Assembly: GCF_900172265.1 (NCBI RefSeq)
Contig: NZ_FWFK01000008.1
Coordinates: forward strand, 1 to 64,000
DNA length: 64,000 nucleotides
Origin: Roseivivax jejudonensis
Lineage (GTDB): Bacteria > Pseudomonadota > Alphaproteobacteria > Rhodobacterales > Rhodobacteraceae
Direction of reading: 5' to 3'
Part shown: positions 1 to 64,000 of the stretch, piece by piece
Position numbering within the stretch: the stretch's first letter is position 1
Layout: every line of letters starts with the position of its first letter
The notes under the pieces: generated by a model
Database searches by the model: none
Told to the model about the DNA's origin: nothing
Seen by the model: the letters and a program-made list of their open reading frames with translations, nothing else
Position numbers and translations under genes: made by a program

Positions 1-2
1 AC

Positions 3-101
3 AACCATCACCGCCCGCACACGAGCCTCGACGGGCTTACCCCGCGGGAATACTTCAACAGGTCAGAGAAGGACCAAACCCGGAACGGACTAAACTTCTG
101 A
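3..101 (+). CDS. IS3-type transposase OrfB, 3' end only
   Basis: The first 101 bases read as the last 32 residues of an integrase-core transposase, with the RPHTSLDGLTPREYF signature near the C-terminus and a TGA stop at 99-101. In the IS3/IS481 families this motif follows the catalytic Glu of the DDE core. The rest of the gene lies before the window, so it cannot be said whether the element is intact. The next 400 bases hold no transposase sequence. Confidence 0.7.
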   Translation, partial: NHHRPHTSLDGLTPREYFNRSEKDQTRNGLNF

Positions 102-500
102 ACGAGGACAATCCGGGGAGCAGGTCACGGCGTCCGAGCACTTCACGCAAGGGTCATTTTGTTGCGTTCTGGATCAACAGTGCTCACTCCAAGCGCCTGA
201 TTTCCACAACAAGTTTAGAACCTACAAAACCTTCCGGTAAGTCTCTCGACTATGTGTTCCGACAACGAAACGACGATCGACCTTCTGAATTACGGCGAGT
301 CGGTCGGGTTGGTGAGCGAGCTCCTCGCTCGTGAAGATCTCCGGCCAATTTCGGTTGGGCACGGGCGAATACCGAGAACTGGTCGAGGTCGCGCGCGAAT
401 TCCGGAGCGGTCTCGAAAGTGTGCTTGTAGGACTCGAAGCGCCGCGCCATCGGATCGCTTCCGCCCTTTTGCTTTGACCCGTTCGCAAGTCGGACCACAC
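102..500. other. Gene-free stretch
   Basis: Between the transposase end and the broken histidine phosphatase there is no reading frame that I recognise. Long overlapping open frames exist on both strands, but they are arginine/serine-rich and look like shadows of GC-rich DNA. One minus-strand frame (about 400-480) has a protein-like composition but matches no family I know. Confidence 0.4.
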
Positions 501-970
501 ATGGTCTTAATGCGGCATGGTCCGACGGCTTGGAATCGGGCAAGGTTCGTGATGTGGCGGGCGGACGTACCACTCGATACGTGCGCGGTGGCTGAGGCTG
601 CAGTCGCTGCTGGCAACTTCGAATATTCGGAAATCGACGCGCTCTTCTCTAGTCCTTGATTAGGTACATCCAAACGGCAAGTTCATTCGAGCGCGTATTC
701 AACCTTCCCGCGCAAGTGGTGCCAGGGTTGGATGAGCGAGTTTGGGAACGCTTCGAGAGAAAGCCGAAAGCGATGCGCGACAAAACGGTCGTAGGGCCTG
801 CGATCGAGAGCATAAAATGTCTCCGAAGACTTGTTCCAAGGGCCCTTGAGGTAATCGAGGGGCAGGCAACCGTGCCATTGATCTTAACTCACTGGGGGGT
901 AATACGGGTCTTACTAGGAGCAGGTGCCGATGAGCAGATTCCACACCTCAAGCCCATTATTGCTTTATGA
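501..970 (+). pseudogene. Histidine phosphatase (phosphoglycerate-mutase-like), frameshifted
   Basis: Reading from ATG 501 gives the family's catalytic opening LMRHGPTAWN, then DALFSSP, and stops at TGA 657-659. The same protein continues one base out of frame from about 656 as LIRYIQTA...VPGLDERVWERFE...LILTHWGVIRVLLGAG to a stop at 968-970. The SSP-R-QTA segment and the second-His segment are both histidine phosphatase landmarks, so a single-base deletion near 656 splits one gene. At about 155 residues the protein is also short for the family. It is probably inactive. Its substrate cannot be inferred. Confidence 0.7.
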
Positions 971-1117
971 CCTGATAAAAATTGGCTCCAACTCGTATAA
1001 AGAAAGCCAATTATAGCTTGTCAAGGATATATCTATCTGCGAATGTTCAATGACCTGCTTATGCGTGATCGGACATTGTTGCCCGATCATCGCTTGCGTT
1101 GAGACTGAAGCGACTGG

Positions 1118-1411
1118 CTATGCGTCGCGAGAAGCACGAGCCTCTTCGGCAATCGCAACAAGATCATACCAGTGGTCGAAGAGCTGCGTGTAGGCAGCCT
1201 TCAGGGCAACCTCCGTCTCAGCAATCTCCCGTTCGCGCTTATTGCGGCTGAGGCTGCCCACGGGGCCATGCATGCCACTATGGATCTGAGCCTTAAGCTG
1301 CTCACGAATACGAGCCATATACTCGTCATAAATGCGCTGGGTCTCTTCGACCTCGCGCCTGTCCGTAGTGAGGCTGGGAGTGATCTTAGAGATGGGCTGA
1401 CGGGTCTTCAT
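1118..1411 (-). CDS. Small hypothetical protein (97 aa)
   Basis: The ATG at 1411 is preceded by a clear ribosome-binding site (AAAGGAGACACC), which supports a real gene. The protein starts MKTRQPISKIT. It is charged and probably helical (EVEETQRIYDEYMARIREQLK, then KREREIAETEVALKAAYTQLFDHWYDL), possibly a short coiled coil. It has no signal peptide and no membrane segment. I recognise no family. It sits beside transposase debris, so it may be cargo of an old mobile element. Confidence 0.6.
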   Translation of the reverse strand: MKTRQPISKITPSLTTDRREVEETQRIYDEYMARIREQLKAQIHSGMHGPVGSLSRNKREREIAETEVALKAAYTQLFDHWYDLVAIAEEARASRDA

Positions 1412-1501
1412 GGTGTCTCCTTTGAAACTCAAGCTTCTGACGAGGCGCAGATATGCGCACCGTTCAGCTCCGCAAGGTATATTTTGGAGGTCTCGACCCA
1501 C

Positions 1502-1924
1502 ACTGACTGCCACCGTGAGAGCAGGGTGGCGCTCGAGATGATCAATCGGCATTCGCCAGGTTCAACCCGGCGCCTGACGCTTGGAGCTTACAAAGGTTAC
1601 GACAGCGCCGACTTCGTCGCTGCGCTCAGGCGGATGGTCGTGACGCCGCACGTCGCGCAGAAGGCCCGGCATTCGGCCATCGACGGGCGGACCACCAAAC
1701 ATCCTGGCTGTGGCATGTCCCAGCGACACCAGAAGAAGTTCGAGGATCCCTTCGGCTGGGAAAAGACCGTCGGCGGCATTGCTCAAACCGTTCACCGCGG
1801 CCTCGACAGGGTCCGCGCACAGTTCACGATGATCATGGCAGCCTGCAACCTGCCAAGATTGCCGAAACTCCTGGCCGACCCACCAAGGCAACCTTCCTCA
1901 ACCCGCGGTCCGTCTCCCAGTTAG
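1502..1924 (+). pseudogene. IS5-family transposase, C-terminal remnant
   Basis: The frame reads RRLTLGAYKGYDSADFV...HVAQKARHSAIDGRTTKHPGC...RHQKKFEDPFGWEKTVGG...MMAACNLPRLPKLL. This is the C-terminal third of IS5-type DDE transposases, in which (D)KGYD and the E..FGW segment are conserved. Here the catalytic-region Asp before KGYD appears as Tyr (AYKGYD). The N-terminal two thirds are missing and the upstream frame is unrelated. This is a dead fragment. Confidence 0.75.
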
Positions 1925-2218
1925 CCGCTCTCAAACTGCGGCAGAGAGGAAACCGTCCTTCACGTCAGACTTCTTCAGCAACCTGTTAGAGCAGTCATGC
2001 GGAAGAGCGAACGCGTGGAGACGATCGCATGCATGCCAACGATTCATTGATCATCGGTATTGATGGCGGGCAGCAACGCAAGCTGCTCGCTTCATGTGCA
2101 TGTGTCCTGATGAACTCGCTCTATTTTCCAAGATTAGACAGTTGTTGCTTGACCCGAACTTCGGTGATTGATCGTTTTACCAACATGATTGAACGTTACA
2201 CCACTTGATGGCCCGTTC
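1925..2218. other. Intergenic region upstream of the lacI-type gene
   Basis: No gene was found. The AT-richer part at 2130-2200 should hold the promoter of the LacI regulator. An imperfect repeat (TGATCGTTTTAC at 2169-2180 and TGAACGTTAC at 2188-2198) could be an operator, but its symmetry is weak. Confidence 0.35.
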
Positions 2219-3235
2219 ATGAGCGGTACTTCTGCGTCTCTGCGGCGCATCGCCTCAGAAGTCGGCGTTTCGCGCACGACCGTGTCGAACGCGCTGCGCG
2301 GGACGGGGCGGATGTCCGACGAAATGCGCCAGCGCATCCGCGAGACGGCGGAGGCGGCGGGATATCTGCCCTCGCACGCCGCGCGTGCGCTCCGGATCGG
2401 GCGCAGCGCCAATCTCGGGCTGGTGGTGCCGGATTTCTCAATGCCGCTTTTCCCGGTCTTCGCACGCGCCTTCGAGGCGGCGGCGCGGAGACACGGGCTG
2501 GCGCTGATGGTTGCAGACGCCATGGGGACCGATGACGGTCAGGCGCAGGCGATGCGCGAGCTCGTCGGGCGCGGTGTGGATGCGCTGATCGTCATCCCGT
2601 TACGCGACACCGATGCCAGTGCCTCGCGCCTGCCTGTGCCGATCATTACGGTGGACAGCGAGGCAAACGCCGCCAACACCGTTGCGAGCGACCACCGGGA
2701 CGGGGGGAGGCAGATCGCGAGGCATCTCGTCGATCTCGGGCATCGTGATATTGTCATACTGGTCTCCTCCGGCGCCTCGACGGTGAGCTCGGAACGCGCG
2801 CGCGGCATGGAGGAGGTATTCTCTGCCGCCGGTGCCCGAATGCGTCTTGTCCCCGTGGCGCCGGATTTCGACAGCGCCCGCGATTTTGGAATGACGTTCG
2901 ATCCGCGTTCGGCCACGGCCATCGCCGCAGCCTACGACGCGCAGGCGGTCGGCGTGATCTCCGCGCTGCGCGAGCGCGGGATCGACGTGCCCGGAGAGAT
3001 ATCTGTGACCGGGTTCGACAACCTGATATGGGGGCGGATCATTTCGCCCACGCTGACGACCGTCGCGCAGGATCTGGACAGTATCGCCGAGCATGCGCTC
3101 GCCGTCGCCACGGGTACCGCGCATGACACGCGCATCGTGCCGGTGAAACTCCGCGCGCGCGCCTCCTCGGGCCCGTGCCTCTCAGAGCAAAGCAACCAAG
3201 ACAGGGAGAAAGATCAATGTTCAACGCAAGACTGA
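2219..3235 (+). CDS. LacI-family transcriptional regulator
   Basis: A 338-residue cytoplasmic repressor-type protein. Residues 3-55 form the LacI helix-turn-helix (SLRRIASEVGVSRTTVSNAL) and hinge (AARALRIGRSANLGLVVPD). A periplasmic-binding-protein-like effector domain follows (SDHRDGGRQIARHLVDLGH; ISVTGFDN). I chose ATG 2219 because it puts the HTH in the usual place; a TTG at 2189 would add ten residues. The stop overlaps the start of the substrate-binding protein by 19 bases, so it is co-transcribed with the ABC importer. It probably represses this operon in response to a nucleoside or nucleobase. The ligand is inferred from the downstream enzymes only. Confidence 0.9.
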   Translation: MSGTSASLRRIASEVGVSRTTVSNALRGTGRMSDEMRQRIRETAEAAGYLPSHAARALRIGRSANLGLVVPDFSMPLFPVFARAFEAAARRHGLALMVADAMGTDDGQAQAMRELVGRGVDALIVIPLRDTDASASRLPVPIITVDSEANAANTVASDHRDGGRQIARHLVDLGHRDIVILVSSGASTVSSERARGMEEVFSAAGARMRLVPVAPDFDSARDFGMTFDPRSATAIAAAYDAQAVGVISALRERGIDVPGEISVTGFDNLIWGRIISPTLTTVAQDLDSIAEHALAVATGTAHDTRIVPVKLRARASSGPCLSEQSNQDREKDQCSTQD

Positions 3236-4245
3236 CCGTCTCGGCGGCCGCCTTGGCCATGGTCGCGGCCCCGGCCGCGGCGCAGGAGCTTACGATTTCC
3301 GTTTACGGGATCGCGCAGGACGCCTTCGACGAGGTGCTCTACACCCCGTTCGAGGAGATCTGCGACTGTGAGCTGGTGGTGGAGACCGGCAACAATTCCG
3401 AACGCCTCGCCAAGCTGGAGGCGAACGCGGCGAACCCGGTGATCGACGTCATCGCGTTTGCCGACAGCGCCGCGCTGGAAGCGGCCGAGAAGGACCTCTT
3501 GGCGCCGCTCGACATGGCGCAGCTGTCGAATGTCGATGGCATCTACGACTTCGCGCAGGACCCGCTCGGCAACGGCATGGCGGTGGGCTACACTTTCTAC
3601 GGCACCTCCATCGTCTACCGCTCCGAAGAGGTCTCGATCGAGACCTGGACGGATCTCTTCTCCGAAGAGCTCGCGGGCCGCGTCGCGCTGCCCAACATCA
3701 CCACGACGCAGGGGCCGCTGACACTTTATATGATCCAGCGCGCCATCGACGCGGAGAAGGCCGAGGCGGGCGACTTCTCCGACGCCATCGCGATGGTCGC
3801 GGAGAACCGAGACAGGATCGTCACCTTCTACGAGCGCTCGAGCCAGATCCCGCAGCTGTTGCAGCAGGAGGAGATCCTGGCCTCGGTCGTCGGCCGCTTC
3901 GCCTGGCCCGGCATCTCGAGCATCCCGCTCGAGGTTGAATGGGCGCTGCCCGAGGGCGGACAGTCGGGCGGTCTGAACGTGCTCGCGGTGGTCGCCGGTA
4001 CCGAGCAGACCGAGCTCGCGCACCAGTTCATCGACTACTGGCTGAGCGAAGAGATCCAGACCAGGATCGCCGAGGCGCGGGTGGACAGCCCGGTCAACAC
4101 CGCCGTCGAGGTCGACGAAGAAACCGCCGAGGCGCTGACCTACGGGCCCGAGATGGCCGAGAGCATCCACTTCCTGCCGCCGGCGGTGCAGATGGAGAAC
4201 CGCGAGAGCTGGCTCGACGCGTGGAACACCGAAATCGCCCGCTGA
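3217..4245 (+). CDS. ABC transporter substrate-binding protein (PotD-like)
   Basis: 342 residues with a Sec signal peptide (MFNARLTVSAAALAMVAAPAAA, cleavage near AQE). The mature part resembles family-1 extracellular solute-binding proteins of the polyamine/iron/2-aminoethylphosphonate type (YTPFEEICDCELVVETGNNSERLAKLEAN; VDVIAFADS). The start at ATG 3217 has an AGGGAGAAAG ribosome-binding site. Two permeases and an ATPase follow directly. The operon also encodes nucleoside hydrolase and adenine deaminase, so a purine nucleoside or base is a plausible ligand, although this protein family is better known for polyamines and metals. Family confidence is high; ligand confidence is low. Confidence 0.88.
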   Translation: MFNARLTVSAAALAMVAAPAAAQELTISVYGIAQDAFDEVLYTPFEEICDCELVVETGNNSERLAKLEANAANPVIDVIAFADSAALEAAEKDLLAPLDMAQLSNVDGIYDFAQDPLGNGMAVGYTFYGTSIVYRSEEVSIETWTDLFSEELAGRVALPNITTTQGPLTLYMIQRAIDAEKAEAGDFSDAIAMVAENRDRIVTFYERSSQIPQLLQQEEILASVVGRFAWPGISSIPLEVEWALPEGGQSGGLNVLAVVAGTEQTELAHQFIDYWLSEEIQTRIAEARVDSPVNTAVEVDEETAEALTYGPEMAESIHFLPPAVQMENRESWLDAWNTEIAR

Positions 4246-4314
4246 TCGTTCGCGCGCCGTCCGCCTGACCGAAAGGCGGGCGGTGCCCACCCGGTCCCGA
4301 GGAGGTCCCCCAGG

Positions 4315-5142
4315 ATGACCAACACCAGACGCGCCGGCCTGATGCTCGTCGCGCCGGCGACCCTCTTCATCGCGATCGGCTTTCTGTTGCCAGTGTTCGT
4401 CCTGCTGTCGGGCGCCTTTCGGCTCGAGAGCGGCTGGACCCTGTCCAACTTCACCGACTTCTTCGCCGATCCGCTCTACCGCGAGGTGTTCTTCCGCACC
4501 TTTCGGCTGGGCCTGACGGTCACTGCCGTCGCGGCGCTTCTGGGCTATGCCACGGCACTGGCGATCAACGACGCGAACCCGCGCTCCAAGGGACGGCTGG
4601 TGGCGCTTCTGGTGCTGCCGCTGATGATCTCTCCGGTCGCACGGACCTATGCGTGGCTGGTGATCCTCGGCCGTACCGGGTTTCTGAACGTCGCGCTGAC
4701 CTCGGTCGGGCTGACCGACGAGCCGTTGCGCATCCTTTTCACCGAATGGGCCGTCTTCATCGGCCTGCTGCAGCTTTTCTTTCCGCTCATGGTGCTGCCG
4801 CTCATCTCGTCGCTGGAGAACATGCCGCGGGACGTGATCCCGGCGGCGCGGGTTCTGGGCGCGTCCTGGCTGGCGATCTTCTGGCGGATCATCCTGCCGT
4901 TGACACGCGAAGGGCTGGTGGTCGGCGGCACGCTGACCTTCGTGGGCTCGCTGACGGCTTACGTGACGCCGGCGATCCTCGGCGGGTCCAAGGTTCTGAT
5001 GCTGGAGACGCTGCTCTACCAGCGCGTCTCGGTCGCGAACGACTACGCATCGGCCGGCGTGATCGCGGTCATCCTGATCGCCATGAGCGTGGCGACCAAC
5101 GTGATGCTGAAGCGGCTCGCCACCGCGAGAGGAGGTAGGTGA
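4315..5142 (+). CDS. ABC transporter permease (PotB-like)
   Basis: A 275-residue inner-membrane protein with about six hydrophobic helices. The cytoplasmic ATPase-contact (EAA) loop reads DVIPAARVLGASWLAIFWRIILPL. It belongs to the binding-protein-dependent permease family, PotB/CysU branch. It lies 69 bases after the binding-protein gene, with a GGAGGTC ribosome-binding site before ATG 4315, and its stop touches the next permease's start. It should form a heterodimeric channel with the product of 5142-5915. Confidence 0.9.
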   Translation: MTNTRRAGLMLVAPATLFIAIGFLLPVFVLLSGAFRLESGWTLSNFTDFFADPLYREVFFRTFRLGLTVTAVAALLGYATALAINDANPRSKGRLVALLVLPLMISPVARTYAWLVILGRTGFLNVALTSVGLTDEPLRILFTEWAVFIGLLQLFFPLMVLPLISSLENMPRDVIPAARVLGASWLAIFWRIILPLTREGLVVGGTLTFVGSLTAYVTPAILGGSKVLMLETLLYQRVSVANDYASAGVIAVILIAMSVATNVMLKRLATARGGR

Positions 5143-5915
5143 TGCGCCACGCCGGACGTGCCTTGCTGGTCGTCGTGATGCTGTTCCTGGTCGGGCCCTT
5201 CATCCTGATCTGTTTGACCGGGTTGTCAGGGGGCGAGACGCTGGCTTTTCCGCCCGACGGACTGTCGTTGCGCTGGGTTATCCGGGTCTTCGAGATCGAG
5301 AGCTTTCGCGACAGCTTTGCCCTGTCGCTGACGCTCGGCATCGGGGCGACGCTGATCGCGCTTATTCTCGGCATCCCCGCGGCCTATGCGCTTGTGCGCT
5401 ACGACGTGCCGGGGGCGGATGCGATCCGCAACCTTCTGACCGCGCCGATCATCGTGCCGGGAATCATCGTCGGGCTCGCGCTCCTGCGCCATCTAGTGAT
5501 CCCGAGCGGGCTCGGGGTCACGCTGGCGCTTTTCCTGGGCCATACCGCGCTTTTGATCCCCTACGCGGTGCGGGTGACGGCGGCGTCGCTGCAGAACCTG
5601 CGCGCCGACATCGAGGATGCCGCGATCCTGCTCGGCGCCTCGCGCATCGGGGCCTTCGTCCGGGTCACCCTGCCCAACATCAAGAACGGTATCATGGCCG
5701 CCTTCATCATCGGCTTCATCACCTCGTTCAACGAGGTGCCGGTGTCGCTGTTTCTGACCGGCCCGGGGGTGGCGACGCTGCCCGTCGATATGCTGCTCTA
5801 TATGGAATATAACTACGACCCCTCGATCGCGGCCCTGTCCGGGCTGCTCGCACTGATGTCGCTCGGCGTCGTTCTGACCGCCGAACGCCTGCTTGGATTG
5901 TCCCGCTATGTCTGA
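5142..5915 (+). CDS. ABC transporter permease (PotC-like)
   Basis: A 257-residue permease with about six transmembrane helices and an EAA loop (DIEDAAILLGASRIGAFVRVTLPN). It is the second channel half of this importer. I chose ATG 5142, which overlaps the previous stop as TGATG and lies six bases after GGAGG; a GTG at 5139 is too close to that site. The 3' end overlaps the ATPase gene by eight bases. Confidence 0.9.
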   Translation: MRHAGRALLVVVMLFLVGPFILICLTGLSGGETLAFPPDGLSLRWVIRVFEIESFRDSFALSLTLGIGATLIALILGIPAAYALVRYDVPGADAIRNLLTAPIIVPGIIVGLALLRHLVIPSGLGVTLALFLGHTALLIPYAVRVTAASLQNLRADIEDAAILLGASRIGAFVRVTLPNIKNGIMAAFIIGFITSFNEVPVSLFLTGPGVATLPVDMLLYMEYNYDPSIAALSGLLALMSLGVVLTAERLLGLSRYV

Positions 5916-6930
5916 CCCGTTCCTGGAACTCGACGCCCTGACGCTGACCTACGGCGACACGATCGCGGTGGAGGCTCTGGACTTCCACATGGCCGCCGGA
6001 GAGCTGGTGGCGCTGCTGGGCCCCTCGGGCTGCGGCAAGACCACGACGATGCGGGCCATCGCGGGGCTGATGCGACCGGCCGCGGGCCACATCCGCCTCG
6101 ACGGGCGGGACATCACCCGCGTGGCGCCGAACCGGCGCGGCGTCGGGCTGGTGTTTCAGTCCTACGCGCTCTTTCCGCACCTGTCGGTCTACGAGAACGT
6201 GGCCTTCGGCCTGCGCATCGCGCGCATCCGTGCCGAGGAACTGGAGCGGCGTACCCACGCGGCGCTGGGCGCCGTCGGCCTGACCGACTTCGCCGGGCGC
6301 GCCCCGGCCGAGCTGTCGGGCGGTCAGCAGCAACGTGTGGCGCTGGCGCGGTCCATCGTCATGGAGCCGAAGCTCCTGCTGCTGGACGAGCCCTTGTCCA
6401 ACCTCGACGCGCGCCTGCGGCTGGAGATGCGCACAGAACTTGCGCGGCTGCAACGCGAGTTCGGCATCGCCATGCTCTACGTGACCCACGACCAGGCCGA
6501 GGCGCTCGCGCTGGCCGACCGCATCATCGTGATGAACGACGGCAAGGTGGAGCAGGTGGGCACGCCCGAGGATATCTATGACCGCCCGACATCGGTCTTC
6601 GTGGCCGATTTCGTGGGCTTCGAGAACACGTTCCGGGTGGAGCGCGGAGCGTTGTCGGGAGCAAACGGGCCGGTCGATGCAGGCTTTGCGGTGACCGAGG
6701 GCGCGCGCGGTCTCGCCTGGCGACCGCAGGACGTGACACTCGGGCAGGGACCGCATCGCGGGCGGATCGAGGGCGCGTCGTATCTGGGTCAAAGCGTCGA
6801 ATACCTGATGTCCTCGCCGCTGGGGCCGATAAAGGCGGAGCGCCCGGCCCACGAGAAGCGTCACGCGACCGGCACCGAGGTCACCTTCGACCTGCCGCAG
6901 GCCCGCGCGGTGGAGCTGGCGCGTGGCTGA
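5908..6930 (+). CDS. ABC transporter ATP-binding protein (PotA/MalK-type)
   Basis: 340 residues. Walker A is GPSGCGKTT, the Q-loop is in VFQSYALFPH, the signature is LSGGQQQRVALARS, Walker B is LLLLDEPLSNLD, and the H-loop is VTHDQAEAL. A C-terminal TOBE-like domain follows (from about residue 240). It powers the importer encoded by 3217-5915. The ATG lies inside the end of the permease gene and the stop overlaps the nucleoside hydrolase start, so translation is tightly coupled. Confidence 0.93.
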   Translation: MSDPFLELDALTLTYGDTIAVEALDFHMAAGELVALLGPSGCGKTTTMRAIAGLMRPAAGHIRLDGRDITRVAPNRRGVGLVFQSYALFPHLSVYENVAFGLRIARIRAEELERRTHAALGAVGLTDFAGRAPAELSGGQQQRVALARSIVMEPKLLLLDEPLSNLDARLRLEMRTELARLQREFGIAMLYVTHDQAEALALADRIIVMNDGKVEQVGTPEDIYDRPTSVFVADFVGFENTFRVERGALSGANGPVDAGFAVTEGARGLAWRPQDVTLGQGPHRGRIEGASYLGQSVEYLMSSPLGPIKAERPAHEKRHATGTEVTFDLPQARAVELARG

Positions 6931-7852
6931 GGGCACGCTCTGGGTCGATACCGACATGGGATTCGACGACCTCGCGGCGCTCTGTCTGCTGGACGCGGCG
7001 GGGATGCCGGTCGGTGGCGTTTCTCTGGTCGCCGGCAACGTGGCTCTGGAACAGGTGCGTCGCAATGCGCACGGGGCCCGCGCCGCCTTCGGGTGGCGCT
7101 GGCCGGTCCACGACGGCGCGGCGGCACCCTTGGCGGGCCGCACCGAGACCGCGGTGGCCATCCTCGGCTCGATGGGCATGCGGAGCGCGGGCAGGCACCT
7201 GCCGACGGTCGAGAGCACGGCATCGCCCGTCTCGGCGACGGAGGCGATCGCGAGCTGGATCGGCGAGGGTGGTCGAAGGATCCTCGCGCTCGGGCCTCTG
7301 ACCAATCTTGCGCATCTGGTGGAGGCATACCCGGTGGCTGCGGAGCGGGTCGAGATCGTCTGGATGGGCGGCTCGGCGGGGCCGGGCAACCACACCGCCG
7401 CTGCGGAGTTCAACGCCTTCGCCGATCCCGAGGCACTGGCGCGGCTGATCGCGTGCGGCGTGTCGTTGTCGATGGTCGGGCTGGATGTCTGCCGGCAGGT
7501 GCAGGTGTCGCACGCCGACGCCGTGCGGATGCGCGGGAACGGACCGCGCGCGGAGCTGCTCGCGGACCTGCTGGAGGGCTATGTGAACATCGCCGGGACC
7601 GGGCGGATGGCGCTCTATGATCCGGTCGCGGCAGCGTTCTGTGTGGCACACGACTGTGTGAAGTTCGCGCCGGCGCGGCTTGATGTCGAGCTCAATGGCA
7701 CCCTGACGCGGGGCATGACGGTGATCGAGTGGCGCGCGCATCGGGCCGCGCCGAACGCGCGGATCGCGACCCAAGCCGACGCGTCGCGGATCCGCGATCT
7801 GTTCCGGCGCGGGTTCGATGCGGCGATCAAGGCGGAAGGAGTGCGCCCATGA
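6923..7852 (+). CDS. Inosine/uridine-preferring nucleoside hydrolase
   Basis: A 309-residue cytoplasmic enzyme that splits ribonucleosides into ribose and a free base. The N-terminal calcium-binding signature is DTDMGFDD. Further family segments are LGPLTNLA, WMGGS and EFNAFADPEA. The start is GTG 6923, overlapping the ATPase stop by eight bases, and the stop overlaps the adenine deaminase start by four. The context suggests it processes the nucleoside brought in by the ABC system, supplying adenine to the next enzyme. The exact base preference is not visible from the sequence. Confidence 0.9.
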   Translation: MAEGTLWVDTDMGFDDLAALCLLDAAGMPVGGVSLVAGNVALEQVRRNAHGARAAFGWRWPVHDGAAAPLAGRTETAVAILGSMGMRSAGRHLPTVESTASPVSATEAIASWIGEGGRRILALGPLTNLAHLVEAYPVAAERVEIVWMGGSAGPGNHTAAAEFNAFADPEALARLIACGVSLSMVGLDVCRQVQVSHADAVRMRGNGPRAELLADLLEGYVNIAGTGRMALYDPVAAAFCVAHDCVKFAPARLDVELNGTLTRGMTVIEWRAHRAAPNARIATQADASRIRDLFRRGFDAAIKAEGVRP

Positions 7853-9603
7853 GCGCTGATCTCAACGATCCCGACCTTCGGGACAGGGCGGTCGCCGCCG
7901 CCCGGGGGCAGGCGGCCTTCGACGTGCTGCTGACCGGCGGGCAGCTGGTCGACGTCATCACCGGAGAGATCCGGCCGGCCGATATCGGACTCGTCGGGCC
8001 GCTTGTCGCCTCGGTCCATGACCGCGGCGCTCGGGACGACGCGCGGGTTACGGACGATCTGTGCGGCGGGTTCGTGACGCCGGGCCTGATCGACGCGCAC
8101 ATGCACATCGAAAGCTCCATGACTACGCCGCGTCGCTACGCCGAGACGGTGGTGCCTCAGGGCACGACTGGCGTGGTGTGGGACCCGCACGAGGTCGCCA
8201 ATGTCGCGGGACTCGACGGAGTCCGCTGGGCGCTCGACGCGTCGCGAGACCTGCCGCTCGAGGTGATGACGCTCGCGCCCTCCTGCGTGCCCTCCGCGCC
8301 TGGCCTCGAGCGTGCTGGCGCGCGGTTCGATCCCGCCGACATGGCCAGCATGCTGAAGATGCGCGACATTTGCGGCGTCGCCGAGGTGATGGACATGCGC
8401 GGCGTGCTAGAGCGCAGCGCGCGCATGCGCGGGATCGTCGATGCCGGGCTCGCGTCGGCAAAGCTCGTCTGCGGGCATGCGCGCGGCCTCGCTGGCGCAG
8501 ATCTGCAGGCGTTTGCGGCAGCCGGGATCGGCTCGGATCACGAGTTAACCGATGGCGAAGACTTTCTCGGCAAGCTGCGTGCCGGCTTCACCATCGAGCT
8601 GCGCGGCAGCCACGATTACGTGCTGCCAGAGGTGGTCGCGGCGCTGAAGACGCTGCCGCGGCTGCCCTCGACAGTGACGATCTGCACCGACGACGTCTTC
8701 CCCGACGACCTTGTCGCGCGCGGGGGCATGTCCGACGTGCTGCGCCGGCTGGTGGGCCACGGGATGCCGCCCATCGATGCAGTGCAATGCGCGACGCTGA
8801 ACGCCGCTCATCGGCTGGGTCGCGAGGATCTCGGGCGCATCGCCCCCGGACGCCGCGCCAACATCGCGGTCTTCCGTGATATGGAGCGCTTCGAGGCGGT
8901 GCGCGTCTATGCGTCGGGGCATGAGGTCGCGCGGGACGGGCAGTTGGTCGCGGACATCCCGGCCCCGGTCGCGAGGTCGGCGCCGTCGAGCATGCATCTG
9001 GAGCCGTTCGTGCCCGAGGATTTCACCTTGCGGGCCGAAGGGCCGAGCGTGCAGGTGACCACCGTGGCGAAACCGCGCTTCACGGAATGGTCGCGCAAGA
9101 CGCTGCAGGTTGTGGGCGGCAAGGTCGTCCTCGGCAACGGCATGATCCAGATTGCGGTCATGCACCGCCACGGGCAAGCGCCGGCGACGCCGAGCCTCGG
9201 AATTCTCGACGGCTGGGGGCGCTGGACAGGCGCGGTGGCGACGACCGTGTCGCACGACAGCCACAACCTTGTTGTCTTCGGCCGCGCGCCTGAGGACATG
9301 GTGGCCGCGGCCAACGCGCTGATCACGTGCGGCGGCGGCATGGCCGTGGCGAGGGCGGGGCGCGTGACCGCTTGCCTGCCGCTGCCGGTCTTCGGCCTGC
9401 TGAGCGATGCGTCCGCAGCTGACACCGCGGAATGTTTCCGCAAGCTCAAGGCCGCGGCGGAAGAAGTAGCAGACTGGGCGCCGCCCCTCCGCACCTTCAA
9501 GGCGTTGGTCGGGGCGAGCTTGGCATGTAACCCTGGGCCGCACGTGACCGACCTGGGCATCGCCGACGGGTTGACGGGCGAGTTTAGACCCTTGTTCGCA
9601 TAA
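7849..9603 (+). CDS. ade: Adenine deaminase
   Basis: 584 residues, the normal size for Ade-type adenine deaminase, which makes hypoxanthine and ammonia from adenine. The metal-binding start is GFVTPGLIDAHMHIESS. Later landmarks are GTTGVVWDPHEVANV, VCGHARGL, GSDHELTDGED, TICTDDVFPDD and TVSHDSHNL. ATG 7849 overlaps the nucleoside hydrolase stop as ATGA and follows GGAAGGAG. It is the last gene of the 2219-9603 operon. Together with the hydrolase it would route adenosine to adenine to hypoxanthine. Confidence 0.93.
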   Translation: MSADLNDPDLRDRAVAAARGQAAFDVLLTGGQLVDVITGEIRPADIGLVGPLVASVHDRGARDDARVTDDLCGGFVTPGLIDAHMHIESSMTTPRRYAETVVPQGTTGVVWDPHEVANVAGLDGVRWALDASRDLPLEVMTLAPSCVPSAPGLERAGARFDPADMASMLKMRDICGVAEVMDMRGVLERSARMRGIVDAGLASAKLVCGHARGLAGADLQAFAAAGIGSDHELTDGEDFLGKLRAGFTIELRGSHDYVLPEVVAALKTLPRLPSTVTICTDDVFPDDLVARGGMSDVLRRLVGHGMPPIDAVQCATLNAAHRLGREDLGRIAPGRRANIAVFRDMERFEAVRVYASGHEVARDGQLVADIPAPVARSAPSSMHLEPFVPEDFTLRAEGPSVQVTTVAKPRFTEWSRKTLQVVGGKVVLGNGMIQIAVMHRHGQAPATPSLGILDGWGRWTGAVATTVSHDSHNLVVFGRAPEDMVAAANALITCGGGMAVARAGRVTACLPLPVFGLLSDASAADTAECFRKLKAAAEEVADWAPPLRTFKALVGASLACNPGPHVTDLGIADGLTGEFRPLFA

Positions 9604-9668
9604 GGATGCATCGATCTTGAGTCTTCTGCGTCGCATAAGCCGTACGATCCGCCCACAGCTGTTCGAGT

Positions 9669-10355
9669 TCAGCCCGTCGTCTCCTCGAACCGATACCCGA
9701 CCCCTGGCTCGTTCAGTAGCCAACGTGGTCTGGCGGGATCATCTTCGATTTTCTTTCGCAGCGCCCGGACCGTTACTCGTAGGTATTCGATGCTCTCGGT
9801 GTGAGCGGGTCCCCAGATTTCACGCAGGAGATGGGTATGGGTCAGGACTTTTCCGGAATGACCTGTGAGTTCGGCCAGAAGCGCGAACTCTTTCGGTGTC
9901 AGTTTCACAGGCGTGCCGGACTTCAGAACCGCATGGCCGTCGAGGTCGATTTCAACCGGGCCAACCGTGAGCCGCCGCCTTCGTCCGTGTTCCTTGTCTG
10001 AACGGCGAAGGCAACTTCTTATCCGGGCCAGCAACTCATCGCTGTCGAATGGTTTCGTGACGTAGTCGTCGGCACCCAAATCGAGTGCCGCAACCTTTTC
10101 GGTTGGCGCCTCACGCGCGGTCAGCACGATAACGGGCACGTCGCGGGATACGAAGGACGGGATCAGCTCCAGCCCGTCCCGGTCCGGTAGCCCCAGATCG
10201 AGAAGAACGAGCCGTGGGCTCGCGCGTTCAATCGCCGAAATCGCCTCAGCGGCGTTGGCCGCCTCGACCACCGAATATCCTCCACGCTCTGCGGAGACCC
10301 GGAGTAGTCGACGGATTGCCAACTCGTCATCGACGATCAGGATGTGGTCGGTCAC
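9669..10355 (-). CDS. kdpE: Response regulator KdpE
   Basis: 228 residues. The receiver domain has the acidic pair (ILIVDDE), the phospho-acceptor Asp in LVLLDLGLPDRDG, the switch Thr in VIVLTAR and the Lys in YVTKPF. An OmpR/PhoB-type winged helix follows (LTPKEFALLAELTGHSGKVLTH; YLRVTVRALRKKIE). The sequence is KdpE-like, so the ancestral role was control of the high-affinity K+ ATPase. The GTG start overlaps the kdpD stop (GTGA). The partner kinase is truncated and no kdpFABC genes are present here, so this regulator may be orphaned. Confidence 0.88.
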   Translation of the reverse strand: MTDHILIVDDELAIRRLLRVSAERGGYSVVEAANAAEAISAIERASPRLVLLDLGLPDRDGLELIPSFVSRDVPVIVLTAREAPTEKVAALDLGADDYVTKPFDSDELLARIRSCLRRSDKEHGRRRRLTVGPVEIDLDGHAVLKSGTPVKLTPKEFALLAELTGHSGKVLTHTHLLREIWGPAHTESIEYLRVTVRALRKKIEDDPARPRWLLNEPGVGYRFEETTG

Positions 10356-11458
10356 ACGATGTCCTCCAGGTCGATATTGACGACCGCATCCTTCGGAATG
10401 CGGATCGAGAATCGTGATCCGCCCCGTTGTCGACGGCTCGCCTCGACCCCGAAGCCCATCGCATCGACGAAGCCTTTCACGATTGCCAGCCCGAGGCCCG
10501 AGCCGCCTGTGCGTTCCGAGGTCTCGCCGCGCGCGAAACGGTCGAAGATGCGGAGCTCTGCGCCGATCGGGATGCCCGGACCGCGATCGAGAACGTCTAT
10601 GACCGGGCCACGCCGCCCCATGCGCGCAATGACACGGACGGGAGTTTCGTCCGGAGAATACTTCAGGGCGTTGTCGATCAGGTTCAGAAGTGCATGGTGC
10701 AGAAGGACCGCATCGGCGCGCACGAACGGCACGTTTGGGTCAATAGTCGTTTCGATTTCGCGGTGCGCGTAGGACCTGGGCAGATCCGCCAGAGCCGAAC
10801 TGACCACATCGGTCAGATCCGTCGCCGCGAAATCCGGCGTGACCGCGCCTTCCTCGATGCGCGTGAGGTCAAGAAGATCGGACAGGAAGCGGCCCAGCCG
10901 CCGGGCCTCGGTGCGGACCGTCTCGACCAGATCGGCGTCCTCGCCGGACGGTCGCATCGCTTCGGCGGCCGCTGTCACGGCGGTCAACGGGGTGCGCAGG
11001 TCGTGACTGAGCGAGGCGAGAAGCGTGGCCCGCAGCGTATCTCGCTGACGCACGACCTCGACCTCACGCATGTCGAGTTCCAGCTTGAGCCGCTCATGGG
11101 CAAGCGCGGCCTGGTCGATCAGACTCTCGGCCAGCGCGGCGCGTTCCGCGGGGATCGGCGCGCGGCCGGGCGGTCCACGCAGGCCGAGGACCGCCAGGAC
11201 ACCGAGCGAGGTCTTCAGCGGGCGGAATTGCCATGCGCTTGCGGTCAGAGTGTCGGTTCCGTTTCCTGCCGGCTCGCCATGTTCCGGCGCCCAGCTTGCG
11301 GCGGCATGATCGACGGATGTGAGATTTGGCTCGGCCTGCCCCGAGGCCGTGATGCGCGCGCCCTCCTTCGATGCATGGAGCACGATGGTCTGCACGGCGA
11401 GCCGCGAGGCAACCGGCGAAACTGCGATCCTGGCCATTTGGACGGAGAATGGTCCCAT
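10352..11458 (-). pseudogene. kdpD: KdpD sensor kinase, 3' half only
   Basis: From about 11386 downward the frame matches the C-terminal half of KdpD: a GAF-like segment (ASWAPEHGEPAGNGTDT), the phospho-accepting HisKA helix (SLSHDLRTPLTAV) and the HATPase domain (NLIDNALKYSP; DRGPGIP; GGSGLGLAIVKGF). Normal KdpD is close to 900 residues. The KdpD and Usp domains and the four membrane helices are gone. The first 24 residues of the open frame match nothing and are antisense to the start of an IclR fragment. The catalytic core could still fold, but without sensing or membrane attachment. Confidence 0.85.
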
Positions 11459-11885
11459 CGTGGTCCAGTTCGACGAGTCGACCCGCCCTGTCTATATGAA
11501 CGTCAAGGTGGGCTCGGTCCTGCCCCTGATCTGCACCGCGGTCGGGTATGCCTTTGCCGCCTTCATGCCGCAGGTCCGGCTGACCGAGATGATGCAGCGT
11601 TATCCGATTCACCGTGTGGCCAAATCCCAGAGAGCAGCCCTCGGCGAGACGCTTGCGGCTGTGCGCCGAGATCACTGTGCCTTTGTGCATGGCGGGCTTG
11701 TCGCGGGGGTCACAGCCGCTGCTGCGCCGGTCTTTAATCACAATGGCTCGGTTGCCGCCGCTATCGGCCTGATCGGTCGGCAGGAGGACCTCGAAGACCG
11801 GATAAAAAGCGAAGTCATGCCCCTCTTAGCCGGGCTGTCGAGGGATTTGAGCAGTCAGTTGGGGGATGTTTCTGCCGCCTTGTGA
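11403..11885 (+). pseudogene. IclR-family regulator, effector domain only
   Basis: From about 11403 the frame reads REATGETAILAIW...DESTRPVYMNVKVGSVLPL...GGLVAGVTAAAAPVFNHNGSVAAAIGLIG, which is the IclR effector-binding domain. The winged-helix N-terminal domain is absent. The plus-strand sequence before 11403 is antisense of kdpD. A functional repressor is therefore unlikely. The 5' boundary coincides with that of the truncated kdpD on the opposite strand, marking one rearrangement junction. Confidence 0.8.
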
Positions 11886-11964
11886 CAAACGTCGCCGCCC
11901 GGCACGCCTTCTTCAGCCTGCTTTTGGATGAACGCCTACTGCGCGTCCGTGAACTAGCTCGCCT

Positions 11965-12072
11965 TCATGACCCTCCACTCCTCTCCCAGCCTCGTCGAAC
12001 ATGGCCCGGATTCCAGTTGAGAGCGGCCCAGTTCTCAGGGGGAAGAGCAGTCACCCAGAAAAGATCGCTCAT
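11965..12072 (-). pseudogene. Possible transposase N-terminal remnant
   Basis: An ATG at 12072, with a good GGAGG site upstream, opens a 35-residue frame beginning MSDLFWVTALPPENWAAL. IS5-type transposases often begin in a similar way (MSDLFWL...). The frame stops early and nothing downstream resembles the rest of the protein. Weak evidence. Confidence 0.3.
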
Positions 12073-12139
12073 CGTCAGCCTCCTTCGAGCGGAGGGTGAA
12101 TCACGCGAAGCCGTGCTGATCAATGGAGTCTGAGCCTTC

Positions 12140-12323
12140 TGTATCTCAGGTTCGCTATTCTGTCCCCGTCACCAACCTTGGCCGAGGTCGGTGACGGGGG
12201 CGGTGTTTGGCGTCTGAGCCTTGTGGCCTGACCACGTCTGCTAGCGAGCCAGCACCGTCTCTCTTTCATCGTCTCGAACAGTTGGAAGCGGCCATCAGGA
12301 CCGCGGAGCAGAAGGAAGAGAGC
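12140..12323 (+). ncRNA. Candidate bridge (seek) RNA region of the IS110 element
   Basis: IS110-group elements are known to encode a structured guide RNA in the leader before the transposase. This leader contains a long hairpin at 12164-12199: arms CCCCGTCACC and GGTGACGGGG, a single A/C mismatch, then an inner ACCT/AGGT stem with loop TGGCCG. After the hairpin, GTCTGAGCCTT (12212-12222) repeats exactly the sequence at the putative left end (12128-12138). That is the arrangement expected if a donor-binding loop matches the element's own end. The boundaries and role are inferred. Confidence 0.45.
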
Positions 12324-13283
12324 ATGAACACGGTATCACCCGAACGCGTCATCGGCATAGACGTCTCTCGAGGCTGGCTGGACATCCATTACCTGCCGGG
12401 TGGTGAGCGCTTTCGATTGCCGAACGCGCTGGACGGCCACGCACAGGCGGTGACCATGGCTCGCCGGCAAGGCGCCCTGGTGTGCTTTGAGGCCACCGGT
12501 GGTCAGGAGTGGCGGCTATCGGCTGCGCTCGACGCGGCAGAAATCGTCACGCGACAATTACCACCAGCGCAGGTCAAAGCCTTTGCCGCCAGCCGCGGGA
12601 CCCGGGCCAAGACGGACCGCATCGACGCGGAGCTCATCGCCCGTTTCATGGTGTTCCGCCCGGAAGCCGGCCGCAGCCATCCTGCTGGAAAGGTGCGTGG
12701 TCTCAGAGCGCTGACATCAAGACGCGCGCACCTCGTGGAGATGCGAAAGCGCCTTCTGGCCCAGATCAAAGCCCACGAGAAGCTCGGGACCGCCGAGATG
12801 TTCGAAGACATCGATACGGAGCTGAAGGCGGTACTTGATCGCCGGATCGCAGAGCTGGAAGAGCGGATCGACCACGCGATTTCGGCCGATGCCGCGCTGG
12901 CCGATACCGCATGCCTGCTGCGCTCCATTCCCGGGATCGGCCCCGTCGCCAGTGCCATGCTGCTCGCGGAAATGCCCGAGTTCGGAGCCGTCACCGGGGA
13001 ACAAGCCGCGGCTCTGACCGGCCTTGCCCCCATCGCCCATGACAGCGGATCGCTGCGCGGCAAACGCGCCATCGCCGGCGGCAGGCGTGCCTTGAGACAT
13101 GTCATGTTCCAGGCGGCGCTCGTGGCCACGCATCACAACCCGACCATGAGAGTCTTCGCGCAGCGGCTCCGCGAGGCCGGAAAGCCACACAAAGTCATCA
13201 TCACCGCGGTTGCCCGAAAACTCGTAACCATCGCGAACGCGCTGTGCAGGAACCGTCAGAAATGGGCCGCTCCGGCTACCTGA
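12324..13283 (+). CDS. IS110-family DEDD transposase
   Basis: 319 residues. The N-terminal RuvC-like DEDD domain begins VIGIDVSRGWLDI, has the conserved Glu in VCFEATGG, and the Asp pair in KTDRIDAELIARF. The C-terminal Tnp_20 domain has LRSIPGIGPVASAMLLAEMP, the catalytic-Ser region (DSGSLRGKRAIAGGRRALR) and a final helix. I chose ATG 12324 because the IS110 domain begins a few residues later and AGGAAGAGAG precedes it. Length and motifs are those of an intact IS110 recombinase. Confidence 0.92.
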   Translation: MNTVSPERVIGIDVSRGWLDIHYLPGGERFRLPNALDGHAQAVTMARRQGALVCFEATGGQEWRLSAALDAAEIVTRQLPPAQVKAFAASRGTRAKTDRIDAELIARFMVFRPEAGRSHPAGKVRGLRALTSRRAHLVEMRKRLLAQIKAHEKLGTAEMFEDIDTELKAVLDRRIAELEERIDHAISADAALADTACLLRSIPGIGPVASAMLLAEMPEFGAVTGEQAAALTGLAPIAHDSGSLRGKRAIAGGRRALRHVMFQAALVATHHNPTMRVFAQRLREAGKPHKVIITAVARKLVTIANALCRNRQKWAAPAT

Positions 13284-13327
13284 CAGATACAGTTGCTAGT
13301 CGGATGGCTCGAGTGTGCCCGCGAATG

Positions 13328-14629
13328 CTATGACATGCTGTCGGGCAACCAGGTGGCGGTGCCTGGAAGGACGAGTAGAACCGCGATTGCAAGGGCCATT
13401 GCGATCCAGAATGGCATGACGCCGCGATAGACAGTTCCAAGGCCGAGATCGGGTTTTAGGCTCTTCACGACAAAGACGTTCATGCCGACCGGGGGTGAAA
13501 TCAGCGCCATTTCGAGTGTAATGACAAGCAATACACCGAACCAGATCATATCGACACCCGAGGCTTCCAGGATCGGCTGCAAGATCGGCACGGTCAATAC
13601 GAGGATAGCGAAACCATCGAGGAATGTGCCGAGCACAATCAGCGCGGCCAACACGGTGAGGATGAGCACGCCTTGTGAGAGACCAGCCGCCTCGACCATA
13701 TCTACGAGGGCGAATGGAATGCCAGTGAAGGCAATAAAGGTCTTGAACACAAATGCGCCGAAGAGGATCAGGAAAATCGAGCCCGTCGCCGATAGTGTCT
13801 GCCGCGCAGCTCGACTCAAACCTTCCACGCTCAGGGCGCGACGCGCGAGAGCCACGAGGAAAGCAAGAGCCGCTCCGACGCCAGCGGCCTCTACCGCTGA
13901 GAAAGCGCCGGCATAGATACCACCGATCGAACAGACAATAATACCGACCATCGCGCTCGCGCGCCCAGTCGTTCGCAGTCGCTCGCCTATGTTGGATCGC
14001 TCGGCAGCCTTCGGGGCAAGCGATGGTCGGGCGCGAACGCTCAGTTGGATTGCAAATACGAAGAGGGCCGTAAGCATTATCCCTGGAACCACGCCGGCGA
14101 GAAACAGCTTCTCGATCGAAACCTCCGTTAGAATGGCGTAGATAACGAAGCCAGCCGAGGGTGGGATAAGGATGCCGAGCGTACCACCCGCCGCCACCGC
14201 ACCGGTCGCAAGGGAAGGGGCGTAGTCGTACCGCTCCATCTCTGGCATCGAAACGCGCCCCATTGTCAGCGCCGCGGCCAGCGACGAGCCGGAAAGCGCC
14301 GAAAAAGCTGCGCAACCCAAGATCGTCGCCGACGCTAGGCCTCCGGGCTTGTGCCCGATCCAAGCGTTTGCAGCATCGTAGAGGTCACGCGACATGCCTG
14401 AGAGCCCCGAGAGGTTCCCCATAAGAATAAAGAGCGGCAGGATCGTCAGTGCGTAGGAAGTGCCTTCCGAGAATATCTCCGCCGCCACCACAGGCATCAC
14501 CGCGGGTGGTCGGATCGCCGCGATCCCGAGCGCTCCGACAAGAAGCATGGCCAGTCCGACAGGCATCCGCAGCGCCAGAAGTGTCATGAGCCCCGCTAGG
14601 GCCACGAGGCCGATCTCGACACCTGTCAT
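13328..14629 (-). CDS. dctM: TRAP transporter large permease (DctM)
   Basis: A 433-residue inner-membrane protein with about twelve hydrophobic segments and the DctM landmarks ALRMPVGLAMLLVG, GGTLGILIPPSAGFVIYA and ISPPVGMNVFVVKSL. It couples solute import to the Na+ gradient together with the small permease and periplasmic receptor. Its start overlaps the small permease stop. The IS110 element ends only 35 bases after its stop, so the end of the operon has been invaded without breaking the gene. The position beside the protocatechuate genes suggests an aromatic acid substrate. Confidence 0.92.
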   Translation of the reverse strand: MTGVEIGLVALAGLMTLLALRMPVGLAMLLVGALGIAAIRPPAVMPVVAAEIFSEGTSYALTILPLFILMGNLSGLSGMSRDLYDAANAWIGHKPGGLASATILGCAAFSALSGSSLAAALTMGRVSMPEMERYDYAPSLATGAVAAGGTLGILIPPSAGFVIYAILTEVSIEKLFLAGVVPGIMLTALFVFAIQLSVRARPSLAPKAAERSNIGERLRTTGRASAMVGIIVCSIGGIYAGAFSAVEAAGVGAALAFLVALARRALSVEGLSRAARQTLSATGSIFLILFGAFVFKTFIAFTGIPFALVDMVEAAGLSQGVLILTVLAALIVLGTFLDGFAILVLTVPILQPILEASGVDMIWFGVLLVITLEMALISPPVGMNVFVVKSLKPDLGLGTVYRGVMPFWIAMALAIAVLLVLPGTATWLPDSMS

Positions 14630-15105
14630 GATTCCGTCTCCGGCCGGACTGCGTGCCAACATTCGACGAGGAGAGTTGCCGCATAGTAAGCAAAAGCAAG
14701 GGCGAAGGCCCAGTAAAAGGGCAGGTGGGAAATTGCGAGGTTGGATGTGAACTCCCCGCAAGCTCGTCCACAAGCGGCCTTGTCTATCAGGGCCCAAGAG
14801 GCGAAGGTGCATACGCCAGCGCCGAGGAGGGTGACCGGCAGGGCGATGGCGCGCGCAGCTCGATCGGGCAGGGTTCCGACCAATAGATCAACAGCGACAT
14901 GCGCCTGACTGTGCGCGGCTACGGCGACGCCCGACGCGACGACGACAGCAAGTGTCACCGAGGCCACGTCTTCCAGCCCAAAGATTGGCGCGCCGAAAAG
15001 GTATCTAGCGACCACGCCGATGACGGTTGTCGTTCCGAGCACAGCTAGCGCGGCCGCCCCTACCCAGCCAAGCGGGGCGGCAATGGAGATCAGGGCGCGC
15101 CTCAT
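14626..15105 (-). CDS. dctQ: TRAP transporter small permease (DctQ)
   Basis: A 159-residue membrane protein with four hydrophobic helices and the DctQ segment VARYLFGAPIFGLEDVASVTLAVVV. The ATG at 15105 overlaps the receptor gene's stop as ATGA; a GTG one codon earlier is possible. It forms the membrane complex with DctM. Confidence 0.88.
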   Translation of the reverse strand: MRRALISIAAPLGWVGAAALAVLGTTTVIGVVARYLFGAPIFGLEDVASVTLAVVVASGVAVAAHSQAHVAVDLLVGTLPDRAARAIALPVTLLGAGVCTFASWALIDKAACGRACGEFTSNLAISHLPFYWAFALAFAYYAATLLVECWHAVRPETES

Positions 15106-16097
15106 CACCCTTCAGTGCCCTTCATGACATCATAGATTTCGCCGCCTGTTACAGCTCCGATGGGGCTGCCGCGGAAGGATTCGAAAGGTGCAGCCATCGC
15201 GTCGGAGAAAGCTGCCCGCGCCTCATCGTCGAGTTCGATAACTTCGACGCCAGACTGTTTGGCGAGTTCGAGCCCGGCATCTCCTGCCGCTCCATAGGCC
15301 GCGCCTCCCGCGCGGCTGAGTGTGTCGCCAGAGGCCTCCTCGACCCAGGCCTTCTGCTGTTCCGAAAGCCCATCCCAAACGCCCTTATTCATCAACAGAA
15401 CGAAGGCAGCGCCCGAAAGCGGCAGACCGGTCGTGACGTAGTTCGCAGGCTCGTGCAGCGAAAAGGAACGGATCGAGCCGGGGTCGATGACGATCGCATC
15501 GATGACGCCGTTTGAAAGGTTCTGATTGATGACGCTAACGGGTTGACTTACAGGGGCAGCGCCAATGGCCTTGAGATAAGGCACATCCGCAGCGGTTGTC
15601 ACGCGGGTCTTCAGCCCTGCCATGTCCTCGACACTGCGTACGGGCCGGTCGCGCGTCAGAAGGATGGGCGGATCGTTGGCCCAGACTGCGAGAAGCTTGG
15701 CGTCGTACTCAGCTTCAATCTGCGACTTGGCACGCAGCAGGGCTTCGGTGCAATCCTCTGCCGACTTGCATAATCCAGGTGACGAAATGACCGTCGTGAC
15801 GGGGAAAAGCTCAGCGGTGTAGCCCGGCAGTGCGAAGCCGACATCCATAACGCCCGAGAGAAGCGCCGAATACTGCTTCGGCGGAGAGGAATTGAGAGCG
15901 CCCCCAGGGAAGAGCCGCACGCTCATCTCGCCGTCCGAGACCTCCGCGAGCGACTCCGCAAAGGGCGTGAAGACAGCCGCGTTCATCGGGTGGTTTGGCC
16001 CCATGAAGTATCCGAGCGCAAGCTCTTGTGCGGCAGAAGCGGTTGCGCTCAGTGCAAGAGCGCTTCCGAGCACGGCAGGTATGATCTTCTTAAACAT
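15105..16097 (-). CDS. dctP: TRAP transporter substrate-binding protein (DctP)
   Basis: 330 residues with a signal peptide (MFKKIIPAVLGSALALSATASA). The fold signatures include FAESLAEVSDGEMSVRLFPGGAL, VEDMAGLKTRV and the PVSQPVSVINQNLSNGVIDAIV region that forms the ligand pocket. ATG 16097 follows GGGAGG. An extension to 16169 would run into the operator region and is unlikely. It probably delivers 4-hydroxybenzoate, protocatechuate or a related acid. That is inferred from the shared operator (16178-16190) with the pathway genes. Confidence 0.9.
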   Translation of the reverse strand: MFKKIIPAVLGSALALSATASAAQELALGYFMGPNHPMNAAVFTPFAESLAEVSDGEMSVRLFPGGALNSSPPKQYSALLSGVMDVGFALPGYTAELFPVTTVISSPGLCKSAEDCTEALLRAKSQIEAEYDAKLLAVWANDPPILLTRDRPVRSVEDMAGLKTRVTTAADVPYLKAIGAAPVSQPVSVINQNLSNGVIDAIVIDPGSIRSFSLHEPANYVTTGLPLSGAAFVLLMNKGVWDGLSEQQKAWVEEASGDTLSRAGGAAYGAAGDAGLELAKQSGVEVIELDDEARAAFSDAMAAPFESFRGSPIGAVTGGEIYDVMKGTEG

Positions 16098-16177
16098 CTT
16101 TAATCCTCCCAATGTCGCAGACGTGCGGCGAACGACCCAAGGATTGACAGACAAGAAGCTACCTGTCAAATAAAACG

Positions 16178-16190
16178 GACCAATGGTCCA
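16178..16190. promoter_or_regulatory. Palindromic operator, copy 1
   Basis: GGACCAATGGTCC is a 5-bp inverted repeat with a 3-base centre, in the context ACGGACCAATGGTCCA. Reading towards dctP, a TTGACA -35-like hexamer begins eight bases after it (16170 to 16165). The second copy at 21515-21527 has the same arms and the same distance to a TTGACA. It lies between the divergent dctP and OsmC-like genes. The likely ligand-responsive protein is the IclR regulator at 17389. Confidence 0.7.
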
Positions 16191-16205
16191 AAAAAGAGAA
16201 AACCT

Positions 16206-17408
16206 ATGCCCGCGACGATGCCGCCGAACGTACTCGCCGAGAGCGGCCTTCCGCTCGCCTTCGCCACGATGACTCCGAGGTTGGACACCTTTGGGCCCCC
16301 GGAGCCGCGCTTGGGCACCGCCCTACGCGCGTCCGTCCGGTCGCTCACGGTCATGCAGAAAGAGGCTATCGTGACGTCGACGCGGTTTCCCGGACGATCC
16401 TGGCGGCTTGCCTCCGACGAAGGTGCGTATCTCGGTGGGCATGACCAGGCGCCACCACCGCTCGCTTTCCTTTCCGCGGGAATGGTCGCCTCTTACTTCG
16501 CCGAACTTTCGGCGCTTGCGGAGGCGAGAGGTGTGCCAATGACAGGCGTCGAACTGGTTCAGGACAATTTCTACTGGATGCGTGGCTCGGCATTGAAGGG
16601 TACGATGGAGGCCGGCGCCCGAGATGTGAATCTCGAGATCCGCGCTCCAGCCACGAATGTGGCAACGCTACGCGACCTCGCACCCGATGCGGTTGCGGCA
16701 TCTCCGCTCGATGGACTGATGCGCGCGCCGGTTGAGAGCCTTTTCACACTTCACCATAACGGCGCCCCACTCGGCCTCCTTCACGCGAAACCCGTGGACG
16801 GTCCTCCGGTGCCGGATCCTGGTCCTGCGCTTGGAGACCTGCAACCCGATCCGGGGGACTGGTCCGCTCTTGTTCGCGGCACCGGGGAGCCCGCACCCCG
16901 GAACGAGGCGACGACGACTTTTGCTGGGGGCGCTCTGACCGAGACGCAGGATCGCATCCTCCACGTTCGGGTTCGCGCGCACCGCCGCTCAGACGGGATG
17001 CTCTCGATCGTTCTGCACCTTTTCAACCCGGCCGGAACCATTTTCCACTTTATTAGCGCTCAAGACGGTCGCGCGCCGGATGCCGAGACGCTCATCTGTG
17101 CGGGGATCGGCTTCTGCTTCATGACCCAGTTCGGCCGTTATTCGAAAATTGCAAAGAAGAACCTGAGTTCCTACCGCATTGTACAAGACGCGCATTTTTC
17201 GCTCGCTGGTGCCTCGGATGGAACGGGCGCGCGCGGGACGGCGACTCCGCTCGAGACGCACGTACATCTGCATTCTTCAGAGAACGACGATTTCGCACGC
17301 ACCGCCCTCGACACAGCCGAGCGGACCTGTTTCCTTCACGCCTTCTGCCGGGCGAGCCTCAAAGCCCGAATCCGTGTGACGGGGACCGATGAAGCAAACG
17401 CAGCCTGA
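16206..17408 (+). CDS. OsmC-like protein in the protocatechuate cluster
   Basis: 400 residues, mostly soluble, no signal peptide. Parts resemble the OsmC/Ohr fold (LASDEGAYLGGHDQAPPPLAFLSAG followed by FAELSALAEARG and VELVQDNFYWMRGS). The later half (LICAGIGFCFMTQFGRYSKIAKK; YRIVQDAHFSL) could be a second OsmC-like module with its Cys in GIGFCF. The ATG is 15 bases after the operator, and the 3' end overlaps the IclR gene by 20 bases. A peroxide-detoxifying or thiol role is possible but not shown. The function in 4-hydroxybenzoate catabolism is unknown. Confidence 0.6.
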   Translation: MPATMPPNVLAESGLPLAFATMTPRLDTFGPPEPRLGTALRASVRSLTVMQKEAIVTSTRFPGRSWRLASDEGAYLGGHDQAPPPLAFLSAGMVASYFAELSALAEARGVPMTGVELVQDNFYWMRGSALKGTMEAGARDVNLEIRAPATNVATLRDLAPDAVAASPLDGLMRAPVESLFTLHHNGAPLGLLHAKPVDGPPVPDPGPALGDLQPDPGDWSALVRGTGEPAPRNEATTTFAGGALTETQDRILHVRVRAHRRSDGMLSIVLHLFNPAGTIFHFISAQDGRAPDAETLICAGIGFCFMTQFGRYSKIAKKNLSSYRIVQDAHFSLAGASDGTGARGTATPLETHVHLHSSENDDFARTALDTAERTCFLHAFCRASLKARIRVTGTDEANAA

Positions 17409-18144
17409 CGATCCGCCCGGGGGTGCGCTCGCGCGTGGCCTACGCTTGCTGGTGGCGCTGAACGACGTTGAGACCGCGACCATCTCGAGCCTTGTGGACG
17501 AGACCAGCCTGGCCAAACCGACTCTGATCCGGCTTTTGCATACGCTCGTCGAGCAAGGCTATGCTCAACATGACGAGGAGACGATGACGTATGCCGTTAC
17601 GCCCAAGGTCGCGTCCTTGTCGCGGGCGCTGGTCGGTCGAGGCGCGGCTGGTGCGCGCACACAGGAGGTACTTGATCGTCTCGCGGACGACACAAAATGG
17701 CCAACCGAATGGCTGGCCCGGGACGGCGGATCGATGGTGGTGCAGGGTAATAATCGCGAGCGCGCGCCGATCCGCCTCAAGCTTTTCGAGCGGCGACGCT
17801 TTCCGCTTTTGACGTCCGCTTCGGGCCTTGCCCAGCTTGCTGGTTTACCATTGGAGGAAGCCGATGCGCTGATCGAGAGCCACGCGACCGAGCCCGCAAT
17901 GCTTGCCAAGACACGCTCGGCCGTCGTTGAAGCGCGCAAGAGAGGATATGCGACCCGTCTCCTCCGCGAATTGGGACCGAACATGATCGTCGCCGCGGTG
18001 CCGATCCCCGATGAAGGTGGCGCCTTGGCGCTGATTCATTTCGACGATGTCGTTGATGACAAGACATTTCGCACGACACTTTTGCCGCGTTTGCAGGACG
18101 CGGCCCATGCGATGGGCAAGGCGCTGGCTGGTCACGACCAATAA
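17389..18144 (+). CDS. IclR-family regulator of the 4-hydroxybenzoate/protocatechuate genes
   Basis: 251 residues. An N-terminal winged helix (LARGLRLLVAL...TISSLVDETSLAKPTLIRLLHTLVEQGYAQ) is followed by an effector domain (ELGPNMIVAAVPIPDEGGALALIHF). IclR proteins such as PcaR, PobR and PcaU control aromatic acid catabolism, often as activators. The gene lies between the two divergent promoter regions that carry the GGACCANTGGTCC palindromes, so it is the best candidate to bind them. It converges with ligI, and the two 3' ends overlap by 13 bases. Confidence 0.88.
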   Translation: MKQTQPDDPPGGALARGLRLLVALNDVETATISSLVDETSLAKPTLIRLLHTLVEQGYAQHDEETMTYAVTPKVASLSRALVGRGAAGARTQEVLDRLADDTKWPTEWLARDGGSMVVQGNNRERAPIRLKLFERRRFPLLTSASGLAQLAGLPLEEADALIESHATEPAMLAKTRSAVVEARKRGYATRLLRELGPNMIVAAVPIPDEGGALALIHFDDVVDDKTFRTTLLPRLQDAAHAMGKALAGHDQ

Positions 18145-19028
18145 AGCCGCAAGGGATTATCGACCATCAGCTTCTGGCGTGCCTCCGTGCTCGGCGCGAT
18201 GATCGGCACTTGGTCAAGGAGCAATCCGTCATCGGGCAGATGACTCGCCATGTTCGGATGTGGCCAGTCCGTTCCCCAGAGTACGCGGTCGGGCGTATCT
18301 GCGACCAGCGTGGCAGCAAAGGGAGTGACATCATCGTAAGGTGGTCCGTTACGGCTCAGCCGTTCAGGACAGCCGACTTTGACCCAGAACCGTTCATTCT
18401 CCATCAACGCTCGGAATGCGGTGAATCCAAGCGAGTCGACCCCTTGGGAAGTATCGGGCCGACCCATGTGGTCGACAACGACGGGGCAGGGCAGGCCTTC
18501 GAGGAACGACGTCAGCTCTGGCAAGTCGGCAGCTTCGAAATAGACGACGACATGCCAGCCTCTCTCGGCGACGCGCGCCGCGAGCTCCGCGCGAGGGGCG
18601 AGCGGGCCTGGATCGACGAGGCGCTTGAGGAAGTTGAAGCGCACGCCGCGCACACCAGCCTCATGCATCGAGTCGATCTCGGCATCAGTGATTCCGGGAT
18701 CGACAACCGCCACTCCGCGAGACGCGTTCGGTTGCCCCCGCAAAGCATCGAGCATCGCGGCATTGTCTGTGCCATGACAGCTTGCTTGAACGATCACTCG
18801 CCGTTCGATGCCCATATGCCTATGCAACGCGTTAAGCGCCTCGACGCCTGCGTCCTGCGGCGTATACTTCCGGGTCGGAGAGAACGGAAACCGACGCTGC
18901 GGTCCAAAAACGTGGCAATGTGCGTCCACCGCACCCACAGGCACACGCCAAGATGGCCGTGATGGATCGGGATGCCAGGTTTGCGCGTCTCTGCCGGGAT
19001 CGCTGCGTGGAACATCTTCTGGTTTCAT
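18132..19028 (-). CDS. ligI: 2-pyrone-4,6-dicarboxylate hydrolase
   Basis: A 298-residue amidohydrolase that opens 2-pyrone-4,6-dicarboxylate to 4-oxalomesaconate. The LigI signature VDAHCHVFGP, VIVQASCHGTDN, GVRGVRFNFL, VVVDHMGRPD and the C-terminal LWGTDWPHPN are all present. The start at ATG 19028 follows GGAGGG and overlaps the galD stop (ATGA). It is the last gene of the galB-ligK-galD-ligI operon, matching the lower half of the 4,5-cleavage pathway. Confidence 0.9.
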   Translation of the reverse strand: MKPEDVPRSDPGRDAQTWHPDPSRPSWRVPVGAVDAHCHVFGPQRRFPFSPTRKYTPQDAGVEALNALHRHMGIERRVIVQASCHGTDNAAMLDALRGQPNASRGVAVVDPGITDAEIDSMHEAGVRGVRFNFLKRLVDPGPLAPRAELAARVAERGWHVVVYFEAADLPELTSFLEGLPCPVVVDHMGRPDTSQGVDSLGFTAFRALMENERFWVKVGCPERLSRNGPPYDDVTPFAATLVADTPDRVLWGTDWPHPNMASHLPDDGLLLDQVPIIAPSTEARQKLMVDNPLRLYWS

Positions 19029-20071
19029 GGAAAAACCCTCCCTTCCATCAACTTCCGAGCGGTGCGCACCGAACCAGCCGCAGCGATACCGCCCTCCGCA
19101 TTCCGCTCTAGCGCCAGCGAAAGCGTTCCACCTGGGTGTTCCAACACGTAGTCGTCGTCCTCCACTGCATCCGCCACTTCCGCCGCAGTCGTTCCGGGGC
19201 GCAAAGCGCCGGCTGCAATGGAGACTGCGCAGAGAACGCCGAGTCCTCGATGCACAGCGCGCGGGATGAAGCACCGGGTCGCGATACGCCCGCCCGTGCT
19301 TGGGGGCGAGAGAAGGCACATCTTCGGGACGCTGGCCTCCGAAACGTCGCCCAGACCCATACGTCGCCCCGCCGCGAGCCGGATCTTCTCAACATGAGCG
19401 CACAGCGCTTCGTTTGCCTCCATTTCTTCGGGCGCCTCGTCGCCCGTGAGTCCAAAGGCATCGGAACACATCAAAACTGCAGGCATCCCCGCATCGACGA
19501 GGGTGCAAGCGATGCCCTCGATCTCCTCTATGGCCTCGCCTGTCGGAAAGGTGGCAGCGCACCGCCCCGGCGCCGCTGGCGTCATCAGTCGAATTGGAAC
19601 GGAAGTGCCCGGCACCCCGTCGATCGATGCCGCGCCCTCATAGCTCATGCGTCCCGCAACTGTCGGGAAGCGAGCCGTCGCGATCTGGCCGGTATTGATC
19701 TGACGGATTCGAACTTTCGTCTCTGCCGCCTCAGCGGCGACCAAGCCACGCTCGATCGCGAAAGGTCCGATGCCCGCCAGGATATTACCGCAGGGCTGGG
19801 CGTCCGATACCCGCGCCTCGTCGACGAATACCTGAAGGAACAGGTAATCCACGTCCGCCTCCTCGTTCGGCGAGGGCGAGACGACCCCCACTTTGGACGT
19901 GAGTGGTGAGGCACCGCCCATCCCATCGATCTGGCGGGGATCAGGGCTGCCCATGATACGCAGCAAGAGTGGGTCACGCGTGGCCGGGTCGGCCGGGAGG
20001 TCGGAGGCGAGGAAATAACCGCCCTTCGAACTGCCGCCACGCATCCAAATACAAGGAATGCCGTCACTCAT
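19025..20071 (-). CDS. galD: 4-oxalomesaconate tautomerase (PrpF family)
   Basis: 348 residues of the PrpF/diaminopimelate-epimerase fold. Landmarks are [35 protein letters not shown] and [21 protein letters not shown], in which the Cys is expected near the active site. It interconverts keto and enol forms of 4-oxalomesaconate. I chose ATG 20071, which has GAGGT six bases upstream and overlaps the ligK stop; ATG 20077 would add two residues. Its neighbours LigI, LigK and GalB use the same intermediate, which supports GalD/LigU over a propionate role. Confidence 0.87.
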
Positions 20072-20756
20072 CCCCATACCTCACGTATCGCAGCCCGGCC
20101 GCCTCCAGCTTTCCGCGCATGTCATAGATATCGAGGCCCAACTCTCCAGAAGTGAGGCGTTGGCGTTTCTCGGCCTCGTTGACCTCGCGCCTCTGTGCCG
20201 TTTCGAGAATCCTTTCGACGTCGGCCCGAGGCACGATACACACCCCGTCGTCGTCGGCCACGACGGCGTCACCTGGATGGACAAGGGCTCCGCTACAGAT
20301 CATCGGAACGTTAACCGATCCTGGCGTCGCCTTCACTGTCCCCTGGGCGTGGACGGCGCTGGACCAGACCGGGAAACCCATTTCGCGCAGATCGGCAGTG
20401 TCACGCACGCCCGCATCTATCACCAGTCCACGGCAGCCGCGTGCCATCGCGGAGGTGGCGAGCAGGTCGCCGAAGTAACCGTCAGAGCACGGTGATGTCG
20501 GCGCGAGAACCAGCACGTCGCCCTCGGAAAGTTGCTCGATCGCGACATGCACCATCCAGTTGTCACCCGGCGGCGCGCTGATCGTCACCGCACTCCCGGC
20601 GATTCGTGTGCCCTGCTGGATAGGCCGCATCGTGGGCGCCATCAGTCCGCGCCGGACCTGCGCCTCGTGTACCGTTGCAACGCCTGCTTCCCCCAGTCCG
20701 TCGAGCAGATTGATCGGCACTCGCGGGCAACCGGTAACGACCATCGGCCCGCTCAT
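20064..20756 (-). CDS. ligK: 4-carboxy-4-hydroxy-2-oxoadipate aldolase (RraA fold)
   Basis: 230 residues, also called GalC. The class II aldolase/RraA-like signature is [52 protein letters not shown] (metal and pyruvate site) and [18 protein letters not shown]. It splits 4-carboxy-4-hydroxy-2-oxoadipate to pyruvate and oxaloacetate and often also decarboxylates oxaloacetate. It overlaps galB by four bases and galD by eight. RraA itself lacks this catabolic context. Confidence 0.88.
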
Positions 20757-21487
20757 AGCTCATCCACCGTGCGCGGAAAGACTGATTGGAAGCCCTCCGC
20801 ATGAGTCGCGCTGCGGCCTCCTGACTGCCCGCCGGAGTTTCGGCGGAAATGGTTGCCGCGGTTCTCGGCAGCGTTGGTATAGTAATTCCAGAGGTGCTCC
20901 TGGCCTTCCATGCATTCGATCGCGGCGCGTTTCTTGTCCCAGACGGCCGAGATGTCGAGAAAGGTGTCGGGTTTCCAACCCATTTGCTCGGTCTGGTGCG
21001 GCTCGAACAGATAAAGCTGAGGCGCGCCCAGGACTTTCCCACCCGGCGAATGTCCCCATGCCTGCGCGATCATGCGAGATTTGAGCGCAATCTCCGTCGC
21101 ATACATGTGGTCAGTGTTGTATGGGTCGTATTTGGAATGGCTCATCATCCAGCGTGGTTGTACCTCGCGAATGAGCGCAACGAGGCGGTCCATCGCTTCG
21201 GGCCCAACCTCGAGTGGGTAGTCGCCGAGATCGAACATCTCCAGTCGGTGTATGCCCAGGACCTTCGCGGCCGCTTCCGCTTCCGCCTGTCGCGCGTGCT
21301 TCACGCGCTCCAGCGTCATGTCGCGCTGTTTCCAGAGTTTCGCGCTTTCACCACGCTCACCGAAGCTTAGGCAGGCAACTGTAACCTCCCAGCCCTTCGC
21401 GGCATGAAGTGCGATGGCGCCACCACAACGCCAGACGAAGTCGGCGGCATGGGCTGAAATCACAAGGGCCGTTGGCTTGTCTGGCAC
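20753..21487 (-). CDS. galB: 4-oxalomesaconate hydratase, PIG-L type
   Basis: 244 residues of the PIG-L/LmbE zinc-enzyme fold with the GalB form of the metal motif ([20 protein letters not shown]) and [16 protein letters not shown]. GalB of Pseudomonas putida is a PIG-L-fold hydratase that replaces LigJ. I chose GTG 21487 because GGAGG lies just upstream; an ATG at 21529 would fall within the operator. It is the first gene of the leftward lower-pathway operon, divergent from pobA. Confidence 0.87.
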
Positions 21488-21514
21488 GGTGTCCTCCACG
21501 AGTTTTATAAAAAC

Positions 21515-21527
21515 GGACCACTGGTCC
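21515..21527. promoter_or_regulatory. Palindromic operator, copy 2
   Basis: GGACCACTGGTCC, in the context ACGGACCACTGGTCCATAAAA, has the same arms as the site at 16178-16190. It lies between galB and pobA and eight bases before the TTGACA of the pobA promoter. A binding site just upstream of -35 is typical of activation, and one protein bound here could control both directions. Confidence 0.7.
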
Positions 21528-21535
21528 ATAAAATG

Positions 21536-21563
21536 TTGACAGCTCCATTGCAAGCTGTTTAAT
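21536..21563 (+). promoter_or_regulatory. pobA-ligABC promoter
   Basis: TTGACA at 21536-21541 and TTTAAT at 21558-21563 are spaced by 16 bases, a good sigma-70-type match 30 bases before the pobA ATG. The operator lies directly upstream. Confidence 0.6.
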
Positions 21564-21592
21564 GAGGTTGCGTTCACGGCGTCGGAGGTCCT

Positions 21593-22762
21593 ATGCGCGT
21601 TCAAGTTGTCATCATCGGCGGTGGGCCGGCTGGTATGCTGCTGTCGCATATTCTGGGTCGCGCGGGCATCGATGTGTTGGTCCTCGAGCGCCGCGCTCGT
21701 GCGCATGTCCTGTCCCGAATTCGCGCGGGCGTGCTGGAGGCCGGAACTTGCGAGGTGCTGCGCAAACACGGCGTTGGCGAGCGGCTAGATCGTGAGGGCG
21801 AAGCGCATGACGGCATTCGCGTTCTCTGGCAAGGCGCCGAAAAACCCTTCACCATCGACACGCTTGCTGAAACCGGCCGCCCGATGACAGCCTACGGGCA
21901 GACGAAGATCACAGAGGATCTTTACGCTGCGCACGATCCGGCTTGTGTCACATTGATAGAGAATGCCGAAGACGTGAGGCTCTACGACATTGAGTCCGAG
22001 GCTCCCTACGTCACGTGGATCGAAGATGGTGCGCAGAAGCGCGCGGACTGCGACTGGGTCGCGGGATGCGACGGGTTTCACGGAGTCTCCCGCCGGTCGA
22101 TCCCTGAAAGCGTCCGCCGCGAGTATGAGCGTGTCTATCCCTTCGGATGGCTCGGCGTCATGTCCAGAGTGCCTCCGCTCGAGCATATTTCCTACGCGCA
22201 TCATGAGCGTGGCTTCGCGCTTGCATCGCAACGTGGACCAAACCTCGCGCGCTATTACGTCCAGTGTGCTGCGAGCGACCGGGTCGAGGACTGGTCCGAC
22301 GATCGTTTCTGGAGTGAACTTCTCGCGCGCCTTCCCGAGGACGAGGCCGGAAAGGTCACGACCGGTCCTTCGATCGAGAAGTCTATCGCACCGCTGCGCT
22401 CCTTTGTCTCCGAGCCGATGCGCTGGGGGCGGCTCTGCCTCGCTGGCGACTCCGCACACATCGTGCCGCCGACAGGCGCAAAAGGGCTGAACCTCGCCGT
22501 CTCGGACGTGCATTACCTCAGCGAGGCGCTTATCGCGCATTATCGCGGAGATCACGGTCTGATCGACCGCTATTCGCAGACTGCGCTGGCTAGGGTGTGG
22601 GGGGCGATCCGGCTATCCTGGTGGCTGACGACGTTCCTGCACACCTTCCCAGAAGAGACTGAATTCGAACGTCGCCTGCGCCAAACCGATTTCGACCGGC
22701 TCAACAACTCGCCGGCCGCGCGTACCGATCTCGCCGAGCAGGTAGTCGGTCTGCCGCTCTGA
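21593..22762 (+). CDS. pobA: 4-hydroxybenzoate 3-monooxygenase
   Basis: A 389-residue flavoprotein hydroxylase, the usual PobA length, that makes protocatechuate from 4-hydroxybenzoate using NAD(P)H and O2. The FAD-binding motif is VVIIGGGPAGMLL. Other landmarks are LSRIRAGVLEAGTCEVLR, AGCDGFHGVSRRSIPE (the DG motif) and LAGDSAHIVPPTGAKGLNLA (the GD motif). Its stop is followed 20 bases later by ligA, giving the upper-pathway operon pobA-ligA-ligB-ligC. Confidence 0.95.
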   Translation: MRVQVVIIGGGPAGMLLSHILGRAGIDVLVLERRARAHVLSRIRAGVLEAGTCEVLRKHGVGERLDREGEAHDGIRVLWQGAEKPFTIDTLAETGRPMTAYGQTKITEDLYAAHDPACVTLIENAEDVRLYDIESEAPYVTWIEDGAQKRADCDWVAGCDGFHGVSRRSIPESVRREYERVYPFGWLGVMSRVPPLEHISYAHHERGFALASQRGPNLARYYVQCAASDRVEDWSDDRFWSELLARLPEDEAGKVTTGPSIEKSIAPLRSFVSEPMRWGRLCLAGDSAHIVPPTGAKGLNLAVSDVHYLSEALIAHYRGDHGLIDRYSQTALARVWGAIRLSWWLTTFLHTFPEETEFERRLRQTDFDRLNNSPAARTDLAEQVVGLPL

Positions 22763-22782
22763 TGCTCACCAAGGAGGCGCCC

Positions 22783-23211
22783 ATGGCACAGGACAACGAC
22801 GACATCTCAGCCCGGATCGCGCAGGATAAGGCGACCGCGCGCTCACTCGAAGGCACCTACCTCTTCGACGGTGCGCGCTCAGGCGTAAACTATCCACTCA
22901 ACAAGATGTGCATGTCGTTAACCTCCGACGCGAACCGGAAGGATTTCGCGGCAGACGAGGACGCGTATTGCGACCGCTATGGTGTCTCACCCGAAACCAA
23001 GGCGATGGTGTTGGCGCGCGACTGGATCGGTCTCATTCGTTCGGGCGGCAACATTTACTACGTCTTCAAGCTCGCTGCGATCGATCATGTTTCGATGCAG
23101 CATGTCGGAGCGCAGCAGAACGCGATGTCGCTCGATGAATTCCGAGCCAAGCTAAACGGCTTCAAGGACGCTGATCGTCCGCAGATAACCCCGGAAACGA
23201 AAGGAAGCTGA
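22783..23211 (+). CDS. ligA: Protocatechuate 4,5-dioxygenase alpha subunit
   Basis: A 142-residue small subunit of the extradiol dioxygenase. The fold signature is FDGARSGVNYPLNKMCMSLTSDANRKDF...MVLARDWIGLIRSGGNIYYVFKLAAID. I chose ATG 22783 (MAQDND) because GGAGG lies five bases upstream; a frame opening at 22762 has no such site. It caps the active site of LigB, whose gene begins two bases after this stop. Confidence 0.92.
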   Translation: MAQDNDDISARIAQDKATARSLEGTYLFDGARSGVNYPLNKMCMSLTSDANRKDFAADEDAYCDRYGVSPETKAMVLARDWIGLIRSGGNIYYVFKLAAIDHVSMQHVGAQQNAMSLDEFRAKLNGFKDADRPQITPETKGS

Positions 23212-23212
23212 G

Positions 23213-24088
23213 ATGGCCAAGCTTGTCGGAGCAGTCACCACCTCTCACGTCCCCTCTATCGGCATCGCCATGGACAAGGGTATTACCCAGGACGACTACT
23301 GGAAACCGCTTTTCGACGGTTACCTGCCCGCAAAGGAATTCGTGAAGGAACTAGCGCCAGATGTGACGATCGTCGTCTATAATGATCACGGGTTGGAAGT
23401 GTTCCTCGACCGCGTACCAACTTTTGGCATCGGCGCGGCTGCGGGATACGAGTCTGGGGATGAGGGCTGGGGACCGCGCCCCATTCCGCCATTCTTGGGG
23501 CATCCCGATCTATCCTGGCACCTCATCGAGCAACTCGTCGCACGTGAGTTTGACATGACGATGTTTCAGGAGATGAAGGTCGATCACGGCTTCACCGTCC
23601 CGATGTCTGTCGCTTTCGGTGGCCCCGCTGGAGAAGTCGACGAATGGCCCACCAAGGTCGTGCCGCTGACCGTCAATACGATCCAGTTCCCACTGCCTCA
23701 GCCTGCGCGATGCCTAAAGCTTGGTCAGGCGATCCGCAAAGCGGTGGAAGCCTACCCCGAGGACCTTCGGATCATGGTGCTGGGTACGGGTGGGATGTCG
23801 CACCAACTCCAGGGAGAGCGGGCGGGGTTTATGCAGCCACCATTCGATAGGATGTTTCTCGACAAATTCGCGCCAGAACCGGAAGAGCTCGCGAAGATCC
23901 CGCTTGGCGACTACATGAAGAGTGCAGGTCACGAGGGCGCTGAACTGATCATGTGGCTGGTCGCGCGCGGGGCGCTTAATGATGCGCGCGAAGTCTATCG
24001 TCACTACCACGTCTCAGCCTCGCTGACGGCGGCGGGTCTGGGTTGCTACGTGGACGCCGAGAGTCCCCACGCTGCCTTCGCCGCTTGA
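23213..24088 (+). CDS. ligB: Protocatechuate 4,5-dioxygenase beta subunit
   Basis: A 291-residue catalytic subunit of the type II extradiol family. Expected Fe(II) ligands are visible: His12 in TTSHVPSIG, His59 in YNDHGLEVF, and a Glu in GHEGAELIMW near residue 241-244. The catalytic His is His197 in GTGGMSHQLQ. With LigA it cleaves protocatechuate to 4-carboxy-2-hydroxymuconate semialdehyde. Length and residues match Sphingobium LigB, so an active enzyme is expected. Confidence 0.95.
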   Translation: MAKLVGAVTTSHVPSIGIAMDKGITQDDYWKPLFDGYLPAKEFVKELAPDVTIVVYNDHGLEVFLDRVPTFGIGAAAGYESGDEGWGPRPIPPFLGHPDLSWHLIEQLVAREFDMTMFQEMKVDHGFTVPMSVAFGGPAGEVDEWPTKVVPLTVNTIQFPLPQPARCLKLGQAIRKAVEAYPEDLRIMVLGTGGMSHQLQGERAGFMQPPFDRMFLDKFAPEPEELAKIPLGDYMKSAGHEGAELIMWLVARGALNDAREVYRHYHVSASLTAAGLGCYVDAESPHAAFAA

Positions 24089-24089
24089 G

Positions 24090-25004
24090 ATGCGACTGGG
24101 GTTGATGGGCGAGGGCGCGATCGCTGAAATCCACATGGAAGCTCTGGCAAGTACCTGCGCGCAGGTGACGCATCTGGTACCGGGAGAGACGGAGACGGGC
24201 GCGCGTTTTGCGTCAAAACACCAAATCAGTTCGATCTGCAACCTTGACGAACTTCTCGCTTCGGACGTTGACGGTGTCATCGTGGCCACCCCATCGGACC
24301 TCCACGCCACCCACGCGCAAGCGCTTGCGAACCGGGGCATACCCTCATTGGTCGAGATTCCCATGGCCACGCGCCTGGAGGACGCAGAGGCGCTTGCCAT
24401 CCTTCATGCACCGCTCATGATCGCGCACACGCGGCGTTTCTCACCCGCGCACCGGGCCATGAAGGCGCGCATTGAGAGCGGCGAGACACTCCAACACCTC
24501 GTGGCCCAAACGTATTTTATGCGCCGCGAGAATCGAAACATGATGGGCAAGCCGCGCACTTGGGTCGACAGCCTTATCTGGCACCATGCCGTTCATAGCG
24601 TCGATCTGTTTCTATGGCTTACCGGTGATACTACGCCGGACATCGCCGCGCTCGCGGGACCGCCGCATCCAGAGATGGGCTGCGTGATGGATCTTGCAGT
24701 CGTTCTAAGGTCCCGAGCGGGCACGCTCATGACTCTGGCGTGCTCGTTCAACAATGACGGACCTTTCGGTGGCTTCTATCGATATGTCTGTGAGGGCGGG
24801 ACCTGGCACGTCTTTCGCGATGAGCTCACTGATGCCGGGGGTGCGTCGGTGGCGACGGAAGGGGCAGGTGGGTTTGTCTCACAAGATCAGACATTTCTCG
24901 ACGGGATTGCGGGTCACAGTGAATTTGAACCGACGCCCACTACCGCACTACCCGCTATGCAGATTGTCGAGAAGATTGCTCGTATCACTGATGCGCTCTT
25001 TTGA
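24090..25004 (+). CDS. ligC: 4-carboxy-2-hydroxymuconate-6-semialdehyde dehydrogenase
   Basis: A 304-residue Gfo/Idh/MocA-type oxidoreductase. The N-terminal Rossmann start is RLGLMGEGAIAEIHMEAL. The family segment DGVIVATPSDLHATHAQALANRGIPSLVEIPMA has Ile in place of the more usual Lys of the EKP motif. DSLIWHHAVHSVDLFLWLTG holds the likely catalytic His residues. It oxidises the hemiacetal product of LigAB to 2-pyrone-4,6-dicarboxylate. It begins one base after ligB and ends the rightward operon. Confidence 0.9.
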   Translation: MRLGLMGEGAIAEIHMEALASTCAQVTHLVPGETETGARFASKHQISSICNLDELLASDVDGVIVATPSDLHATHAQALANRGIPSLVEIPMATRLEDAEALAILHAPLMIAHTRRFSPAHRAMKARIESGETLQHLVAQTYFMRRENRNMMGKPRTWVDSLIWHHAVHSVDLFLWLTGDTTPDIAALAGPPHPEMGCVMDLAVVLRSRAGTLMTLACSFNNDGPFGGFYRYVCEGGTWHVFRDELTDAGGASVATEGAGGFVSQDQTFLDGIAGHSEFEPTPTTALPAMQIVEKIARITDALF

Positions 25005-25584
25005 GCTGGCCACTCGCTTATGCGCTCTGGCGTACGCGTCTTTTTCCGGCTATCGGTCTGGTAAATCACGATCTTTCCAGAACTCCACTTGACGACGTAT
25101 GCGGGAAAGACACCGGCGATAGGGCATAACCGACGTGCGTTCTCGCATTAAGGGTAAAGTTTCAGGTGGATAGTGCCTGTTTAAGTCAAGATCGCTCCGG
25201 CATTAGTTACCCCGTGGTGCTTCCATCTTTTCTTGATGTGTCTGACTTCATGGAGTTCGATGCCTTCCCCCTCGTTGTCCAATAGGATCGCCGTGTAGCA
25301 GGATTCGGCAGAGATCGCAGGTTCTCATATGCGCGAGTTTGCGCGGATGCCGAGACGGCTCGTGATTGCGGGATCGTCCCGCCTGACCCACGGCAAAAGG
25401 ATACGTCCTTTAGCTGTTCATGCCGATGAGCAGTAACACGTCGCCTTATCGTTCGGTTAAATCGCGCGACCGTCGGTCGGCAATCCAAAGGTGTTCCCTC
25501 GCGCTCGCGGCATAGCTCGGGTCACCAACAAGATGGCTGATCGAGACAGATGCCATCAGTGCTGCGGTCGCCCTACGATGGGGC
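25005..25584. other. Intergenic region between the two aromatic islands
   Basis: No gene that I recognise. A minus-strand frame near 25446-25560 (ATAALMASVSISHLVGDPSYAASAREHL...) has a protein-like composition and could be the tail of a decayed gene, but it joins nothing. The 3' part approaches the operator and promoter of the second TRAP operon. Confidence 0.4.
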
Positions 25585-25599
25585 ATACGGCTTCGGTAT
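25585..25599. promoter_or_regulatory. ATAC-N7-GTAT operator before the second TRAP operon
   Basis: ATACGGCTTCGGTAT is a perfect ATAC-N7-GTAT inverted repeat, extended by one more matching base on each side (C...G), about 80 bases before the dctP start. This is the recognition motif described for CatR/ClcR/CbnR-type LysR activators of ortho-cleavage genes. A second perfect copy and two one-mismatch copies occur at other promoters of this island (see 30282-30330 and 37544-37558). Confidence 0.65.
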
Positions 25600-25678
25600 G
25601 AAACGGAAGCGGAAACGGTATTCGACCGCATGGTTTGGTCGAGACAGTGTATGCTGCAATTGTCGAAGGGAGGACGAC

Positions 25679-26674
25679 ATGCAGACGATTCTGACCGGTG
25701 CAATACTTACTTTCGTGCTGGCTACCGCGCCGGCAACGGCGCAGGACTTCAAGCTCAAGGTTTCGCTGGAATCTCCGGATGGCCACGTCAGGAACGAGGC
25801 TTTCGATCGCTTTGCCGACCTTGTGTCTGAACGGACCGATGGCCGCGTCGCTATCGAGGTCTTTGGGTCCGCCTCGCAATACAGCGGAGCCGAGGTGCCG
25901 GCGGCGCTTGCTCAGGGTAGCATCGACATGGGCGCCCCTCTCTACTTGCATGTCGGCCGTTTCGTGCCAGAGGCTCAGTTCGCCGATCTGCCGATGGCCT
26001 ACGGCGCGGACGAGGCGCAGATTTACGCCGCCGTCGACGGCCCATTCGGTGCGGAGTTGCATACCAGGATCGAAGACACACTCGGCGTGCGGGTGCTCGG
26101 ACGACCCTTCGGCGTCGGTCACGCCATTCTCTACACCACGGATAAGAAGGTGGAGACGACAGCGGACATCGCGGGACTGAAGTTGCGCGTGCCGGGCGGC
26201 GCTGCGAGCGTCGAGCGTTTCCGCGTAATGGGTGCAAACCCGGTCAGCATTCCGTGGCCCGATGCGCCTCAAGCGCTTAGCCGCGGAACTGTGGACGGGA
26301 CCCTTTCCACTGATGAACCCATTCGTTCCGTCGCAATGTGGGACAGCGGCGTGTCGCACGTCTTCCTCGATGGGCAATCCTATTTCATGTATGTGCCGCT
26401 GGTATCCGGCGCGGCCTGGAGCCGCCTTCCCGAGGAGCTGCAAATCGTCCTGACCGATACCTGGGAAGAGATGATCGCGGACACCCGGAAACGCGCGAAC
26501 GCGCGATGGATGGAAGCGCGCCGGATCAACCAGGAGAACGGAATCGAGCCAGTGGAGGCGTCCGCGGACGATCTGCTGGCCATGCGCGAGAAGCTCTTGG
26601 CGATCCAGCCGGATCTCGTGAAAACCCTCGGCATGGACCCGGACCTGATCGATCTGGCGCAAGAGGCGTTTTGA
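25679..26674 (+). CDS. dctP: TRAP transporter substrate-binding protein (second system)
   Basis: 331 residues with a signal peptide (MQTILTGAILTFVLATAPATA). DctP landmarks are FADLVSERTDGRVAIEVFGSAS, ADIAGLKLRVPGG and MGANPVSIPWPDAPQALSRGTVDGTL. The start follows GGGAGG. The Arg expected to pair with a carboxylate ligand lies in LKLRVPGG. The context suggests an aromatic or muconate-like acid. It is distinct in sequence from the receptor at 15105. Confidence 0.92.
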   Translation: MQTILTGAILTFVLATAPATAQDFKLKVSLESPDGHVRNEAFDRFADLVSERTDGRVAIEVFGSASQYSGAEVPAALAQGSIDMGAPLYLHVGRFVPEAQFADLPMAYGADEAQIYAAVDGPFGAELHTRIEDTLGVRVLGRPFGVGHAILYTTDKKVETTADIAGLKLRVPGGAASVERFRVMGANPVSIPWPDAPQALSRGTVDGTLSTDEPIRSVAMWDSGVSHVFLDGQSYFMYVPLVSGAAWSRLPEELQIVLTDTWEEMIADTRKRANARWMEARRINQENGIEPVEASADDLLAMREKLLAIQPDLVKTLGMDPDLIDLAQEAF

Positions 26675-26681
26675 TCCCGAC

Positions 26682-27206
26682 ATGATGGGTCGCATCGCAC
26701 GACTTGCCGCGACGGGCCTCGACCTTGCCGGGGCCCTCCTTGCCCTCGTCGCGATCTTCCTCGTGACCTGGGAGGCCGGCACGCGCTACGTTGCCGCGCG
26801 GTATTCGAACGACTGGGGAACGGAGGTCGTGATCTACCTGCTGGTCTGGTCGGCGGCTCTGGTAACGGCCCGCACGGCATTTGAGACCCGCCACGTCTCC
26901 GCCAATGTACTCATCGATCTCGCGCCCCTGCGTATCCGGCAGGCGGCCTTCCTCGTGGCGCTGGTGGCCGGAATCGCGTTCGGAGCGCTCCTCGCCGTCT
27001 ACGGCGCGGAGGTCGTCCGGTTCGCTATACGGTTCGGGACCACTGGAGACAGCAGCCTCAGGCTGCCTATGGCTTGGTATTATTCGGTCCTCCCGACGAT
27101 GGGGGCGCTGCTGTCCATTGGTTACGGGGTCCGTCTGGCACGCTTCGTCGCCGACCCCGCCGCGCGGCTGCCGGGCCAGACGCCGATCGAAGGCGAGGTC
27201 GCATGA
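26682..27206 (+). CDS. dctQ: TRAP transporter small permease (second system)
   Basis: 174 residues, four hydrophobic helices, with the DctQ-type segment LVTWEAGTRYVAARYSNDWGTEVVIYLLVW. It starts eight bases after the receptor gene and overlaps dctM by four bases (ATGA). Confidence 0.88.
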   Translation: MMGRIARLAATGLDLAGALLALVAIFLVTWEAGTRYVAARYSNDWGTEVVIYLLVWSAALVTARTAFETRHVSANVLIDLAPLRIRQAAFLVALVAGIAFGALLAVYGAEVVRFAIRFGTTGDSSLRLPMAWYYSVLPTMGALLSIGYGVRLARFVADPAARLPGQTPIEGEVA

Positions 27207-28483
27207 GCCCGCCGGTTCTGTCTGTCGTTTTCCTGTCGCTTCTTGCGACCGGCATTCCGATCTTCCTGGTTCTCGGAGGTCTGTCGTTCCTCCTCTACTG
27301 GATGGACGGCACGCCGCTGATCAGCCTCGCCCAGCTCTACGGCGACCGTCTGAACAGCATCACGGTCGTGTCTATCCCGCTTTTCGTGATCGCTGCGCAG
27401 TTCATGCAGAAAGGCGGGATCGCGCAGGCCCTGATCGACTGGGCGGAGGCATGGGTCGGCCGGGTGCCGGGGGGGCTTGCCGTCGTTTGCGTTCTCGCCA
27501 CGACCGTCTTTGCGGCGATCAGCGGCTCGTCCACCGCGACCGCGATGGCCATGGGCCTGATCGTAATTCCGGCTATGCTGAGATCGGGCTACGCGCCGTC
27601 CTTTGCGGCCGGGACGGTCGGCGCCTCCGGGACCCTCGGGATCCTAATCCCTCCCAGCCTTGTGTTCATCCTGTACGCGATCGTCGCCGAGCAATCCATT
27701 CCCCGCCTTTTCCTGGCCGGGGTCGTGCCTGGCGCGATCCAGGCTTGCCTCTTCATCCTATACGCGATCTGGCACGCGCGCCGAGCTGGATATGCGCCGA
27801 GCCCGCGTCCCGATCCCGCCGCCTTCCGGCGCGCTAACTTTCGTGCGCTGCCGGCCCTTGCGATCCCGCTCGTCGTTCTGGGGGGTATTTATTCCGGGAT
27901 GCTCACGGTGTCCGAAGCGGCAGGTGTCGCGGCGCTGCTGTCGATGGTCGCAAGCGTCGCAATCTACCGACAATGCCGCGTCGCCGAGGTGCTGCCCACG
28001 ATCGCCGAGGCGCTGGCGCTGACCGCAGTTCTGTTCTTCATCATGATCGGGGCTATCAGCTTCTCGCACTGGCTTATCTCGTCGGGGATCAGTACGCGCA
28101 TCGTCGAGATCTTCACCGGCAGCGGCCTTACCACTTGGCAATTCCTGCTCATGGTCAATCTGCTGCTCATCTTGCTCGGGACCTTCCTCGAGGTCTTCGG
28201 TGTCTTGTTCATCGCGGTGCCGGTCCTGCTGCCGATCGCTTTGGGCCTCGGTGTCGATCCGATTCATTTCGGTGTGATCCTTGTTATCAACATGGAACTG
28301 GCATTCATCACGCCGCCCGTCGGCCTCAACCTCTTCGTTCTGCAATCCATCAGCACGATTCGCATCGCGGAGATCTTCCGGGGGATTCTGCCCTACATCC
28401 TGATCCTCGCCGCGCTACTGCTCCTCGTCACCTACGTGCCCGCGGTATCGCTCTGGCTTCCGAACCTGGTCTACGGAGGCTGA
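27203..28483 (+). CDS. dctM: TRAP transporter large permease (second system)
   Basis: A 426-residue polytopic protein with DctM motifs GLAVVCVLATTVFAAISGSSTATA, GASGTLGILIPPSLVFILYA and ITPPVGLNLFVLQSI. It completes an intact tripartite importer. The muconolactone isomerase gene follows four bases later, tying transport to catabolism in one transcript. Confidence 0.92.
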   Translation: MSPPVLSVVFLSLLATGIPIFLVLGGLSFLLYWMDGTPLISLAQLYGDRLNSITVVSIPLFVIAAQFMQKGGIAQALIDWAEAWVGRVPGGLAVVCVLATTVFAAISGSSTATAMAMGLIVIPAMLRSGYAPSFAAGTVGASGTLGILIPPSLVFILYAIVAEQSIPRLFLAGVVPGAIQACLFILYAIWHARRAGYAPSPRPDPAAFRRANFRALPALAIPLVVLGGIYSGMLTVSEAAGVAALLSMVASVAIYRQCRVAEVLPTIAEALALTAVLFFIMIGAISFSHWLISSGISTRIVEIFTGSGLTTWQFLLMVNLLLILLGTFLEVFGVLFIAVPVLLPIALGLGVDPIHFGVILVINMELAFITPPVGLNLFVLQSISTIRIAEIFRGILPYILILAALLLLVTYVPAVSLWLPNLVYGG

Positions 28484-28487
28484 AACG

Positions 28488-28787
28488 GTGTTGTTTCTAG
28501 TCAGGATGGAGGTAGACTGGCCCAAGGACATGGACCCGGAGGCGGGCAGGGCGCTCGTGGAGGCCGAGCGCACCTACAGTCAGCGATTGCAGCGCTACGG
28601 CAAATGGCGGCATCTGTGGAGGATCGCCGGTGTGTTTGGCAACGTCAGCGTCTTCGACGTCGACAGCCACGACGAGCTGCATGAAATCCTGTCGAACCTG
28701 CCCTTCTTCCCGTATCTCAACATTGAGATCACGCCGCTGGCGCGGCATCCAAGCCGCATCGACGCACCGCCGGCGGCGCCGCCCTGA
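28488..28787 (+). CDS. Muconolactone delta-isomerase-like protein
   Basis: A 99-residue small cytoplasmic protein beginning MLFLVRMEV from a GTG, with GGAGG upstream. It keeps the CatC-family pattern (EVDWPKDMDP; LQRYGKWRHLWRIAGVFGNVSVFDVDSHDELHEIL; LPFFPYLNIEITPLARHP). CatC isomerises muconolactone to the 3-oxoadipate enol-lactone. Relatives dehalogenate 5-chloromuconolactone (ClcF) or move a methylmuconolactone methyl group (MmlI). Which of these applies cannot be told here. It ends the TRAP operon and converges with the NrtS-like gene. Confidence 0.85.
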   Translation: MLFLVRMEVDWPKDMDPEAGRALVEAERTYSQRLQRYGKWRHLWRIAGVFGNVSVFDVDSHDELHEILSNLPFFPYLNIEITPLARHPSRIDAPPAAPP

Positions 28788-28847
28788 CCACCGCCTGCGG
28801 GCCGTCAGGGGCAGGGCGGCACCGGACCGGGCCTAGTGCGCGACCTT

Positions 28848-29147
28848 TCACAATCCCAAGCGTGTCGGATGCGTCTTCGCATTCGCGTCCATGTCTCCCA
28901 TCGTGTCACGGGGAACGTTCCGTTCGAGCACAGCCAACACGGACGACACGGTCGAGACCGTGTAGGGGACGAGAAAGGTCACCGCGACCTTTGCCCATTG
29001 AGGGGCATCCATTGTTCCGTGCCAGATGGCGTCGCCGTGGTTGATGACCGCGATGACGTGCCCGACGATGAGCGCCATGCCCGCGGCCCGCCGCACCACC
29101 CGCGGGGCGGTGGCGAGGCGGAGAATCTGGCGTAAAGATCTCCTCAT
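28848..29147 (-). CDS. NrtS-like small membrane protein
   Basis: A 99-residue protein with two hydrophobic segments. The core VIAVINHGDAIW...WAKVAVTFLVPYTVSTVSSV matches the nitrate/nitrite transporter NrtS family as I know it. The start overlaps the maleylacetate reductase stop (ATGA), so both are translated from one message. Nitrate uptake has no obvious link to ring cleavage; the protein may move another small anion here. No dedicated nitrate gene lies nearby. Confidence 0.65.
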   Translation of the reverse strand: MRRSLRQILRLATAPRVVRRAAGMALIVGHVIAVINHGDAIWHGTMDAPQWAKVAVTFLVPYTVSTVSSVLAVLERNVPRDTMGDMDANAKTHPTRLGL

Positions 29148-30205
29148 GCGTCCGGGCGCGCGCCCTGCCACGCGGCGCGAAAGACAGACCGCAGACCCTC
29201 GGCATCGACATCGCGCGGGTTGTAGTACGGCTTGTCGAGCGCGATCTCCACGGCGCGTTCGATGCCGTCCTCTGGCATGCCCAGATCGCGCAACGCTGTC
29301 GGCGCACCCGCGGCGCTTGAGATGTCGAAGAAGGCGGCGGCAGGAGTTTGCGATCCGGTGGCACGCCGGAGTGCTTCCATCACGTCGGGGACCGCGGGGG
29401 CATTGTAGGCAAGGGCGTGCGGCAGCATGACCGTATGGGTTTCTGCGTGCGGTAGATCGAACGAGCCGCCGAGGACGTGGCAGAGCTTGTGATGCAAAGC
29501 CACTCCGCCGGACCCTAGACATACTGCGCAGAGCCAAGCACCGTAGAGCGCGTCGGATCGTGCGCCCGTGTCCTGCGGCGTGTCGCGCACACGCTCCAGC
29601 GCCTCGGTCAGTTTCGCAATGCCGTCCTCCGCCATCAGCGACAGGACCGGGTTCGCTTCCTCGGCATAGAGCGCCTCGACCGCGTGGGCGAGCGCGTTCA
29701 TGCCCGACGTCACCGTCATGAGCGGCGGCAGCGTCAGCGTATGCGTCACGTCGTATATCACGGTTTCCGGAAGGACCTTCAGCGTCGTCTGCGTCGTCTT
29801 CTTGCCGCCGTCGGTCTGACCGATGATCGGTGTCATCTCGGAGCCCGCGTAGGAGGTCGGCAGCACGATCTGTGGCGCGTCGGTGCGCAGGGCGATGGCC
29901 TTGCCAAGACCAATCGTCGAGCCGCCGCCGATGGACACGACACAATCGGCGCCGCTGTCGCGGTACTGTATCACTGCCGCGTCCGTCACCTCCACGGGCG
30001 TGTGCATCGCCGCACCTGGAAACAGCCCAGCCGAGATCGGACCCAGCAGGTCGCACAGATAGCGGCCCAAGGCGGCTTGGGCTTCGGTCGTGAGGACCAG
30101 CGCCTTCCTGCATGCCAGTCTTTCGACCTCCGCGGGCAGCAGCGACGTAGTGCCCGTCCCGAACAGGACCCGAGCGGGCAGACCGGTATAGGTGAAATTC
30201 TGCAT
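29144..30205 (-). CDS. Maleylacetate reductase
   Basis: A 353-residue iron-containing-alcohol-dehydrogenase-fold enzyme, matching ClcE/TfdF size, that reduces maleylacetate to 3-oxoadipate. Landmarks are VSIGGGSTIGLGKAIALRT, PTSYAGSEMTPIIGQT, NALAHAVEALYA and HHKLCHVLGGSFDLPHAETHTVMLPH, in which the His residues form the metal/substrate site. It is transcribed leftward from the divergent region at 30206-30416. Its presence shows that the pathway passes through maleylacetate, as with chlorocatechol or hydroxyquinol. Confidence 0.92.
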   Translation of the reverse strand: MQNFTYTGLPARVLFGTGTTSLLPAEVERLACRKALVLTTEAQAALGRYLCDLLGPISAGLFPGAAMHTPVEVTDAAVIQYRDSGADCVVSIGGGSTIGLGKAIALRTDAPQIVLPTSYAGSEMTPIIGQTDGGKKTTQTTLKVLPETVIYDVTHTLTLPPLMTVTSGMNALAHAVEALYAEEANPVLSLMAEDGIAKLTEALERVRDTPQDTGARSDALYGAWLCAVCLGSGGVALHHKLCHVLGGSFDLPHAETHTVMLPHALAYNAPAVPDVMEALRRATGSQTPAAAFFDISSAAGAPTALRDLGMPEDGIERAVEIALDKPYYNPRDVDAEGLRSVFRAAWQGARPDA

Positions 30206-30281
30206 CGTTTGCCTCCCAACTCTTTCGGATGGTCTAGGCAGTTCGGGTCATTCCGTCCAATGCCGTTGGGGCCATTTGTTT

Positions 30282-30330
30282 ATGCGCGAAGCGTATCGGT
30301 TGCGGCGGAGGTTTAATACGGTAAGCGCAT
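30282..30330. promoter_or_regulatory. Paired LysR-type operators in the divergent promoter
   Basis: Two 15-base sites each match ATAC-N7-GTAT with one mismatch. They are ATGCGCGAAGCGTAT at 30282-30296 and ATACGGTAAGCGCAT at 30316-30330, spaced 34 bases centre to centre. The reverse complement of the first reads ATACGCTTCGCGCAT, so the two share 11 of 15 positions. They lie between the divergent maleylacetate reductase and MBL/muconate cycloisomerase genes, where a ClcR/CatR-type activator would act both ways. Confidence 0.6.
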
Positions 30331-30416
30331 CCCGCTCTGCGAGCTAAGGTATTGGATTGCATTGCATGCGGTATGCCCCAATCGCGGCGCGAAAGTTGAC
30401 GCCGGAAGGAGGCAGC

Positions 30417-31349
30417 ATGGCCATCGGTCAGATACCCCGTATGTCCCCCAAGACGATCGGGGACCTCGACGTGTTCAGCCTGCTCGATACTGCCGGGCCG
30501 ACGCGACCGCCTGGCGACATGCTTAAGGACGTGCCCGAGGACTGGATGAGCCGGCACGGCGGGTGGCTCGCCCCCGACTACGTCGACCCAAGCACCGGCA
30601 CGATGCGCATGGCTTACCAATCTTTCCTGATCCGTGGGCCCGCGACGATCCTCGTCGACTGCGCCGTCGGGGAGGACGGAGAGTTTCCAGCCCGGCCTGA
30701 CTGGAATCACGCGAAGTCGGACTGGCTCAACCATCTGGGGCAGGCCGGCTGCGCGCCCGAAGACGTCGACATCGTCTTTCTCACGCATCTTCATCCGGAC
30801 CATACCGGATGGCTGACACGGAAGACCCCGGAAGGCTGGACGCCGACCTTTCCGAAGGCGCGCCACGTGACGAGCGATACGGAGCTCGAATTCTGGCTCT
30901 CTCGACACGAGGAGTTCGCCTTCATGGGACGTTCGGTCGACGACAGCATCAAACCGGTCCACGCGGCCGGCCTGTTCGACACGATCTCTCCCGGGCGGAG
31001 CCTTGCCCCGGGTCTCGGCGTGGTCGATCTAGCCGGACACTCCCCCGGCATGATCGGCCTCGAACACACAAAGCATGATCGCACCGTCGCGGCATTCAAT
31101 GCCGATCTAATGCACCACCCCCTTCAGATGGCCGAACCGGAATGCGCAACGATTTTTTGTCACGACCCCGAGGCTGCCGTGGCGACCCGAAAGTCGGCGC
31201 TGGCACGCTATGCGCGGGACGAGACGCTGATGTTCTGCAACCACTTTCCCGGCGAATGTGCCGGCTACGCCGTCGCTGAGGACGAGGGATACCGCTTCGT
31301 TCCCGAGGCCGGCGCAGCGAGAGGCGGACATGCTCAAGACGTTGCCTGA
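30417..31349 (+). CDS. MBL-fold metallohydrolase
   Basis: 310 residues, no signal peptide. The metallo-beta-lactamase motif is FLTHLHPDHTGW. Later metal positions are His in LAGHSPGM, Asp in AAFNADLMHHP and His in CNHFPGE. ATG 30417 follows GGAAGGAGG. Its stop overlaps the muconate cycloisomerase gene by 19 bases. As no classical dienelactone hydrolase was found in this module, it could open a lactone intermediate. Lactonase activity is common in this fold, but this assignment is inference. Confidence 0.82.
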   Translation: MAIGQIPRMSPKTIGDLDVFSLLDTAGPTRPPGDMLKDVPEDWMSRHGGWLAPDYVDPSTGTMRMAYQSFLIRGPATILVDCAVGEDGEFPARPDWNHAKSDWLNHLGQAGCAPEDVDIVFLTHLHPDHTGWLTRKTPEGWTPTFPKARHVTSDTELEFWLSRHEEFAFMGRSVDDSIKPVHAAGLFDTISPGRSLAPGLGVVDLAGHSPGMIGLEHTKHDRTVAAFNADLMHHPLQMAEPECATIFCHDPEAAVATRKSALARYARDETLMFCNHFPGECAGYAVAEDEGYRFVPEAGAARGGHAQDVA

Positions 31350-32472
31350 GGGCGAGACGGCGCGCATCGACCGGGTCGAGACGATCCTTGTCGATCTGCC
31401 GTTCCGGCGATTGCAGAGGTTCGCCCGTCTCGACGCGACTGGCCAGACCTCGCTGCTGGTCCGCGTGACCGACAGCGACGGTGCCGAGGGGATCGGCGAG
31501 GCGATCGTGCCCTGCGGTCCTTGGTGGTCAGGCGACAGCGTCGAGACCATGAAAATCATGATCGACGCCTATTTCGCACCGGCGATGATCGGCTGGCCGG
31601 TTATGTCGGTCGAGGCGATGCTCGAGGGTCTCGACCGCGTGGCGCGCGGCAACGCCTTTGCCAAGGCCGGTCTGGAGATGGCCTGCCTAGACCTAATCGG
31701 CCGGCGGCTCGATGTGCCGGTTCACGTCCTGCTCGGCGGTGCGCGGCGGACAGTCTGCCCGGTGGCCTGGCCGCTGGCCAGCGGCGACCCCGGTAAGGAT
31801 CGCGCCGAGATCGACGAGATGCTCGAGACCGGACGCGCCTCTGCCTTCAAGGTGAAGGCCGGGGCAGGGGATCTCGACGCTGACATCGCCCGTCTGACGG
31901 ACCTTGCAGCGGCGCTCGACGGGCGCGCCGGGCTGAGGGTCGACCCCAACGAATCCTGGTCCGAGATCGAGGCGATCCGCGCGCTGCCAAAATTCGCCGA
32001 ACTCGGCGTGGAACTTGTCGAGCAGCCCGTGCCGCGCGAACGGCTGGCGTGCATGAGCCGGATTGCGGCCCGCTCCACAATCCCCGTGATGATCGACGAA
32101 GGGGCCTGGAGCGAGACCGACATGATCGAGGCGGTCACAACGAGCGCCGCGCATGTCGTGTCGCTGAAGATCATGAAGTCCGGCGGCATCCGGGCGGCAC
32201 GACGCATGGCCGACATCGCCCATGCCGGGGGTATCATGCTCTACATGGGCACGTTCCTTGAGACCGGGATTGGCACCGCCGCAGGATTGCAACTGGCAGC
32301 GAGCCTGCCCGGTCTGCCGTTCGGCGGAGAAATATTCGGCCCGATGTTGCAGCGGGACGACCTGCTCGTCTCGCCGATCCGCTACGAGGACGGCGCAGCC
32401 CATCTGCCGGAGGGACCGGGGCTCGGCATCGAGATCGACGAAGACAAGTTGCGCCGGTATGCGCGCGATTGA
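31330..32472 (+). CDS. Muconate cycloisomerase (muconate lactonizing enzyme family)
   Basis: A 380-residue enolase-superfamily enzyme. The catalytic Lys pair region is AFKVKAG. Metal ligands appear in LRVDPNESW (Asp), ELVEQPVP (Glu) and VMIDEGAW (Asp), and the distal Lys in VSLKIMKSGGI. The active-site lid region (VETILVDLPFRRLQRFA) resembles CatB/TcbD. It cyclises cis,cis-muconate or a substituted muconate to a lactone. The sequence alone does not separate CatB from chloromuconate types. Confidence 0.88.
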   Translation: MLKTLPEGETARIDRVETILVDLPFRRLQRFARLDATGQTSLLVRVTDSDGAEGIGEAIVPCGPWWSGDSVETMKIMIDAYFAPAMIGWPVMSVEAMLEGLDRVARGNAFAKAGLEMACLDLIGRRLDVPVHVLLGGARRTVCPVAWPLASGDPGKDRAEIDEMLETGRASAFKVKAGAGDLDADIARLTDLAAALDGRAGLRVDPNESWSEIEAIRALPKFAELGVELVEQPVPRERLACMSRIAARSTIPVMIDEGAWSETDMIEAVTTSAAHVVSLKIMKSGGIRAARRMADIAHAGGIMLYMGTFLETGIGTAAGLQLAASLPGLPFGGEIFGPMLQRDDLLVSPIRYEDGAAHLPEGPGLGIEIDEDKLRRYARD

Positions 32473-32508
32473 CGCACCGGCACCACATTCGCTGACAGGA
32501 GCAACCGC

Positions 32509-32919
32509 ATGTCCGCAAAAAATCTGGCACGCGCCGCTGCCATTCTGTTCGGCCTCTGGGGCGTCCTGCATGTCGCGGCGGCATGGCAGGTTGCCAACCT
32601 TGCCGGAACACTTGAGGCCGGTGCTATCCGGGGCCGCGTCTCCCAAGTCGCATTCTTTCTCTTGGAGTTTGCACTTCTGTCTATGGCGTGTGTGCCTTCG
32701 ATCTGGCGCATCAGTCCCGGCGGGTACCTCGTCGCGGCCGCAGCGACGACAGCGGCTGACATCCCGTTTGTCTTGTTCCTGGTAATTCCGGGCCATGTCG
32801 GCCTGCCGACTAGCGTGATCGGTCCGTCCATCTGGATCGCGGCCGTCGTCCTTGGAGCACTTGCATTGCGACGCAGCCCTAACACCGGCGTCTACGTGAC
32901 AGGCGCAAGACGCGGGTGA
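32509..32919 (+). CDS. Hypothetical four-helix membrane protein
   Basis: A 136-residue hydrophobic protein with about four membrane segments, for example ARAAAILFGLWGVLHVAAAW and VIGPSIWIAAVVLGALAL. ATG 32509 lies 36 bases after the cycloisomerase stop, with an AGGAG site, so it is probably the last gene of that operon. No family recognised. Confidence 0.65.
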   Translation: MSAKNLARAAAILFGLWGVLHVAAAWQVANLAGTLEAGAIRGRVSQVAFFLLEFALLSMACVPSIWRISPGGYLVAAAATTAADIPFVLFLVIPGHVGLPTSVIGPSIWIAAVVLGALALRRSPNTGVYVTGARRG

Positions 32920-33059
32920 TGACGCCCCGGTAATGCCGGCGGGGACATGGCGCAATGCGGTTTATTTTGGCTAGTAGCTCTTGCAGTATCGAGGAATGCA
33001 CGCAGTGAAGCTTCTATTTTGAACTGGCCGCTTTTTCGACCAGACACCTAGGCGTAGCC

Positions 33060-33470
33060 ATGGAGGTTGAGCACGTGCCTGGGCACGTGCGTATGTCCGA
33101 GATAGAGATCATCACCGATGGCGGCCGCCGGCGCCGCTGGCCGGTCACGGAGAAGCTGCGGATCGTCGAGGAGACGTTGGAGGATGGCGCCAGCTTCTCT
33201 GTCGTCGCGCGCCGGAATGGCGTGGCTCCGAACCTGCTGTTTCGTTGGCGTCGTCTGATGCTGGACGGAGGAGCGGTGGCCGTGTCCGAGGATGACGATG
33301 TGACCAGCAACCGTGCCGTGCGGCAGATGGAGGATCGTATCCGCGAGCTCGAGCGCCAGCTCGGCCGCAAGACGCTCGAGGTCGAGATCCTCAAGGAGGC
33401 GCTGGACAAGTCGCGCTCAAAAAAACGGACGTGGCTCGCGCAGTCGCAGCCGAAGGGCGGTTCCCGGTGA
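33060..33470 (+). CDS. IS3-family (IS2-type) transposase OrfA
   Basis: A 136-residue helix-turn-helix protein (RRRRWPVTEKLRIVEETL...FSVVARRNGVAPNLLFRWRRL) with a C-terminal leucine-zipper-like helix (MEDRIRELERQLGRKTLEVEILKEALDK). This is OrfA of IS2-like elements and appears intact. The start could also be ATG 33093. The companion OrfB is broken, so the element cannot move by itself. Confidence 0.85.
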   Translation: MEVEHVPGHVRMSEIEIITDGGRRRRWPVTEKLRIVEETLEDGASFSVVARRNGVAPNLLFRWRRLMLDGGAVAVSEDDDVTSNRAVRQMEDRIRELERQLGRKTLEVEILKEALDKSRSKKRTWLAQSQPKGGSR

Positions 33471-34045
33471 TGGCTGTGGCCGAGACCCTGGGCGTCTCCC
33501 GGTCGAACCTGCATGCTCGGCTGAGCGGGAGCGCAAAGCCGCGACGGCGCTGCCGTTGATCGAGGCATAGGTCGCCGCGCGGCCGACCTATGGCTATCGC
33601 CGCATCACGGCGCTTCTGAACCGGCGACTGCGGGCGGACGGCGCGGCGCCTGCGAACCACAAGCGCGTGTGTCGCATCATGCAGGCCCATGGCCTCGTGC
33701 TGGCACGAGCTCATGCGGAGAGGGCGGAGCTTGCCCACGACGGCAAGGTCGTGGCGGTACATTCGAACACTCTTTCGCCAGTGGGCTCGAACCAGTGGCG
33801 CCTTAACTGGCTCACGGCTCCAACGGGTTCGAGTTCATCTGCTGGAACAATGACATCACCCTTGGCGCCTTCAACATCCACGCGCAGGACCGCGAGATTA
33901 TCTCCGGGCGCGCCGTGGCGGGCGCCAACATCAGCGGATCCAACGTTCACGACATGATGCTGGAGGCCGTGAAGGCCTGGTTCGGCGGCTACCGCGCTCC
34001 GCATCTCGTCGCGGTTCTGAGCTATACCGGCTCTTGGCGAGCCGT
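33470..34045 (+). pseudogene. IS3-family (IS2-type) transposase OrfB, decayed
   Basis: The protein reads in pieces: MAVAETLGVSRSNLHARL from 33470 to a stop near 33559. In another frame it continues LPLIEA, a stop at about 33570, then ARPTYGYRRITALLNRRLRADG...NHKRVCRIMQ. From about 33830, in a third frame, it reads NGFEFICWNNDITLGAFNIHAQDREI...DMMLEAVKAWFGGYRAPH. At least two frameshifts and one stop occur. The C-terminal third with the last catalytic Glu is missing at about 34040. Confidence 0.85.
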
Positions 34046-34283
34046 CTCTTCGACGATCTCGACGGGTAGAAACAGCGTGTCGGTCTCGTCGCCCTATTCG
34101 GGCGCGAACCGCGGGTCCTTCAGCCAAATGAAAATTCTGGTTGGCGTTCAGATCGTAGCGACGCGCCATCTGCGCGACCGAGCCCCCGGACATCCGCGCC
34201 TGCGCGCAAACCATGCGCTTATCATCGTCGTTCCACTTCCTGCGCTCGCGCGGTTGCCCCACCAGAGACCCCGTAGTGTCCAC
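34025..34283 (-). pseudogene. IS66-family TnpA remnant
   Basis: From the GTG at 34283 the minus strand reads QPRERRKWNDDDKRMVCAQARMSGGSVAQMARRYDLNANQ, typical of the small IS66 TnpA. One extra base follows the NANQ codons, after which the expected IFIWLKDPRFAPE appears in another frame and meets a stop. It abuts the truncated IS2-type OrfB, so one element has replaced the end of the other. Confidence 0.7.
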
Positions 34284-34300
34284 TTCGCTTGGTGGACACT
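34275..34300. repeat. Perfect 9-bp inverted repeat
   Basis: AGTGTCCAC and GTGGACACT are separated by eight bases. The left arm contains the putative IS66 tnpA start codon. It may be an element end or an operator; nothing else supports either. Confidence 0.5.
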
Positions 34301-34377
34301 ATCCGACACTTCCTCGACTTCGGCAGGGCAGTCAGACTGGACGCCTTCTTCTCACGAGATCGCATTGGGCGCATGTT

Positions 34378-36012
34378 TCACCGCTGTTCATCGAGAGCCT
34401 CATAGCGAAGACGGAGCGTATCGAGTTCCAGATCGTGCTCGGCGAGAAACGCCGCGGTGTCTGCATCGACCTCCGGCCGCATGATCGACGAGAAACGTTG
34501 GACCAGGCTCGCCATCGAGCACACGACGATCAGTGTGATGAGTTGGTCTTCATCAAAATGCTTGAGCACCGGATCCACGAACCGATGTGGCGTCGCAAGC
34601 GGCGCCTGTGCGGACAGCCACGCGAAGACTAGCGCAGCGCGCTCTGGCTCTGTGAAAAGTTCAATAGCCTGGGAGTCTCTGATTGGCGCCATCGTCGCGC
34701 GAACCCGAAGAAGGCTGTTCTTCGTCCGGCCGGCGGCCACATACGCCAGATGACCTTCGGCGGCCGCGAGAACATGATGTCCTTTGGCGATAGCAGACAC
34801 TCTGGCCATGAGGTGCTTCAGCTCGGAGGTGATGCCATTTGTGTCCTCGCCCGCCATGATCGTCGCGTAGAGGTGGATGTGGTTCGCGCGCAGCGGTTGC
34901 GGCCAGCTGCGCAGCCAAGCGGGTTCCGCGCCAAGCATGTTCTTGGCGTATGCTGCGGGTCCTCCGGCCTCAACGACTGAAGCAGCGTATTTGCGAACCA
35001 TGTCTTCCTTCGTCGGTCCGCCCTCGGAGATGGGTTCGATCGGCAAGCCTTGTCGAGTGTCCACACCATGACGACCGGCAGAGAGCCCGGTTCCGTCTTG
35101 AGCTTGCCGTGCCCAGTCCGCTTCGACCTTCACGCCTGTCAGGTCATTGAACACGTTCAAAAACCCAAAGGCGGCGGCGATCATAGTGGCACTGGCGAAA
35201 CACTCGTTGAACTCGCCGAACGGCATCCGCGCCTCTGACCAAGTGTGACGCACGGTCGCGACGGCTTCATCTGTGACAGAGTTCGTGGATGATCGGGCGA
35301 CGAGATCGGCTAGGGCGAGTTCGAACGGGCCGAAGGGATTGTTCTCTCCTGCTTCTCCTCGTTTCGCCGCTTCGAGCTGGTTGACCGCATCAATGCTGTT
35401 TTCGCCGCCTGTTGTGGCGGAATGGACCTGGCAATAGCTGCAACCGTGCGCGTTGGACGTCGCGTATCCAAGTGCGGACATCAGCGGCATTCCGAGTGCA
35501 TCGCGTCCTGTCCCGATGGCCGCGCCGTTGTGATCGTATACGAAAGCTTTGTAGGCTTCAGGCCAGCGATGAAGGTAGGCGAAAGTATTGGGCCAGAACC
35601 CGAAAAAGTCCTTGTACATGGAGAGGATCGGCCACTGTTCCGGGTCTTTGTCGCGCGTGCCATCGCTGGATGAGATTTCGTTCCGCAGCAGCAAGTCTTC
35701 TGCACCGTGACGGAGGTCTTCATCCGAAACGTCGTCCAGACCCAAAGAGCCGACTGACTGGCCCGCAAGGTCTGTGAGCCTCCCGGTCATGTGCAGCAGG
35801 GCGAGGTCCTCTGACCCGTTGACGTGCAAGCCGCCAATAAAGATTTGCGGCACCGTTGTGGAGCCGGAGAAGTAGACGCTGGCATTTGCGTCCCGATCGG
35901 ACGCGATCACATCGTGCTGCGTGTAGCCCAAGCCGGCTTCGGCAAGCGTCTCCTTGGCTTGCGAGCAGAACCGACAATTCGGCTTCGTGAAGATGTCAAT
36001 GTTGCCTGCCAT
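34378..36012 (-). CDS. Glutaredoxin fused to tandem AhpD/CMD-like domains
   Basis: 544 residues. Residues 1-80 are a glutaredoxin (IDIFTKPNCRFCSQAKETL, Cys13/Cys16, cis-Pro loop TVPQIFIGG, then GSEDL). After a linker, residues about 135-330 carry an AhpD/peroxidase-related fold with GCSYCQVHS (Cys191/Cys194/His197). A second similar module near 420-520 has lost both Cys (KGHHVLAAAEGHLAY). ATG 36012 follows TTTGGAGG. AhpD-like domains need a dithiol donor, so the fused glutaredoxin could supply electrons. Cytoplasmic. It diverges from the LysR gene at 36365. The substrate is unknown; a peroxide or an electrophilic ring-cleavage product is possible. Confidence 0.8.
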   Translation of the reverse strand: MAGNIDIFTKPNCRFCSQAKETLAEAGLGYTQHDVIASDRDANASVYFSGSTTVPQIFIGGLHVNGSEDLALLHMTGRLTDLAGQSVGSLGLDDVSDEDLRHGAEDLLLRNEISSSDGTRDKDPEQWPILSMYKDFFGFWPNTFAYLHRWPEAYKAFVYDHNGAAIGTGRDALGMPLMSALGYATSNAHGCSYCQVHSATTGGENSIDAVNQLEAAKRGEAGENNPFGPFELALADLVARSSTNSVTDEAVATVRHTWSEARMPFGEFNECFASATMIAAAFGFLNVFNDLTGVKVEADWARQAQDGTGLSAGRHGVDTRQGLPIEPISEGGPTKEDMVRKYAASVVEAGGPAAYAKNMLGAEPAWLRSWPQPLRANHIHLYATIMAGEDTNGITSELKHLMARVSAIAKGHHVLAAAEGHLAYVAAGRTKNSLLRVRATMAPIRDSQAIELFTEPERAALVFAWLSAQAPLATPHRFVDPVLKHFDEDQLITLIVVCSMASLVQRFSSIMRPEVDADTAAFLAEHDLELDTLRLRYEALDEQR

Positions 36013-36364
36013 GTGAACCTCCAAATGGTGTATACTTCGCAGCGACGTTCGCAAGTAGCGATTGTGGCAACCAGTGATCCGCACTGCTGAACAAGTCTGA
36101 GCTTTGCCATCCGGCGAAGACATCGCCGTGTCGCCGAAACGGCCGGCACCACAATGTGCAAGCTAAGTCTTTGAGGTAGTGGCTCTATCGCTGCTGGCGG
36201 AACAGAGCGTTCCGCTTACGCAGCAAGGGCAGGTGTCGGCCCTCAAGACGTTTCGAGGCCAAGACGATGCCGGGGTTCACGACGGCTTTGCAATATCTGC
36301 CCGACCCGATTGCCGTGCCATGCTACTTGCGGCAAGCTAGCGCCCAACCTGATGCACAGGGCGC
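36013..36364. other. Divergent intergenic region
   Basis: 352 bases between the glutaredoxin-fusion gene and the LysR gene. No ORF worth calling, and no ATAC-N7-GTAT match was seen. Both promoters must lie here. A GTATAC palindrome at 36025-36030 is too short to interpret. Confidence 0.45.
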
Positions 36365-37312
36365 ATGAAAATGGAGTTTCGACAATTAAGGTATTTCGTC
36401 GCTGTTGCCGAAGAAGGCAATATTGGACGTGCGGCGCTGCGCCTCAACGTCTCTCAGCCCCCAATCAGCCGACAGATTCAAGCTCTCGAGCATGAGCTCG
36501 GCGCCACGCTGCTCTACAGGACGCCAAAAGGTGTTGAGCTGACTGAGGCGGGGCGCGTCTTTTTCGAAGATGCGCAGAAGGTTCTCGCGCATAGCAAGAC
36601 CGCCATGGATCGCACCCGCGCGGCGCACCGCGGGGAACTCGGACAACTAGATGTTGGGTTCTTCGGATCGACAATCTATCAGGCCGTGCCGCAAGCGCTG
36701 CGAGCGTTTCGACGGGATCGACCGGAAATCGAAGTCTCACTTACGCGTATGGGTAAGGCGGAACAGGTCCACGCGTTGCGCGAAGGACGGATTCATGTGG
36801 GGTTCGGCCGATATTTTAATGATACAGACGGATTGGTGGTCGAGGCCATATCGGAAGAGCGTCTCTACGCCGTCCTGCCGGAGGACAATGTTGCGCCGGG
36901 ACAGACCCAGACCGAATTTAGCGAAATCGCCCGATTGCCTGTGGTCCTATATCCGTCCGGCGACCGGCCCAGCTTCGCCGACGAGATAATTTCGCTTCTC
37001 CGTGCGGCCAAGGTGTCGTTCGAAGTGGCGAACGTGGCCTCCGATTCGTCGTCCGCGCTGGCCATGGTGGCCTGCGGTTCCTGCTGCACCATCGTTCCCG
37101 AAGCGATCGCCGCGCTCAGCTACCCGTCCGTGCGGTATCTGCCGATTGCTGATTGCGACACACGGATCCCGGCGGCGTGCATGTACCTCGAGCGCGACCG
37201 GGCGCCGGTCCTCGAAGAGTTTCTTCGCGTTCTGCGGGCTATTTGGGTTGGCCAACAGAGTATGAGTACGGATCGCGATCCGACGAACTCCTCATCGCGA
37301 AGCAGTCGTTGA
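36365..37312 (+). CDS. LysR-family regulator (CatR/ClcR-like)
   Basis: 315 residues. The N-terminal HTH begins MEFRQLRYFVAVAEEGNIGRAALRLNVSQPPISRQIQALE. Its PPISRQI and ALEHELGATLL segments are those of the CatR/ClcR/BenM group. The effector domain follows (LGQLDVGFFGSTIYQAVPQALRAFR). Members of this group bind ATAC-N7-GTAT-type sites and respond to muconates. The gene is close to the dioxygenase at 37655. With the repeated sites it is the natural regulator of the island. Confidence 0.88.
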   Translation: MKMEFRQLRYFVAVAEEGNIGRAALRLNVSQPPISRQIQALEHELGATLLYRTPKGVELTEAGRVFFEDAQKVLAHSKTAMDRTRAAHRGELGQLDVGFFGSTIYQAVPQALRAFRRDRPEIEVSLTRMGKAEQVHALREGRIHVGFGRYFNDTDGLVVEAISEERLYAVLPEDNVAPGQTQTEFSEIARLPVVLYPSGDRPSFADEIISLLRAAKVSFEVANVASDSSSALAMVACGSCCTIVPEAIAALSYPSVRYLPIADCDTRIPAACMYLERDRAPVLEEFLRVLRAIWVGQQSMSTDRDPTNSSSRSSR

Positions 37313-37543
37313 TACTTGCGATACGTTCCCGCTGACGTCGCTTCGTTTCTGGTTTTCCGCCGTGGCTGGACGCAGACCAGAGCGGCGACGTCTTGGCCAT
37401 CGGCTCGGCCGGAACGGTGTTTCGAAGATCAGAAAAGGTGGCGATAGCTTTTGGCCGCTTGGACACGGGAGAGTTGCGGCGCTGACGCACCATCGTGTCG
37501 GTTAGGTCTGTTCTGATCACCGGTCGAACGTCCACCTCGGTTG
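37313..37543. other. Intergenic region before the intradiol dioxygenase
   Basis: No gene seen. Open frames here are short and arginine/serine-rich. The promoter of the dioxygenase operon and the operator at 37544-37558 lie at its right edge. Confidence 0.4.
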
Positions 37544-37558
37544 ATACCAAAGAAGTAT
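37544..37558. promoter_or_regulatory. ATAC-N7-GTAT operator before the intradiol dioxygenase
   Basis: ATACCAAAGAAGTAT is a perfect ATAC-N7-GTAT inverted repeat, extended to GATAC...GTATC, about 97 bases before the dioxygenase ATG. The same motif stands about 80 bases before the second TRAP operon. Confidence 0.65.
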
Positions 37559-37654
37559 CGGGGCGACCGGTTCAAAGTATTGGCGCGCAACTCGCGCGTA
37601 GCCGTAGTCTGCTCGACATTACATCCAACCGAAGCCGCGAAAGGGAGGATCGCA

Positions 37655-38428
37655 ATGTCGGATCGGGTCAAGACCATCACCATGGACATCGTCGAAGCCG
37701 TGCGTGACGTGATGCGTAAGCACGACGTCACGTTCGCGGAGTATCGCGCGGGCGTCGGCCATCTCATCAAGACGCAGGAGGCGAAAGAGATACCGCTCCT
37801 CCTCGACGTCTTCCTTAATTCCACGGTTGTTGAAATCGAAAACAGGCAGCGCGATGGCTCGAAGGCTGCGATTCAGGGCCCCTACTTCCGCGAGGGCGCG
37901 CCGCGGGTGAATGACAGCCTTGCCATACGGCCGGAGGACGAAGATCAACCGCGCATGGTCATGCGTGGGCGCGTTACGGATCTTGGCGGTTCACCGGTCG
38001 CCGACGCGGTCATCGACGTCTGGCACTCAACACCTGAGGGCCGATACTCCGGCGTTCACGGCAACATCCCGATCGAGTACTACCGCGGGAAGATTACCAC
38101 GGACGAGAACGGACGGTACGAATGCCGCTCGATTTTGCCGGTCCCCTACCAGATCCCGAACCAGGGTCCGACCGGGGAGCTTCTTGAAAAACACATGGGC
38201 GGGCATTCCTGGCGTCCGGCGCACATCCATTACTGGGTTCATGCCGAGGGCATGCGCGACCTGATCAGCCAGGCCTATTTCGAGGGCGACAAGTACATCG
38301 AGGATGACAGCTGCAACGGCGGCGGCACCGAGTTCATGGTGCCAGAAGCCTATGAGGATGGCGTCCGGGTCATGGAGGTCGACTTCCGCCTCGACCCGGC
38401 TGCGGTCCGGGCCGAAGCCGCCGAATAA
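37655..38428 (+). CDS. Intradiol ring-cleavage dioxygenase (catechol/chlorocatechol type)
   Basis: A 257-residue non-haem Fe(III) enzyme. Ligand regions are visible: Tyr in EGRYSGVHGNIP, Tyr in GRYECRSILP, and the two His in WRPAHIHYWVHAEG. An N-terminal helical dimerisation segment precedes them. The length is nearer chlorocatechol 1,2-dioxygenases (about 255-260) than catechol types (about 300). Hydroxyquinol 1,2-dioxygenase is an alternative, because maleylacetate reductase is present. ATG 37655 follows GGGAGG. It makes a cis,cis-muconate for the cycloisomerase at 31330. Confidence 0.88.
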   Translation: MSDRVKTITMDIVEAVRDVMRKHDVTFAEYRAGVGHLIKTQEAKEIPLLLDVFLNSTVVEIENRQRDGSKAAIQGPYFREGAPRVNDSLAIRPEDEDQPRMVMRGRVTDLGGSPVADAVIDVWHSTPEGRYSGVHGNIPIEYYRGKITTDENGRYECRSILPVPYQIPNQGPTGELLEKHMGGHSWRPAHIHYWVHAEGMRDLISQAYFEGDKYIEDDSCNGGGTEFMVPEAYEDGVRVMEVDFRLDPAAVRAEAAE

Positions 38429-38517
38429 GCCAGAACTCCCGCGACTTCGGTGGCGGGTGACCGGACTCTCCGGGTTGCCCACACCGGAAGCTGACTTGGA
38501 CATAGAGGGAGGAAGTC

Positions 38518-40296
38518 TTGCAACAGCAACGCGAAACCGACGTCCTGGTAATAGGAACAGGCCCCGCCGGAGCCGCTGCGGCCGCGCTTCTCGCAGAACA
38601 GGGCGTGGCCTGCATGGTGGTCAACAAATACGGTTGGACAGCCCCGACGCCCCGCGCGCACATCACGAACCAACGCACGATGGAAGTTCTGCGCGATCTC
38701 GGCGTCGAAGACGAGGTCATAGCGAAAGCTACCCCCAACGATCTCATGGGCGAAAACACGATTTGCGCCTCATTGGCCGGAGAGGAATTCGGCAGGATCC
38801 GCACCTGGGGCACGGACGTGCGCCGCCGCGCCGATTATGACGCCTGTTCGCCCACGTCCATGTGCGACATACCGCAGAACCTGCTTGAGCCGATTTTGAT
38901 CAACAAGGCCGCGCTCGGTGGCGCCAAGGTCAGATTCGACACCGAGTATCTCGGGCACGAACAGGACGCGTCTGGCGTTACGACGCAGTTGCGCGACCGT
39001 CTCACCGGGACAGACTACGACGTGCGTTCGAAGTATCTTATCGGTGCCGATGGAGCCAATTCGCAGGTCGTCTCGGACCTCGAACTGCCGCTCGAAGGGG
39101 AGATGGGTAAATCCGGATCCATAAACATGGTGTTCGAGGCGGACCTCACGAAATACGTCGCTCATCGCCCGAGCGTGCTCTACTGGGTAATCCAGCCCGG
39201 CAGCGACATCGGCGGTCTCGGAATCGGCGTCGTGCGCATGGTGCGGCCCTGGACCAAATGGCTTGCCATCTGGGGATACGACGTCGAAAAAGGCGCGCCC
39301 GAGATCAACGAGTCGTTCGCGCGCAAAATCGTTCACAACCTTATCGGTGACGATACGGTGCCGGTGAAGATCGAGGCGACTTCGACCTGGACCGTTAACG
39401 ACATGTATGCCACGCGCTTGCATGATCGCCGGGTCTTTGCTGCTGGCGACGCGATCCACCGCCATCCGCCGACGAACGGGCTGGGGTCGAACACCTCGAT
39501 CCAGGACAGCTTCAATCTGTGCTGGAAGCTCGCACATGTGCTGAAGGGCAGGGCGGACCCGTCGCTTCTTGACACATACACGACGGAGCGAGCTCCAGTG
39601 GCACGGCAGATCGTGACGCGCGCAAACAAATCGCTCGGAGATTTCCCGCCGATCGCGATGGCCCTCGGTTTGCCGCAGGCCGGTTCGGTCGAGGAGATGT
39701 ACGCCAACATGGCAGCGCGGAAGAACGAAACGCCCGAGGCCGCGACGCAGCGTGCGGCGCTGCGCGAGGCAATCGCCGGAACCGACTACGTGTATAACGC
39801 TCACGGCGTCGAGATGAACCAGCGGTACGAGGGGCCCGCTATCGTTACCGACGGCTCCGCGCCAGAGGTTTTCGCGGATGCCGAACTCTATCACTTGGCC
39901 TCCTCGCGCCCCGGTGCCCCGGTTCCGCATTGCTGGCTTTGGCGGGCCGACGGAAGCCGGGTCTCGACCAAGGATCTTTGTGGGCGCGGCCGGTTTGCCA
40001 TACTCACCGGGATCGGCGGTGACGGCTGGAAAGACTGCGCGCGCGAAGTTGCCGAGCGCCACGGAGTCGATATCGACGTGTGTCTGATCGGCCCCGGACA
40101 GGAGTTTGAGGACCACTATGGTGAGTTCGCCATGCTGCGCGGGACAACCGATAGCGGTGCGATCCTCGTGCGTCCGGATTTTCATGTCGGTTTCCGCGCG
40201 GTATGCTTCGATGCCGACGCCGTTTCGCGCTTTCACGACGCGATGGCGTCGATCCTTGGTGTCAAGCAGATCGACTCCACGGTGGCGGCGCAATGA
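38518..40296 (+). CDS. FAD-dependent phenol hydroxylase (TfdB/PheA-like)
   Basis: 592 residues, about the length of 2,4-dichlorophenol 6-monooxygenase. The FAD motif is VLVIGTGPAGAAAAALLAEQG, the DG motif is YLIGADGANSQV, and the GD motif is VFAAGDAIHRHPPTNGLGSNTSIQD. A C-terminal thioredoxin-like domain follows (from about residue 430). The start is TTG 38518 after GGGAGGAAG. It hydroxylates a phenol to a catechol for the preceding dioxygenase. Substituent specificity cannot be read from the sequence. Confidence 0.88.
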   Translation: MQQQRETDVLVIGTGPAGAAAAALLAEQGVACMVVNKYGWTAPTPRAHITNQRTMEVLRDLGVEDEVIAKATPNDLMGENTICASLAGEEFGRIRTWGTDVRRRADYDACSPTSMCDIPQNLLEPILINKAALGGAKVRFDTEYLGHEQDASGVTTQLRDRLTGTDYDVRSKYLIGADGANSQVVSDLELPLEGEMGKSGSINMVFEADLTKYVAHRPSVLYWVIQPGSDIGGLGIGVVRMVRPWTKWLAIWGYDVEKGAPEINESFARKIVHNLIGDDTVPVKIEATSTWTVNDMYATRLHDRRVFAAGDAIHRHPPTNGLGSNTSIQDSFNLCWKLAHVLKGRADPSLLDTYTTERAPVARQIVTRANKSLGDFPPIAMALGLPQAGSVEEMYANMAARKNETPEAATQRAALREAIAGTDYVYNAHGVEMNQRYEGPAIVTDGSAPEVFADAELYHLASSRPGAPVPHCWLWRADGSRVSTKDLCGRGRFAILTGIGGDGWKDCAREVAERHGVDIDVCLIGPGQEFEDHYGEFAMLRGTTDSGAILVRPDFHVGFRAVCFDADAVSRFHDAMASILGVKQIDSTVAAQ

Positions 40297-41231
40297 AACA
40301 GGCACGCGGATGGATTCTTGCGTCAGTTTTTCTTGCCGCCGGCTCCTTGCCATCTTGGGCCGAGGGCATCGCGGTAACATTGCTTGGAACGGGTACGCCC
40401 GTCCCGTCGCTGGACGCGTTCGGGCCCGCCACGCTTGTCGAGGCGGCGGGGCAAACGCTTCTGTTCGATGCCGGCCGAGGGGTTGCGATGCAACTCTCGC
40501 ATGCTGGCGTGCGCATCGGCGGCATCGATGCGGTGTTCCTGACCCATCATCACTCAGATCATGTCACCGGACTGGATGATGTGCTGCTGACCGGCTGGCT
40601 GCCGTTTCCTCCAGGGCGCCGGATCGGGCCCCTGCCACTCGTCGGCCCCCCGGGGGTGGGCGAGTTGGCAGAGGGTTTCGCGATAGCCTTCGCGCGGGAC
40701 CGAGCGATCCGCGAGGCTTCACTCGGACTCGACCCTGCTGGAATGACTCTTGAGCCACGGCCCTTCACTCAAGATGGTGTTGTTTGGGAGAAGGGCGGGC
40801 TGACGGTCACGGCCTTTGAGGTCCCGCATGGCGAACACATCAAGCCGGCCTATGGGTTTCGGATCGACTATGCTGACAACACAGTCGTGTTGTCCGGCGA
40901 CACGGCCTTCAGCGAGACGGTGATCGAACAGGCGACCGGAGCCGATCTGCTCGTACACGAGGTTTTTGCGGCCAACGCGGAGGTGAGCGCATCTCCTGCG
41001 GGCAAGGCGATCGCAAGCCACCACACCTCTCCGGAAGAAGCGGGCGAAGTGTTCACTCAAGCGCGACCCGCGCTCGCTGTCTTCACTCACGTCGCCCTCT
41101 TGCCACCGGCGCCACCGACACGTGACGAGGTGCTGGCGCGCACGCGGGCGGTCTATAACGGTCGCGTCGAAATGGGTCAGGACGGTATGCGTATCGTCGC
41201 GTCCGAAGATGGCATCCGGATAGTGAACTGA
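40293..41231 (+). CDS. Periplasmic MBL-fold hydrolase (RNase Z/arylsulfatase-like)
   Basis: 312 residues with a signal peptide (MKQARGWILASVFLAAGSLPSWA). The mature part has VTLLGTGTPVPSLDAFGPATLVEA, the zinc motif FLTHHHSDHVTGLDD, VVLSGDTAF and a late His in AVFTHVAL. This RNase Z-like branch includes exported hydrolases of unknown substrate. The start overlaps the hydroxylase stop (ATGA), placing it in the same operon. It might hydrolyse an aryl ester or sulfate outside the cytoplasm to release the phenol; that is inference. Confidence 0.8.
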   Translation: MKQARGWILASVFLAAGSLPSWAEGIAVTLLGTGTPVPSLDAFGPATLVEAAGQTLLFDAGRGVAMQLSHAGVRIGGIDAVFLTHHHSDHVTGLDDVLLTGWLPFPPGRRIGPLPLVGPPGVGELAEGFAIAFARDRAIREASLGLDPAGMTLEPRPFTQDGVVWEKGGLTVTAFEVPHGEHIKPAYGFRIDYADNTVVLSGDTAFSETVIEQATGADLLVHEVFAANAEVSASPAGKAIASHHTSPEEAGEVFTQARPALAVFTHVALLPPAPPTRDEVLARTRAVYNGRVEMGQDGMRIVASEDGIRIVN

Positions 41232-41301
41232 CCAATGAGGCAGCTTTGAACCGACAGGCACACGGGTCGTAGGAATTCGCACTCACGGACCGACCCGAAG
41301 G

Positions 41302-41330
41302 ACCGGCACCGCTTTTCGCGCGGTGCCGGT
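41302..41330. terminator. Hairpin after the hydroxylase operon
   Basis: ACCGGCACCG and CGGTGCCGGT form a perfect 10-bp stem around CTTTTCGCG. No U-tract follows, so it could be a processing or attenuating hairpin between 41231 and the gene at 41373. Confidence 0.55.
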
Positions 41331-41372
41331 TCGAGACCACTGAACCGGAAAAGGATCCTGGGGCCAGTATCG

Positions 41373-42158
41373 ATGAATGAAGTTCCATTCGCCAACGCTA
41401 CACGAAGCGTGCTCCACAATACCGGACAGGCGCTGAGACAGCGATTGTTTGGACCGGCCCGGGATCTGACGCCTGTTCCGCCCGGGGCGGAAGAATGCCG
41501 AACCGAATTCGAGTTCGGACTCATTCAGGCGAGAGAAACGGTCGATTTGCGAACACGGTTCATTGTCTGGATTTCAGCTGCGGCAGTAACCGGAAACTTT
41601 CAGCGCCTGACTGTTCTGGCGCGTGGGGCCAAGGCCGCGGGCTTGCATGCAGACGCCATCGGCGAGATTTTCCTGCAAGTCGGTCTCTATGGAGGTCTAG
41701 CGAAGAGCGAGGCGATGTTCGCGAGTGTGCCCGACGATCTCGCGACGGTTCCGCGATCTGTGGTGCGGGACTGGCCCGGGGACTTCGTGGGCGCATCCTA
41801 TCGCATGCGTGAGGAGCTCCACGGCGACCGGGCCACAGAGGGATATGCAGATCCTGCGAATTCGGAAACGTCCTCCATCTATGCGATCGTGGCAGATTAT
41901 GGCTATGGATTAATCTGGACTCGCCCCGGTCTCGACATCCGCTCGCGCCTTGTCTGTGCGGTTGCAGCATTGGCCTGCCTGCCACAAGCCGCCCCGATGT
42001 TGTCGAAATTCGCGACGACGGCCCGAAACCACGGTTTAGCCGATACAATCCTCAGTGAGATTATCGTTCAAAGTGCGCCGTATTGTGGTTTCCCACAGGC
42101 CATCGCGGCACAACGTCTTCTTGCCACGACCAGGACCGCCGATTCAAATCGGAGCTGA
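41373..42158 (+). CDS. Carboxymuconolactone decarboxylase-like protein
   Basis: 261 residues that resemble the all-helical CMD fold: TRFIVWISAAAVTGNFQRLTVLARGAKAAGLHADAIGEIFLQVGLYGGLAKSEAMF, then a partial repeat (RSRLVCAVAALACL... ILSEIIVQSAPYCGFPQAIAA). No CxxC pair is present, so it is of the decarboxylase/unknown type and not an AhpD-type peroxidase. It lies 142 bases after the MBL gene. True 4-carboxymuconolactone decarboxylase has no place in a maleylacetate route, so its substrate is open. Confidence 0.75.
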   Translation: MNEVPFANATRSVLHNTGQALRQRLFGPARDLTPVPPGAEECRTEFEFGLIQARETVDLRTRFIVWISAAAVTGNFQRLTVLARGAKAAGLHADAIGEIFLQVGLYGGLAKSEAMFASVPDDLATVPRSVVRDWPGDFVGASYRMREELHGDRATEGYADPANSETSSIYAIVADYGYGLIWTRPGLDIRSRLVCAVAALACLPQAAPMLSKFATTARNHGLADTILSEIIVQSAPYCGFPQAIAAQRLLATTRTADSNRS

Positions 42159-42161
42159 CCC

Positions 42162-42686
42162 TTGCCCCAGAGCCTTCTTCCTGGGCAAGCAACGCCCACC
42201 CTCGAATTACCGACCCTTGAACATGGCACGTTCCGACTGGACGAGAGCGAACCCGACTTTCTTACCTTGATCGAGGTGTACCGAGGGCTGCATTGTCCAC
42301 GATGCAGGCGGCATCTACTCGCGCTGACCAGTGTCTTGCCGCGATTGTTCGAACGGGGTGTCGAGGTCATTGCTGTGAGCGCTGATTCCGAAGAACGGGC
42401 GCGCGAAGCGCGCCACTCCTGGGGACTGGGCGCACTGCGTATTGGCTATGGTCTCTCTCAAAAAGCCGCGAAAGACTGGGGGCTTTACATCTCGGACCCG
42501 ATCCAGAACAGCGAACTCCACCCGTTCGCCGAACCGGCAACGTTCTGGGTGCGTCCCGACGGAGTCCTCTACGCTGCCACTTACAATACGACGCCGTTTT
42601 CGCGCGCTCATTGGACAGATTGGCTCGAAGCATTGGACGCGATACGGGCCCGGGACTATCCGCCGCGCGGCGGCCATAGATCCTGA
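42162..42686 (+). CDS. Peroxiredoxin/AhpC-TSA-like protein with CxxC
   Basis: 174 residues of thioredoxin-like fold. The motif is YRGLHCPRCRRHLLAL (Cys45/Cys48), followed by GVEVIAVSADSEERARE and PATFWVRPDGVLYAA. This peroxiredoxin-like subfamily has an unusual CPxC. The start is TTG 42162, three bases after the CMD-like gene, so the two are co-translated. The pairing of a CMD-fold and a thioredoxin-fold protein recalls AhpD/AhpC, although this CMD lacks the cysteines. Confidence 0.78.
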   Translation: MPQSLLPGQATPTLELPTLEHGTFRLDESEPDFLTLIEVYRGLHCPRCRRHLLALTSVLPRLFERGVEVIAVSADSEERAREARHSWGLGALRIGYGLSQKAAKDWGLYISDPIQNSELHPFAEPATFWVRPDGVLYAATYNTTPFSRAHWTDWLEALDAIRARDYPPRGGHRS

Positions 42687-42690
42687 TCTG

Positions 42691-42748
42691 ACTGACCCGC
42701 TCTAGTTTAGCGCCAGAAGAGAACGGCACAGCAAGGAAGCGGGTCAGT
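42691..42748. repeat. Perfect 11-bp inverted repeat with a 36-base spacer
   Basis: ACTGACCCGCT at 42691-42701 and AGCGGGTCAGT at 42738-42748 lie between two convergent genes. It could act as a bidirectional terminator with a large loop, or be the scar of a small mobile element. Confidence 0.5.
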
Positions 42749-42800
42749 GGAGGTCGTGCCAACAAATGGATCGATCGATCTTGCGCGGAAGCGAGCGTTC

Positions 42801-43292
42801 TCATGCGTCGTCATGTGCGATGCGCGACAGGAGTGTCAGTAGAGTTTGCCGTTCCGTAGCGTTCAAGCCAGACAACATCCGTTCTTCAGCGGCGATATGT
42901 CCGTCTAGCATCGTGTCGACGAGATCGACACCCGCGGGCGTGAGCGAAACCAGCAGCGCGCGGCGGTCCCCCGGACGAGGGCGACGGAGAATGAGCCCAC
43001 GGGCTTCCAGGCGGTCCAGACGCGCAGTCATTGCGCCGGTCGAAAGCATCATGTCCTCGGACATTTCCTTCGGGCTCATCGGTGCTTCGACGCCGTTCCG
43101 CCTCAGAGTCAGCAGCACATCCATCCCCGAGAAGTCGAGTTGGTAGCGATCAAGGTTCGGTTTCAGCCCGTCGGTCAGACGCTTCCCGGCGCGCCAGATC
43201 GCACCGCAGACCGCCATGCAGGTTGGGTCGAGATCCGGCTTCTGGCTTCGCCATTGGCAAAGGATCCTATTGAGCGACGCCCCTTGAGTCAT
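42801..43292 (-). CDS. MarR-family regulator
   Basis: 163 residues with a winged HTH (LTLRRNGVEAPMSPKEMSEDMMLSTGAMTARLDRLEARGLILRRPRPGDRRALLVSLTPAG), classic MarR layout. ATG 43292 follows GGAGGT. It is divergent from the EamA exporter at 43377 and probably represses it and itself through the repeats at 43315-43339. Confidence 0.88.
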   Translation of the reverse strand: MTQGASLNRILCQWRSQKPDLDPTCMAVCGAIWRAGKRLTDGLKPNLDRYQLDFSGMDVLLTLRRNGVEAPMSPKEMSEDMMLSTGAMTARLDRLEARGLILRRPRPGDRRALLVSLTPAGVDLVDTMLDGHIAAEERMLSGLNATERQTLLTLLSRIAHDDA

Positions 43293-43314
43293 AGGTACCT
43301 CCACATCGTTTAAC

Positions 43315-43339
43315 TTGACATCAAACAATTTGACGCCAA
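43315..43339. promoter_or_regulatory. Candidate MarR operator
   Basis: TTGACATCAA (43315-43324, a perfect palindrome around CA) and TTGACGCCAA (43330-43339, the same with two changes) are repeated 15 bases apart in the 84-base divergent gap. Their size and position suit a MarR dimer site. Confidence 0.45.
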
Positions 43340-43376
43340 GTGAGTAAGTGCGCATGTTACCACACGAGGCAACACC

Positions 43377-44327
43377 ATGGCTAACCTGTTTGCGTCTTCA
43401 ATCGGTGAAACTCTCAAGCCTCTGGCAAGTCTTGCGGGCGCCGGTGCCTGTCTGGGACTTTCCACGACGATGGCAAAAATCGCCGACTCGGCCGGGATCA
43501 CGGGCCTGCCGTTTCTTGCCTGGTCGGTTCTCGGAGCTGCGCTGATCCTTTTTTTGGTGTCGTACCTTCGCGGTGACTTGCCACCCGTAACGCGGCGGAC
43601 GGCGGAGTATTTTTGCGTGTCAGCTTTTGTCACGGTGGCTGCATCGAACCTTATTTTCTTTCTTGCTGTCCCACGTGTCGGAGTCAGTTTCGTGTCACTA
43701 GCGATCACGCTGCCGCCGCTTCTTACCTATCTCGGTGCGTTGATCTTGGGGATGGAGAAATTCATGCTCATGCGCGCGGCCGGGGTTTGCGCTGCATTGA
43801 TTGGCGCCGCAGTCCTCGCAGTGGAAAAGCTCGGCGCCCCAGATGCCGACATCTTCTGGATTTGCCTCGCGCTGACCGGTCCGCTACTGCTGGCGATCGG
43901 CAATCTATACCGGACCGCGCGATGGCCGAAGGGCGTGACTGCCGAAGCGCTCGCTCCTGGTATGCTAGGCGTCGCTGCGGCCATGTTGTTCGCGTTCGCT
44001 TTGGTGCCAGATTTCGACGTTCGGGTGCCGCTCGACACCGCTGGACCTGCATTGTTGATCGCGGGCCAATCGCTCGTGTTCTCTGCACAATTCTTGCTGC
44101 TCTTCGTGTTGCAGAAGTCCGGCGGACCGGTCCTGCTCAGCCTGCTCGGTGCGGTTGGTGCGGTTGTGGCGGTTCCTTTCGCTGTCTTTTTTCTCGGAGA
44201 AACGCCCCCACAAGGGTTGGCAGTTGGCGCGGGGCTTATTGCGCTCGGGATCGCACTTGTCGCTACAGGCAAGGCCAAAGCGGATCGGCGCGAAGTGCGA
44301 AGCCGGGCCGAGCTCTCAACTTCGTAA
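43377..44327 (+). CDS. EamA/DMT-family exporter
   Basis: 316 residues, ten predicted membrane segments in two EamA halves. The first half ends near LVSYLRGDLPP...ASNLIFFLAVPRVGVSFVSLAITLPPLLTYLGA. The second has AIGNLYRTARWPKG...GGPVLLSLLGAVGAVVAVPFAVFFLGE. It probably exports a metabolite or amino acid. Substrate unknown. It pairs with the MarR gene. Confidence 0.87.
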   Translation: MANLFASSIGETLKPLASLAGAGACLGLSTTMAKIADSAGITGLPFLAWSVLGAALILFLVSYLRGDLPPVTRRTAEYFCVSAFVTVAASNLIFFLAVPRVGVSFVSLAITLPPLLTYLGALILGMEKFMLMRAAGVCAALIGAAVLAVEKLGAPDADIFWICLALTGPLLLAIGNLYRTARWPKGVTAEALAPGMLGVAAAMLFAFALVPDFDVRVPLDTAGPALLIAGQSLVFSAQFLLLFVLQKSGGPVLLSLLGAVGAVVAVPFAVFFLGETPPQGLAVGAGLIALGIALVATGKAKADRREVRSRAELSTS

Positions 44328-44627
44328 TGTCGCAGCCCCACAAGCGAGCCTGCGTGTGGTCGCCACTCGGAATCCTCGACCAAAGCCTCTCGACGGGGAA
44401 TTTCCGGACGTCGTTCCGGTAGCGGAATAGGCTGTTTCAGTGTGACCAGTTTCGGCGACGTCACAGGCGGTTATTTACGAAACAGTCGCGCTGAGGGGGG
44501 AGTTCCGCTCTTTCCGAGCGCGATCGGACGAGGTTGAGGCCGTATGCGAAGATCCGACGAATTGTCGCGTGTCGTTGCTTAAAGGTCACTCGTTGCAAAG
44601 CTTTTCCGCCGAAACGAGGACAATAAC
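44328..44627. other. Intergenic region before the DUF481 gene
   Basis: No gene found in this 300-base stretch. It should hold the promoter of the outer-membrane protein gene and the end of the EamA transcript. No clear terminator was seen. Confidence 0.45.
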
Positions 44628-45455
44628 ATGAGAACTTCCTTCCTGGCATTGATTGCCGTAGCTGGCGTCACCTTGACTGGACCCACATTTGCCCAAGGCG
44701 CTTTCTCCAACACGGAGGTTGCCGAAGATCGCAACGAAGATCTGCGGGACGACATCGAAGAGGATTTCGATCGTGACCTGGACCGCTTCGGAAATGAAGG
44801 CCGGCAATTGGGATTTGACGGCTCTCTTTCGCTGCGTGCGACGGCAACGGACGGAAACACCGAGAACAGTGATGTGGGTCTCGGCGCCAATCTTGGTTAC
44901 TTCGATGGCCGCAACGGTTACGAGCTACAGCTGAATTACACCTACAGCGAAGATGATGGCGACACGACCGAAGAGAGTCTTTTCTACGACCTCGAATACA
45001 ATCGTACCTTCACGGACCGCGCTTACGGCTTTGCGAAAGTACAGGGGACGGTCGACGAGTTCTCGGCATACGAAAGTGATACGTTCCTAGGTTTCGGACT
45101 TGGCTACCGGGTCATCGACACGGGCCGTACGCAATGGTCGCTTCAGGCAGGCCCCGGGTATCGCGTTGCAACGCTGGACAGCGCTCTCGACGCGGACTTC
45201 GAGGAGGAGGCGCTCAGCGCATCGTCGAACTTCACCTACAACATTAACGAAACAACCTTCCTGACCAACGACACCGATATCATCAGTTCAGAATCGGACA
45301 CCGTGGTGATCAACGAGATCGGTGTCAACGTTGCGATGAGCAATCGCCTTGCTCTCAGAACGAGCCTTGCCACGGAGTACCATTCTGACCCGCAGCCAGG
45401 TTTCGAGGACACGGACAATACGCTTGGCGTTTCGCTGGTCTATAGTTTGAACTAA
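44628..45455 (+). CDS. Outer-membrane beta-barrel protein (DUF481-like)
   Basis: 275 residues with a signal peptide (MRTSFLALIAVAGVTLTGPTFA), then a short acidic helical stretch (EDRNEDLRDDIEEDFDRDLDRF). Alternating beta-strands follow: GFDGSLSLRATATDGNTENSDVGLGANL, GYELQLNYTYSEDDG, YRVIDTGRTQWSLQAGPGYR. It ends in a strand (TLGVSLVYSLN), as beta-barrels do, although the last residue is Asn and not Phe. DUF481/YdiY-like proteins have no firm function. It is monocistronic with its own terminator. Confidence 0.82.
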   Translation: MRTSFLALIAVAGVTLTGPTFAQGAFSNTEVAEDRNEDLRDDIEEDFDRDLDRFGNEGRQLGFDGSLSLRATATDGNTENSDVGLGANLGYFDGRNGYELQLNYTYSEDDGDTTEESLFYDLEYNRTFTDRAYGFAKVQGTVDEFSAYESDTFLGFGLGYRVIDTGRTQWSLQAGPGYRVATLDSALDADFEEEALSASSNFTYNINETTFLTNDTDIISSESDTVVINEIGVNVAMSNRLALRTSLATEYHSDPQPGFEDTDNTLGVSLVYSLN

Positions 45456-45472
45456 GGCCTGTAGCCCAATTT

Positions 45473-45494
45473 AGGTGAGCCGTTCGGCTCACCT
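45473..45494 (+). terminator. Rho-independent-type terminator of the DUF481 gene
   Basis: AGGTGAGCCG and CGGCTCACCT form a perfect 10-bp stem with a minimal loop, 18 bases after the stop, followed by GTTTCT. Confidence 0.75.
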
Positions 45495-45587
45495 GTTTCT
45501 GGGACCGCCCGCAATAGATATCTGAGCGTCGGTGGCGTGCGATCAGACGTCACCGTCTTGCCAGTAGTCCCCGGCGGGGCGTTCGCG

Positions 45588-45680
45588 TCAATACATCGGC
45601 GTCATGCCCCTGAGCGACCGGAACTGTGTTGCGAAGTGGAAAGCCGAGCCGAAGCCAAGAAGCCCGTCAACCTCCTTCAC
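45588..45680 (-). pseudogene. AraC-family regulator, C-terminal scrap
   Basis: The minus strand reads LLGFGSAFHFATQFRSLRGMTPMY then stop, the second HTH of AraC/GlxA-type regulators. No first HTH or effector domain is in frame upstream. A further protein-like minus-strand frame at about 45760-45890 (MEHCTMPLNPEEMARKAWLSY...) is not AraC and I cannot place it. The whole 45500-46100 stretch looks like decaying coding DNA. Confidence 0.5.
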
Positions 45681-46103
45681 AGACTTCTCTGAATTATTAA
45701 GCAGATCGCAAGCCCAGCAGGTTCACATCCTGATTAAGATGGTCTTCAAAGACATCCCGATTTCTCGGCGGAAAAGCTGTTGTAGGTGAAGTAGCTCAGC
45801 CAAGCCTTGCGCGCCATCTCTTCTGGATTGAGCGGCATGGTGCAGTGTTCCATGAGGCTTGGCCGAACGCTGTCAAGAAAGTCAAATCTCAAATGAAACC
45901 GTGGACTACGCGGCACAGCTTTTGTCGGAGCATTCCGTGAAAATTACCAGCTATTCGGCGCACAGACGTCGAAGAATAGGAAGCTTGAGCCAACGTAGAG
46001 GCATGACACTCGGTATTCACGGAAGTGGACGCGCCTCGATCATGGGTTGAGTCGATATTGCACAAAATTGGAGCAAGAACAAAGGAAGAAGCGGCCATTT
46101 CTG
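45681..46103. other. Decayed stretch without an intact gene
   Basis: Apart from the 35-codon minus-strand frame near 45760-45890 noted with the AraC scrap, nothing supports a gene. GC content is lower than in the neighbours. Confidence 0.4.
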
Positions 46104-46508
46104 TCATTGCAGTAGATGGGCCCGCGATATACGCCTCGACCGGTGCCAGCGCTCCAGTGCGAGAAGAACCGTCAGACCGAGCAACGTCGCCGGCATCACT
46201 AGGCTGCCCTCGAAAAAGAATAGCTGAGCACTCACCGCGCCGGTTGCAACGATTGCAAGGATTGCTATTCCGAGCCAGATCGTGTGTGGCACGACGAGAA
46301 AAAAGGCACCGAGAAACTCGAGCGCGGCCACCGCGCGTGGGATCCAGGACTGATCGCCGAGCGTCGCAAACATCACCATCATCAACGGCAGGTAAAAGAG
46401 CTTTGCCAAGCCTGCGACCACGAAGGCGAGTGCCAAAAATAGTCTTAATGTGCCGGTGAACGTGCGACGCAAGTCGCCAACGTCTGAGTTGCTATGGTCC
46501 AACTTCAT
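46104..46508 (-). CDS. DoxX-like membrane protein
   Basis: 134 residues with four hydrophobic helices. The pattern LRLFLALAFVVAGLAKLFYLPLMMVMFATLG...WIPRAVAALEFLGAFFLVVPH is that of the DoxX/DoxX-like family, small inner-membrane proteins linked to redox or detoxification. ATG 46508 follows CGGAGGACG. Confidence 0.75.
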   Translation of the reverse strand: MKLDHSNSDVGDLRRTFTGTLRLFLALAFVVAGLAKLFYLPLMMVMFATLGDQSWIPRAVAALEFLGAFFLVVPHTIWLGIAILAIVATGAVSAQLFFFEGSLVMPATLLGLTVLLALERWHRSRRISRAHLLQ

Positions 46509-46912
46509 GATGCGTCCTCCGTCACGATGCGCAGATACCTCTTTCCAATCCGAGATTGACATTTCCTCGACACGATTCCAGCCGACCACCGGAAACACCG
46601 CGTTGCGCAATTGAAACGGAGGGGGGCCCACCCAGAGCTCCAGTGTCGGTGAGGGGTCTCGGACTGAGACGCGAACTCCTGGTTGACGTTCAGTGGCGGC
46701 TTCGAGCCGCTTTCACCGATGCTGCAGGCACGGGGAATGACAGCTTCGGCGCCGCACGACTGTCGTAGCTTGGCGCTTCTTGTTTGGCCGGCATTCCATT
46801 TTCCATAATGCCCCAATCCAAAGCCCCGTATTCTGAACGGTACCGGAAGCAATATCTGAAGCGCATTCGGTTCGATCAGCAAGATCGGACGGGCAACCAG
46901 CAGGAGCTTCCG
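46509..46912. other. Divergent intergenic region
   Basis: 404 bases between the DoxX-like and isochorismatase-like genes. Frames here are low in protein character. Promoters for both directions are expected; no repeat stands out. Confidence 0.4.
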
Positions 46913-47596
46913 ATGACCCTACCGAGCGGCGAACTGACCCCCGACAACTGCGTGTTCCTGATGATCGACCACCAGGTCGGTCTTATGCAGTTCCTGAACT
47001 CCACTGACCCGATGCAGATGAAGAACAACATCCTCGGTCATGCCAAGACCGCCAAGGCGTTCGGGATCCCGGTAATCATGGGGACGAGTTGGCCGGACGG
47101 TCCTAACGGCCCGACGATGCCGGAGCTGAAGGCACTCTTTCCGGACGTCGATGTCATCGACCGGCCCTTCGTCAACTTCTGGAACGATGCGGCCTCGAAG
47201 GCGGCGGTCGAGGCCACAGGGCGCAAGAAGCTGGTCATCTCGGGCCTGGCCACCGAGGTCTGCGCCGCGTTTCCCGCGCTGGCAGCACTGCGGGAGGGCT
47301 ACGAGGTCCACGTCGTCATGGATGCCAGCACCGATTTCAATCCGTTCATCACGCAGGTGACGATGCAGCGCCTCGCCTCGGCCGGCGCGATCGTGACCAC
47401 CTGGGTGGCCGTTCTGGCCGAGCTGTCGGCGAACACGCAGGAGAACGGCCAGTTCATCGGCCAGTATCTCAGCGAACACATGGGCCAGTATTACGCCGCG
47501 ATGAACAATTACCTCGGCGTGGCCGCGAATGCCGAGACGGTTCGCACGAATGTCGGCCTGAACGGCCAGCCGCCGATCCCGCTGGCCGGATTGTGA
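46913..47596 (+). CDS. Isochorismatase-family hydrolase (YcaC-like)
   Basis: 227 residues. The catalytic triad regions are Asp in VFLMIDHQVGLMQF, Lys in GRKKLVISGL and Cys in ATEVCAAFPALAALREGYEVHVVMDAS. YcaC-type proteins are cysteine hydrolases of unknown physiological substrate and form octamers. The C-terminal tail (EHMGQYYAAMNNYLGV) is typical of this subgroup. ATG 46913 follows AGGAGC. Confidence 0.87.
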   Translation: MTLPSGELTPDNCVFLMIDHQVGLMQFLNSTDPMQMKNNILGHAKTAKAFGIPVIMGTSWPDGPNGPTMPELKALFPDVDVIDRPFVNFWNDAASKAAVEATGRKKLVISGLATEVCAAFPALAALREGYEVHVVMDASTDFNPFITQVTMQRLASAGAIVTTWVAVLAELSANTQENGQFIGQYLSEHMGQYYAAMNNYLGVAANAETVRTNVGLNGQPPIPLAGL

Positions 47597-47654
47597 TGGG
47601 GTCTAGGCGACTCCGCGCAGGTATCGGGATTCGTCTCTTCGGATCGGCTCCGGA

Positions 47655-48167
47655 ATGAACGTGCGTCCGATGGATCGCGGTCAGCTTGCCTTCGCCTGGA
47701 CCGTGATCGGCAGCGTGCTCCTTTTAGCATCTGTCCTGCAACCGCTCGTGTCGGCGCGACTCGCTGACATTCCGCCGGACGATCTGCTCGCCCCGATGCG
47801 GGAGATCGGAGGTGGCGAGCCGCTGCCGCCGGAAGTGACCGCTCTCTTCGCGGGCATGTTCGCTAACATCCGCTTCTCGCTCGCCTTCGCGGCGCTGAAG
47901 CTGGTGGCGGGTGCGTCGATCCTCTTCGCGGCCCGAAACCTTCCGGCACGATGGGCACGTGGTGTTCTCACGGTGGCTGCTGGTCTGGGCATCGCCGCTT
48001 TCGCCGGGATCGGAATCTTCTTCTGCTACTCGGCCGTGATCATCGCTGGCGCGATGTCGATCCCGCTGGCGGTGGCCCTGATGATGGCGTTCTTCGGATT
48101 GGTGGCCGCGGCGCTGCCGATCCGATGGCTCTGGCGCAACTTTCAGGGCCTTCGATATCTTGGCTGA
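47655..48167 (+). CDS. Hypothetical four-helix membrane protein
   Basis: 170 residues with hydrophobic segments near residues 12-30, 75-92, 103-125 and 130-155. An acidic/proline-rich loop between the first two (LADIPPDDLLAPMREIGGGEPLPPE) probably faces the periplasm. It lies 58 bases after the isochorismatase-like gene and may share its transcript. No family recognised. Confidence 0.6.
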   Translation: MNVRPMDRGQLAFAWTVIGSVLLLASVLQPLVSARLADIPPDDLLAPMREIGGGEPLPPEVTALFAGMFANIRFSLAFAALKLVAGASILFAARNLPARWARGVLTVAAGLGIAAFAGIGIFFCYSAVIIAGAMSIPLAVALMMAFFGLVAAALPIRWLWRNFQGLRYLG

Positions 48168-48172
48168 TCGAC

Positions 48173-48790
48173 CTACGCCATATCTTGGCGTTCGAGAGCG
48201 GCAACTACGTGCGCATCCGCCTCCATCCGCACCCGGAACGCCGACAGGTGCGAATAATCGCCAGGCGTGAGCGGCGTGCCGTCGATCCAGCGCACGAGGA
48301 TATAGAGATAGGGATCGGCTATGCTGCGCCGGTCCAGATACCAGCCGCTGCCGCTTTCCATCAGGCGCGTGTCGAGCCGCCGAAAATGTGCGTTGAGCTT
48401 GACATAAGTCACCTCGCGGACCTCGATCATGGCCGCGTCGCTCTTGGCGGTCCGCTGGGGGGCGAAATGGCCGCCGAAATCGGCATGGACCTCCGACGTC
48501 ATGTAGGACAGCGCCTCGATCCGTCGCGCGCGGTCCAGTGGGTCGGTCTCGTGCAACGGACCGCCCGGCACCGAGTCCGCAATATAGGAAAGAATCGCCG
48601 CGGCCTCGGTCAGGATCTGGCCCGGCTTCAGTTCCAGCGCGGGAACCTGGCCCTTCGGATTGATCGCCAGATAGTCGGGCTTGCGATGCTCGCCGCGCTC
48701 CAGATTGACGATTTCGACCGGCAAGCCCGCCCAGAGCGTCGCGATGTTCGGTGCCAGCGCGCAGGTCCCTGGCATAGTGAAAAGGCGCAT
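48173..48790 (-). CDS. Glutathione S-transferase-like protein
   Basis: 205 residues. The N-terminal thioredoxin fold begins MRLFTMPGTCALAPNIATLWAGLPVEIVNL (the beta-class GST pattern with a Cys near residue 10). The cis-Pro and Glu-Ala site is NPKGQVPALELKPGQILTEAAAILSYIAD. The all-helical C-terminal domain has RRSIADPYLYILVRW. It conjugates or reduces electrophiles. It is followed upstream by a SnoaL-like gene nine bases away, in the same direction. Confidence 0.87.
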   Translation of the reverse strand: MRLFTMPGTCALAPNIATLWAGLPVEIVNLERGEHRKPDYLAINPKGQVPALELKPGQILTEAAAILSYIADSVPGGPLHETDPLDRARRIEALSYMTSEVHADFGGHFAPQRTAKSDAAMIEVREVTYVKLNAHFRRLDTRLMESGSGWYLDRRSIADPYLYILVRWIDGTPLTPGDYSHLSAFRVRMEADAHVVAALERQDMA

Positions 48791-48799
48791 GGGGCGCTC

Positions 48800-49213
48800 C
48801 TACTCCTGGGGTCCGGGGTCAGTTCGGGTCTTCGCCCCGTGAAACGGCGCCGTGTCGGTGTAGACGCGCCAGTCCCGAATGCGCTCGCCGTCGAACCGGT
48901 AGATGTCGGTGCAAGGGATGACGATATCCGCCCCGTCACTCAGCCTGCGGAAATTCGACATGACCTCGATGATAACGATGCCGTCCCGCTCGATCATCAT
49001 CTCGGGCGCATGGCCCGTCCATTCGACCAGGCGTCGCTGCCACTCCATGTAGCGGCGGATACCTGCGATGCCTTCGAACGAGCCGCGGCCGGAGACGTGA
49101 TAGGCCGCATCGTCGGTGAAGAAATCGGCTGCTGCGCCCCAATCCCCTGTGCCGACATGCCGTTCCATCTCGGCGACGCGGACGATCAGGGGACCTTCTT
49201 CGATCAGTGCCAT
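48800..49213 (-). CDS. SnoaL-like/NTF2-fold protein
   Basis: 137 residues with the NTF2-like pattern: WGAAADFFTDDAAYHVSGRGSFEGIAGIRRYMEWQRRLVEWTGH, then CTDIYRFDGERIRDWRVYTDTAPFHGA. Small-molecule isomerases and cyclases share this fold. It is probably cytoplasmic and cotranscribed with the GST gene. Substrate unknown. Confidence 0.8.
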   Translation of the reverse strand: MALIEEGPLIVRVAEMERHVGTGDWGAAADFFTDDAAYHVSGRGSFEGIAGIRRYMEWQRRLVEWTGHAPEMMIERDGIVIIEVMSNFRRLSDGADIVIPCTDIYRFDGERIRDWRVYTDTAPFHGAKTRTDPGPQE

Positions 49214-49246
49214 TCCAGTCCTTTCCCGACCAACCGCCCGACCGGC

Positions 49247-49881
49247 TCAAGCCTTCGAAATCAGGATCTCTTTACCATCATAGGACCGGTCGGACACCAG
49301 AGACACCAGAAATCCCGCGACGCTCGCGCGCGAGACGGTGGTGGGCTGCGGTTCCTCGCCGGGCTCGGTCATCCGCCGCAGGCCCCGGCCCTCGCGCCCG
49401 TCGGTCAACTCCGCCGGACGCACGATGACCCAGTCCGGCAAGCCGGAGGAGCGAATGACCGCCTCCTGCGCGGTTCGATCGCGCAGGATGTGCCGCTGCA
49501 GTATCGGCGCGATCAGCGTTCGGAACGGCCAGCGGAGTCGCCCACCCCGATGCTGGTTGTCGCGATCAGCCTCGGAGTGCCGGCCTCCTGCATCGCGGCG
49601 ACCGCGTTGCGGGTGCCGCTCTCGCAGATATCGGTGTCTTGCAGGATGGTCCGGCGGTTCACCGGCGCGCCGAAGGTTAGGATGACGACGTCCTGGCCAG
49701 TCATCGCGTCCGCGACGTCGCTTGCCTTCGTCACGTCGCCCGTGAACGGGGTCAATCCCGGTCGCGGCGCGAGGCGGTCCGGTGACCGTGCGAAGGCCGT
49801 CACCGCATGACCGGCGGCGAGCGCCGCGTCCACGGTGAGGCGACCGACCTTGCCAGTGGCGCCGAAGACAAGAACCTTCAC
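49247..49881 (-). pseudogene. NAD(P)-binding (NmrA/SDR-like) protein, frameshifted
   Basis: From GTG 49881 the frame gives a Rossmann start (KVLVFGATGKVGRLTVDAALAAGHAVTAFARS) and runs through DVVILTFGAP and TSIGVGDSAG before a stop near 49513. The same protein continues in another frame as WPFRTLIAPILQRHILRD, then SSGLPDWVIVRPAELTDG and SRASVAGFLVSLVSD to the stop at 49247. A single indel near 49530 separates the halves. The rest is well conserved, so this is a recent mutation or a sequence error. Confidence 0.8.
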
Positions 49882-49903
49882 TGGCGCGCTCCGGGCCGAG
49901 CGC

Positions 49904-50266
49904 TCATCTCTGCGATCCCTTCCTCTCGTCCATAAACCGGTCGAACTCGTCGCGATCCCGCGCCTCGCGCAGACGCGCACGGTAAGCGTCGAAGGCCTTC
50001 GCCTCTTCGTCGAGCCGGGCCAACGTCTCGTCGCGATACGCGTCGAACGCCGAATTGCCGCGTCTTTTGGTCTCCTCGTGTCGCCCGAAGGCGCAGGGCC
50101 CCATTCCGAACGGGCCGCGCATCATGCGCCACGGCATCGGCATCGACCACATCGGGCCTCTTCCACGACCGAGGATCGTCCAGGCGAAGACCGCCATCGG
50201 GACGGTTATTGTCAGCATCAGGAACGCGGCGAACAGAAACGCGGGAAAGAAAGTAAATTCCATCAT
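49904..50266 (-). CDS. DUF2852-like membrane protein
   Basis: 120 residues with one N-terminal membrane helix (FFPAFLFAAFLMLTITVPMAVFAW). The conserved tail (RRGNSAFDAYRDETLARLDEEAKAFDAYRARLREARDRDEFDRFM) is typical of DUF2852, common in Rhodobacterales and Rhizobiales. I chose ATG 50266 because GGAG lies six bases upstream. Function unknown. Confidence 0.82.
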   Translation of the reverse strand: MMEFTFFPAFLFAAFLMLTITVPMAVFAWTILGRGRGPMWSMPMPWRMMRGPFGMGPCAFGRHEETKRRGNSAFDAYRDETLARLDEEAKAFDAYRARLREARDRDEFDRFMDERKGSQR

Positions 50267-50352
50267 GTCCATCTCCTTTGTTGCGACGAAGATGGAGACC
50301 GGCCATGATTTCAAAATGGGCAACCACAAAATGGGGCGTTGATGGAATTGGA

Positions 50353-51273
50353 ATGCTGTTCCAGACGATCTCCGACGCTCGGCTGCTGATCGCCGTCGCC
50401 GAGGCGCCCAGCTTCGCGCAGGCCGGCCGGCGGCTCGGCATGCCGCCCGCGACGGTGACGCGGCGGATCGCGGCGATGGAGGATCATTCCCGCGTCAAGC
50501 TCTTCGAACGCTCGACCCGCGCGGTCCGACCGACCGAGGCAGGGCTGGTCCTGCTCGACCATGCGCGCCGCCTCGTCGCCGAGGCCGACAGCGCTGAGAT
50601 GTCGATGGAGACCCTGCGCGACACCCCACGCGGCTGGATTCGCATCTCCGCGCCGGTCATGCTGGGCGAGACGCTTCTCGGTCCGATCATCGGCGCGTTC
50701 CTGTCGGACCATCCGGAATGTGACGTGTTCCTCGACCTGTCGAATGCGCCCGTCGATCTGGTGGCCGAGGGGTTCGACGTGGCTGTCCGCGTCGGGCCGG
50801 TCGGCGAAGGCGACCTGGTCGCCCGCAAGCTCGGCACCGCAGGCGCGGCGCTCTATCGTAACGCCAGGTCCAAAGCCGACCCGCTCGCCGCGATCTCCGA
50901 ACTGGAGGGACTGCCTTGCGGTCTGCTACGCAGCGCCGAGACCCGAAAGAACAGCCTGACGATCGCCGATCCAGACGGCCAGCTCCATCACGTCAGCGTC
51001 AAGCCGAGGCTCATCGGGATCAACGCCCAGGCCATGCTCGACATTGCCCTGGCAACCGATCTCGTCGTCGTCCTGCCCCGGATGGTCGCCTATCCGGCGG
51101 TGACCCGCGGGACGCTGCGCTGCGAGCTGCGCGATTGCACCGCGCAGCTTTCCGATGTGTCCCTCGTCTTTCCCTCGAAACGTCTCATGCGCCCGATCGT
51201 GCGGCAACTCGTCGATCATCTGGCTGCCAACCTGCCGCCGCTACTGAAAAAGTACGAGTATCCAGAGACGTGA
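50353..51273 (+). CDS. LysR-family regulator
   Basis: 306 residues. The HTH is LLIAVAEAPSFAQAGRRLGMPPATVTRRIAAMEDHSRVKLFERSTRAVRPTEAG, followed by an effector domain (GWIRISAPVMLGETLLGPIIGAFLSDHPECDVFLDLSNAPVDLVAEGFDVAVRVG) of the large DhaR/AaeR-type group. I chose ATG 50353; an ATG at 50305 would add 16 residues of unlikely sequence. It is divergent from the DUF2852 gene and the frameshifted oxidoreductase, the likely targets. Confidence 0.87.
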   Translation: MLFQTISDARLLIAVAEAPSFAQAGRRLGMPPATVTRRIAAMEDHSRVKLFERSTRAVRPTEAGLVLLDHARRLVAEADSAEMSMETLRDTPRGWIRISAPVMLGETLLGPIIGAFLSDHPECDVFLDLSNAPVDLVAEGFDVAVRVGPVGEGDLVARKLGTAGAALYRNARSKADPLAAISELEGLPCGLLRSAETRKNSLTIADPDGQLHHVSVKPRLIGINAQAMLDIALATDLVVVLPRMVAYPAVTRGTLRCELRDCTAQLSDVSLVFPSKRLMRPIVRQLVDHLAANLPPLLKKYEYPET

Positions 51274-51561
51274 GAGGCGCGGATTGCGAGGTGCCCGCCT
51301 CGGCGTCTCAAACCTATGTCAAGATCAAGCGGACCTTCGTGACCCCTGCGGCGAAAGCCCACTCCGTCCGCGCTGCAGTCGTTCGGCTCAAAAATTCCAT
51401 GGTCAATATTGACCAGGCATTTCGGTATCCGCATCCAACGCGCAACGCCGCGCACGACTTGCGTTTCGTGCCATTGTGGAGGTGGTATCGCGCGATCTGG
51501 TATTGCTTTCCTCGAAACACGACGACGATCGTGATGTGCTACCCCGCGGTGCAAATCGTTT

Positions 51562-52317
51562 CTATCTCTTCAGCTTGCCGGTCATAACAGCGTGCTGGAA
51601 AGCGGAGCCGGTTACCTCGTGACCATGACCTAGGTGAAGAAGTGTAGGTCGCTTTCTGCGGACACGTTCGATGCTCTTGGCCAGCTGCAGTTCGTCTTGG
51701 ATGAAATAGGGGAGGTCGACAGTGTCGTGACGGGCATAGCCGCCGCGCAGCAGATCCCCGACGAAAACTGTCCCATCAGCGAGTTCGACACACAGATGTC
51801 CTTTCGTGTGGCCGGGCGTGTGGAAGATCCGCAGGGGATAGTTGTCACGACCAAGCGTTATTGTCCGATCTTCGAAAAGTGTCACGTCTGGCCGGAAGCC
51901 CGGGAAGGTCCGCGGCATGAAGCCTTTTAGTAGGTGCGCCATCGTGCCGAGAGGCCGGTCAAACTCGCTCCGCCCCCGACGCAAGGAGGAAATCTCGAAG
52001 TCGTGCGCAATGACCTGCGCTCCCCAAGACCTTTGCAGGCGCCTGGCGTTTCCAGCGTGATCCGAGTGCGAATGAGTCAATATTACGTGCTCGAGATTGT
52101 CCTTTGTCACGCCGTGCCGTTCCAGAAGACTTCGCAGTCGGCCAAAAGCAAAGTCTGCGCCCGTATCGATCAGCGCGAAGCTCTCGCCCGATCTCACAAG
52201 AAACGCGTTGGACACGAAAAGATCCAGGCGGATGATGAGAACCGGTGATTTGCGACGAGGGTCGCCGGTTCGAGAGGGATCGGTTGTCGTTAAAGGCGCA
52301 TCGTCGGTCTGGATCAT
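51562..52317 (-). CDS. MBL-fold metallohydrolase
   Basis: A 251-residue cytoplasmic protein. The zinc motif is VILTHSHSDHAGNARRL. Later metal-site segments are HTPGHTKGHLCVEL (His), VFVGDLLRGG (Asp) and LHLGHGHEV (His). These are the marks of the glyoxalase II/lactonase-like branch. The start at ATG 52317 is chosen by the domain border; an upstream codon at 52359 would add 14 residues. It stands alone, with no obvious partner. Quorum-lactone or thioester hydrolysis are possibilities. Confidence 0.85.
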   Translation of the reverse strand: MIQTDDAPLTTTDPSRTGDPRRKSPVLIIRLDLFVSNAFLVRSGESFALIDTGADFAFGRLRSLLERHGVTKDNLEHVILTHSHSDHAGNARRLQRSWGAQVIAHDFEISSLRRGRSEFDRPLGTMAHLLKGFMPRTFPGFRPDVTLFEDRTITLGRDNYPLRIFHTPGHTKGHLCVELADGTVFVGDLLRGGYARHDTVDLPYFIQDELQLAKSIERVRRKRPTLLHLGHGHEVTGSAFQHAVMTGKLKR

Positions 52318-52875
52318 GGTTCTCACCGCAAGACGTTGCTGACATGAAAAATTCAGCAAACCGAATCATCGATCGGCTGGAAGAAGACGGACATGCTGTC
52401 CACGCGCTTGAATAATCTTGCACGAACGCCGCTCGTCGGCAGTGCCCTCCAGGGGAATGATGTGTTTCATTTTTGGCGCTTTTGATGCTCTTTTCGGACA
52501 AATGCCTCTGGCAAAGTGGGAAGCCAAGGCCTTGATATGCAGCGTCGCGTCGCCATCCAGGTCAGCTTGCCCGAAAGATTAAGATACGGGCGGGGCTGTT
52601 CCGCATATGCAGTGGTACATCCGCATACGTGCTCGTTCGTCGAAAGCGCGACAGTTTGCCGGAGCAAGGCGGAGCTTGGTGTCGTTCTCGCGGTCGGCGG
52701 GCGCCCCTCCTCGCGGCGGTGACGTCTCGGGCTGCCCCATCCGATTGGTCGTAGAGTGCATCAGAGCAGCGACGTTTCGCGTATACTTCAAACAATCAAA
52801 TTATCGCGCAAATACTGGCGATGTCGCGGCTGATGGCCGCCTATTGTCTTGAGTGCTCTTGGACGGCGGGATGGT
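52318..52875. other. Gene-poor stretch
   Basis: 558 bases with lower GC. A 70-codon minus-strand frame from 52791 (MKYTRNVAALMHSTTNRMG...) has no ribosome-binding site and no known match, so I do not call it. No repeat or RNA was seen. Confidence 0.4.
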
Positions 52876-53340
52876 TCATTCTGCGTTTGTCGCAGGAGAA
52901 ATGTGTAAGGCGGCCGTCTCCTTGACCGTCCGCATGGCGAAGACGGTCTCCGTCGCGGAGACGGCCGCCTGCGGCTTAATGACGTTCGTTAGGAACTCTT
53001 GGAGCGCCGCCATGTCGCCAACGCGCAGCTTGGCTAGATAGGAGTGCGGCCCGCTGATGTGATGAAGCTCCTGCACCTCAGCATGCGCTGCAATTGCTCT
53101 GACTGCCTTGTCCTCTCCCTCATGGCTCATGTCGATAAGGACGAAAACGCACAAACCGGCGCCCACGCGGCGGGGATCGAGTTCCGCCCGCCAGCCGAGG
53201 ATCGACCCGTTGGCGACGAGGCGACGCACCCGGTCGTTGGCCGTAGACGCTGGGAGCTTGAGACGCTGCGCGAGGTCGGATGCGGAGAGGCGTCCTTCCA
53301 CTTGGATGATTTCGCAAATCTTGCGGTCGATGTCTTTCAT
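52876..53340 (-). CDS. Lrp/AsnC-family regulator
   Basis: 154 residues. The HTH is DIDRKICEIIQVEGRLSASDLAQRLKLPASTANDRVRRL. The RAM ligand-binding domain follows (GLCVFVLIDMSHEGEDKAVRAIAAHAEVQELHHISGPHSYLAKLRV). It probably senses an amino acid and controls the divergent LysE exporter through the repeats at 53380-53423. Confidence 0.9.
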   Translation of the reverse strand: MKDIDRKICEIIQVEGRLSASDLAQRLKLPASTANDRVRRLVANGSILGWRAELDPRRVGAGLCVFVLIDMSHEGEDKAVRAIAAHAEVQELHHISGPHSYLAKLRVGDMAALQEFLTNVIKPQAAVSATETVFAMRTVKETAALHISPATNAE

Positions 53341-53379
53341 GATCGAATAGAGTGCGGATTTCTCCCGACTTTGTCAATA

Positions 53380-53423
53380 ATCATCCGATTTCTGCTTGAT
53401 TTATCGGATGTTTTCCGGATGAT
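53380..53423. promoter_or_regulatory. Triple ATCATCCG/CGGATGAT repeat between the lrp-type gene and lysE
   Basis: CATCCGAT at 53382-53389 and ATCGGATG at 53403-53410 form an inverted repeat. A third arm, CGGATGAT at 53416-53423, is the reverse complement of ATCATCCG at 53380-53387. Several short symmetric sites in a row suit Lrp-type proteins, which bind as octamers. Confidence 0.5.
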
Positions 53424-53449
53424 AACCGCGAAAATGGGAGACTTTCGGT

Positions 53450-54082
53450 ATGCCGGCCTTCGACGCTCTTCTCACCTTCACGGTTGCCAGCGTCGTGCTT
53501 TTGGCCGTCCCAGGACCAACCATCGCGCTGGTCATTGCTCGCTCTTTGTCGGAAGGGCGTCGTGTTGCCTTGCCGCTTGTCGCGGGCGTCGGGCTTGGAG
53601 ACCTTGTTGCGGCTTCGGTCGCCCTCGCAGGCGCAGGGGCGCTGCTGTCAGCATCGGCGACCGCGTTCACAGTTGTGAAACTCGTCGGCGCAATCTACCT
53701 CATTTGGGTCGGTATCCGCTTGTTCCGGTCTGAGCCGACCTCGCCGAAGGACCTTAGCGGCGATTTCGCTGGAACAGGAGCCGCTGCATTTCGCGACGGC
53801 TTCCTGGTCACAGTTTTCAATCCCAAGGGCATCTTGTTTTTCGTCGCATTCGTCCCGCAGTTCGTCGATCCTGCGGCAAGCTATTTGGCTCAGGCCGCTG
53901 TATTTGTCCTTCTTTTCTCTAGTCTTGGCGTCATCAACGGTGCTGTATATGCTATGGCGGCCAGCAGGATGCGGCTCGTCCTGCGCTCGAAAGTAGCGAT
54001 GCGCTGGGTGAACCGAGCAGGAGGCACCGTGATCTTGGGCGCAGGGGTGGCCGCGCTTTTCGCCCGCAGATCTGGCGCCTAA
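53450..54082 (+). CDS. LysE-family amino acid exporter
   Basis: A 210-residue inner-membrane protein with six hydrophobic segments. The LysE/RhtB start is FTVASVVLLAVPGPTIALVIARSLSEGRRVALPLVAGVGLGDL. The middle motif is FRDGFLVTVFNPKGILFFVAFVPQFVD. It exports an amino acid or derivative. The Lrp-type gene next door is the probable regulator. Confidence 0.9.
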   Translation: MPAFDALLTFTVASVVLLAVPGPTIALVIARSLSEGRRVALPLVAGVGLGDLVAASVALAGAGALLSASATAFTVVKLVGAIYLIWVGIRLFRSEPTSPKDLSGDFAGTGAAAFRDGFLVTVFNPKGILFFVAFVPQFVDPAASYLAQAAVFVLLFSSLGVINGAVYAMAASRMRLVLRSKVAMRWVNRAGGTVILGAGVAALFARRSGA

Positions 54083-54172
54083 CCACCGTTGTGGCGGCTC
54101 AAGAGATCTCATGCGCTTCAACACGCATCACCGACGCGCCTCTGGCCCGCCATCGAGCTCGCACAGGACGCC

Positions 54173-55513
54173 ATGCCCCGACCATACTATCCCGATTACA
54201 TTGTTTCGCAGATTCTCCTCGGGGCGGCACCTGCTGCGAGTTTCCCGGATGGTTGGGCGGTTTCGCATCGCGAACCGTTTGCTTGCGCCCTGATCGACTG
54301 CCTTGGAACGCTTGGCGTTGAACCGCTCGACCTGCAGATGGTTGACATCACCGTGACCTGCCCAAGGGCCGGTCGTGGTGGCTTCTCTTTGCAATGGCTG
54401 CCCCGAAAAAAGCTGAGCCTCGACGCCATGGTAGCTGCACAGGCGAGCGCCCAGATCACGGGTTGGGCCACGAGCGGTCGACTGGGTATCGGTCGGGAAA
54501 GTATCGGAGAGGCAACAGCCCTCAGGTTCATCAATACATCCCGAAACGCCGCCGAGTTGCTCGGGGCGTGGACGATGTCCGCGCTTGTGCCTGTCGTGCG
54601 CTCTCATCGGATGGACACGCGTCATATTCAGGCCGAACTGCGAGACGTTTTCGGTGATGAAGCAACTCGGCAGCCGTTCAGTGTTCCGGTCGATGACCGT
54701 TCGCACATGGGATACCTGCCGATCGAAGCGATGGCGATTGCAGAGAACCTCTCCGGGCTCGAGCGGCATGACAGTGAAAGCCTCTGGTCTGGCTTTGCGA
54801 CATACGCCTTGCCGACCCGCACAATCCTCCGGGCGCTCGAACCATTCGAGTTCGACGACGCGACCGAAATCCAGACGCTCGACTTTATTGCCGGAAGCAT
54901 TGCCAGCACTCTGGCGCAGTATCGCCCCGTCCGTATCCACTGGGTCACGCACCAGCACGCTCCGAGCTTGCAGGCCCTTATCGACCGCCGGCGCGTTGAG
55001 ATCACGCACGCGCGCGAGAAGGAGCGCGCGAAGAGGCAGGTCGACCTTGAAGCTGGCCGCGCGGCAAGCGCAGAGACGCTACTGCAGCGTCGCTTCCGCA
55101 GGCTGCCAGCGCACCAGAAGGAGGGCATCGAGCCCGGTTCCGGAAACTTCGATGCTCTACAAGACGAGAAGCTGCTCGAGGAGGCGCGGTTTCGGTCCAA
55201 CGAGGCCATTGGCGTGCAGTATGGTGTTTCGGCGAGCCGGGTCGCCACGCGGCTGAAAGTGCTGCATGCTCGGGAGCGGGCGAAGAACAAGCCAAAGGAT
55301 GGAACGCCAGCCCGAAGTGTGCGCCGTCCCGTTCCACCGGTTGCAAGCCATCTCGATCGTGTCGCGCACTTCCAGAACCTACCTCACGCAGAGGTCTTGC
55401 GCTTGTCGCGGTCGAAGTCACGAAAAGCGCTTATTCAGGAGTTCGGACTTACTCCCGCGCAGGCCAGTCGACGGATCCGACAAGCAATCGAATGGGAAAA
55501 GCGATATTCCTAA
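54173..55513 (+). CDS. Unrecognised protein with two C-terminal HTH-like segments
   Basis: 446 residues, soluble, no signal peptide. Residues 1-270 match nothing I know (opening MPRPYYPDYIVSQILLGAAP). A basic helical linker follows (ITHAREKERAKRQVDLEAGRAAS). Two short segments look like helix-turn-helix units: EEARFRSNEAIGVQYGVSASRVATRLKVL (about 335-363) and RSKSRKALIQEFGLTPAQASRRIRQAI (about 412-440). ATG 54173 follows AGGACG; a longer frame opens at 54089. This suggests DNA binding, perhaps of mobile-element or phage origin. The LysE gene precedes it by 90 bases and a hairpin follows. Confidence 0.6.
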   Translation: MPRPYYPDYIVSQILLGAAPAASFPDGWAVSHREPFACALIDCLGTLGVEPLDLQMVDITVTCPRAGRGGFSLQWLPRKKLSLDAMVAAQASAQITGWATSGRLGIGRESIGEATALRFINTSRNAAELLGAWTMSALVPVVRSHRMDTRHIQAELRDVFGDEATRQPFSVPVDDRSHMGYLPIEAMAIAENLSGLERHDSESLWSGFATYALPTRTILRALEPFEFDDATEIQTLDFIAGSIASTLAQYRPVRIHWVTHQHAPSLQALIDRRRVEITHAREKERAKRQVDLEAGRAASAETLLQRRFRRLPAHQKEGIEPGSGNFDALQDEKLLEEARFRSNEAIGVQYGVSASRVATRLKVLHARERAKNKPKDGTPARSVRRPVPPVASHLDRVAHFQNLPHAEVLRLSRSKSRKALIQEFGLTPAQASRRIRQAIEWEKRYS

Positions 55514-55521
55514 AGCTCAAG

Positions 55522-55550
55522 AAGATGTCGCCGACTGTCGACGACATCTT
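55522..55550 (+). terminator. Hairpin after the 54173 gene
   Basis: AAGATGTCG and CGACATCTT form a perfect 9-bp stem around an 11-base loop, nine bases after the stop codon. The A-run before and T-run after it are short. Confidence 0.6.
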
Positions 55551-55883
55551 TGCGCTTCGTAAACTTGAAAATATCTGAAGAACGTGTTGGCCGGCTCAAA
55601 CGCGTTGTTCTGACAAATTAGATTTTGGAGATACAACCTTCGAGAGGTAAGAAGCTCCGACCCAAATGTAACGGTCTCCTCACAAGAAGTGGTGGCGGGC
55701 TCTTGCATCAATGTCTGATGTGACGGCGGACCACTAATACCACAGCTCGTCGGGAAATGGCTTTCCAAAACGTTTCTGGAAGCGCTATCAGCGGTTTGGG
55801 GCGGTCATCTGGGTTCATTGCATAATACGCCCATGCAGCCGTTGTTGGATATCAGCAGCAGGATGTTGTGATGACGTAGTCTC
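55551..55883. other. Intergenic stretch
   Basis: 333 bases with lower GC between convergent genes. No gene or repeat recognised. Confidence 0.45.
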
Positions 55884-56708
55884 TCACCAGTGTCCGAAGC
55901 AGAGTGTCAGCGACGATCCTGCGGTATGTGCCGGTTCATTCGGAAGTTTAAGGAACACGGCAGTTTTTCCAACGACAAGATTGCCGGATGCTGAGCCACA
56001 TCGAACGGCATACGTGTCTTCAGGGAGTTGAATTACGTCGGCGGGCCATTGCAGCCGTAGACACCCGTTGGTGACCTTCTCCAGAACGATTGTTTCGACC
56101 ATCCAAGACGCTCCGAGGAGCTTCGATGCACACCGGACGTCCCCACGAGCAACTTGCGCGCGTATCGACGTGCTCGACACGCGGCTGCCGAGCGAAGAAA
56201 CATTGCGCACAACCTCTACATCGACACCGTATACTGATCCCCAATTCTTGAGCCAGTCTGCATCACCGGCGCGGCGCGCGCCGAAGCGGAAATCAGAGCC
56301 GAGCACAACGCCGGACACGCCGAGCCTTTGACGCAGAATGGCGTTGGCAAATTCGGCTGGCGTCTGCGCGGCAAATCTCGCATCGAATACCGGCTGGTAG
56401 ACGTAATCGAGACCAGCACTGGAGAACGCCATCAATTTGCTTCGAGGGCAATGCAACCTGAATCCGGGCTCCTCTGGCGCAAAGTACTGCCTTGGATGCG
56501 GCTCGCAGGCCATCACGCCGACGGGGCGATCTCCTGCAAGACGCCGTGCGGCGGCAATCAGGCTGCGATGCCCAAGATGAAGTCCGTCGAAATTGCCGAG
56601 AAGCAATACGCCGCCACGCAGATGACGCGGAACCGGGCGGGCATCATCGAGTACGGTCAACGCGTCAACGCCTCGTCGGGAAAGACGGCAGGGGGGCAAG
56701 GCCGTCAC
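55884..56708 (-). CDS. RibF-like FAD synthetase with no recognisable kinase domain
   Basis: 274 residues. The N-terminal nucleotidyltransferase domain has the HxGH-type motif (LLLGNFDGLHLGHRSLI), CEPHPRQYFAPE, VLGSDFRFGARRAGDADWL and the SSTSIRAQVARGDV segment, all typical of RibF FMN adenylyltransferase. Normal RibF goes on to a riboflavin kinase domain with a GRxLGxPTAN signature. Here the last 75 residues lack it. The GTG 56708 start overlaps the flavin reductase stop (GTGA). It may make FAD from FMN for the neighbouring flavin enzymes, or have a new role. Confidence 0.78.
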   Translation of the reverse strand: MTALPPCRLSRRGVDALTVLDDARPVPRHLRGGVLLLGNFDGLHLGHRSLIAAARRLAGDRPVGVMACEPHPRQYFAPEEPGFRLHCPRSKLMAFSSAGLDYVYQPVFDARFAAQTPAEFANAILRQRLGVSGVVLGSDFRFGARRAGDADWLKNWGSVYGVDVEVVRNVSSLGSRVSSTSIRAQVARGDVRCASKLLGASWMVETIVLEKVTNGCLRLQWPADVIQLPEDTYAVRCGSASGNLVVGKTAVFLKLPNEPAHTAGSSLTLCFGHW

Positions 56709-57199
56709 GCGGCGCGTCCGAGTTCACGATAGCCGCCGCCGTAGTAGAGCAGGGGGTCGCCGTCGCTGGAGTCCCACGTCACGATCTCACCGAGCAGGAT
56801 CACGTGGTCGCCACCGTCGATCAACGCGTGAGGTCTGCAATCGAAGCGTGCAAGACATCCACCGAGAACCGGAGCACCCATGGCATTGCTTGCGTATTCG
56901 AGGCCGGCAAACTTGTCGGAGGATGGGCGGCAGAAGCGATCCGCCAGCGGGCGCTGCCTATGCTCCAGAACATGCACTGAGAACGCAGAGCAAGATTCGA
57001 ATGCTTTGCGGGACGGAGCGTTCCTCATGAGGCTCCAGAGCAGGAGGGCGGGATCGAGAGAGACCGAGGCGAGAGAGTTGATCGTGACACCCCACGGGTT
57101 ACCAGCCGCGTCCCGGCAGGTCACTACTGCGACACCGGTGGTGAATTGTCCGAAACATTTGCGAAGAGACCGCAATTCATCGGGTCGTTCTGCCATCAT
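56705..57199 (-). CDS. Flavin reductase (DIM6/HpaC family)
   Basis: 164 residues. The FMN-binding split-barrel pattern is LRKCFGQFTTGVAVVTCRDAAGNPWGVTINSLASVSLDPALLLWSL...SCSAFSVHVLEHRQRPLADRF...GGDHVILLGEI. It supplies reduced flavin to a partner monooxygenase, most likely the luciferase-type enzyme at 59339. It begins 29 bases after the FadL-type gene, at ATG 57199 or 57196. Confidence 0.9.
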   Translation of the reverse strand: MMAERPDELRSLRKCFGQFTTGVAVVTCRDAAGNPWGVTINSLASVSLDPALLLWSLMRNAPSRKAFESCSAFSVHVLEHRQRPLADRFCRPSSDKFAGLEYASNAMGAPVLGGCLARFDCRPHALIDGGDHVILLGEIVTWDSSDGDPLLYYGGGYRELGRAA

Positions 57200-57228
57200 T
57201 ATTCCTTTCGTTCTCGCTTGTCCGAAAC

Positions 57229-58446
57229 TCAGAACCGGCGGGTGAAGCCGACGAGCAACTGGACTTCTTCCATGAATATTTCCGTATCGTTGCCCGCGGC
57301 GCTGAAGGCGTTGCCGTCTCCCGGATCGGTCTGGCTGGTTTCGGGCGCCCAGCTTGCGGCGAAAGAGAATTCCCGGTCGGGTGTTCCGTCGGGCCGCCAG
57401 CTGAAACCGGCCGAGACCACGTGCTCGGTAATTGTGGGCGCCAGTGCATTGGCAAAGCTGTTCTCGTCTGGGATCTGTGAGGGGGAGTAATTGTAGCCGC
57501 CCCGAACCGTGAACTTTTCTGAAAGGTCGTGTTCAAGGCCGAGGGCAATTGCCCATTGGTCCTCCCATCCGAACCCTCCATCGACAGTCTGGCCGCCGAG
57601 GATCTCGGTGTCCTCGTAGAATGTATAGCTGACGTCTGCAGCCACGCGCGTTGTTGGTGTGAACGCGTAGGCCATGCCGACACCAAGTTGCGCGGGCACG
57701 TCGATGGGGCCGGAGAGCAGGTCGTCGTATTTACCGTGTTCCTGGAACCAGATCGGCGAGGCGGCGTAGGCGCCGAGGCTGACGGGGCCTTCCTGGTACA
57801 TCAACCCCGCGCGGAGGCCGATGCCCATGACGGTGGAGCCTTCGCCGGCATTCTCCGGCGCGGTGAACGCCTTCGTGATGAAGTCGGTGTCGAGGTATTG
57901 CGTGCCCACGACCAGAGACGCTCCGAATGACAGCGTCTCTGTTGCACGATAGGCCAGCGAGGCGTTGAGCGTACCGACCAGGATCATCGCCTCGGTGTCA
58001 AAATTGCCGGCGGCGCCCGGGGCGGAACGGGAGACCTTGTAGTCGGTCACGCCGCCACCCCAGTCGCTGCCGGAAAGCCCGAACGTCAGGTTCGGCGTGA
58101 TCCGGCGCGATAGAGCGATGGTGCCGCGCGGGTAGACATCGCCGCGGCTCTCGACCTCATCTCCCGGAGCGAGGCCGGGATTGGTGAGCGGGCCGGTACC
58201 ACCTGTAAAGCCGCGCCGAGGCAGATAGAGCCCGCCGCCGATGCTGTAGCCCGGCCGCGAAAACGCCAGCGACGCGGGGTTGCGCAGCGCGTCCTCGGGG
58301 CCTGACGCGGTGGCGATGGATGCGCCGCCCATGCCGCAGCTTGCGACGCCGTAGCAGTAGTAGAAGAGCCCGTTTTCGGCCCGCGCCGTGGCAGGCAAAA
58401 AGGTCAGCGCAGCACATGCGCCAGCAAGTACGAAACGAATTGTCAT
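57229..58446 (-). CDS. FadL/TodX-type outer-membrane transport protein
   Basis: 405 residues with a signal peptide (MTIRFVLAGACAALTFLPATARA). The N-terminal plug-like region is ENGLFYYCYGVASCGMGGASIATASGPEDALRNPASLAFSRPGY, the FadL hallmark of NPA in place. A long beta-barrel follows and ends in VQLLVGFTRRF, with C-terminal Phe as needed for outer-membrane assembly. FadL/TodX proteins admit hydrophobic compounds. In this operon the substrate would be that of the monooxygenase. Confidence 0.87.
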   Translation of the reverse strand: MTIRFVLAGACAALTFLPATARAENGLFYYCYGVASCGMGGASIATASGPEDALRNPASLAFSRPGYSIGGGLYLPRRGFTGGTGPLTNPGLAPGDEVESRGDVYPRGTIALSRRITPNLTFGLSGSDWGGGVTDYKVSRSAPGAAGNFDTEAMILVGTLNASLAYRATETLSFGASLVVGTQYLDTDFITKAFTAPENAGEGSTVMGIGLRAGLMYQEGPVSLGAYAASPIWFQEHGKYDDLLSGPIDVPAQLGVGMAYAFTPTTRVAADVSYTFYEDTEILGGQTVDGGFGWEDQWAIALGLEHDLSEKFTVRGGYNYSPSQIPDENSFANALAPTITEHVVSAGFSWRPDGTPDREFSFAASWAPETSQTDPGDGNAFSAAGNDTEIFMEEVQLLVGFTRRF

Positions 58447-58508
58447 GTAAATCCTCCCTTGGATTGGCGGATGCCGAGCAGCCTGCTCCCGCCCGGCACG
58501 CCTGTTGT

Positions 58509-59339
58509 TCAGGCGACGCCGCGGGCAGCGCCGGCCGGTGCCAGAAACGGCAGCGCCGCCTCGATCACCGCAGGACCACTCTCAAAGGAAAGTGCGTGAC
58601 CCGCGTCCGGTAGGCGCGTTATTTTTGCGTCTTTAAGCGCTCCGGCGAAAAGATCCGCATAAGTGATCGGGATCAGCCGGTCCTCGTTGCCCCAGATGAG
58701 ATGGACGGGCGCGGTGACCCGATGCAGCCGGCTCTCGAGTCCCTTTTCGGGAAGCGGCCAAAGGAACTTGCCAGTGACGCCGATGGACCAGACAAGAGCG
58801 GCAGTCTGATCGGCGGCCACATCGGGGTCGTCCGGCGGCGTGAAGATCGCCTTCGCCGCAGGACCAGCCGGATCGGCAAAGAGCATCGCAGGCATTGCCT
58901 CAGGCGGAGCGGCGATCCAATTGGCGATGGGGATGTCCTCTCGCCAGATTCCAACAGGGGCGAGAAGTGCCAGACGAGAGAACAGGTCCGGGAAATTTGC
59001 CGCGAGCTCGAGCGACAGCATGCCGCCGAAGCTCTCGCCCATCACCGGCGCACCCGCGAGGTCCATGGCGCGGATCGCCTCCTCGTAGATCAACACGAGG
59101 TCCCAGAGCGAGCCGATTTTGTGGATCTCCCTGGGCCGCTCCGGGTCGGTGCCCGGGAAATGCGGCGCATGGATGCGGAAGTGCTTGGACAATTCAGCGA
59201 GGAACGGTGAATGTCCGAGCCCGGCGGCGGGATGCAGATAGATCAGGTCGGGACCGCGCCCCAGGCTGCGGAAGGTAACCTCGACCTTGTCGTTCCAGAC
59301 GCTTACTGTGCGCGTGTCGGTGTCGGCAGGGAAATCCAT
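58509..59339 (-). CDS. Alpha/beta-hydrolase
   Basis: 276 residues. The oxyanion region is LIYLHPAAGLGHSPFL, the nucleophile elbow GESFGG (Ser), the acid WGNEDRLIP (Asp) and the late His in LPDAGHALSFE, giving a complete triad. ATG 59339 overlaps the monooxygenase stop by one base (TGATG). The similarity is to meta-cleavage and ester hydrolases in general. It could hydrolyse the ester or lactone made by the upstream monooxygenase. Confidence 0.87.
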   Translation of the reverse strand: MDFPADTDTRTVSVWNDKVEVTFRSLGRGPDLIYLHPAAGLGHSPFLAELSKHFRIHAPHFPGTDPERPREIHKIGSLWDLVLIYEEAIRAMDLAGAPVMGESFGGMLSLELAANFPDLFSRLALLAPVGIWREDIPIANWIAAPPEAMPAMLFADPAGPAAKAIFTPPDDPDVAADQTAALVWSIGVTGKFLWPLPEKGLESRLHRVTAPVHLIWGNEDRLIPITYADLFAGALKDAKITRLPDAGHALSFESGPAVIEAALPFLAPAGAARGVA

Positions 59340-60592
59340 CAGACGGCCTCCTTCATCGGTGTGTTGGTCTCGGGGCGGGCGGCGCCGCCGAGCGCTTCGG
59401 GCCACCAGTGGTGATCGTGCCCCTCCCAGAGATCGCGAAGTTTCGGCATCACGCGGTCGGCGAAGAGGTCGATGTTGGCCTCGGCCAGGTCGCGAGGCAT
59501 CGAGCCGAAATGCAGCATCGCGTGAAGGTTACCGATGCGGAACTCGGACAGGGTTTCGCGGAGCTGCTGCGCCACGGTCTCGGGCGAGCCGGCGATGAGC
59601 GCGCCCGAGTCCACCAGATCGCGGTAGGTTGCGGTTTTCATCTGCGCGTAGGCGCCGAAATCCTTTGGATCCCGGAATATGAATTCGAGGCCGCGAATAT
59701 CGATGCCACCCGGCAGGGCGAGCTGATTCATCGGGATCGCGCCGAGCGCCTTGCGCGCGAAGTATTCGGCGTGCGGCGCATAGAGCCGTTCGGCCTCGGC
59801 ATCGGTCTCAGCGACCGCGATCATCTGCATGAAACCCATCTGGTACGGGTTCGTTTCGACTCCCATCTCGGCGGCGATGTCGTAGAACCTGTTGAATATG
59901 CGTGGCCCTGTGGCCTTGGTTCCGAACCAACTGAAATAGTTGAACCCGAAGCCGCGGGAGAGCACGAATTTCATTGTGTTGGGGTTGCCGATCCCGGTGA
60001 TCCAGACGGGTGGCTGGCTCTGCAGCGGGCGCGGCCAGATGTTGACGCAACCATGCTGGGAGAAGCGGCCGTTGAAGGCGAAAGGTTCGGGGTCGGTCCA
60101 GGCGCGCAGAACCAATTCGAGGTTCTCGTCGAAGCGTGCGCGGACCTCGGCTGGCGGCACGCCGTTGTTCATGCTGGCGTCGTAGGCGAGGCCGACCGGG
60201 AATCCGGCCACGAGTCGCCCGCCCGAAATGCAATCGATCATCGCCATCTCTTCGGCAACGCGCAGCGGCTCGCGCGCTTTGCCCAACGAGCGGCCGAGCG
60301 GATGAATGGCGGTGGCGAGGCCCTCGGTGTCTGTCGCGTGGGCGAGCGCCGAGCAGATCAGCGACGGGTTCGGCAACATGTCGTAGGCGCTCTGGCTGTG
60401 TTCGGTTACGGCAAGCCCGTCGAAACCCCGCCGTGCGGCGTGCATGTATTGACCGAGTGCATCGCGATACGCTGAGCGGACCTCTTGCGGATCGACGAGC
60501 GCATAGGGCGTGTCCACGGCGGCGCCGTGATGCGCTTCAAAGTCGGACGCGAAGCGGCGGTAGGGAATGAGCTGGAAATAGTTGATCTTCAT
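59339..60592 (-). CDS. Luciferase-like (LLM-class) flavin-dependent monooxygenase
   Basis: 417 residues of the bacterial-luciferase TIM-barrel family. Landmarks are INYFQLIPYRRF, ARRGFDGLAVTEHSQSAYDMLPNPSL, EEMAMIDCISGGRLVAGFPVG and WPRPLQSQPPVWITGIGNP, followed by VAETDAEAE. It uses FMNH2 from a separate reductase (56705). ATG 60592 follows GGGAGG. It could carry out a Baeyer-Villiger oxidation or an epoxidation; the downstream hydrolase fits an ester or lactone product. The substrate is not determined. Confidence 0.88.
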   Translation of the reverse strand: MKINYFQLIPYRRFASDFEAHHGAAVDTPYALVDPQEVRSAYRDALGQYMHAARRGFDGLAVTEHSQSAYDMLPNPSLICSALAHATDTEGLATAIHPLGRSLGKAREPLRVAEEMAMIDCISGGRLVAGFPVGLAYDASMNNGVPPAEVRARFDENLELVLRAWTDPEPFAFNGRFSQHGCVNIWPRPLQSQPPVWITGIGNPNTMKFVLSRGFGFNYFSWFGTKATGPRIFNRFYDIAAEMGVETNPYQMGFMQMIAVAETDAEAERLYAPHAEYFARKALGAIPMNQLALPGGIDIRGLEFIFRDPKDFGAYAQMKTATYRDLVDSGALIAGSPETVAQQLRETLSEFRIGNLHAMLHFGSMPRDLAEANIDLFADRVMPKLRDLWEGHDHHWWPEALGGAARPETNTPMKEAV

Positions 60593-60704
60593 GCGGTCCT
60601 CCCGGTCCTCCATGTGATGGACACGAGAGAAGCATGATCACCGCCTGACCGGTTTACGATACGTGCCCGAGTGCGGGCTCAGGACAAAGACAATGCGTTC
60701 CAGG

Positions 60705-61676
60705 TCAATTCTCGAGGGCGGTAAGCTCCGCGATCCCGGCACTATCGCGTGGGCTTACGCCGAAGCGCGCCTTGAATGCCCGCGAGAAATGCGATGCCGA
60801 GGCAAAGCCAACACTACGCGCGATGTGTCCGATCGGCTGATCCGGCGCCGCGCGAATGAGATCGCGGGCGCGGTCGAGACGGGCTTCGCGGATTGCGCTT
60901 CCGGGTGTGCTGCCCACCTCGGCAAAAAGCGCGTGCAAGTATCGCTGCGAGATTCCGAGGCTGCTTGCGAGTTTCGCCGGAGCGAAGCGAGGGTCTCCGA
61001 GCTCGGCGGCGATGCGGTCCCTGGCGCGGATCATCTGGGCGCGTTTTGCGGAGCTTTCTTTTTCGGACCCGTCGGTTGCGCTCGGAGCGACGAGACACAT
61101 CGCCAGCAAATCGATGGCTTGGGTTGAAAGATGCGCCGCACGGTCGACGCTGCCGCCGATCGCTCCGATCTCCTGCGAGATCGACGCCATGAATCGGGCG
61201 ACAATCGCCGGAAGACCGTGCCGCGTGTCGATCTGTCGACAGGTATAGAGACCCAGATTGGAAACGCGGCTCGACAACGCTTGGCGCGACACGCGTGCCA
61301 CAAGCACGTCGATCTCCGATGGCTGGTCGAGGAGAAACGGCACCTCGCTGTCGATCAGGCAAAATGTACCGGCGCGTGCGCAGGCTGTGCGACCCAATTG
61401 TTGCAGGTGCATTTCGCCGCGCCGTGCGAAGAAACAGAAAAGATCGTCGCGCGCACTAAGCGCTGCGTGCGAGGCGCGCCGCTTGGCGGAGTTCGGGCTT
61501 GCGGCATAGCGGGTCAACGCAAGACCGGGCAGTTTGCCGTAGACGAGGGCCCCCCGGAAGTTCTGGGACCTTGGCAACTCGAGATCCACGGCGACGTAGT
61601 GATCCTCAACGACGGATCGCCAGAAATCCGCGCGCTCCGCCAGCGGTACGCTGTCCGTCGATACCAATCCGTGCAT
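60705..61676 (-). CDS. AraC-family regulator
   Basis: 323 residues. The N-terminal ligand domain (FWRSVVEDHYVAVDLELPR) is of the AraC_binding_2 type, seen in regulators of aromatic and alkane degradation. The C-terminal double HTH is ELGDPRFAPAKLASSLGISQRYLHALFAEVGSTPGSAIREARLDRA...IGHIARSVGFASASHFSRAFKARFGVSP. I chose ATG 61676 after GGGGAGGAAA; an upstream GTG at 61703 is possible. It stands just upstream of the monooxygenase operon and probably activates it. Confidence 0.87.
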   Translation of the reverse strand: MHGLVSTDSVPLAERADFWRSVVEDHYVAVDLELPRSQNFRGALVYGKLPGLALTRYAASPNSAKRRASHAALSARDDLFCFFARRGEMHLQQLGRTACARAGTFCLIDSEVPFLLDQPSEIDVLVARVSRQALSSRVSNLGLYTCRQIDTRHGLPAIVARFMASISQEIGAIGGSVDRAAHLSTQAIDLLAMCLVAPSATDGSEKESSAKRAQMIRARDRIAAELGDPRFAPAKLASSLGISQRYLHALFAEVGSTPGSAIREARLDRARDLIRAAPDQPIGHIARSVGFASASHFSRAFKARFGVSPRDSAGIAELTALEN

Positions 61677-61908
61677 CCCCGTTTCCTCCCCGATGCGGCT
61701 CACACGCGTTGGCGCGGAAGTATCGCGGGTTTGGCTGTATCTTGAAAATACCGAAACGGGTGGGTGTCCATACGAAACAAGAATGTCGTCGCTCTGCTCA
61801 GGTTGACGCGCGTCACTTCAAGGCATTGCTCGACATAGGCAGATTGGAGTGCGTCAGGCGCCTAGTGCCTTGAGCAGGTGTGCCTGACGCTGAATTCCGG
61901 CGCTTTGC
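61677..61908. other. Intergenic region
   Basis: 232 bases between the AraC gene start and the 3' end of the channel gene. No ORF or structured element was seen. It should hold the AraC gene promoter. Confidence 0.4.
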
Positions 61909-63576
61909 CTAGGCGGACAGTCGGTCCTCAGGCTGCTCACCGACGCGGTTGCCGTCGCGCGCAAGATAAAGCGTCTGGGACGGAAACGCGAAGCCTGGCG
62001 ATGCGCCTTCGACAATCTCCATCATACGCAGCATCAGTTCCTCCTGGATTTCCAGGAATTGGTTCCAGTCGCTGGCGTGAATGTAGGCGAAGAGTTCGAT
62101 GTCGAGCGAATGGGCCCCGAAAGAAAGGAGTCGCACGCGGGCAGGATCAGGGGAGACGCGCGGATGCTCAAGCAGCATCGATTTCAGATGCCCGAGCAAT
62201 GCCCGCATCTGTCGTGGCGAGGTCTCGTAGCGCACGCCGATGGTATGGTGGAACCAGTAGTCGTCCCGGCGCGTGAAGTTTTCAAGGTGAAGCGACGAGA
62301 ACTCTCCATTCGGAACTGTGACGATGGTCCGGCCCAGCGTTCGCACGCGAGTCGACCGAATTCCGATCTCCTCGACGGTGCCGTATGTCTCGCCGAAGCG
62401 GCAGAAATCACCGACGCGAACCGGCCGGTCGGCAATCAGCGTCACCGACCCGATGAGATTCTCGATCAGCTTCTGCGCACCGAACGCCAGCGCCAGGCCG
62501 CCGACACCCAGTGCCGCGAGGCCCGCTGTGATGTCCACGCCGAACGCGCGCAGGGCGGTTGCGGTGACGACTGCAACGATGACCGTTTTCAGGACTCGCG
62601 TGAGAAAGGTTACAGCCGAATAGGCGGTGATCGCGCCGCGGCGCGACATGCGGCCGAGCATGATCTCGGCGAGGACGTCAATGACGCGCCACAGAAACCA
62701 CGCGGCCGAAACGAAGGCGGTCAGTTCGACGACCCAGCTCAACTGGTAGCGGGCGACAACGGACACGCCAAGCTGTCCTGCACCGAACGTGAAGATCAGC
62801 GCCGCGATGAACAGGCGCAGCGGCGGCTCGGAAATCGCAGCGAAGCGGGCAAGGCGTTCAGATTCGGACTTCCTGCCGACAAATCCGGTGACAAGGGCCC
62901 GGATGGCCGTCAACCCGTAGGCGAGGATGTAACTGATCGCCGCAAATGCCACGAGGAGAAGCCAGTCGCGGAGCGCGATGCCGCGAACGTCTGGGCCCGC
63001 GGGCAGGTTGCCAAGCATTGCCTGAAATCGCGCGAGACCGGACGCGTCGGTCGAGCGCCAGGAGAGGAGCGCATCGACTGATGCCGAGGACAGCACCCAG
63101 ACTGGGATCTCATCCCGGACCACCTTTTCGGCGATCATCGGAACGGCGGAGTCGCCGCGACCGAGGCGTCCAACGCGCTCGCGATCCGCTGGCAGGCCGT
63201 CGTCGAGATCTCCTTCCGGCACGAGGCTGAGTTCGGTTGGGGGCACGAACTCGACGGCCGAATTCAATGTGCTCTCGATCCGGCGGATCTCCCACGACGC
63301 GATGTCGTTGGCTGCTGCGTCCGATCGCAGGAAGCGTCCGGCTTGTTCGAGATCACTTTCGCCTAACGCAGCGATCAGTCCCGTAACAAGACCTCGCGGC
63401 GTGTCGCGGCCCAGCGGGTCGGCTGCTGTCGGACTGGCTTCTTCCGCGCCAGCAGCGCCACCGAGCCCCGGTATCTGGGCCGAGGCGGCGCCTAGGAGAA
63501 GCAGAATGACGAGAGCCGTCGCCGCGGCGAAAGTGACGATTTTTCTGATAATTCCAATGCCCATGAGATGCACCAT
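61909..63576 (-). CDS. MscS-family mechanosensitive ion channel
   Basis: 555 residues. A signal or membrane helix (IVTFAAATALVILLLLGAASA) precedes a periplasmic region to about residue 200, then five or so membrane helices. The MscS pore helix is LAALGVGGLALAFGAQKLIENLIGS, followed by the beta domain (VRVGDFCRFGETYGTVEEIGIRSTRVRTLGRTIVTVPNGEFSS). The start may be ATG 63576 or ATG 63564. It is 3 bases from the GntP-family gene, so the two share a transcript. Confidence 0.88.
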   Translation of the reverse strand: MVHLMGIGIIRKIVTFAAATALVILLLLGAASAQIPGLGGAAGAEEASPTAADPLGRDTPRGLVTGLIAALGESDLEQAGRFLRSDAAANDIASWEIRRIESTLNSAVEFVPPTELSLVPEGDLDDGLPADRERVGRLGRGDSAVPMIAEKVVRDEIPVWVLSSASVDALLSWRSTDASGLARFQAMLGNLPAGPDVRGIALRDWLLLVAFAAISYILAYGLTAIRALVTGFVGRKSESERLARFAAISEPPLRLFIAALIFTFGAGQLGVSVVARYQLSWVVELTAFVSAAWFLWRVIDVLAEIMLGRMSRRGAITAYSAVTFLTRVLKTVIVAVVTATALRAFGVDITAGLAALGVGGLALAFGAQKLIENLIGSVTLIADRPVRVGDFCRFGETYGTVEEIGIRSTRVRTLGRTIVTVPNGEFSSLHLENFTRRDDYWFHHTIGVRYETSPRQMRALLGHLKSMLLEHPRVSPDPARVRLLSFGAHSLDIELFAYIHASDWNQFLEIQEELMLRMMEIVEGASPGFAFPSQTLYLARDGNRVGEQPEDRLSA

Positions 63577-63579
63577 TTT

Positions 63580-64000
63580 TCAGAAGGACCCGAACACGGA
63601 CCCGAGAAGGATCACGGCGATCAGTGACAGGATTGGGGCTAGGACAGCGACGACTGCGATGTCTGCATAGCTATCCTTGTGGGACAGACCGCAAATCCCG
63701 AGGAGCGTGATGACGGCTCCGTTGTGTGGCAGGCTGTCGAGACCGCCAGTGGCGATGGTCGTCACACGATGCAGCAGGTCCGGCGCAATGCCAGCCATCC
63801 GAGCTTGTTCGAGATACTGCGAACCGAGCGCTTCGAGGGCGATCGACATGCCGCCCGAGGCTGAGCCTGTTAGCCCGGCAAGAACATTGGTCGAAATCGC
63901 CAGCGACACGAGTGGCCCGCCGCCTATCGCATCAATCGAATTCGAGACCGCTGCGAACGCGGGCAGGGCGGCGACGACCGCGCCGAAACCCACGAGACTT
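63580..64000 (-). CDS. GntP-family permease, 3' part
   Basis: The last 140 residues of a polytopic membrane protein run from the window end. LAISTNVLAGLTGSASGGMSIALEAL and TIATGGLDSLPHNGAVITLLGICGLSHKDSYADI are characteristic of GntP/gluconate and hydroxybutyrate permeases. The N-terminal two thirds are outside the window, so the substrate cannot be judged. Confidence 0.82.
   Translation of the reverse strand, partial: SLVGFGAVVAALPAFAAVSNSIDAIGGGPLVSLAISTNVLAGLTGSASGGMSIALEALGSQYLEQARMAGIAPDLLHRVTTIATGGLDSLPHNGAVITLLGICGLSHKDSYADIAVVAVLAPILSLIAVILLGSVFGSF

Follow-up and report, generated by a model that had tools for sequence, protein, structure and literature searches.

Analysis of a 64,000-nucleotide stretch of the Roseivivax jejudonensis genome (contig NZ_FWFK01000008.1; hereafter the window) showed that it encodes a protein of 544 amino acids, in which an N-terminal glutaredoxin (Grx) is followed by two tandem CMD modules. 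This fusion, which is a new architecture within known superfamilies, is conserved among distant relatives, and it combines a Grx redox pair, a Bmp8-like dithiol motif in module 1, and an invariant His/His/Glu set in module 2. The reading that we favor, with a probability only slightly above even, is that the fusion is a single-chain, glutathione-driven CMD dithiol reductase, in which electrons would pass from glutathione (GSH) through Grx to C191/C194 of module 1 and from there to a small organic acceptor, while module 2 would serve as a built-in partner.

The open reading frame of the fusion covers positions 34378-36012, stop codon included, with the start codon at 36010-36012 and the stop codon at 34378-34380. 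These coordinates had been given correctly in the first-pass annotation, which did not state the strand; it is the minus strand, as for all features of this gene given below. The frame itself extends upstream to 36123 (581 amino acids), but the start of the 544-residue protein agrees with that of its relatives in the alignment, and a Shine-Dalgarno-like GGAGG was read in the sequence at 36018-36022, 5 nt upstream of the ATG. The translation placed the three motifs named in that annotation exactly where it had put them, which is CRFC at residues 13-16 (35965-35976), CSYCQVH at residues 191-197 (35422-35442), and HHVLAAAEGH at residues 412-421.

The N-terminal domain (residues 4-82; 35767-36003) can be assigned with certainty from its sequence as a glutaredoxin. 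It matched PF00462 with an E value of 4.8e-13 and 49.5 bits, against a curated cut-off of 22.9, and both Grx hallmarks were found, which are the CRFC redox pair and the TVP (cis-Pro) loop (TVPQ, residues 53-56). The NCBIfam matches of this part were of glutaredoxin, thioredoxin, and Spx types. With glutaredoxin 3 (GrxC) it shares the CxxC, the TVP loop, and a strong profile match, while it differs from this protein in being fused and in scoring 61.9 bits with the GRX_bact equivalog TIGR02181 (Grx3), below the 90-bit cut-off. The PDB matches of the domain were glutaredoxins, the best of them being the Grx part of the hybrid Prx5-Grx protein HI0572 from Haemophilus (PDB 1nm3), in which a thiol enzyme is likewise covalently joined to a glutaredoxin, and which has GSH-dependent peroxidase activity. 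In HI0572 the Grx is C-terminal and its partner is a peroxiredoxin, whereas in the fusion it is N-terminal and its partners are all-helical CMD modules. A Pfam search at E<=1 found no peroxiredoxin domain in the fusion protein, and the partner modules were helical in the structural model.

The coverage by Pfam and NCBIfam was poor beyond the Grx domain, because the matches there were few and weak. The Pfam CMD family (PF02627) gave nothing at E<=1 in the window protein, and NCBIfam gave one faint match on the CMD part, to the peroxidase-related TIGR01926 (residues 125-201, E 0.11). Among 16 family members, three matched TIGR01926 (best 7.4e-5) and three weakly matched PF02627 (best 7e-4). The CMD modules were recognized through sequence and fold comparison with the PDB. 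Module 1 was cut for analysis as residues 92-327 (35032-35739), and its profile, built from 17 copies, matched the peroxidase-related, AhpD-type protein 2prr first (1e-5, 66 positions) and the debrominase Bmp8 second (1.7e-4), the latter over 179 positions, which is nearly the whole length of Bmp8. The GC-x-YC-xx-H stretch of module 1 was in register with Bmp8 in this profile alignment. For module 2 (residues 328-544; 34381-35031), which has no Cys pair, the top PDB sequence match was also Bmp8 (1.5e-6 by phmmer with the module alone; residues 394-525 in the whole-protein search). A direct hhalign comparison of module 1 with module 2, from which locus L015 was excluded, did not detect significant homology (probability 1.6%), and hence the kinship of the two modules is based on the fact that each of them matches Bmp8.

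The AlphaFold2 model of the whole chain, obtained with a 16-member alignment, had a pLDDT of 88.4 and a pTM of 0.92, and in it the helical modules come after a thioredoxin-like domain. When this model was compared to the PDB using Foldseek, Bmp8 was found first (TM-score by target 0.76, E 1.4e-3, probability 1.00), and glutaredoxins next. Module 1 modeled separately was poorer than the whole chain (pLDDT 71.8, pTM 0.65), which would fit its packing on the remaining chain, or may just mean that it is a harder target. The first Foldseek match of this model was Bmp8 6ohi (probability 1.00, TM-score by target 0.64, E 5.4e-3), and three Bmp8 chains were followed by 2prr and AhpD-like proteins. Despite the probability of 1.00, no Foldseek match of either model reached an E value of 0.001 or below, and therefore the placement draws on both sequence and fold.

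The search for this domain combination across genomes bore out the fusion of Grx with tandem CMD modules described in the first-pass annotation, with 21 copies in 20 genomes of Alphaproteobacteria, Cyanobacteria, and Bacillota. The domain order was identical in all 21 copies, and the identity among the aligned relatives was 36-53%. Sixteen of these loci came from a contig scan with alignment A1, two are in the own genome of the window, and the others are L034, L036, and L039; loci L005 and L014, which encode an identical protein, were counted once. A contig scan with the single protein as the query found no relative. The family is rare and patchy. At E<=1e-20 the fusion was found in two of 101 near genomes, including the own genome, and in none of the eight other genomes of its genus in this set. 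It was present in 2/385 genomes of the class set, 2/386 of the cyanobacterial set, and 3/159 genomes from the family of one Bacillota member, while the phylum set gave full-length matches in 3/398 genomes and a fourth match that was a single module. These sets overlap, and the figures are approximate, because the candidates scored per genome were three in the class set and four in the cyanobacterial and phylum sets.

No two-module relative devoid of Grx was found at E<=1e-12 in 386 + 398 genomes, with up to four candidates scored per genome, and orthologs that are split and unlinked, named in advance as a finding that would refute the first-pass reading, were absent among the copies found. At L018 (8001-9679) the Grx and CMD parts are adjacent in different reading frames, with the shift around 8230, so that the gene may be naturally split or its sequence may contain an error. 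Its Grx part was read separately, and for this reason the conservation count covers 20 Grx regions; L018 as a whole is absent from alignments A2 and A3. The L015 protein ends at 428 amino acids near a contig end, its C-terminal part being matched on another contig, and it was excluded from alignments A3 and A5. Among plasmid records there was no full-length copy, as none of the 132 matching records covered 80% of the query, and the 40 of these 132 matches that were listed corresponded to the Grx part. The view that no characterized enzyme has this domain order agreed with what was found in the PDB, NCBIfam, and the open-licence PMC literature, where the matches listed included no paper presenting a Grx-CMD/AhpD fusion. 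An AhpD is linked to allicin resistance in PMC7119367.

The presence of the Grx cysteines was compared to the thiol metabolism of the hosts. The CxxC was found in 16 of 21 copies (15 of the 20 aligned, and L018 read separately), and it was missing from four Bacillota copies and from the paralog L002. A strong match to GSH synthetase (5e-68 to 3e-76) was obtained in 16 genomes, each of which encodes a CxxC copy and none of which matched BshC (bacillithiol), whereas the CxxC was missing in all four BshC-positive genomes, which are all Bacillota and have strong BshC matches. The four Bacillota genomes gave only weak ATP-grasp matches (best 1.6e-6 to 3.8e-11) above the Pfam cut-off; these are no evidence for GSH, because the control B. 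subtilis matches PF02955 as well. A separate glutaredoxin-like stretch was detected at E<=1e-10 in 12/12 non-Bacillota genomes and 0/3 Bacillota genomes. The Bacillota copies (L012, L017, L019, and L034) keep the CMD dithiol C191/C194, which suggests that its chemistry can do without the Grx pair in some hosts. Additionally, all four have a cysteine at residue 179, at the -12 position where AhpD has its catalytic Glu, which is found in 0/17 copies elsewhere. The best tree implies two losses of the CxxC, one in the Bacillota clade and one in the paralog, as do the bootstrap trees, but a single change is all that the well-supported branches require by themselves. Because the Bacillota copies form one clade, the correlation between GSH and CxxC represents one or two events rather than five.

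The paralog L002 is located about 9 kb beyond the end of the window (G000:C12:73172-74770; minus strand of L048, 7139-8791), and it is 36-37% identical to the window protein. It has lost together the Grx CxxC, C194, and C498, and it has kept H400, H412, and E419. Cys498 of the window protein (34519-34521) is present in 19 of the 20 copies covering that position, and it is Ser in the paralog. Such a joint loss is as would be expected, from the sequence comparison, of parts of one thiol chain. On the other hand, the paralog has lost the thiol chain but not the Grx fold or the His/His/Glu set, a hint that there may be an additional role outside redox chemistry. The neighbors of L002 are a GST, a DoxX relative, and patatin- and RND-like genes (by eye), together with a divergent LysR of the type usual for the family.

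According to the first-pass annotation, the fusion gene and the regulator of an aromatic island are divergent, and such a regulator is indeed encoded 352 bp away, as a LysR protein at 36365-37312 (plus strand). This LysR was identified using Pfam, and its best PDB match was 1ixc (9e-74), which we take to be the chlorocatechol regulator CbnR, so that it is probably of the chlorocatechol (CbnR) type. It is followed on the plus strand by an intradiol dioxygenase of chlorocatechol 1,2-dioxygenase type (37541-38428), which scored 396.6 bits with TIGR02465 (cut-off 359.25), and by an FAD aromatic-ring hydroxylase (38518-40296; PF01494 6.6e-122, PF21274). On the other side are a muconate or chloromuconate cycloisomerase (31258-32472, plus), which matched 3i4k (muconate) with 8e-85 and 4m0x (chloromuconate) with 2.9e-79, and a maleylacetate reductase (29144-30205, minus), which matched 3w5s with 1.3e-115 and 3hl0 with 6e-114; the latter scored best of all with 3jzd (5.8e-124), which carries only the name iron-containing alcohol dehydrogenase. 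FAD hydroxylases and LigAB are also found near the fusion gene. Judged by these gene assignments, the island is of the modified ortho-cleavage, chlorocatechol type. A hydroxyquinol pathway is disfavored by the TIGR02465 score and by the better match of the dioxygenase to 3th1 (6e-80) than to the hydroxyquinol dioxygenase 1tmx (3.5e-27).

Several other genes of the window were observed in this region. A transposase frame (HTH_Tnp_1; 33060-33470, plus) is located between the cycloisomerase gene and the fusion gene, a hint that mobile elements may have assembled the island. The segment 41373-42686 (plus) encodes a PcaC-like CMD protein, scoring below the PcaC cut-off, and, 3 bases on, an AhpC/TSA-family protein with a CPRC motif, which could be a second redox pair of the island. 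The 136-aa protein encoded at 32509-32919 (plus), which is of membrane type by eye and had no Pfam match, is 41% identical to the protein encoded by the gene that immediately follows the fusion in L020.

The neighborhoods of the other copies were different. When 15 window genes were compared to the other 20 loci, with flanks of about 8 kb on each side in 13 loci and shorter in seven, only two matches were obtained, L017 giving a distant FAD monooxygenase and L020 a MarR protein, which suggests that the island may say little about the core function of the family. A divergent LysR of another subfamily was found in nine of these loci (with a frame that is only partly open in L021), and a divergent TetR in the four Bacillota loci. 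The fusion adjoins a LigB dioxygenase in L016 and an apparent Rieske oxygenase in L039 (by eye; its NCBIfam match was far below the cut-off); the names RND, HlyD, patatin, and Rieske were all assigned by eye. A 157-aa protein, of membrane type by eye, is encoded downstream of the fusion in six loci (L021, at 9721-10194, and L007, L009, L011, L013, and L018), and neither Pfam (E<=0.01) nor NCBIfam (E<=1e-5) gave a match for its L021 representative. In L006 the fusion gene is closely followed by a frame resembling, by eye, a pyridine nucleotide-disulfide oxidoreductase (6205-7386, plus), which seems to miss the usual N-terminal part. A single-module, Bmp8-like CMD protein with a CLYCQAH motif (L004, G000:C16:384613-385194; 1.3e-27 to Bmp8) is encoded elsewhere in the own genome. 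Such single-module matches were found in four of 61 near genomes, which are the own genome and three others, and the CxYCxxH motif also occurs in proteins at L040, L043, L044, and L045.

To compare the active sites, the conservation of individual residues was counted over alignment positions occupied in 18 or more of the 21 rows, and 42 of these positions never vary. The invariant set includes C191, Y193, and H197 of module 1, each found in 21/21 copies, and H400, H412, and E419 of module 2, while C194 is present in 20/21 copies. With AhpD of the M. tuberculosis type, PA0269, and 2prr the fusion shares a CxxC on an AhpD-type helix pair, C191/C194 being the corresponding dithiol. The proton relay of AhpD is described in the matched passages of PMC3141380 as Glu118, Cys130, His132, Cys133, and His137, so that Glu stands 12 residues before the first Cys (-12) and His four residues after the second (+4). 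The Glu at -12 is missing from module 1 in all 21 copies (Ser179 in the window protein), and its His is located at +3 (H197) and not at +4, where residue 198 is S, M, A, I, or T. In the alignments Bmp8 also has no Glu at -12 and has its His at +3, while 2prr carries the AhpD-type residues. Hence, the pattern of module 1 is that of Bmp8, and the first-pass reading of the module as AhpD-like and hence a peroxidase is unsupported in the form given. A plain AhpD peroxidase is weakened by the missing proton relay. The electron donors would also differ, as AhpD receives electrons from a lipoyl protein, and the donor proposed for the fusion is GSH via the fused Grx.

The first-pass reading, in which the fusion would be a glutathione-dependent alkyl or lipid hydroperoxidase that passes electrons from GSH through Grx and the CMD dithiol to an organic hydroperoxide, is the best surviving alternative, and we consider it possible at a probability well short of even. 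It agrees with the AhpD-type protein 2prr being the best sequence match of module 1, with the matches of TIGR01926 to three of the 16 members, and with the description, in the passages of PMC3141380 that were matched, of the AhpD-like PA0269, which contains Cys-x-Tyr-Cys, as a weak H2O2 reductase. The presence of DoxX in four loci, and of patatin-like and RND-efflux-like genes in three loci each (by eye), would also suit membrane or lipid stress. The absence of the relay Glu from every copy and the shifted His argue against it.

Somewhat less probable, and proposed only tentatively, is a glutathione-driven reductive dehalogenase acting on halogenated aromatic or heteroaromatic compounds, in which a Bmp8-type Cys would remove the halogen, the CxYC disulfide would form, and Grx would re-reduce it in each turn. 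Bmp8 uses a Cys-based debromination mechanism. The debrominase (6ohi/6ohj) is nearest to the fusion in fold, and shares with it the CxYCxxH, the absence of Glu at -12, and a GFLNxxN stretch, although it is a single module without Grx, in contrast to the two CMD modules and Grx of the fusion. The location of the window copy in a chlorocatechol-type island, together with the kinship to Bmp8, makes reductive dehalogenation worth testing. However, single-module CxYCxxH proteins without known function also occur, which means that this kinship does not settle the substrate, and the chlorocatechol-pathway genes were unmatched in the flanks of the other copies.

The last module had been called degenerate, which is misleading. 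Its Cys pair is absent from all 21 copies, but the same 21 copies have His400 (34813-34815), His412 (34777-34779), and Glu419 (34756-34758) at active-site positions; His400 is 12 residues before and Glu419 seven residues after His412, so that they fall at AhpD positions -12, 0, and +7. His412 is opposite Cys82 of Bmp8 in the alignment, in place of the Cys, and the PDB entry 6ohj is titled as a C82A variant. In the model His412 precedes the helix 413-426 in the same way as Cys191 precedes the helix 192-200. A decayed second module was rejected, as the His/His/Glu set is invariant. This conservation is consistent with putative metal binding or acid-base chemistry in module 2, and it leads to another alternative, in which His400, His412, and Glu419 would form the main catalytic site, and the thiol modules would only regulate or protect it. 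The set is kept even in the paralog lacking the thiol chain and in the Bacillota copies without Grx cysteines, but C191, Y193, and H197 are just as invariant, and we regard this reading as unlikely. A chance or recent fusion without joint function, to which the patchy distribution and the two frames of L018 could point, is highly improbable and largely refuted by conservation, because the domain order is kept in relatives at 36-53% identity and because the cyanobacterial and phylum sets, at E<=1e-12 and with up to four candidates scored per genome, contained no Grx-free two-module relative.

In the favored reading of the fusion as a glutathione-driven CMD dithiol reductase, GSH would reduce the N-terminal Grx at C13/C16, which in turn would reduce the C191/C194 disulfide of module 1. 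Module 1, with Tyr193 and His197, would then apply Cys chemistry of the Bmp8/peroxidase-related CMD type to a small organic substrate, either an oxidant or an electrophile, and reduce it. Module 2, as a sister module without the Cys pair, would pack on module 1 as a built-in pseudo-subunit, and His400, His412, and Glu419 could line a second pocket, with a role in binding, acid-base, or metal chemistry. The window enzyme probably serves the chloroaromatic island, where its substrate could be a reactive halogenated, quinone, or peroxide by-product, and its expression may be regulated by the divergent LysR. A bolder version, to which we assign a low probability, is a GSH-powered reductive dehalogenase or electrophile reductase, in which Grx would recharge a Bmp8-type CxYC in cis beside the invariant two-His-one-Glu center, which may hold a metal, while the bacillithiol (BSH) hosts would have dropped the Grx thiols and gained Cys179 at -12.

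If the proposed electron path is true, CMD chemistry would be coupled in this family directly to glutathione, without lipoyl or thioredoxin partners, and the fusion would offer an enzyme of compact form for reduction, and possibly dehalogenation, under aerobic conditions. The contrast between the GSH hosts, in which the CxxC is kept, and the BSH hosts, in which it is lost, is a natural one that makes the role of Grx directly testable, and the invariant His/His/Glu set in a dead-looking module is a clear target.
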